Shown piece after piece: positions 1 through 26,345 of a DNA stretch of 26,345 nt. Each line of letters starts with the position of its first letter. Position 1 is the stretch's first letter. The translations under genes and the position numbers were made by a program. This stretch comes from a virus. The DNA is taken from the IMG/VR virus record IMGVR_UViG_3300030451_001287, positions 1 through 26,345 of that record. The stretch is one strand, 5' to 3'. Under the pieces are notes generated by a model. The model did no database searches. It was not told the DNA's origin and worked only from the letters and a program-made list of their open reading frames with translations.

Positions 1-58
1 TTTCTTCATCTAATAAATACTTCTCATTAGATGTATCTAAATACTTTTGAAGTTGCAT
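1..58 (-). CDS. Start of a gene that runs off the left edge
   Basis: An ATG at 56-58 opens a frame of 19 codons that is still open at the window edge, beginning MQLQKYLDTSNEKYLLDEE. The protein is not recognised. No good ribosome binding site is visible, since the bases before the ATG are AT-rich. The main support is a very good sigma-70-type promoter (90-118) about 25 nt upstream and pointing at it. In a T7-like layout this could be the first early gene, read by host RNA polymerase after entry. That role is inference. A short chance frame is the alternative. Confidence 0.45.
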   Translation of the reverse strand, partial: MQLQKYLDTSNEKYLLDEE

Positions 59-89
59 AATAAATAAAGCGGTTGTCTTTCACATCACT

Positions 90-118
90 ATTATAACCAC
101 TGGTTCCTACCTAGGCAA
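90..118 (-). promoter_or_regulatory. Sigma-70-type promoter reading leftwards
   Basis: On the minus strand the -35 box TTGCCT (113-118) and the -10 box TATAAT (90-95) are separated by exactly 17 nt. The -10 matches the consensus fully and the -35 matches at 4 of 6 positions. The spacer contains GGTAGGAA (104-111). Transcription would start near position 83, about 25 nt before the ATG at 58. This is the strongest promoter match seen in the window and suggests use by host RNA polymerase, as for T7 early genes. Confidence 0.62.
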
Positions 119-240
119 CCTCATGTCTTCATTCCCACATGAGTCCACTGAGTTCCATTGTTTATTCTTTTATTCAGTTATATTCAGTGATAACTATTGA
201 TATTCAATTCTAATTAGTGATGCATACAGATCGCGGCACT

Positions 241-265
241 ATTATAGGTAATTATTATTCCTACC
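241..265 (-). promoter_or_regulatory. Second promoter-like box sharing words with the one at 90
   Basis: The minus strand carries TATAATAGTG (237-246), identical to the ten bases around the -10 of the promoter at 90-118, and again GGTAGGAA (258-265) a short way upstream. The gap between the two words is 11 nt here and 8 nt there, and no clear -35 hexamer lies at 17 nt. A third GGTAGGAA lies at 334-341, with a TATAAT at 302-307. Tandem early promoters are a reasonable reading, but only the first has a clean two-box form. Confidence 0.35.
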
Positions 266-294
266 AGCTAGATAAATAATTATTTCTTATATGT

Positions 295-332
295 TTACAG
301 TATTATACAGTATATTACTGTATTATTCAGTA
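295..332. repeat. AT-rich imperfect inverted repeat built of TACAGTA/TACTGTA
   Basis: Repeated TACAGTA and TACTGTA words form a perfect small palindrome at 307-323 (TACAGTA, 3 nt, TACTGTA), with imperfect pairing continuing outwards to about 295 and 332. It lies in non-coding DNA between promoter-like boxes. It could bind a dimeric regulator or form a cruciform. Nothing in the sequence decides between these and simple AT-rich bias. Confidence 0.4.
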
Positions 333-403
333 ATTCCTACCCCACTGGGGGTGATTGAGTCCCGGCTACTACGATATATGCCTTCAGAAATTTATGTTAA
401 AAT

Positions 404-577
404 TTAAGGGAGTCTATGATTGATAGATTTTTTAGCTTCATCTAAGGAGTTATAGAACTTACAAGACCCTAAGAAGCAAGCTAAATACCGTTGAAAGTCA
501 GTTTTACCACCAGTAAGCCAATAAGAGTGTATTGTAGCACCTATAGAGTTAGAATATATTAAATTAGGTTTAATCAA
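404..577 (-). pseudogene. Possible small protein gene without a normal start, or a gene remnant
   Basis: This 57-codon frame ends at TAA (404-406), and its translation reads like a real globular protein, with stretches such as SYWLTGGKTDFQRYLACF and SLDEAKKSINHRLP. It has no ATG. The first usable start is TTG at 575-577. The same frame extends up to an ATG at 637, but one TAA at 599-601, inside a tract of tandem AACT units, interrupts it. It may start at TTG, or be a decayed gene of about 77 codons, or be the product of a sequencing error in the repeat. No function is recognised. It lies downstream of the terminase on the same strand. Confidence 0.38.
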
Positions 578-649
578 AGTTAGAGAAAAGTTAATTAGTT
601 AGTTAGTTAATGAGATATATGAGGAATATCCACTCATAGGATATTAGTA

Positions 650-722
650 AGGAGGAATTGTTTGTCGAAAGATAAACGGATTCCTCCTACAGGGGTTGGG
701 TCCACCCTTCCCTCTCCCTGTA
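650..722 (-). other. Two adjacent stem-loops downstream of the terminase
   Basis: Bases 650-658 pair with 680-688 (9 bp, AGGAGGAAT with ATTCCTCCT). An inner stem 660-666/671-677 follows across a small internal loop, capped by four bases. Right beside it, 688-694 pairs with 716-722 (TACAGGG with CCCTGTA), with a short GGG/CCC stem inside. No U-run follows on the minus strand, so a classical rho-independent terminator is unlikely. The long interrupted stem resembles an RNase III-type processing site, as known in T7, or a structure at the end of the late transcript. The function is inferred only. Confidence 0.45.
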
Positions 723-761
723 TAAGTGCAACACCAAGCAAAACGGTTGGTATAACTAAGA

Positions 762-2495
762 TTACATCCAAGTAGGAACAGAGCTATTATTTTCAATATT
801 TCTAGCTTTATCTTTTTGGTCTTTATTCATACCAAAGACTAGGTGGTTAGCGGAGCTATGAGGGTTATCTAAGAAGTCTTCTAGCATAGAGTTCCATTCA
901 TCACGTTTACGTGTCTTAATAGCCTCCAGAGCGCTAATAGACATAGCATCTGTAAAGTATTTAACACCTTGAGCTAGGCAGTCTAATCTATCATCATGTT
1001 TAACAGCACCTTTTTCTCTACACATTCTAGACATTTGATAGAATAGCATATAGAGTAGTCTTAATTCAGGAGGGGAGTCTGGGTTTGATTTATAGTCCCA
1101 TTCTATAACTGATTTATCAACCACCAATCTATGCTGATTAAGCACAGGTTCAAGGCTATCAATAATGCGGTCTTCTTTCCGTACATTAGCTCTAATTTCT
1201 TCAATATCTAAGAATTGATTAGTTTGTTGTAAATGTTTTTTAAATAATTCAGAAACTATTCCGTCTCCGAAATTTGTTTCAAGAACCAATTTAGTAACTT
1301 TATATCTTCTACAACCTTTGAGGATGTCGAGTAACGTAGCGTCGCTATATCCGTCTCTGTAGGAACGCATTTCATGTAAATAGAGAAACCCGTTTTTTTG
1401 AGAGATATAGGCGGCAGCCGTTTCATCTGTCCCTCGACCCGACGGGTCAACCGAGCAAATTGTTTCGGAGTAAGGAGTCCAGTCTCCAGATAATTGCATC
1501 GGAGAATAAAAATAATCTCCTGGGAGACCGACAGTGGGGAGGTTTCTAATGACGTTTGAGGGATCGGAGCACCAAATGACGTTATCGGGAGCAGTATCAG
1601 GGTTGACGCTGGTAACAACCAAGTCAGCCATTTTAAGAGGGAATTTTTCAGCATCACTAAGGGAAGTATCAAGTTGAAATTGAAGCATGAAATTACTTCT
1701 ACCCATAGATGCTTCACGTTCTATCAAATCATCATTATCAAAACGATCATCTGTAGTATCCCATTCCAAAGCACCATTATCTAAATCTTCTTGTATTTGA
1801 GGAGCTAATAAGCCTTCATACTGGGATAATTTATTTTTTCTTGGGTATCGGGCTGGCCAAACGAACGGACGGTAGTTACGCTCTGCCAGCTTACGATAAA
1901 CAGTAAAAGTAGTCTGAGGAGTCCCGAGATACATAATACGGCTATCATTTTTGGGTGTAAGGATAGATTCCGCTTCTGTACAAAGTTGTAAAAGTTTTTC
2001 ACGCATTAACTCGGTCATAGAATTGCCTGGAACTTCTATATCGTCCAGGATCATAAGGTCGGCTCGGCTTCCCGTGAGTTGTCCAGTTATTCCGACTGAC
2101 TTTACGCTTGGGGCTTGGTGAGGCGAACAGTTTACGTCGAAACTTATTCGGGACCATCTGGAATCGTCTGATTTGGGTTGAAGATGACTTAGCCATTGTG
2201 TTTCTATGATAAGTTTTTGTAAGAAGATCGACATATTATCCGCCCTCTCCTTAGAGGCGGAGATAATCATAATTTTTCTTTCTGGATCGTTAAAGAGAGT
2301 CCAGAGGACGAAGGCGCCTGTGATCCAACTTTTTCCAACACCACGGAAAGCTTGGATTTGAAGACGCTTAGGGCCATTTTGAAGATAGTCTGCGATTGCA
2401 TATTGAGCACGGGTTGGAGGTGGTAGGTCAAGCTGGGACCATAATGCTTGTAGAAATAGTTTAAAATCTTGTTGTAAGGCAGTTAAGGTATTCAT
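762..2495 (-). CDS. terL: Terminase large subunit (T7 gp19-like, DNA maturase B)
   Basis: This is the ATPase-nuclease motor that packs DNA into the prohead. At 577 aa it is close to T7 gp19. The Walker A motif is AFRGVGKS (residues 49-56) and the Walker B is LMILDDIE (147-154). A coupling motif LGTPQTT follows at 190-196. The RNase H-like nuclease half shows three acidic clusters: SVDPSGRG (D350), LETNFGDG (E406) and HDDRLD (D501, D502, D505). Its ATG overlaps the stop of the 727-aa gene by 4 nt (ATGA), which suggests translational coupling. It is the last gene of the late block, followed by about 760 nt with little coding content, as expected near a T7-like genome end. The assignment is firm. 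Confidence 0.95.
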   Translation of the reverse strand: MNTLTALQQDFKLFLQALWSQLDLPPPTRAQYAIADYLQNGPKRLQIQAFRGVGKSWITGAFVLWTLFNDPERKIMIISASKERADNMSIFLQKLIIETQWLSHLQPKSDDSRWSRISFDVNCSPHQAPSVKSVGITGQLTGSRADLMILDDIEVPGNSMTELMREKLLQLCTEAESILTPKNDSRIMYLGTPQTTFTVYRKLAERNYRPFVWPARYPRKNKLSQYEGLLAPQIQEDLDNGALEWDTTDDRFDNDDLIEREASMGRSNFMLQFQLDTSLSDAEKFPLKMADLVVTSVNPDTAPDNVIWCSDPSNVIRNLPTVGLPGDYFYSPMQLSGDWTPYSETICSVDPSGRGTDETAAAYISQKNGFLYLHEMRSYRDGYSDATLLDILKGCRRYKVTKLVLETNFGDGIVSELFKKHLQQTNQFLDIEEIRANVRKEDRIIDSLEPVLNQHRLVVDKSVIEWDYKSNPDSPPELRLLYMLFYQMSRMCREKGAVKHDDRLDCLAQGVKYFTDAMSISALEAIKTRKRDEWNSMLEDFLDNPHSSANHLVFGMNKDQKDKARNIENNSSVPTWM

Positions 2496-4675
2496 ATATC
2501 TAACTCACCTTGGTTTATATTCGTATCTTTCTTCTTGTAAGGACCACGTTTAGTATTTTTATTTACTGGTACTGTAGGTACATTTAGATCCATAGTTTGT
2601 TGCCTAGGATTAAATGGATTATCAACTCTTAAATCAAATACATCACTTAAGAATTTTTGAAGATTAAAATCTTGTGTACTAGGATGTGGTGATATTTCAG
2701 TTGCTTCTGTAGGAGCAGGTGTAGTAGTTACTGGTTGAGGATGTATTCCATTACGAGCAAGGAATGCTCTCACACCTTCTTGAGTTAGCGGCCCATTAAC
2801 TTTTACATTATATTCAAGGATAGTCTTACCTGATAAGACTCTAGGGTATCTAGGATCGTTACCAACACTAATTGAATCAATATCTTCTATACGGATAATA
2901 CCCTCAATAGGATTACCGTCTGAAGTTAAATGTAAATTAGGATTATAGTTTATAACTATACCAGGATATTCTAATTGTCCTTTTGCTGATTCTACGACCA
3001 TATCAAACGCATTTTTAGTATCAAATATAGGTCGATTATTTCTATCAGGTTCTACTACTATATGAAAATTCTTAGCATCACCAGTTATAAATTTAGGTGT
3101 ATAAGTCACACCACTTTGTAATGCAAGATCTTTTAATCTTTTCCAGATTTTATTACTTATTGCATAACCATGTTCTCCATAGACAACACCATGAATAAGT
3201 CGATCAATTCTTTCATTAAGAACTTCTCTTTGGTCTCTAAGTCCAGCAACCTCAGAACTACCAAAAGTCATAGAAGTTGATTTACCTGATAAACTTTCGA
3301 TTTGTTTAGTTAATGCATCTCTTTTAGTAGAAAGAAATTGGTAAAGTTTATTATACTTATCAATTTCTACTTTATTCATCCTTGATATTTCTTTATCTTT
3401 CCATGTCCTAGCATATTTCTGAGGCCAGCTAGATCTGAATTGATCTTTTAGTGATCTTCTAAATTTGCCAAGCTCAGACTCCATACTTATACGGTAGCCT
3501 TTAGTAGGATCACTACTTACCTTACCAAAGAAGTTTTTCTTTTTAATAATTTTAGGTAAGAATGTTTCACCAGTAATAGGATGAGTAAATCTAAAATTAG
3601 CTCTTTCGTTTACAAGCTCTAAAGGGTTTCTTCTATCTTTAATTCTATTCCAATTATTTGCTACATACTTATTTACTTCTTCATAGAATTGATATAAACC
3701 TTGTGTATTTTCATTACCTAGAGCAACTAATTCTTTATTAGCATCAGTAGTTTCTTTATTAATTAATGTAGGTCTTTGATTACCTTCATATCCAAAAGAA
3801 TTCCAACTAAGTCCAGATGTATCACCTTTATATAACGAAGCTAATGCATAAACAGAAGCAGGGTTTTCTGTTAGGCCAGGTATAATTGTTGATGGAGCTG
3901 TACGTTGTACACCTTCTACAAGGAATTTATACGTCTTAGCTATAGTAGCATAAGTTTCATGAGCTAATTTAGCCTGTGTGAAAGCAGGGCCATCCATATT
4001 AAAGATATCTTCAATAATAGCTTGAGCTGTAATATTTTTAGCATTTGAGCCAGGGACTGGTTTTATAACTTTAGTAGCAGGTGGTAATGCTTTATTTACC
4101 GGTAAGATTTGTGTACTAACTCCTGGTATTTGAGGTATTTTAGTAGGTAAAAATGGAAACACTTTACCTGTTCTAATCTGGTTAATTACATTAGCTTTTT
4201 TTACTATATCTTCATTAATACCAAGCATTCTATTAGCAAGCTTTGCAGTAGAATCAGTACCAAACTGATATACTGGACCTAATATTTCTCCTAAGAAATC
4301 AGCAGTATGCCATATTGTAGATTCTACAGGATACTCTGTCCAATTACCTTTAGTTTCTACCTTAGCTGCTTTTATAATTTCAATACCATCTAGTATTAAT
4401 TGCTGATTATCTGGTCCTAATCCTTCCCATTTATCTACAAACCATTGATTAATATTTTGATTAAGAGCTCCTCCTAGATCACGTTTGTTCCATTCATTAA
4501 TTAATGAGTACCCTTTTGGTTTTAAAGATCTTTTTCTATTTATAAGTAATTGTTCATAATTATTTAGTGAATCTTGAAAGGTAGGTTCTGGTTCATTATT
4601 AGGAGTACCTTGTCCAATAGTATGGCTATCAGGATAAAGTTCTTTCTGCTCTTTCTCATTCAGGAGTGTTTCCAT
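2492..4675 (-). CDS. Unrecognised 727-aa protein between the small and large terminase genes
   Basis: I do not recognise a family. The gene has a strong ribosome binding site (GGAGGTAATA before ATG) and is coupled to terL by ATGA, so it is clearly translated. The protein looks soluble and mixed helical. Residues 85-160 are conserved-looking and Trp-rich; a Pro-rich linker lies at about 170-210; a charged, helical, probably coiled-coil stretch occupies about 405-505. The region 520-640 looks beta-rich. The tail is Pro/Thr-rich and ends in a basic RGPYKKK patch like those in DNA-binding tails, then an acidic end. T7 has only small genes (18.5, 18.7) in this place. An ejected or capsid-associated protein, or a packaging accessory, is possible; neither is shown. 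Confidence 0.85.
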   Translation of the reverse strand: METLLNEKEQKELYPDSHTIGQGTPNNEPEPTFQDSLNNYEQLLINRKRSLKPKGYSLINEWNKRDLGGALNQNINQWFVDKWEGLGPDNQQLILDGIEIIKAAKVETKGNWTEYPVESTIWHTADFLGEILGPVYQFGTDSTAKLANRMLGINEDIVKKANVINQIRTGKVFPFLPTKIPQIPGVSTQILPVNKALPPATKVIKPVPGSNAKNITAQAIIEDIFNMDGPAFTQAKLAHETYATIAKTYKFLVEGVQRTAPSTIIPGLTENPASVYALASLYKGDTSGLSWNSFGYEGNQRPTLINKETTDANKELVALGNENTQGLYQFYEEVNKYVANNWNRIKDRRNPLELVNERANFRFTHPITGETFLPKIIKKKNFFGKVSSDPTKGYRISMESELGKFRRSLKDQFRSSWPQKYARTWKDKEISRMNKVEIDKYNKLYQFLSTKRDALTKQIESLSGKSTSMTFGSSEVAGLRDQREVLNERIDRLIHGVVYGEHGYAISNKIWKRLKDLALQSGVTYTPKFITGDAKNFHIVVEPDRNNRPIFDTKNAFDMVVESAKGQLEYPGIVINYNPNLHLTSDGNPIEGIIRIEDIDSISVGNDPRYPRVLSGKTILEYNVKVNGPLTQEGVRAFLARNGIHPQPVTTTPAPTEATEISPHPSTQDFNLQKFLSDVFDLRVDNPFNPRQQTMDLNVPTVPVNKNTKRGPYKKKDTNINQGELDI

Positions 4676-4677
4676 TA

Positions 4678-4920
4678 TTACCTCCTAGACCTTCCGCCTC
4701 TTCCACGATTTGTCTTCCGACTCTCTGCTTTGTACGAACCGTCTGGTTGTTTAGAAGCATCCATATTAGAAGATCTAATCTTTAATCGAGATCTTGCCGA
4801 TGCATGATCTCTTTTATATTTCTTTGAATGAGCATATTTCCCACCAGGACTATTATCCTTTACATGCTTAGCACGGGATTTAGCGTTGGTACGATACTGC
4901 TCTGTTGATGTTTTTGCCAT
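4678..4920 (-). CDS. Small, very basic protein of 80 aa
   Basis: The protein is rich in Lys, Arg and Ser throughout, with almost no hydrophobic residues, and ends RGRGGRSRR. It begins MAKTSTEQYRTNAKSRAK. From memory, proteins with this type of start recur in cyanophages, but I cannot verify a family. The composition fits binding to nucleic acid, and the position between the small terminase (41-nt overlap upstream) and the 727-aa gene fits a packaging or head-related role. Both are inferences. The start ATG at 4920 has a purine-rich AAGAGA a few bases upstream. Confidence 0.75.
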   Translation of the reverse strand: MAKTSTEQYRTNAKSRAKHVKDNSPGGKYAHSKKYKRDHASARSRLKIRSSNMDASKQPDGSYKAESRKTNRGRGGRSRR

Positions 4921-5146
4921 AAAGTCTCTTTTGTACTAGATCAGGATCTACTTGTGGAATAATTTTAGCTAATTTATCTAAAGGACTACCTTCTAGAGCA
5001 ATCCCACTTATATCATTTGTTTTTAACCAATCACATGCGGCTTTTAAGTCTTGTGTGGTAGCAGTGCCACTTCTGACTCTATTTAAAAATTCTGTTGTGA
5101 CAAGGCTATGTAATTCATTAAACTGGTCTTCTGTGGCTTTCTGCAT
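4880..5146 (-). CDS. terS: Terminase small subunit (T7 gp18-like, DNA maturase A)
   Basis: The 88-aa length matches T7 gp18 (89 aa). The N-terminal half has the helical pattern of small terminases: an ELHSLVTTEFLNRVRSG helix followed by a SGTATTQDLKAACDWLKTN segment, close to the usual 'G-x-A-T-x-x-D-L-x-x-A-x-x-F/W-L-K-x-N' pattern. This subunit recognises phage DNA and loads the large subunit. The order HNH gene, terS, two further genes, terL supports the call. The 3' end overlaps the basic 80-aa gene by 41 nt. No ribosome binding site is clear; translation may follow from the HNH gene, which ends 1 nt upstream. Confidence 0.75.
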   Translation of the reverse strand: MQKATEDQFNELHSLVTTEFLNRVRSGTATTQDLKAACDWLKTNDISGIALEGSPLDKLAKIIPQVDPDLVQKRLYGKNINRAVSYQR

Positions 5147-5147
5147 T

Positions 5148-5477
5148 TTATTTTATATGTGTTAAGATTAGTTGTTCTCGTTGAGGTCTATATCCAAATG
5201 TCTTTCGCATCCATCGTAGCCAATGACTACTACCTTTCCCTTGATTACACGCTTTGCAGGCAGGAACAAGATTGCTCGTAAGATCTTCTCCGCCAAAGCA
5301 CTTAGGTTTGACATGATCGAGTGTAAGTTCATTAATTTCATAGTTGTTTCCGCAATAAACACATGAACAATTAAAGTGCTCTTTAATAGCTCTTCTCCAA
5401 AGACGTCTAGCATCAGGACTTGTCATGGTTATTAGATTTTGTAAATAATGTTCGGGAGATGGTAGTAATGGGGTCAT
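5148..5477 (-). CDS. HNH endonuclease with a zinc-binding fold
   Basis: At 109 aa this is a compact HNH nuclease. CVYC (C39, C42) and CKAC (C74, C77) form the zinc site. The catalytic segment LTLDHVKPKCFGG (D54, H55) and the following N69 and N78 fit the beta-beta-alpha-metal fold. Its place directly before terS recalls phages in which an HNH protein works with the terminase to cut concatemers. A free-standing homing-type nuclease is the alternative. No strong ribosome binding site is seen; the preceding 39-aa gene ends 9 nt upstream. Confidence 0.88.
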   Translation of the reverse strand: MTPLLPSPEHYLQNLITMTSPDARRLWRRAIKEHFNCSCVYCGNNYEINELTLDHVKPKCFGGEDLTSNLVPACKACNQGKGSSHWLRWMRKTFGYRPQREQLILTHIK

Positions 5478-5486
5478 AAATTTAAA

Positions 5487-5606
5487 TTATTTCTTTCCTT
5501 TACTTTTAGATTTACTAGACTTTTTAAGACTTTTATTGTTTAATTCGTGTCTTTCTGATATAGTAGAAGTTTGAGCTCCAGATTCCATATCGATAGTATA
5601 AGCCAT
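5487..5606 (-). CDS. 39-aa Lys/Ser-rich protein
   Basis: This short frame begins MAYTIDMESGAQTSTISER and ends in a run of Lys and Ser (KKSSKSKSKGKK). The ATG at 5606 has GGAG nine bases upstream. It fits neatly between the 52-aa gene (22 nt upstream) and the HNH gene (9 nt downstream). The product is hydrophilic with a strongly basic tail; no function is recognised. Support is the ribosome binding site and the tight packing of the operon. Confidence 0.6.
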   Translation of the reverse strand: MAYTIDMESGAQTSTISERHELNNKSLKKSSKSKSKGKK

Positions 5607-5628
5607 TTAAGTTTTCTCCAGATGTTAC

Positions 5629-5787
5629 CTATTTTTTAGGGAATAAGTTTTTTTTAATTAATTCTACTGCTTTATCATCAATTGTATTATCAGTAGATTT
5701 AGAATATGCTTCTAATAGCTGTATTACAAGTTTCTTAACTGAATCAGATTGTAAAAATGTAAAGAGGATGGGTTTAATAATTAACAT
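5629..5787 (-). CDS. 52-aa conserved-looking small protein
   Basis: The protein begins MLIIKPILFTFLQSDSVKKL, continues with a helical VIQLLEAYSKSTDN segment and ends LIKKNLFPKK. From memory, small proteins with the pattern 'KP-x-L-F-T-F-L-x-S-D-x-V-K-x-L-V' are common in cyanophages; this was not checked. The hydrophobic N-terminal third could be amphipathic or membrane-associated. It starts 5 nt after the stop of the 43-aa gene. No clear ribosome binding site is present, so coupling is likely. The function is unknown. Confidence 0.7.
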   Translation of the reverse strand: MLIIKPILFTFLQSDSVKKLVIQLLEAYSKSTDNTIDDKAVELIKKNLFPKK

Positions 5788-5792
5788 TAGTA

Positions 5793-5924
5793 TTAAGTGG
5801 ATTTAGTGGTTTCAGATTTTTTAGTATAACGTCCTTTATTATCACGTTTAGTTTTAGCTTTTAGTGATGCTTTAGATTGTACTTCTGCTTCAGAAGCTGC
5901 TATTTTTTCAGATAAAGTACTCAT
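5793..5924 (-). CDS. 43-aa hydrophilic basic protein
   Basis: The ATG at 5922-5924 overlaps the TGA of the 219-aa gene as ATGA, a typical coupled start. The product begins MSTLSEKIAASEAEVQSK, a likely short amphipathic helix, and ends in a basic region containing KRDNKGRYTKK. It is not recognised. The overlap upstream and the 5-nt gap to the next gene are the main support for translation. Confidence 0.65.
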   Translation of the reverse strand: MSTLSEKIAASEAEVQSKASLKAKTKRDNKGRYTKKSETTKST

Positions 5925-6580
5925 TCTTTTAATTCTTCTTTAGGTAAAAGTGAAACAATTGGAACTATATCACTACACATAAAATCAATACGACTATTAG
6001 GTCTTAAAGTAAAACCTTTTTGTTGAAGTTCTGCACATTTAATTGCACGTGTAAGTTCATATTCCAATCTTAATTTTTGATCATGACGTTTAGCAATGGT
6101 TCTACATTGTTTTAAACCTTTTCGATCAAGGGGAATCATAAAGTTAAGTTGAAATCCCCAGTTTTCGCTAATAACATAACTTTCATCAGCTTCTGGATCT
6201 GTATCATTTCCCATATAAAATGGAGAGAATGTCATTGTAGATCCATTACATGATGAATTAGGTCCATAGTATTGACGAGACGGTGCTCCATTATTCTGGA
6301 ATTGCACCGCCTGATTGGTCACATTTCCAGTTGCAGCAGCAACAGGATTTGATACATTTGTTGTTTCAGGTTCTGTACTAGCGACTACAGGTGAACTTAT
6401 TGAGAGAATAAGGACAGTGATGTAGTTGTAGAGTTTGTTGTGATAGTTCTGTCTATATCTATTGTTTCTATCACGTCGGTTGTTGATCTGGAAACTGTTT
6501 CTAACTGAAATGGTTCTGCTGGATCTGTCAGAGAAAACGTTGAGAAATCTGCTGAAGGTGTTATATTTGTCCCAGCCCAT
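5921..6580 (-). CDS. 219-aa exported protein overlapping the previous gene by 184 nt
   Basis: The first ~50 residues are Arg/Asn-rich and are encoded in a second frame inside the 114-aa gene. A signal-like hydrophobic stretch YITVLILSISSPVVA (54-68) follows, then a Thr/Asn-rich segment and a conserved-looking body with GPNSSCNGSTMTFSPFYMGN and three further Cys. There is no ATG, GTG or TTG between residue 1 and the hydrophobic stretch, and the ATG at 6580 has GGTGGAG ten bases upstream, so I accept this start. The mature part is probably periplasmic or surface-exposed. From memory, similar Thr/Asn-rich secreted proteins occur beside a relative of the 114-aa gene in other cyanophages. The function is unknown. 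Confidence 0.78.
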   Translation of the reverse strand: MGWDKYNTFSRFLNVFSDRSSRTISVRNSFQINNRRDRNNRYRQNYHNKLYNYITVLILSISSPVVASTEPETTNVSNPVAAATGNVTNQAVQFQNNGAPSRQYYGPNSSCNGSTMTFSPFYMGNDTDPEADESYVISENWGFQLNFMIPLDRKGLKQCRTIAKRHDQKLRLEYELTRAIKCAELQQKGFTLRPNSRIDFMCSDIVPIVSLLPKEELKE

Positions 6581-6741
6581 GAGTTATATTCTCCACCGTA
6601 TACTTTTTGATCAACTGTTTCATTAATAGTTTGGGTAGTAGTTGTAGTTGATTGCATCGACCCTTGGGTGAAGGATGGGGTAATTTGATTTGCTTTAGCT
6701 GCTGGTGCTAGAATTAAAAGAAGAAGAATTAGTTTGTTCAT
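6397..6741 (-). CDS. 114-aa secreted Thr/Ser-rich protein
   Basis: A classic signal peptide (MNKLILLLLILAPAAKA) would be cut by signal peptidase I after residue 17; there is no lipobox Cys. The mature part is Thr/Ser-rich, with a TTTTT run, and probably beta-structured. The ATG at 6741 overlaps the TGA of the holin-like gene as ATGA. Its last 184 nt are also the start of the 219-aa gene in another frame. Placement beside a holin candidate invites comparison with T7 18.5/18.7 (overlapping spanin genes), but neither protein has a lipoprotein signal, so I do not call spanins. Confidence 0.8.
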   Translation of the reverse strand: MNKLILLLLILAPAAKANQITPSFTQGSMQSTTTTTQTINETVDQKVYGGEYNSWAGTNITPSADFSTFSLTDPAEPFQLETVSRSTTDVIETIDIDRTITTNSTTTSLSLFSQ

Positions 6742-6971
6742 TTTGTAGAGTCTTTTTTAACGTTACCATTATTACGAGATCCAATTGATAAACCTAGTGA
6801 AGCTGTTGAAGCTGAAAACACTGAAGCTATAAAAGTAGGATCAAAATCTAAAATCTTTTTACCATCAGGTGGAAACTCAATATATGATAATGTGAGTAAG
6901 CATCCACTCCAAAATAAAATTAATATCTTTACTGCATCATGCAGCCATTCTCTTGTCTCTTCCTTTTCCAT
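6738..6971 (-). CDS. Small two-helix membrane protein, holin candidate
   Basis: At 77 aa it has two hydrophobic segments, about 16-32 (ILILFWSGCLLTLSYI) and 45-63 (PTFIASVFSASTASLGLSI), a charged N-terminus (MEKEETREW) and a charged Asn/Lys-rich tail. This is the layout of class II holins such as T7 gp17.5 (67 aa), which also lies between the fibre gene and terS. Holins collect in the inner membrane and set the time of lysis. The start overlaps the end of the 144-aa gene by 35 nt. The membrane topology is seen; the holin role is inferred from size and synteny. Confidence 0.6.
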   Translation of the reverse strand: MEKEETREWLHDAVKILILFWSGCLLTLSYIEFPPDGKKILDFDPTFIASVFSASTASLGLSIGSRNNGNVKKDSTK

Positions 6972-7371
6972 TTAATTTCTTTTGAATGCGAGTGACGATT
7001 TGTTTAATAACAGGTTTCATAACAGAAACCACATGTTTAAAAATTGCCGTGGCAGTCAAGGTGGCAGCTACTGAGACAGCAGCTGTAGTACCAGCGGTTA
7101 CAAGTATTTCGTTACTTGGGACGGGAATATCAATATCAGTACCAGGTAATGTTATATTTTTAATTTCTGGTATTGTTGATTGTTTTGGTTTTTGATCTTT
7201 ATTTTCCCCCTCAATTCCAGGAGGAGGTTGAAGATTACTTGGTGGGACAACTAACGGCGTATAAGCAGGTAGCCGACCTTTTGGTACATCAAATATAGGT
7301 TGAGGTAATAACGGAGCATCACCTAAACTCATACTTGGTATAACAAAAGGTTCACCTATCTGTATTGCCAT
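6937..7371 (-). CDS. 144-aa Pro-rich protein with a hydrophobic segment and basic tail
   Basis: The N-terminal half is rich in Pro and aliphatic residues (MAIQIGEPFVIPSMSLG; PPSNLQPPPGIEG). A charged linker leads to a hydrophobic helix at about 87-112 (ILVTAGTTAAVSVAATLTATAIF), and the C-terminus is strongly basic (RIQKKLNGKGRDKR). The frame is clean and sits between the fibre-associated gene and the holin candidate. The layout suggests a membrane-anchored protein with a basic cytoplasmic tail, perhaps part of the lysis block. It could also be a minor virion protein. The family is not recognised. Confidence 0.7.
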   Translation of the reverse strand: MAIQIGEPFVIPSMSLGDAPLLPQPIFDVPKGRLPAYTPLVVPPSNLQPPPGIEGENKDQKPKQSTIPEIKNITLPGTDIDIPVPSNEILVTAGTTAAVSVAATLTATAIFKHVVSVMKPVIKQIVTRIQKKLNGKGRDKRMAA

Positions 7372-7389
7372 AGGTATCAGTTAATAGAA

Positions 7390-7620
7390 TCATGTACCTT
7401 TAATACTTTGCAATTCACTTTCAGATATAGTAACTGCTTTGATAGCATCATCTGTTGGTCTAGTTAATGAAGGGTGATTCCATGATGCAATAAAATCACC
7501 GTTTCCATCAGCAATGTTTTGTAATTTAATTGTACCTGATTCATGAGTGTTAAAATCTTTTTCTGTTAAAGATGGATGAATCTTAGTTAATCTAAGATAT
7601 AAAGTACCGTCTGTTATCAT
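7390..7620 (-). CDS. Small tail fibre-associated protein (XkdW-like pattern)
   Basis: The 76-aa protein contains NGDFIASWNHPSLTRPTDD (42-60). This resembles the 'G-x-F/Y-I-x-x-W-N-x-x-x-x-x-P-T-x-x-x-L' signature of small proteins encoded just after tail fibre genes, such as XkdW-like proteins and tail fibre chaperones. Its ATG overlaps the TGA of the fibre gene (ATGA), so the two are made together. A role in folding or capping the fibre is the likely reading. The assignment rests on pattern and position. Confidence 0.6.
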   Translation of the reverse strand: MITDGTLYLRLTKIHPSLTEKDFNTHESGTIKLQNIADGNGDFIASWNHPSLTRPTDDAIKAVTISESELQSIKGT

Positions 7621-10094
7621 ATTCCTCTAATAAAATATCCTTGGAAAGTTGTTTTTCTTAAAGTTGCTTGTACTGTTTTAGTACTACCAGCATTTTGCCA
7701 GATTTCTACAAAAAAACTATCATCAGCTTCTACTTTTACTATAGTTGATACTTCTACTGACATTTCAGTAGAAGAACTAAAAGAGTCATTCCATGCATAA
7801 CTTGTAGCTTCATAAATATCACTTCCTCCACCTGCAGGTTCTCTTACTATTGATACTTGGATTGAATGATCTTGTGAACCAACAACTAAATGAACTTTTG
7901 CATATAAATTATAATAACCATTTGAACTAGAAGGTGAAAACTTATAATTACCAGCATCATACATTGAATCGGAATCAAATGTTTCTGTATTAATTTGAAC
8001 TGTTGTATCAGTAGCCGTACTTATATCTTGAGTCGTACCCATATGAGCTTTGAATATAAGACCAGAAGTTGAAGCAGCCCAAGTTAATCCAGTAGCAGTA
8101 CTACTATCAGCTTTTAAAAAATATCCATTTGTACCTACAGCTAAAGCACTTGGATCTCCTGAACCATCACCTACTAATAATTCACCCTTACCATCAAGGT
8201 CAGAGTTCATTACAGCACCTGCTGCATCGACATTTGTTGCGTCAGTTACGTCTGCACTAGCTTCAATTCCATTTAATTTAGTGTGATCAGCATCAGTGAA
8301 TACATTACTGTCAGAAGCTGCTTCAACTGCTGTTCTTATTTCTGCAGCAGTTTGATCAGCTGTAGCTGAAGCTTCTATACCAGATAATTTAGTCTTCTCT
8401 GCATCTGTAAAAGCATTAGTATCTGATTCAGCTTCATAAGCAGTCTTGATTTGTGCTCCTGTTTGATCAGCCGTAGCTGAGGTTTCTATTCCATCTAATT
8501 TGGTTTTATCCTCATCACTCATTACTCCCCAAGCTGAAGTAGTAGCAGCTGGAAGACTTACGTTATTACCAGAACTAGATTCAATAGTTAAAGAAGTACC
8601 GTTAGCAGTAGCACTTAGGTCTGTTGAACCACTACCACCACCACCTGTAGAATCAGTACCCCAAGATATATCAGTACCATCTGACTTCAATACTTGACCA
8701 TTACTGCCAGGTGCTAGTACAGCTGGATTACCACTAGCATCACCATATATTATTTTACCCCTAGCAATACCTGCTAATTTAGCTAAGGTAATAGCATCGT
8801 CAGCTATATGTGCTGTATCTATAGATCCATCTACATAATGTTCAGAGTTAATAGAATCATCAGCTATATTATCACCGTCTACTGCATCTCCTGCTAACAT
8901 TGCATGTTCTACAGCTCCAGTAGCAATAGTAACAGCACCTGTATTAGATATTGTTACATCTCCTGATACAGCTACAGCAGTAGGTACATTAGATCCATTT
9001 CCTACAAGTATTTGACCATCTGTTACATTAGCAAGTTTACTATGTGCTATTGCTGCAGATCCACTAATATCAGCATTAACAATGGACCCATCCACTATTT
9101 TAGAAGAGTCTACTGAGTTAGCTGATAAATGGGCAAGATCAACAGCACCTGCTGTAATATGTTCAGAATCTATTGCATTATCAGCTATTTTAGTACCGTC
9201 TACAGCATCTGCATTAATTTTAGCTGTAGTTACAGCACTATCATTAATTTTAGCTGTAGTTACATTAGCATCTGTAATTTTAACAGTAGTTACTGCATTT
9301 GTAGCTAATGCTGTAGCATCTACTGATCCAGCTGCATAATGTTCAGCATCAATAGAATCAGCTGCTAAATGTTCAGAATCAACAGCATTATCTTCTATTT
9401 TAGTACCGTCTATAGCATCTCCAGCTATTTTAGCTTTAGTTACCTGACTGTCGGCAATGTGAGCAGTATCAATGCTACCATCAACATAATGCTCAGAATT
9501 AATTGAAGCATCTGCAATTTTTGTACCATCTATAGCATCAGCTGCTATCATACCTATAGCTACAGAACCTGTATCACCTCTAGTAACAACTGTACCAGTT
9601 ACATTAGGTAAAGTAATAGTCCTAGTAGCTGTAGGATCTTCAACTGTTAATGTAGTCTGATGTGCATTATCCGTAGCACCTTCAAATGTAATATTACTAT
9701 CTTTACCCATTATGATATCAGCATCTTCACCCATTGTAAGGTCTCTAGCCATTGTAGATGCTAAGTCAGTACTAACAAATCTATCTTCAATCTCTTGACT
9801 TCTATATAATGTTTGATTGAAATTATCGTTTAAATCCTCAGATTTTACAGCTGATCCTGCATAAAATGTAGCTGATAAAGTATCAACTCCAGTCATTCTA
9901 AAGATTTCGATTTTAGCTCCATCAGTTGGAGCACTATCAAATCTAACAGTTGTAGCATTATGAAATGACCATGCAGTTTGTTTAACTCCATTTACATATA
10001 CTGATACATCACTAGATTTCAAATAAGCAAAAGGTATGCTGAAATCAACAGTAGTACTACCACTTTGCGTATAAGTTGCTTTTGTTGTTGCCAT
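7617..10094 (-). CDS. Tail fibre with T7-type base, long repeat shaft and C1q-like tip
   Basis: At 825 aa, residues 1-110 match the T7 gp17 N-terminal domain that attaches to the tail (YTQSGSTTVDFSIPFAYLKS; AVKSEDLNDNFNQTLYRSQE). Residues 183-355 and 393-440 are decapeptide-like repeats (DAIDGTKIAD, SINSEHYVDG, SIDTAHIADS) likely to form a beta-structured trimeric shaft. Residues 527-635 hold three 37-residue repeats (KTKLDGIETSATADQT). The C-terminal 150 residues have a C1q/TNF-like pattern (MYDAGNYKFS, GYYNLYAKVHL, ending TFQGYFIRGI), a usual receptor-binding tip. It follows the gp16-like gene, as in T7. It is the likely host-range determinant. Confidence 0.93.
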   Translation of the reverse strand: MATTKATYTQSGSTTVDFSIPFAYLKSSDVSVYVNGVKQTAWSFHNATTVRFDSAPTDGAKIEIFRMTGVDTLSATFYAGSAVKSEDLNDNFNQTLYRSQEIEDRFVSTDLASTMARDLTMGEDADIIMGKDSNITFEGATDNAHQTTLTVEDPTATRTITLPNVTGTVVTRGDTGSVAIGMIAADAIDGTKIADASINSEHYVDGSIDTAHIADSQVTKAKIAGDAIDGTKIEDNAVDSEHLAADSIDAEHYAAGSVDATALATNAVTTVKITDANVTTAKINDSAVTTAKINADAVDGTKIADNAIDSEHITAGAVDLAHLSANSVDSSKIVDGSIVNADISGSAAIAHSKLANVTDGQILVGNGSNVPTAVAVSGDVTISNTGAVTIATGAVEHAMLAGDAVDGDNIADDSINSEHYVDGSIDTAHIADDAITLAKLAGIARGKIIYGDASGNPAVLAPGSNGQVLKSDGTDISWGTDSTGGGGSGSTDLSATANGTSLTIESSSGNNVSLPAATTSAWGVMSDEDKTKLDGIETSATADQTGAQIKTAYEAESDTNAFTDAEKTKLSGIEASATADQTAAEIRTAVEAASDSNVFTDADHTKLNGIEASADVTDATNVDAAGAVMNSDLDGKGELLVGDGSGDPSALAVGTNGYFLKADSSTATGLTWAASTSGLIFKAHMGTTQDISTATDTTVQINTETFDSDSMYDAGNYKFSPSSSNGYYNLYAKVHLVVGSQDHSIQVSIVREPAGGGSDIYEATSYAWNDSFSSSTEMSVEVSTIVKVEADDSFFVEIWQNAGSTKTVQATLRKTTFQGYFIRGI
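8190..8516 (-). repeat. Three 37-codon repeats in the tail fibre
   Basis: Residues 527-563, 564-600 and 601-635 of the fibre align as repeats: D-x-x-K/H-TKL-x-GIE-x-SA-x-x-x-x-T followed by an Ala-rich helix. The third copy is the most diverged and shorter. Similar 'KTKLxGIE' units are common in phage fibres and probably form coiled or segmented shaft modules. Variation in copy number between phages would change the fibre length. Confidence 0.75.
8775..9548 (-). repeat. Decapeptide repeats of the fibre shaft
   Basis: Fibre residues 183-440 are mostly 10-residue units with the loose pattern (S/D)-(A/S/V)-(I/V)-D-(G/S/T)-x-(K/H)-I-(A/T)-(D/N). An 18-residue block SINSEHYVDGSIDTAHIA occurs twice (197-214 and 414-431). 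The DNA of the two copies differs at many third positions, so the protein repeat is old and kept by selection. A non-repeat island (about 356-392) with GQILVGNGSN splits the array. Confidence 0.8.
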
Positions 10095-10100
10095 AATTTA

Positions 10101-13100
10101 TTATCTTGAACCTCCAAAATTTAGAAGTTTTTGTTTAGTAGTATTGTCCTTAAAGTTTTGTAAAGCTTTTCCGGCATCTTGTACGTTTCCTTGACGCATT
10201 TGCTGGTCTACATACCTCTGTGTAGAATTAATAGTATCAATTAAACCATTATTTTTCTCCATCTCTAATCTAAACTCTGCTTTTTGTTGTGAATTTTTTA
10301 CAATTCTATCTATAATCCTATATATAGGTAATAAGTCTTTATCTAAGTCTAGATGCTCATTGATTCGGAAAACATTCTGTGATCTATGACGTCTTAAATC
10401 TTCTACTGATTGTAGTAACTTTTTATCTTCCATTAATTTTTCTATCTCTTTATATAGTTGATCTTCACCCATATATTTTAAGATTTTTTCTCTATCTTCA
10501 GGTGTATACCTATATGCACCACTAGAATGTTTATTTAATCGATGGTATCCATTCCACTGAATATCTTGTAAGAATTGTCTCCATGGTTCTTTAGTACCAC
10601 TAACTTTAATTGGACTAACAGCATTAAGAATTCTTAAAAGTGGATTATCTATATCATTAACAGGAGTTCCAGTCCAAAAATCTATTCTTTCAGCTAGTAA
10701 AAGATTTAATCCTGGTAATCTATTCATTATAATACTTTTTACATCACCTTCTATATCTTTCTGAGCACTACTTATAGCATTAGCTAAAACACCAGCTGTA
10801 CCAGATAGAGGTATTGTTGATCTTAATACATTAGCTGTTATTCTATTAAATCCATTTATATCACCATTAAGGATTGATATTAGTGGTTCAAATCCCTGTA
10901 ATGGAGATTCATTTAAGAAACTAGCAGAAAGTGTCCAAGCTAGTTTTGAATGCCAATTTTGTAAGAGAGGTTCATCTATGTCATTTATGTTATAAGCTAA
11001 ATCACCAAGTATACTTAATACCTGTTCTACACCCCATAAACCTTTATAGCTGACCCATCTACCAGCTATATTAATAGTTTTAGGTTCATATCCAAACTGA
11101 TCTCTCTCTTTAATACGTATATCAGATCTATAATTACCGTTACCTCTAATATTACCTGCTAAAGCATATTGCCATAATGAACCTACTAAAGTTGTACTAA
11201 AGACCAATCTACCTAAATATTCAGCTCGTAGATTCTCAAATAAAGTCATAGCATGTGGTTCTGTAGCCATATCAATGCCATGTTCTGCTAAAGCTTGAGC
11301 TATTTCTTCTTGAGTCTTAGCATAAATAGTTTTAGAATATCTATTGAAGTTTGGTATAGCACTTAACGGAGTCCAAGATGCTGATGCTTTAATGTAATTA
11401 CTACTTGCTCTTGGGAACATTGCAAATAGTTTAAGAGGAGGGTAATTATTAACACCTCTATTTATCCAATTTGATAAACCATCATCTAAGTTTAATTGTA
11501 TTTCACCAGCTATATTCTTTAATACTTCATCATTCACTAAACCCTCTTTATCAAATAATTGCTTATAATGTCTAAGTTCTGCTACCTTTAATGCTTCAAT
11601 ATCAGTGAAACCTAACTCTTCTATGGCATCTGCATAAGCTCTAGTCCTACTTAACATAGTACCTGTCATACTTGCGGTATAAGCATCAGGAAATACTAGA
11701 CCAGTCATACCAAATCTCATAATTGGATTACGACTAAAGTCATACATATTTCTAGCCATATTATACTGCATTAACTTACCTGTATTCCCTTCTTTTTCCC
11801 ATGCTTTAGCCATATCATCCATGAAATCCCAGCGTCTATCACTTTGAATCTGGAAATCTTTTCTATAGGATCTAACCATTAAATCAGGATCTTTATGAGC
11901 CTTCTTCATAACTGTAAAAGCATGTCCTAAAGCTCTACGATTAGTTTCAAATATAGAACCATAATAATATAAAGTTCTTTTAAAACCTTGGAAATCACCA
12001 GTGACTGCTCCTAGAAGACCATGACCTGATAATGCAGTTATCGGTTTAGTAATTAGACCATGGACAGCTCCTAACATAGCGTTTGGTGCTGATAACCCAC
12101 TTAAGATGTTATTCATCATAACACTATAAAGAGATTTAGCAAAAAGATTCATTTCTGATCTATATAAATTGCTATCAGGAGTTTTTAATATTCCTAAAGC
12201 TGATATCTGAGATTCTGCAAATTTATTTAAAGAATTTAAACTAACTACATCTCCATTGGTCATAGTATAAGCATCAATTAAAGCTCTTACAAAATGTGGT
12301 TTAGTATTTTTTAAAACTTTAAGTGATTCAATGAATTGTGCGTTTCTAGTATAAATACTATTTGCTGTATCAGTAAAATCTTTAGTTAGTTCTTCTACAA
12401 CTTCATCTAATGAACCTGGAGCTATTTCATTCCACCAGTTTTTATTTCTTAATGCCCAACCAGATACATATTTATTTAAAGCGTATTCATCTAGTAAGAA
12501 TTGCATCTTATCAATAATAAGATCCATAGCTCTAGAATCATTGATAAAACTACCACCTATTTGAATCGCTTCTCCTAAGTTTGCAGACTCTCTCCCTATC
12601 GTGTCCATAACCCTTCCAGAAGCTCTTCTAACGTCTGCTCCTAAGAATTGGTCTGTTAGGTCTCTAAGAGCAAATGCAGCTGCTCTAGCCTGTTCTTCGC
12701 TGAATACCTCTACTTTAAACTTACCTAATAGAAAGTTTTTAACATCTCTATTTTCTACAAATAAAGCTTTAACATCATCTAATGTTGCAGCTGGTTCTAT
12801 TATACTTGTATAGATATCTTGAGCTGCTGCATTCATTTGCTCACTACTATATCTAATACCTTCTACAATAGCATCGAATTTACCAATATCTCTAGTTTCT
12901 TCAGCTACACCCATAACAGCTCCACGAGAACCTGTCCCTATTCCAAGACCTTTTTCAATCATAGAGTCTGTTAAAATTGGTGCAGGTAACCCTGTTGTAT
13001 TTCCTGTTTTTATAGTAGTAGTATCAATAATATTCCTAGCAACATTTGCTGGTGGTGTGATACTCTTAGCTCCAGATCTTTCATCTAAAAGACCAGGAGT

Positions 13101-14384
13101 AATATCAGGATCTAGGTTTAATTCTAATTGTTGATCTACAGTTTGTTGAGATAGTTTTCTTCTAGCTGCTGAATCAGATTCTACTCTACTTACTATTTCA
13201 TTTCTTTGTATTTTAGATTCTAGATCTGTAGCTTTACTACCTAATTTACTGTTTTCAATAGTCATTAATTCATCCATTAATAACTTCTCGTTTTCAGGTA
13301 ATAAATTTTTACGACTAAGTAATTCTTGTATCTGTTGATACCTTACTAAATCATCACCTGTTGTTAACTTAAATAGTTCAAGTTGTTTATATTGTTTAGA
13401 GGCTTCATCTAAAGGTATTATAGTATCAAGTGGTGTTCTATTACCACCAGCTTTAAAAGCCTTAAAGTCTATAAAACTACCTACAATACTAGTTATTGCA
13501 GCTAACCCAAAGTTTTCATAGAAATGAGCTAATTTATTCATTTCTGTACTATTAGAAGCTTTCCATTTCCAAGCTTCAGGAAGTGGTATATAACCCTTAG
13601 GTCCGAACCATTCTGGTAGTAATTCAGCTACAACTGTTGAAGCAGTAGGTTCTTCAGCAAAGTCACTCATAGCAGCAATCAGTCCATCTGAAGTGCCATG
13701 TAGACCTACTCTAGCTAATGCTCGTGTTAGATGTGGATACTTATCAATACCTATCTTAGCTAAACCTTTATCTATACCTGCACCAGAATGATAAGCTGGT
13801 AATACAACAGCAAGGATATCTCTTACTCCTTGTTTAATAGGATTATCAAGTTCTGTTACTTCATCCCATCTTTTATCTAATTCATTATAACCTGGTACTA
13901 TATTAGCTAGTAGATTATTAGTAAAATCAGCGTAAGATAACCCTGGTATAGATAAAGTTTGTAGGCTATCTCTTATATTATTTATTGCATTATTAGATGC
14001 TGGATAAAGTCCTCCATTTTCTTTAAAATCTTGTGCTTTGTATTCTTTATACTCATCATAAGACATTCCATAATATTTATTATAGAATTTATCCCTTAAG
14101 TCTTCTCTTTCATCTCTAGCTTCACCCTCAACATAAGGGAATAGACCTAATGCTTTATCTTTACCATACTGCCACCATTCTCTATATTCATCTTCCATAG
14201 CCTGTTTATTTTCAGGTATAGATAAATCAACAGTACTTAATCCTATATTACCTCCATTAGGAGCAGGGTAGTATTTAACTTGACTTGTATAATCAGGTTC
14301 TTGATCAGGTAAGGTTTCTGGAATAGTAGTAGTATCTATAGGTTGACCTTCTTGTAGTTGTTGTGTTGATAATTCTTCTTCCAT
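10101..14384 (-). CDS. Large internal core protein (T7 gp16-like)
   Basis: At 1427 aa this is the last and largest of the internal core proteins, in the place and size class of T7 gp16 (1318 aa). In T7 this protein is ejected first and helps build the channel across the cell envelope. It starts with a strong ribosome binding site (GGAGGTAATTA before ATG). The protein is mostly helical with hydrophobic patches, for example LSGLSAPNAMLGAVHGLI (about 750-790) and RLVFSTTLVGSLWQYALAG (about 1050). I do not see the catalytic Glu motif of the lytic transglycosylase domain of T7 gp16, so wall-cleaving activity may be absent. The assignment rests on order, size and composition. Confidence 0.82.
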   Translation of the reverse strand: MEEELSTQQLQEGQPIDTTTIPETLPDQEPDYTSQVKYYPAPNGGNIGLSTVDLSIPENKQAMEDEYREWWQYGKDKALGLFPYVEGEARDEREDLRDKFYNKYYGMSYDEYKEYKAQDFKENGGLYPASNNAINNIRDSLQTLSIPGLSYADFTNNLLANIVPGYNELDKRWDEVTELDNPIKQGVRDILAVVLPAYHSGAGIDKGLAKIGIDKYPHLTRALARVGLHGTSDGLIAAMSDFAEEPTASTVVAELLPEWFGPKGYIPLPEAWKWKASNSTEMNKLAHFYENFGLAAITSIVGSFIDFKAFKAGGNRTPLDTIIPLDEASKQYKQLELFKLTTGDDLVRYQQIQELLSRKNLLPENEKLLMDELMTIENSKLGSKATDLESKIQRNEIVSRVESDSAARRKLSQQTVDQQLELNLDPDITPGLLDERSGAKSITPPANVARNIIDTTTIKTGNTTGLPAPILTDSMIEKGLGIGTGSRGAVMGVAEETRDIGKFDAIVEGIRYSSEQMNAAAQDIYTSIIEPAATLDDVKALFVENRDVKNFLLGKFKVEVFSEEQARAAAFALRDLTDQFLGADVRRASGRVMDTIGRESANLGEAIQIGGSFINDSRAMDLIIDKMQFLLDEYALNKYVSGWALRNKNWWNEIAPGSLDEVVEELTKDFTDTANSIYTRNAQFIESLKVLKNTKPHFVRALIDAYTMTNGDVVSLNSLNKFAESQISALGILKTPDSNLYRSEMNLFAKSLYSVMMNNILSGLSAPNAMLGAVHGLITKPITALSGHGLLGAVTGDFQGFKRTLYYYGSIFETNRRALGHAFTVMKKAHKDPDLMVRSYRKDFQIQSDRRWDFMDDMAKAWEKEGNTGKLMQYNMARNMYDFSRNPIMRFGMTGLVFPDAYTASMTGTMLSRTRAYADAIEELGFTDIEALKVAELRHYKQLFDKEGLVNDEVLKNIAGEIQLNLDDGLSNWINRGVNNYPPLKLFAMFPRASSNYIKASASWTPLSAIPNFNRYSKTIYAKTQEEIAQALAEHGIDMATEPHAMTLFENLRAEYLGRLVFSTTLVGSLWQYALAGNIRGNGNYRSDIRIKERDQFGYEPKTINIAGRWVSYKGLWGVEQVLSILGDLAYNINDIDEPLLQNWHSKLAWTLSASFLNESPLQGFEPLISILNGDINGFNRITANVLRSTIPLSGTAGVLANAISSAQKDIEGDVKSIIMNRLPGLNLLLAERIDFWTGTPVNDIDNPLLRILNAVSPIKVSGTKEPWRQFLQDIQWNGYHRLNKHSSGAYRYTPEDREKILKYMGEDQLYKEIEKLMEDKKLLQSVEDLRRHRSQNVFRINEHLDLDKDLLPIYRIIDRIVKNSQQKAEFRLEMEKNNGLIDTINSTQRYVDQQMRQGNVQDAGKALQNFKDNTTKQKLLNFGGSR

Positions 14385-14387
14385 TAA

Positions 14388-17171
14388 TTACCTCCAAAAA
14401 ATTCTGTTCGTAGGTTTATCTTCAGTATCTATACCTGCTTGTGAAAATACTGACCCATAATATTTTATAAATTGACCAGATTGTTCTCGATTTAATCTAT
14501 ACAAAACTCCTTCGTCTATAGCGGTTGATATTTGCTTTATATTTATTGGTCCTGTAGTAGGTATACCGAATGCTTCTAGTGCTTGGCTTGTACTTTCTGT
14601 TATACTTTTGGATCGAGGTACTACACCTCTACTATTTACAACACAATACGCTGCTACACCAATAATATCTCCAGGATTACTGTTGTCCTTTACGTCACAC
14701 TTAGGGTTCAAGTAGTCAGTATTCGCCTTTCCTGTAGGAAGATATAGTGAATGTTTTAATTCAAGGTTTTCAGCTAATGTATCTAAAAGACCAAAATCAC
14801 CATCTGCTATTTCTAGAAGTTTTTTTATTCTGGGAGGAAGAGGAGGTAGTTCCCTTAGACCATTGAAAATTTCTCTATTTTTATCTACATTAGCAGGTGG
14901 TTTACCTTGAATTATACTCGTTCGTGTTTCTTCCGTTGGATGCTCGTCCAAAAACTTTTTATATATTGCTTCTTTTCTTGCATCCCAATCTTTTAAAGCT
15001 TTAATATCATCTTTTGAAAGTAGGTTTGGGCTACTAAATACTTCCTTTACAACTTGTTGTCGTTTATCTACATCAACTTTTCCTAGAGTTTCTGTAAAAA
15101 GATTGAAATTAGAGTCATCCATTTCATGGGTATAACCTTTTAAGTTTAGTGCAGCAAGATTTGATCCTACCCATCCTTTTTGATGTTGAGAATGTCCTAT
15201 ATCATCGAATGTTGTGAATCTAAATGATTTATCATCCTCGGAACTAGTCTGAATTCTTTTATATTTACTTGCGTTATATAATTCAGGATTTTTTTGTTCT
15301 TGGTCAGGATGTCCATTATTAAATGAGGTTATGACATAATCCCAAGCTTCTTTTTCTGCTTGTTGTACCTGTTCTGGAGTCGGTTTATCTTTGCCATATT
15401 GTGATAAGTTTCTATGTAATACTTCGAGATAATCTGCTATTAGTTCCTCCTTAACTCTATCATATTCTGGAGTATTTAATTGGTTATTCCGATTAAATAT
15501 AGATGACCATACGTCTGTCTTTATTTCATTCTTAAGCAAACTATCAACGTTTTTCATTACTTGCTTTATATCTATAGGTTTACCTGATCGTAACGCTAAG
15601 AATCTAGCATCCTCTGAAAGGATATCGGTTAATGTATCGTAGTGCTTAGGGTTATGTTTTGCAGTATAAGCTAGTACCTGTTTTATAGCTGAAAAATCCG
15701 GATGTTTTTCTGAAAGATATTCTTGTATTGTTATTAACGGTTCTATAACAGTAATATGCTCTTTGTCAAAACCACGTACCTGCTTTAAGACCTCATCTCG
15801 TTGATTTTTTGGAAGCTTATTTACTTCTTCCATCCATGTCGTAAATGCCTCACTCTTTTCTGCAGCAGTTTTCGCATTTCCATCTAGCTTGTCGAAGAGA
15901 GCGCGCATTTTTACTACAGCTTGAGATTTTTCTGCTTCTACAACTTGTTTTCGTTTTTTATCGTCGTTAATATAACTTTTTGTGAATTCTTCTACTAATT
16001 TATTATAATGAGCTGTATGTCTTTCATACATATATTGATTAGTACCGGATACTTTTATAGATCGTAGTAATTCTTTATATTCATCTATTGTCTGGAATTG
16101 ATTTCTAAAATTATCTTTAACAAAAGTACCGAATTGTATGAAAGCTTGAGCTTTATTATATCCACCTTGATGGTACTTACCTTTATCGTCACGGAACGTA
16201 CCAGTTATTCCATATATATTCTGTATACTTTTATAAGCTTCTTGTTTATCTTCATCACTGGAGTCTGAATTTCTTATTATACTATATTGCTGTTTTATTT
16301 GTTGCTGTGTTTCAGTAGCACGACCACTATAGATCATGTTATTTCTTTTAGTCGTAGCTACACTAGCAAATTCTCTTAGTAGTCTTTTAGCTGCATTTGT
16401 ATTCCTTCCAACCTTAAGTCTATTTAAAAGACTATGAGTCCAAGTATTCATTAATACTTGAATATTACTAGAAGTTAATTCCTTACCTTGTGATGTTAGT
16501 ATATCTTGTATTTCTGATAAACCTTTTTCAATCCAAGCTTGTTTATTATTTATAATATCATCTACAACAGTATTACTGAATTGACTATTATTATAAGTTT
16601 TTTCCAATAAAACTGCAGCTTGTGCTGCCTTTAAGTTACCTGATTCTAACGCAATATTCATGCTTCTTTTTAACGCACGGGATTCCTTCTCACCAAGTTC
16701 ATTGATAAGCGCATTAGCATTAGTAGCAGAATACTCATTAAGTAAAGCATTACCTCTTATAGTATCAGCAACTTTAAATCCTTCTGTACTTAACTTTGTT
16801 AGATTTTTAGATAATGTAGGTGAAAAATCTCTCCAAAATTCAGCTTCAGTTCTATGTCTTTGAGCTTCATTTTCTGCATCTTTTATCTCCTGATCTGCAC
16901 GTACACGAGCACTTTCTATTATATTTTTGTCTACTTGATCTTCTAATTCATGGTGGATCCTTCTTACATCAGCTTCATTTTGGTACTTGTCTGATAAGCT
17001 ATTTAGATAATCTTTTGCCTGTGCTTGAGTTTGAGTTTGTATATCTTTTAAACCTTGAATTTCTATGTTAGCTTGCTCTCGTAATCGTGTTACTGCAGCT
17101 CCTAGACCTTCTCCTCGTTGTCTAAACCCAATCGCCGTACGAGAGGGTTTGAATCTTCTTTTGTTAGCCAT
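14388..17171 (-). CDS. Internal core protein (T7 gp15-like)
   Basis: This 927-aa, mostly alpha-helical, charged protein sits between the gp14-like/58-aa pair and the gp16-like gene. The N-terminal 150 residues are probably coiled coil (QTQTQAQAKDYLNSLSDKYQ; DAENEAQRHRTEAEF). The C-terminal 100 residues look globular and contain GDIIGVAAYCVVNSRG. T7 gp15 (747 aa) is ejected into the periplasm with gp16; this one is longer. The start overlaps the preceding gene by 8 nt (ATGGCTAA), which suggests coupling, and a separate ribosome binding site is not evident. The assignment is by order and size. Confidence 0.82.
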   Translation of the reverse strand: MANKRRFKPSRTAIGFRQRGEGLGAAVTRLREQANIEIQGLKDIQTQTQAQAKDYLNSLSDKYQNEADVRRIHHELEDQVDKNIIESARVRADQEIKDAENEAQRHRTEAEFWRDFSPTLSKNLTKLSTEGFKVADTIRGNALLNEYSATNANALINELGEKESRALKRSMNIALESGNLKAAQAAVLLEKTYNNSQFSNTVVDDIINNKQAWIEKGLSEIQDILTSQGKELTSSNIQVLMNTWTHSLLNRLKVGRNTNAAKRLLREFASVATTKRNNMIYSGRATETQQQIKQQYSIIRNSDSSDEDKQEAYKSIQNIYGITGTFRDDKGKYHQGGYNKAQAFIQFGTFVKDNFRNQFQTIDEYKELLRSIKVSGTNQYMYERHTAHYNKLVEEFTKSYINDDKKRKQVVEAEKSQAVVKMRALFDKLDGNAKTAAEKSEAFTTWMEEVNKLPKNQRDEVLKQVRGFDKEHITVIEPLITIQEYLSEKHPDFSAIKQVLAYTAKHNPKHYDTLTDILSEDARFLALRSGKPIDIKQVMKNVDSLLKNEIKTDVWSSIFNRNNQLNTPEYDRVKEELIADYLEVLHRNLSQYGKDKPTPEQVQQAEKEAWDYVITSFNNGHPDQEQKNPELYNASKYKRIQTSSEDDKSFRFTTFDDIGHSQHQKGWVGSNLAALNLKGYTHEMDDSNFNLFTETLGKVDVDKRQQVVKEVFSSPNLLSKDDIKALKDWDARKEAIYKKFLDEHPTEETRTSIIQGKPPANVDKNREIFNGLRELPPLPPRIKKLLEIADGDFGLLDTLAENLELKHSLYLPTGKANTDYLNPKCDVKDNSNPGDIIGVAAYCVVNSRGVVPRSKSITESTSQALEAFGIPTTGPINIKQISTAIDEGVLYRLNREQSGQFIKYYGSVFSQAGIDTEDKPTNRIFWR

Positions 17172-17340
17172 TATATTTTAAGTTAAGTTCAAGTTGACTT
17201 TCTGGAGTATAGAATGAATTTGGTTGGCCTTTACGTATTCGACAGACATAAGTGGTCATATCAGGTCTTTGAAAGACTCTATCTGAGTTCCAACTATCAT
17301 ATAATCTCATAGTAATCATACGATCATCTTTATGTATCAT
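17164..17340 (-). CDS. 58-aa conserved-looking protein between the gp14- and gp15-like genes
   Basis: I choose the ATG at 17338-17340, which overlaps the gp14-like stop as ATGA and has GGGA nearby, rather than a TTG 12 nt further upstream. The product (MIHKDDRMITMRLYDSWNSD...) is polar with several aromatic residues and a Cys, and carries TYVCRIRKGQPNSFYTP. It overlaps the gp15-like gene by 8 nt. It is not recognised. The coupled overlaps on both sides make it a real gene. It may be a virion or assembly factor for the core. Confidence 0.72.
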   Translation of the reverse strand: MIHKDDRMITMRLYDSWNSDRVFQRPDMTTYVCRIRKGQPNSFYTPESQLELNLKYNG

Positions 17341-18434
17341 CTTCGATCCCAATAATTAAATGCATTAGTACCTTGAATACTTTGATTCCAAGAATCATAT
17401 GCACCAGAAAAAGTATTTTGATTCCAATAAGGAAATGCATCAGAAGGAATATTTGGATTAAACTGATTAGAGTTTGTATTTGAATTAGAGGTACTACCGA
17501 CATTAGAAGGAGTAGAACCACCTGTATTAGTGGTTCTATTAAAATTAGACCAATCATAATCTCCTATTGCGCTACCGACTGAACCTGCTATACCTGATAT
17601 AGTCTCACCCCAAATTCTGTTAACAGCTATTTGAGGGTCTACAGGTACTCCTCTAACAGGAGCTACAGGTTTATCAAACTCTTCAAATGGTTTGATATCT
17701 TGCCATACAGTACGAGGTGCTTCTAAAGGTGCTAATGGCATAGGTATGACACCTGGATCTAGCATTTTATTGGCATATGCAGATAGATCTGCTGCATCTT
17801 TATCTCTTAATATTTCCATCATTAAAGATTTAGTATTCTCAAATTCACTATCAAAAGTTGCATTTATTAAATCTGCTTGACGGCTTAATTGAAATAAAGT
17901 AGATTGTGTTAGTTTATCAGCAGTTTTACCAGTCCTACCTAAAGCTCTTAACGAACCTTCAGCTTGAAGTTTTTCAAGGTATATATCACCTTGATCTAAC
18001 ATCGCTTGATCTTCAAGTTCTTCTAATCTTTGGTATTGACTTTCTATGGCTGCTGCTGCAGACATTTCGTTTAATCCTAATTTAGCATTAAATACTTCAT
18101 CAGACTTTGCATAAGCAGCTTCATTCTTTCTCTGCTGTGCATGTCTTATCTGTAATTGTTGGTAGTAATTTTGTAAATTCGCTGTTCTTTTATAACCATA
18201 AATATTATCGTCATTTCGTTTCCTAACTGCAAGTGATTCTGCAGCATAAGCATGATCTCTTTCAAGCACTCTTAATCTATTCTCATAGACTTGTGTATCA
18301 TACTCGTACTTTAAGTCAAGTGCTCGGTTCTGTGCGGCAGCTTCAGATCTAGCAGCTCTTTCTCGTCTCCTACCACCAAATATACTACCTAATAAAGGTA
18401 TACCTACTTGTAGACCAAGATTTAATAGATCCAT
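17337..18434 (-). CDS. Internal core protein (T7 gp14-like)
   Basis: The 365-aa protein opens with a hydrophobic Gly-rich segment (LLNLGLQVGIPLLGSIFGG) followed by an Arg-rich turn and a long helical, coiled-coil-like region (30-230). This is the layout of gp14-type proteins that insert in the outer membrane during ejection. The C-terminal 85 residues are low-complexity Asn/Ser/Thr, then a Trp/Tyr/Asn-rich end with repeated YWNQ, SWNQ and YWDRR motifs. T7 gp14 is 196 aa, so this is much longer. A strong GGAGGACTTAGTT precedes the ATG. It begins 2 nt after tail tube B ends. Confidence 0.82.
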   Translation of the reverse strand: MDLLNLGLQVGIPLLGSIFGGRRRERAARSEAAAQNRALDLKYEYDTQVYENRLRVLERDHAYAAESLAVRKRNDDNIYGYKRTANLQNYYQQLQIRHAQQRKNEAAYAKSDEVFNAKLGLNEMSAAAAIESQYQRLEELEDQAMLDQGDIYLEKLQAEGSLRALGRTGKTADKLTQSTLFQLSRQADLINATFDSEFENTKSLMMEILRDKDAADLSAYANKMLDPGVIPMPLAPLEAPRTVWQDIKPFEEFDKPVAPVRGVPVDPQIAVNRIWGETISGIAGSVGSAIGDYDWSNFNRTTNTGGSTPSNVGSTSNSNTNSNQFNPNIPSDAFPYWNQNTFSGAYDSWNQSIQGTNAFNYWDRR

Positions 18435-18436
18435 AA

Positions 18437-21400
18437 CTAAGTCCTCCTATAGAATCTTGGTGAATAATTACCTTCCCATGACATTCCATTTAATGCAACT
18501 GGAAAAGGAGAATCATTAAAAACTCTCATTTGAAAATTATCAGTCCTTTGATGAATTGGAATTGAAAATACTGATTGATTTTTAACTGGTATATCATTAG
18601 CTAAATATGAATTAGCTATAATTGAAGGATTTAAATTATACCATTCATCTAGATAAATTAAAACTGTATCACCATTAGCTGGTGGATAAGTAAATGTTAT
18701 TTGTGTATCTCCTGAAACAGTGAAATCAGTAGTTTCAATACCATTAACTTTAGCTTTAATTTGATTACTATCAGTATAATCTATATCTTCATCTATCCAA
18801 GAAAATGTAGTAGTAGTTCCATCTCCTGTGTACTCTTTTTTACCTTGTCTAACACCTGTAGATTTTAATTTGAAATTCATATTACCTGATAATCCTACAG
18901 CAAATTTCATTCTAGCAATAGAAAGATTAGCTGTATAATCTGTAGTATTTCTATCAGGTCTAAAGTATGTTTTAGGTAAAGTTATATCTAAATTATATTT
19001 CCAACCAACTACAGTTGATTCAGAAGATACAACAGCAGTAGCAGTTGCTACAGTACCTGCATATTGCCAATCACCACCACCAGTAGTTTGTGTTCCTGAT
19101 GTATGTGTAGGAGCTCCTGATGTTGATGTATGGTTACCACTAGTTAATGTATAAATATTACCACTATTACTGACTTGATCATTAGTCACATAAGCTGTAG
19201 AAACAGCCCAAGCACCTTTATTAGGTCTTAAATTTACATCAGGAGCTGAAGTATATCCAGTTCCTTTATCAGTAATTGTTATAGAAGCAACTGAACCTGA
19301 TACTAATGTAGTAGTAGCTGTTGCTCCGCTACCTCCACCTCCAGCAAATTCAACAGTAGGAGCTGATGTATATCCTGAACCTTTACTTGTAAGATTAACA
19401 GTAGATATACTAGTTAAATCTTTTCCAGGTACTTTATAATATGGATCACCATCATCAGTAATGACTTCAGGTGTAACAGTAAAACCAGATTCACTAAAGT
19501 TTTGAGTAGAAGTAGAACCACTAATTAATACAACTGGTGTTAAATCTGATACATTATTCCATGGAATATAACACTTAGAAAAGTCATTACTAGCATCATA
19601 AGCAACAGTAGCATTGTTATCACTATTTCTTGCATAACTCCAAAGATCCATACATGGATTTAACTTTTGACCATCATTACTGATAAGTATAGCATCATCT
19701 GGACTTTGACTAAGATTAGCTTTAGACATTACAATCTGAGTATTTGCACCAGTACCTTGAGTAGTAATTGCATACATGTCATCATTCTCTACTTTAATGA
19801 ACTGTATGTTACCAGGTAATTTCCAATTAAACCATGATTCAATTATATTCTTATCTCCATCACTATATGTTCTAAAAAGATACATATATCTAGATGATTG
19901 ACTAGATAAAGCTATGAATTGGTTTTGTGGACTAGCTATTAAAGTATCTATAGTAGGTGGAACCCACTCATTAACTACTTTTCCTACATCTAATACTTGT
20001 GGACTATCATCTTGTCCTTTAGTAACCATACCAAAGATTCTAGTATATCCAGCTGTTTTACTTATAAAATTAATATTAGTACCCATATCTACTGGATCTA
20101 CTACTGTATCCATTTCATAATTAGATATAGATCTAACAATAGTATTACTTGGTTTTAGAATACCATCAGCAGAAGACATCAAAAATTGTTGATTCTGACT
20201 GAATAATACTAATCCCTGTGCTGTAGGTAATACTGAATGTAAGGCAGTTGGTCTAATAGTTGCACAACTTAAATCTACTGGGTCAGCATCTGTTATTGTC
20301 TGTGCTGATGTATTAAAGAAATTATAGAATTTACCAGCTTGACTAAGGATAACATTATCAGCAGATAAAAATCCTAATCTATTATTATAGAAAAAAGATC
20401 TTTCAATCGCAGCTGATTCAAAACTAGGGAATGCATTTGTAGTATCATCTCCTGCTTGCCTTTCATCCCATGTAATCTGTTGGAATTTAAATGTATTTAA
20501 AGCTGTGTTAAGTAACTCATGAGGCATTGTAGACGCATCAAATCCTGGAGATTGTTCGTGACCTATTGTTTCTGTCCAGTGACCTACACCATCTACACCG
20601 TTATCTGCTACAAATTTAACATAATAACTATCTTCAGGATTTGTTGTATTAATTATTTTTACTGAATGATCATGGAAGGACTGAGCTGGTAAATCAGTGA
20701 TAGCTTCTGCTTGATCTTGAAACATCTTTAATTTAGTGTTAGTTACACCACCACGTCCGCTTACATTAAAAGATCCATCTGATTTAGTTAATTGTAGATG
20801 TGTTTGGTATTTAGTAACTGTTAAATTAGAAATACTTTCATTCTCTATTTGAGTTTTAAATCCAGTTAATACATCTTCATATGTATCACCAGCACTTGAA
20901 TTATATGTAGCAGTATTTGTAGAACTACCAATTTTTATTGATACAGTATAATTATCTGTACCTCCTTGTACAGAACCATCTAATAAAAGAGTAGCTTGTC
21001 TATAACCATTAAATGTGTTATTAGCTAACTTACTAACTGTTTTTTGATTATTAGATATAATAGAAGTATCTTGTACAGTTAATACATGATAATTTTCATG
21101 GTTTGCAGCACTTAAATAACTTAAAGAATTAGATGTTTTTATATATTGCCATGTTACTCCACCATCAGTTATAGAAGAAGAAGTTCCTGTTGGACCTCCA
21201 GATCCTGCAGAAGTTCCAGCAGAAATACATTTATATATTTGATTACTGCCATTCTTGACTTCATCATTTAAAGCATAAGCAGTACTAGCTGTCCATGCTG
21301 AAGCATCGTAAATAACCGTACATTGTGTACCTGAAGTAGCATTCCATATATCTATACCTTCATCTCCTCCACCAGTTGCTAGTTTTATACATCCAATATA

Positions 21401-21643
21401 TTTCTCTTCAGCAGTTCTAGAAATATAAAACCAGTGAGCATTAGTATATTTACCTAAACTATCACTAGGAGTACCAGTTGCTAGATTTTTTATCCATTTA
21501 AATCCTGGTCGTTTAGTTAATCCAAATGTAGGATCTGGATAGCCATTTAAGCATTCTTTTACTTGGCCTGGGAATTTTTTATCATCTGATTGTCTAGATA
21601 CCCCACCAAGGTAGTTTTGAATTTGTTGAGTTACTGCTGCCAT
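18437..21643 (-). CDS. Tail tubular protein B (T7 gp12-like), enlarged
   Basis: This is the nozzle of the tail. The gp12 signature is clear at the N-terminus (MAAVTQQIQNYLGGVSRQSD, then NGYPDPTFGLTKRPGF) and in the middle (SFFYNNRLGFLSADNVILSQ). At 1068 aa it is about 270 aa longer than T7 gp12 (794 aa). Extra parts are visible: two W-x-x-STAY modules (116-170 and 811-863), a GSGYTSAP beta repeat (750-806), and near the C-terminus (938-1000) a domain resembling the base domain of this phage's own fibre (YTGDGTTTTFSWI...VNGIETTDFTV). It starts in a TAATG overlap with tail tube A. Confidence 0.93.
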   Translation of the reverse strand: MAAVTQQIQNYLGGVSRQSDDKKFPGQVKECLNGYPDPTFGLTKRPGFKWIKNLATGTPSDSLGKYTNAHWFYISRTAEEKYIGCIKLATGGGDEGIDIWNATSGTQCTVIYDASAWTASTAYALNDEVKNGSNQIYKCISAGTSAGSGGPTGTSSSITDGGVTWQYIKTSNSLSYLSAANHENYHVLTVQDTSIISNNQKTVSKLANNTFNGYRQATLLLDGSVQGGTDNYTVSIKIGSSTNTATYNSSAGDTYEDVLTGFKTQIENESISNLTVTKYQTHLQLTKSDGSFNVSGRGGVTNTKLKMFQDQAEAITDLPAQSFHDHSVKIINTTNPEDSYYVKFVADNGVDGVGHWTETIGHEQSPGFDASTMPHELLNTALNTFKFQQITWDERQAGDDTTNAFPSFESAAIERSFFYNNRLGFLSADNVILSQAGKFYNFFNTSAQTITDADPVDLSCATIRPTALHSVLPTAQGLVLFSQNQQFLMSSADGILKPSNTIVRSISNYEMDTVVDPVDMGTNINFISKTAGYTRIFGMVTKGQDDSPQVLDVGKVVNEWVPPTIDTLIASPQNQFIALSSQSSRYMYLFRTYSDGDKNIIESWFNWKLPGNIQFIKVENDDMYAITTQGTGANTQIVMSKANLSQSPDDAILISNDGQKLNPCMDLWSYARNSDNNATVAYDASNDFSKCYIPWNNVSDLTPVVLISGSTSTQNFSESGFTVTPEVITDDGDPYYKVPGKDLTSISTVNLTSKGSGYTSAPTVEFAGGGGSGATATTTLVSGSVASITITDKGTGYTSAPDVNLRPNKGAWAVSTAYVTNDQVSNSGNIYTLTSGNHTSTSGAPTHTSGTQTTGGGDWQYAGTVATATAVVSSESTVVGWKYNLDITLPKTYFRPDRNTTDYTANLSIARMKFAVGLSGNMNFKLKSTGVRQGKKEYTGDGTTTTFSWIDEDIDYTDSNQIKAKVNGIETTDFTVSGDTQITFTYPPANGDTVLIYLDEWYNLNPSIIANSYLANDIPVKNQSVFSIPIHQRTDNFQMRVFNDSPFPVALNGMSWEGNYSPRFYRRT

Positions 21644-22266
21644 TATCGTTGTAGTGCTTGGAAAGGTTGATAACTATTATAATAATTAGGGTGTCCTTGT
21701 GAGTGTCCAAAGAAGGTGTATTGTCCTTGTTGTGTTTCGTATTCTAAAGCTAATGCTCTTGAATAAGCTTCTTGTTGTTGTAATATTTTATATTGATTAG
21801 CATCACCAACAATTCTTTGAGAAACAATAGCTGCAGATCTAGCAACAATGAAATCTTGTATTGGTTTAGGGAGATCTACCCAATCAAATTCCCATACAAT
21901 ATCAACTTCTATTGTATCATGATCTGTCCATTTATAAGTATGATGCTGTCTATCATATAACTTACCTGATCTTCTAATAGCATCAAAATCTTTATTTGCA
22001 GCATTTTCAGTAAGTTTAATTTGAAGCATATTATTTGCTATAACAATCTCATCATCACTATTAGGTGTTAATTCATAATGATATTCTTGGTTAAATGTCC
22101 AGCCTTCTGACTGAACTTCCCTTGACACCTGTAATAATGTATCGTATGCAATCGCAACGTCTGGGTTGGTTTGATCGAGTGTGGTTACAGGTGCTTGACC
22201 ACATGACGACAGGATTCTATTAATTGCTGGTAATTCTTCAGTAGCGTTAGTGGTAGGAAAAGGCAT
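21643..22266 (-). CDS. Tail tubular protein A (T7 gp11-like, adaptor)
   Basis: At 207 aa (T7 gp11 is 196 aa) it has the family's features: EELPAINRILSSCGQAPV near the start, then VAIAYDTLLQVSREVQSEGW, and an end region with DFIVARSAAIVSQRIVGD. The protein forms the ring between portal and nozzle. The ATG lies just downstream of the terminator at 22282-22311, so it depends on read-through or on another promoter. Its stop overlaps the start of tail tube B (TAATG). The assignment is firm by sequence pattern and order. Confidence 0.93.
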   Translation of the reverse strand: MPFPTTNATEELPAINRILSSCGQAPVTTLDQTNPDVAIAYDTLLQVSREVQSEGWTFNQEYHYELTPNSDDEIVIANNMLQIKLTENAANKDFDAIRRSGKLYDRQHHTYKWTDHDTIEVDIVWEFDWVDLPKPIQDFIVARSAAIVSQRIVGDANQYKILQQQEAYSRALALEYETQQGQYTFFGHSQGHPNYYNSYQPFQALQR

Positions 22267-22281
22267 TGTTAAAAAATATGA

Positions 22282-22311
22282 ATAAAAAAGGGGGGAATCC
22301 TAAGACTCCCC
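22282..22311 (-). terminator. Rho-independent terminator after the capsid gene
   Basis: On the minus strand an 8-bp stem (GGGGAGTC with GATTCCCC, one G-U pair) closes a TTAG loop and is followed by CCTTTTTTATT. It starts 25 nt after the capsid stop codon and before tail tube A. T7 carries its single late terminator, T-phi, in exactly this position, where partial termination raises capsid mRNA over tail mRNA. The same use is likely here. Confidence 0.88.
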
Positions 22312-22335
22312 ATATATTGGTTGAAAGATTTGAAC

Positions 22336-23487
22336 TTACCCGAATGCAGTTGGCTTAGTTCCTGTTCCAGCGAACAGTTCAACAGCAGCAGCTGGGTTAA
22401 GATAGTCTGCGCCCATAGCAAGACGTCCGAGGATAACATCACCTTGGTAGATGACTGATACATCCCCTGAAGTTACTTGAACTTGAGGACCGAGAGCTTC
22501 GACAACACCTGCAGCTTCTTTTTGGAAGATAAGACCACAAGAGTTAGCAAACTTAGCAGCTTGACCATAATCATTTTCAGTAATGTTATGCTCGTCTGCC
22601 ATTGCATCACCAACGAAAGATCCAGAATTACCTGGGTCAGCTACGTTAGCGTCTGTTGTTCCAGCAGTTGTACCATAAATAGTACCATACTTTCCAAAGA
22701 AAGGAATGTTCATTGACTTGTAGATCTTGATACCTGCAATTTCAATAATTCCATTACCCTTCTGTTTAGCGTCACCTTGCTGATCACGGTTAACTAATCC
22801 ATTACCATCTACAGCTTGAATTAGTTCATAGTATTGGCGTGGGTTAAGTACACCAACACGACCCTCACCACTTACTCCTTTCTCGTCTAGTGCAGCAGCT
22901 GCATCATAGAAAGCGTTTACTAGGAATGTAGAGTTGTAAGCATCAGAAAGTTGAGCATTAGTTCCAACACGGATTTGTGTTCCGCCTGGTTCTACATAGT
23001 TAGCTTTTGTGATAGGAGATGCTTTACGAGCAGCCTTAGTAACTGCACGGAAGATCTTCTTATCATAATTTTCTGCAAGAGCATATCCAATCTTTTTAGA
23101 TATCTCTCCACGTAGGTCATAATGAGCCAGAGTTTCATCTAATTCATAGACGAATGCACTGGAGATGAGAAGGTCATCACAAGTGATTGTCTTCTCTGCA
23201 ACTGGAGGTGCACTGTCACTATTACCTAATATTGAATTTCCTGGTGTATGATACTCAGCAGTTGTACGTCCTGTATAAATGAACTGTAAAGACTTACCGT
23301 TCTTTAAGGTACGCTTCATAACTAGATCCCTTGCAATTGTATTGCGTTGGAATCCTTTGAACATCTCACCAGAAAAAAGCTTGAGATACAGGGCTCTACG
23401 GTTAGCGGTAGTTGCTATAACACCGTTATCAGCACCTGGACCTGTTAACAGGGCTGTGTTAGAGCCACTGGTAGTTTGATGTGCCAT
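22336..23487 (-). CDS. Major capsid protein (T7 gp10-like)
   Basis: The 383-aa product has the T7-like capsid pattern: MAHQTTSGSNTALLTGPGAD at the start, RRALYLKLFSGEMFKGF, then DDLLISSAFVYELDETLAHY and a helical spine region YALAENYDKKIFRAVTKAAR. It adopts the HK97 fold in relatives and forms the shell. Length is close to gp10A (345 aa) and the slightly longer cyanophage capsids. No strong ribosome binding site is seen; the ATG is preceded by an AT-rich stretch after a structured leader. A terminator follows directly. Its N-terminus is mimicked by the 46-aa gene at 23737-23877. Confidence 0.95.
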   Translation of the reverse strand: MAHQTTSGSNTALLTGPGADNGVIATTANRRALYLKLFSGEMFKGFQRNTIARDLVMKRTLKNGKSLQFIYTGRTTAEYHTPGNSILGNSDSAPPVAEKTITCDDLLISSAFVYELDETLAHYDLRGEISKKIGYALAENYDKKIFRAVTKAARKASPITKANYVEPGGTQIRVGTNAQLSDAYNSTFLVNAFYDAAAALDEKGVSGEGRVGVLNPRQYYELIQAVDGNGLVNRDQQGDAKQKGNGIIEIAGIKIYKSMNIPFFGKYGTIYGTTAGTTDANVADPGNSGSFVGDAMADEHNITENDYGQAAKFANSCGLIFQKEAAGVVEALGPQVQVTSGDVSVIYQGDVILGRLAMGADYLNPAAAVELFAGTGTKPTAFG

Positions 23488-23684
23488 TAATCTGGATAAA
23501 ATTTAAAATATATATGTCTTCAGCTGAAATTTTTTTTTTGCGCTATTTATTTAATTGTTTGTGTGGTCTATCCCACCGTCTAGACGGCTAAGGGTATCCT
23601 CGTAAGGGCCAAAGCCAATTAGTCAGAGATCCGACATTGAGGTGTCTCTGACCTATGATAGTTAACATGTAGTGTTTCTACCAT
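23488..23684 (-). promoter_or_regulatory. Structured leader of the capsid gene
   Basis: About 200 nt without a normal gene lie between the upstream terminator and the capsid ATG. Visible structure: an 8-bp stem 23622-23629/23645-23652 (GTCAGAGA with TCTCTGAC), a perfect 12-base palindrome CCGTCTAGACGG (23576-23587), a run of nine A, and a TTCAGCTGAA palindrome (23519-23528). A late promoter must lie here or upstream if the terminator at 23685-23719 works, but I cannot recognise its sequence. A 29-codon frame with one internal TGA also lies here. Confidence 0.5.
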
Positions 23685-23719
23685 AATAAAGAAGGCTAGT
23701 AATCCTAAAACTACTAGCC
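23685..23719 (-). terminator. Rho-independent terminator after the 46-aa gene
   Basis: The minus strand has a perfect 8-bp stem, GGCTAGTA with TACTAGCC (23694-23701 and 23712-23719), around a 10-nt loop, followed by TTCTTTATT. It lies 17 nt after the stop of the 46-aa gene. It would end the hli-psbA-riboswitch-barrel transcript before the capsid leader, separating host-derived genes from the capsid gene. Confidence 0.82.
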
Positions 23720-23736
23720 ATAATGAATTGAATCTA

Positions 23737-23877
23737 CTATTCACCAATCAAGGCTTCTTCTAAAGATCCAGGAAGATCAGTATCTTCTTCATGTTCTTCT
23801 GGCTTGTCGTGATGTGCTTCTGGTGAGTAATTAGTTACATAAGCTGTATTAGACCCGCCTGTTGTTTGGTGTGCCAT
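23737..23877 (-). CDS. 46-aa acidic protein whose start mimics the capsid N-terminus
   Basis: The ATG overlaps the stop of the beta-barrel gene as TAATG. The product begins MAHQTTGGSNTAYVT, while the capsid begins MAHQTTSGSNTALLT: 12 of the first 15 residues agree, 11 of them in the first 12. The rest differs and is strongly acidic (HHDKPEEHEEDTDLPGSLEE). The DNA of the matching part differs mostly at third codon positions, so the peptide is conserved although the DNA has drifted. It may be a diverged partial duplicate of the capsid gene, or a small partner that uses the same N-terminal tag. The function is unknown; a terminator follows. Confidence 0.78.
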   Translation of the reverse strand: MAHQTTGGSNTAYVTNYSPEAHHDKPEEHEEDTDLPGSLEEALIGE

Positions 23878-24230
23878 TAGAATCTGTACTTACTTCCTAC
23901 AGCTACTTTCCAGCTGTTTACATCTTCGTTTCTTTCAATTTCAACTTTAGCATTTAAGCCTAAGTTGTCAGTTACTTGTAGACCAGAGCCTACTTCAAAA
24001 ACGCCAAATCCATCAGCATCGTCACCGTTAGAAGCGGAACGAGCTAAACCAGCTTCGACATATGGTGTTACATTATCGAACTGCCAATCATAGCCAATAC
24101 GTGTTTGAATTTTAGAAGACTGATATTCATTATCAGTTCCGTTAAATTCTGAATTTGCTGTTACATAAGCTCCTGCAAATACAGGTGCAGAAAGAGTTAA
24201 AGAAGCGAGTGCCAGGGCGAATGATTTCAT
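23877..24230 (-). CDS. Small secreted beta-barrel-like outer membrane protein
   Basis: The 117-aa protein has a signal peptide MKSFALALASLTLSAPVFA with cleavage near residue 19-20, then about six alternating beta strands (for example AYVTANSEF, IQTRIGYDW, TPYVEAGLA, FEVGSGLQV, LNAKVEIER, WKVAVGSKYRF) and a C-terminal Phe. This fits a small OmpW/OprF-like half barrel inserted in the host outer membrane. From memory, similar small proteins occur in marine cyanobacteria and their phages. It follows the riboswitch and 20-codon peptide by 13 nt and has no ribosome binding site of its own, so its translation probably depends on the peptide gene. Confidence 0.78.
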   Translation of the reverse strand: MKSFALALASLTLSAPVFAGAYVTANSEFNGTDNEYQSSKIQTRIGYDWQFDNVTPYVEAGLARSASNGDDADGFGVFEVGSGLQVTDNLGLNAKVEIERNEDVNSWKVAVGSKYRF

Positions 24231-24243
24231 TGTTAAAAATTGA

Positions 24244-24306
24244 TTACTTATTGGTTGTGTACGGAATGCCGCGATACTTTAATTGAACCTTTTCTGTACA
24301 AGACAT
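24244..24306 (-). CDS. 20-aa peptide downstream of the riboswitch (YRG motif)
   Basis: The peptide MSCTEKVQLKYRGIPYTTNK is preceded by GGAG seven bases before its ATG. It carries L-x-YRG-x-x-Y, the core of small cyanobacterial proteins of the DUF4278 type and of peptides found after 'downstream-peptide' RNAs. This class of RNA is named for such short genes of 17 to 100 codons. It may act as a leader whose translation controls the barrel gene 13 nt downstream, or as a small effector of nitrogen metabolism in the host. The choice is open. Confidence 0.75.
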   Translation of the reverse strand: MSCTEKVQLKYRGIPYTTNK

Positions 24307-24322
24307 TAGATTTCTCCATAAA

Positions 24323-24380
24323 GTCCACACCCCCGTTCCATGATGTGGCGTCATGCGTTCCCGTTAGGGAATGAACGGAC
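24323..24380 (-). ncRNA. Glutamine-II (downstream-peptide) riboswitch-like RNA
   Basis: On the minus strand the RNA forms P1 (CCGTTC 24373-24378 with GAACGG 24333-24338), P2 (TTCCC-TAAC-GGGAA, 24358-24371) and P3 (CATGA 24351-24355 with TCATG 24339-24343). The P3 loop CCACA (24344-24348) pairs with downstream TGTGG (24325-24329) to make a pseudoknot. The sequence CGTTCATTCCC...CGCATGA...TCATGGAACG fits the glutamine-II/downstream-peptide class of marine picocyanobacteria, which binds L-glutamine. The YRG peptide gene starts 17 nt after the core, as expected. It should tie expression of the peptide and the barrel gene to cell glutamine, and hence nitrogen state. Confidence 0.75.
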
Positions 24381-24386
24381 GCGGCT

Positions 24387-24417
24387 AAGAATTTCCTATC
24401 CCTTTAAAAGGATTCTT
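24387..24417 (-). other. Hairpin between psbA and the riboswitch
   Basis: AAGAAT (24412-24417 on the minus strand) pairs with ATTCTT (24387-24392), and CCTTT/AAAGG pairs inside, giving a bulged stem about 40 nt after the psbA stop. No U-run follows. It may protect the 3' end of psbA mRNA or be a processing site; a weak terminator is less likely. A TTCCTTAAGGAA palindrome lies between it and the psbA stop. Confidence 0.4.
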
Positions 24418-24457
24418 ATTAGTTGTTAATTGGTATAATTATTTCCTTAAGGAAAAA

Positions 24458-25534
24458 CTAACCAAGTGCAGGAGCTACAAGAGCTACTGGTGTTGACTCT
24501 GCAGAAGCAAGGTCAAGGGGGAAGTTATGAGCATTTCTTTCGTGCATTACTTCAAATCCAAGGTTTGCTCTATTAATAACATCAGCCCATGTAGGGATAA
24601 TCTTATCATTAGAATCAACTATAGATTGATTAAAGTTAAACCCATTTAGGTTAAAAGCCATAGTTGAGACTCCCATAGATGTGAGCCATATGCCAACCAC
24701 TGGCCAAGCAGCAAGAAAGAAATGAAGAGAACGAGAATTATTAAAGCTCGCATATTGAAAAATTAATCGGCCAAAGTAGCCATGAGCAGCGACAATATTA
24801 TATGTCTCTTCTTCTTGACCAAACTTATAACCATAGTTTTGAGATTCGTTTTCAGTTGTCTCTCGTATAAGAGAACTAGTGACTAATGAACCGTGCATAG
24901 CACTGAACAAAGCACCACCAAATACTCCTGCAACTCCTAACATATGGAATGGATGCATAAGTATATTATGTTCTGCTTGAAAGACAAACATGAAGTTAAA
25001 GGTTCCTGATATCCCTAATGGCATACCATCAGAGAAACTTCCTTGTCCAAAAGGATATACCAAGAATACAGCGAAAGCTGCTGATAAAGGTGCTGAGTAT
25101 GCAATTGGAATCCAAGGTCTAGCACCTAGTCTATAACTAAGTTCCCATTGTCGTCCCATATAAGCTGAGATCCCAATAAGGAAGTGGAAGACAATAAGTT
25201 GATATGGTCCACCGTTATAGAGCCATTCATCCAGCGTACCTGCCTCCCATATTGGATAGAAGTGGAGACCAATGGCATTGCTAGAAGGGACAATAGCTCC
25301 AGATATAATGTTGTTTCCATAAAATAATGAGCCAGAAACAGGCTCTCTAATCCCATCGATATCGACAGGAGGTGCAGCAATAAATGCGAGTATAAAGCAA
25401 GTTACTGCGGTTAATAGTGCGGGAATCATTAAGACACCGAACCACCCCACATAGAGGCGGTTATCGGTACTTGTTACCCAGTCACAAAATTTATTCCAAC
25501 TTCTTGTTGGACTAGATAGTGTGGCTGTAGCCAT
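24458..25534 (-). CDS. psbA: Photosystem II reaction centre protein D1
   Basis: The protein is full length, 358 aa. Key residues are present: the Y-Z tyrosine in FLVYPFGQG, the Mn-ligand Asp in SFSDGMPLG, Glu-His in [15 protein letters not shown], the plastoquinone/iron region [10 protein letters not shown]-like [14 protein letters not shown], and [13 protein letters not shown] with the C-terminal processing site before [15 protein letters not shown]. The residue equivalent to 130 is Gln (GRQWELSY), the low-light D1:1 type. Phage D1 replaces the fast-turning host D1 so that photosynthesis goes on during infection. The ATG abuts the hli stop and has TGGAG nine bases upstream. Some substitutions are unusual, such as RPWIPIAYS. 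Confidence 0.98.
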
Positions 25535-25729
25535 TTAAAATACTCCAGGAATAATTTGACCAGTTGTTACGTAAGCTCCGAGAGCTGCAATAAATCCTAA
25601 CATAGCTGCTCGTCCATTTAAACGCTCTGCAAAAGATTGAGCTGCGTTAACTTCTTCTTGGTTCATGATAATAGGTGTAGTTTCTTTAGGAAAAATGTTT
25701 TGTTTACCGTATTCTGTAGTAACGGTCAT
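25535..25729 (-). CDS. hli: High-light-inducible protein (Hli)
   Basis: At 64 aa it carries the one-helix chlorophyll-binding motif AERLNGRAAMLGFIAALGAYVTTGQ (residues 33-57), with the ExxNGRxAMxGF core. Such proteins sit in the thylakoid membrane and protect photosystem II during stress and repair. It stands directly before psbA with no gap, so both are made from one message; this pairing is common in cyanophages. The first 21 residues form a hydrophilic tail. A later Met at 22 is a possible start, but neither start has a clear ribosome binding site. Confidence 0.96.
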   Translation of the reverse strand: MTVTTEYGKQNIFPKETTPIIMNQEEVNAAQSFAERLNGRAAMLGFIAALGAYVTTGQIIPGVF

Positions 25730-25753
25730 TTTAAGTAAATAATATATAAACGT

Positions 25754-25782
25754 GTGGCAGGGACGATCTTTCGGGCTGCCAC
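25754..25782 (-). other. Stem-loop between the 112-aa gene and hli
   Basis: GTGGCAG (25776-25782 on the minus strand) pairs perfectly with CTGCCAC (25754-25760) around a 15-nt loop that can form a small CGA/TCG inner stem. It starts 11 nt after the stop of the 112-aa gene. The bases after it are AT-rich (ACGTTTATATATT) but not a clean U-run, so it could be a weak terminator or an mRNA processing or stability element that sets hli-psbA mRNA apart. Confidence 0.5.
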
Positions 25783-25792
25783 GGTTTATTAC

Positions 25793-26131
25793 TTATGCAC
25801 CTTTTATCTGTAATAAAGTCTTTTTTAATTCATCTGGATTTTTATATTTACCATCTTTTTTACCGTATCTTTGCATAGTGGCTTTTATCAAAAGATCCTT
25901 AGAAGTATCAGGTGATATTATCCTAGCGATAGTAATAGGCTTTTTACGTTCTGCGATAGTAAGAGGATTTTTAGGTTCTATATTAACCTTATCTATAAGG
26001 TCTCTTAGATGTATTGGCCAATGCTCAAGTGGAGGTGTGTATGTAGGAATCTCCCAAGGTTCTACACCAACAACATCTCTAATATAGTTATCCTTCCACT
26101 TCCTTGCCTCCTTTAAACGCTTATTGTTCAT
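25793..26131 (-). CDS. 112-aa hypothetical protein
   Basis: The frame begins MNNKRLKEARKWKDNYIRDV and ends ELKKTLLQIKGA. It is basic, soluble-looking and probably mixed helical, with a Pro/Trp-rich part (EPWEIPTYTPPLEHWPIHL, residues 24-42). A GAGG ribosome binding site lies seven bases before the ATG, 15 nt after the previous stop. It is not recognised. Position just before hli and psbA may reflect replication/metabolism genes or the region upstream of the capsid; nothing decides. Confidence 0.75.
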   Translation of the reverse strand: MNNKRLKEARKWKDNYIRDVVGVEPWEIPTYTPPLEHWPIHLRDLIDKVNIEPKNPLTIAERKKPITIARIISPDTSKDLLIKATMQRYGKKDGKYKNPDELKKTLLQIKGA

Positions 26132-26146
26132 AATAATGCCTCACTA

Positions 26147-26345
26147 TCAATTCTTTTTGATTTTTAATTTATTATTAGTTTTTCTTGATTTAGGTGTTTG
26201 TATTATTTTATCAAATGCATTGTTTGCTTTTCCCTGTGTCTTTTTTAGGAGTTCAGTTGCTTCCTTCTGTTTATATTTTAGGAATATATCCAACTCATTT
26301 TGCTGTTTTTTAGTAAGATTATTTCGATTAATTGGTTTACCGTTA
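26147..26345 (-). CDS. C-terminal end of a Lys-rich gene cut by the right edge
   Basis: An open frame of 65 codons enters from the right edge, starting near NGKPINRNNLTKKQQNEL, and stops at TGA (26147-26149). The end is very rich in Lys and Asn (TNNKLKIKKN) and helical. The 112-aa gene follows after 15 nt. A basic helical C-terminus would fit a scaffold-like or nucleic-acid-binding protein, but the visible part is too short to name. Confidence 0.6.
   Translation of the reverse strand, partial: NGKPINRNNLTKKQQNELDIFLKYKQKEATELLKKTQGKANNAFDKIIQTPKSRKTNNKLKIKKN

Follow-up and report, generated by a model that had tools for sequence, protein, structure and literature searches.

A mini-gene upstream of the capsid gene of cyanopodoviruses copies the N-arm of the major capsid protein, and its product may dock in the same groove

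A second protein that shares the N-terminus of the major capsid protein (MCP) is known from T7, in which the minor capsid protein gp10B is a frameshift product of the MCP gene itself, and short peptides that temporarily or permanently fill the docking groove of a subunit are known from the donor-strand chaperones of pili and from encapsulin cargo peptides. In the capsid of P-SCSP1u, adjacent N-arms are wrapped by E-loops and neighboring capsomers are fastened by the N-arms (PMC10575957). In SPP1, the scaffold holds the MCP N-terminus in the procapsid, and this terminus reaches neighboring capsomers only after scaffold release (PMC6813328). The T4 internal proteins are highly diverse and share only their capsid targeting sequence (PMC3012670). 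Here we describe a family of separate mini-genes in cyanopodoviruses, the products of which carry a copy of the N-arm tip of their own MCP.

The stretch analyzed here (the window) comprises positions 1 to 26,345, or 26,345 nt, of the IMG/VR record IMGVR_UViG_3300030451_001287. It is a fragment of a T7-like cyanophage (Autographiviridae), with genes read on the minus strand in the order psbA, glutamine-II riboswitch, 117-aa PF24653 gene, 46-aa open reading frame (ORF), MCP and tail genes (Table 1). The MCP was identified by matches to PHROG 267, "major head protein" (profile match, E 3.5e-80), to Pfam Gp10A-like (E 4e-73) and to the P-SSP7 capsid, PDB 2xd8 (E 8.5e-162).

Table 1. Features of the window at and around the 46-aa ORF.
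Feature	Positions	Strand	Details and basis
Capsid N-arm mimic ORF, 46 aa	23737..23877	-	Product MAHQTTGGSNTAYVTNYSPEAHHDKPEEHEEDTDLPGSLEEALIGE; family comparison and dN/dS
Mimic residues 1-16, matching the tip of the MCP N-arm	23830..23877	-	Codon table, own-MCP covariation, codon test
Mimic residues 17-37, acidic linker, no regular structure predicted	23767..23829	-	Sequence; AlphaFold2
Mimic residues 38-46, conserved C-terminal SLEEALIGE, short predicted helix	23740..23766	-	Alignments; AlphaFold2
MCP, 383 aa	22336..23487	-	N-terminus MAHQTTSGSNTALLTGPGAD; PHROG, Pfam and PDB matches
MCP residues 1-16, N-arm tip matched by the mimic	23440..23487	-	Sequence comparison
MCP residue 76 codon (presumed E-loop)	23260..23262	-	Column most strongly coupled to N-arm residue 3 and to the mimic
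Cyanophage outer-membrane-like protein (OMP), 117 aa, beta-barrel, PF24653	23877..24230	-	E 6.6e-30; stop overlaps mimic start
Glutamine-II riboswitch RF01704, leader of the OMP-mimic block	24324..24380	-	53 bits, gathering score 33, E 9e-12

The first-pass annotation, which was made from the letters of the window, had described the 46-aa product as a copy of the MCP N-terminus followed by an acidic remainder, and both parts of this description hold. The N-termini (MCP MAHQTTSGSNTA, mimic MAHQTTGGSNTA) are identical at 11 of the first 12 residues. Over residues 2-12 the mimic shares 10 residues with the MCP, compared with 4 for the runner-up among the 163 window ORFs of at least 30 aa on both strands, and no other pair among the 27 long minus-strand ORFs has more than 5 identities. 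By direct count, residues 17-46 contain 11 acidic residues and one Lys. The MCP starts 249 nt downstream of the mimic stop, close to the 250 nt or so first given, and it was correctly noted that the DNA differs mainly at wobble positions, since 5 of the first 12 codons are identical, 6 carry synonymous third-base changes and 1 changes the amino acid. AlphaFold2 predicts the mimic to be mostly disordered (pLDDT 67, pTM 0.19), with a helix at residues 39-44.

A search with the 46-aa protein against phage records (tblastn) returned one marginal match, and relatives were reached via the MCP and a family alignment, with MCP loci collected from phage isolates and IMG/VR. Distinct cyanopodovirus loci in which the sequence ahead of the MCP extends for 450 nt or more number 162. 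In 101 of them an ORF of 25-80 aa that fits the pattern M.(.)[HQ]Q lies no more than 900 nt upstream (two of these are spurious). Approximately 19 more have a mimic that uses an alternative start codon or is slightly extended at its N-terminus, giving a total of about 118. Among isolates the mimic is present in the Prochlorococcus phages NATL2A-133 and P-GSP1, the Synechococcus phage S-RIP2, P-SSP10 (locus L002, in which its C-terminus is apparently frameshifted) and 9515-10a; it was not recognized upstream of the MCP in P-SSP7, S-SBP1, S-TIP37 or P-SCSP1d. About a quarter of loci have no recognizable mimic, which is therefore not essential. A 39-aa protein that ends in DPSY and carries no N-arm copy fills the mimic slot in P-SSP7 (L005, 2709-2828) and P-SSP3 (L007, 3134-3253), the MCPs of which start MANANQV or MADANQV.

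The mimic N-terminus follows that of its own MCP from lineage to lineage. The N-arm tip is hypervariable relative to the MCP core (entropy 0.90 vs. 0.60). Paired N-termini include MAQQATHS in both proteins, MAQQQSG (MCP) with MSQQQSG (mimic), and MAQQATTANANGPIYGG (MCP) with MAQQSTGGFGVANPVKY (mimic). The match is not always perfect: the MCPs of locus L014 and the window share one N-terminus, yet the L014 mimic begins MAHQNNAMRAG. Across 87 pairs, the mean alignment score to the own MCP is 23.8 as opposed to 16.55 ± 0.59 for shuffled partners (z 12.4, 10,000 permutations), and the tracking persists when one pair is kept for each of the 40 MCP N-terminal types. Controlling for the mimic C-terminus and the MCP core, the partial Mantel r is 0.43 (0 of 2000 permutations as high), and inside the H and Q classes the residues after xQ still track the own MCP (13.5 vs. 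10.3, P 1e-4).

This match is the product of selection on the peptide and not of recent DNA copying. The same codon is used at 40.1% of 633 shared-residue positions, against 39.7% expected from codon usage alone and 38.7% in non-own pairs; as codon choice at these positions agrees no better than expected, gene conversion and recent duplication are rejected. The mimic dN/dS is 0.19 over 29 independent close pairs; taken separately, residues 1-16 (0.26) and the remainder (0.155) also stay below 1. The peptide-level selection proposed at first pass is thus upheld by the codon test and dN/dS, in an ORF that is present in most relatives. A translation-start or 5'-end codon effect was also rejected, because the N-terminal motif is kept at an internal position, not at the start, in the Cys4-type and MEYKHQ-type members.

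A recombination relic, the other origin raised by the first-pass annotation, would be a functionless duplication of the MCP 5' end. The mimic and the MCP are indeed adjacent, and the phylogeny of the MCP is reportedly incongruent, with a possible tendency to exchange (PMC4646655). However, the codons at shared residues are independent, dN/dS is low, the C-terminal motif is conserved, and the mimic resembles its own MCP more closely than other MCPs, which linkage after one old duplication would not give. Considering its conservation in most relatives, purifying selection and lineage-by-lineage match, we reject the relic as highly improbable.

A candidate docking site emerges from residue coupling, which was measured among 194 distinct MCPs over 116 columns. 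For N-arm residue 3, which is H, Q or F, the strongest partner is MCP residue 76 (phi 0.74; next column 0.49), whereas columns 27-65, which are nearer to residue 3, reach a phi of 0.36 or less. The mimic equivalent of residue 3 obeys the residue 76 of its own MCP in the same manner: Q occurs with K76 in 36 of 36 cases, H with a non-K residue in 48 of 51, and F or M with K76 in 11 of 11. The window fits the H-with-non-K pattern, with H3 in both mimic and MCP before a conserved Gln, and T76. On a tree built from MCP residue 100 to the end, residues 3 and 76 changed on the same branch 12 times vs. 1.3 expected (P 3e-11), and the mimic equivalent and residue 76 did so 11 times vs. 1.3 expected, counts that recombination linkage may inflate, since about 600 nt span the mimic, the N-arm and residue 76. 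The identical residues of mimic and MCP are not explained by linkage alone, and nearer columns lack the same coupling. Mimic and own residue 3 disagree in three lineages; in two of these (L023/L026 and L124) the mimic agrees with residue 76, and in the third (L079 and relatives) it has H despite Q3 and K76 in the MCP.

Residue 76 presumably sits in the E-loop, a placement taken from HK97-fold order because the MCP structure model is poor. As its residue-3 equivalent follows residue 76, the mimic would enter the same groove as the N-arm. The first-pass suggestion that such a protein could occupy the N-arm site thus gains support from covariation with both the own N-arm and residue 76, and the docking itself is what we infer from these sequence patterns. 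A decoy that offers the N-arm to a host capsid-sensing defense or protease, and so spares the real MCP, would also account for a small accessory protein keeping an N-terminus equal to that of the MCP. However, it does not predict that the mimic should follow residue 76, we know of no host sensor that reads this N-arm, and we consider such a decoy very unlikely.

Behind the N-terminal copy, the mimics end in one of several modules, namely SLEEAL (65 members), PSY (12), Cys4 (7) and others (14), with a mean charge after residue 16 of -8.8 in the SLEEAL type and +7.1 in the Cys4 type. The basic Cys4 module, KRCGxCGDKKxxCRxQKKCLKGLL, is found at the C-terminus in L006, L009, L071, L082, L192 and others, and looks like a zinc finger. 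SLEEAL was not found by motif search in other proteins of at least 80 aa in the relatives. The competitor and the mini-scaffold considered at first pass are possible roles of the mimic, as is a cap. A scaffold-like C-terminus was rejected, as inspection and motif search gave no resemblance to T7-like scaffold sequences in cyanopodovirus relatives. A single conserved N-terminal module joined to C-termini as unlike as acidic SLEEAL, PSY and basic Cys4 is what would be expected of a capsid-targeting tag for small cargo ejected with the DNA, by analogy with the T4 internal proteins and their single shared sequence. On the other hand, the modules are tiny, at about 25-35 aa, and none has a Pfam match, and we regard ejected cargo as rather improbable.

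The arrangement of the locus points to how the mimic is produced. In the window its ATG shares bases with the stop codon of the preceding gene (TAATG); the same overlap, mostly TAATG, occurs in 71 of 98 cases, and Shine-Dalgarno-like 4-mers are near absent before the mimic (4 of 98). Together these features suggest translation by termination-reinitiation from the upstream gene. Of the 64 loci that reach 900 nt or more upstream, 49 have the glutamine-II riboswitch ahead of the mimic by motif search; in the 6 loci of the P-GSP1 group it lies downstream of the mimic, and in 9 it was not found. This motif was originally named Downstream-peptide, after the short ORFs that lie behind it (PMC2864571). 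Between psbA and the OMP-mimic-MCP block, RF01704 constitutes a nitrogen-status switch ahead of phage late genes, and it lies in the same interval in most relatives.

The intervals on either side of the mimic hold further small elements. Short peptides with a YRGxxYTK motif lie between riboswitch and mimic in many loci (for example, L079, 100-171), and often terminate at the TAATG where the mimic begins. In the window, a 42-residue ORF with a TTG start and one hydrophobic stretch (LWLVVLGLLAFFIMVETLHVNYH...) begins within the end of the mimic ORF (23619-23747, minus strand), and 35 of 101 loci have similar frames in the interval from mimic to MCP. A palindromic element, CCGTCTAGACGGTGGGATAGACC, occurs in 88 of 101 loci approximately 80-90 nt ahead of the MCP start (window, about 23570-23600, minus strand), and is possibly a promoter, processing or terminator element. 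Some relatives (L030, L107, L056 and L013, in the last at 4175-4245) have a tRNA gene between the mimic slot and the MCP, annotated as tRNA-Gly in NATL1A-7.

The family, its purifying selection, the peptide-level tracking of the own MCP and the coupling of residues 3 and 76 were all computed directly, and from them we infer physical docking, presence and location in the particle, and a job for the tail. In the explanation that we favor, to which we give an even chance, the first 16 or so residues of the mimic would, as a copy of the tip of the own MCP N-arm, dock in the acceptor groove of the shell, formed by the MCP E-loop in the region of residue 76, which receives the N-arm of a neighboring subunit. 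The mimic, probably made by termination-reinitiation, would thereby bring its short charged C-terminal module, in the window an acidic one ending in SLEEALIGE, to N-arm sites that are free on the procapsid or capsid. Candidate sites are those not yet filled at the stage before expansion, or the five around the portal that lack a penton.

The same tracking and the same coupling also count for an assembly regulator, a temporary placeholder or competitor on the N-arm site (or on the scaffold site of the N-arm) until expansion, which would slow premature or wrong contacts and would not be a virion component. Its gene lies immediately upstream of that for the MCP, and the behavior of the SPP1 N-terminus also counts in its favor: if the N-arm is held until scaffold release, acceptor sites would be free during assembly. 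However, conserved and exchangeable C-terminal modules would be superfluous in a pure competitor, and the mimic is not found in all phages; overall we judge a regulator of this kind unlikely. Returning to the docked mimic with its charged tail, a more general claim, that detached capsid N-arms are widespread as mini-genes coevolving with residue 76 and serve as a plug-in tag by which exchangeable tails, acidic or zinc-finger-like, are attached to the shell, is more tentative and falls somewhat short of even odds. If true, very abundant marine viruses would have an unrecognized capsid partner, and a natural short peptide would be held equal to the arm of a structural protein by repeated parallel change. 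It would also provide a ready-made tag to put cargo on HK97-fold shells, and the pair of residues 3 and 76 offers a one-residue test of N-arm docking specificity.

Novelty was judged against Pfam, PHROGs and the open-access literature, in which no description of the mimic was found; most subscription journals lie outside this coverage. The closest database entry is PHROG 23119 (44 aa), the same sequence family as part of the mimics, for which no function or capsid link is recorded. The window ORF matches it weakly (E 0.23, residues 12-46), while relatives that align with the window ORF match at 1.7e-29 to 9e-3 (NATL2A-133 member 1.7e-29, P-GSP1 member 1.5e-6); Cys4-type mimics do not match it. 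Like T7 gp10B, the mimic is a second product with the MCP N-terminus, however, it is encoded by a separate mini-gene and does not arise by frameshifting. With pilus donor-strand chaperones and encapsulin cargo peptides it would share the principle of a groove-filling peptide. We know of no T7-like phage that uses a prohead protease, the enzyme by which the T4-type targeting peptide is removed. T4 IPI, IPII, IPIII and Alt resemble the mimics in placing a short conserved N-terminal tag on diverse small proteins (PMC3012670), although the T4 tag encapsidates its proteins into the scaffolding core and the mimic tag copies the MCP N-arm. P-SCSP1u reportedly lacks a decoration protein, and no mimic gene is present in P-SCSP1d. 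The N-arm of HK97-fold MCPs such as those of P-SCSP1u and SPP1 is the source of the mimic sequence and marks its proposed docking site (PMC10575957, PMC6813328); in those phages the arm belongs to the MCP itself, whereas the mimic is a separate gene, the tag of which changes along with the MCP N-arm.
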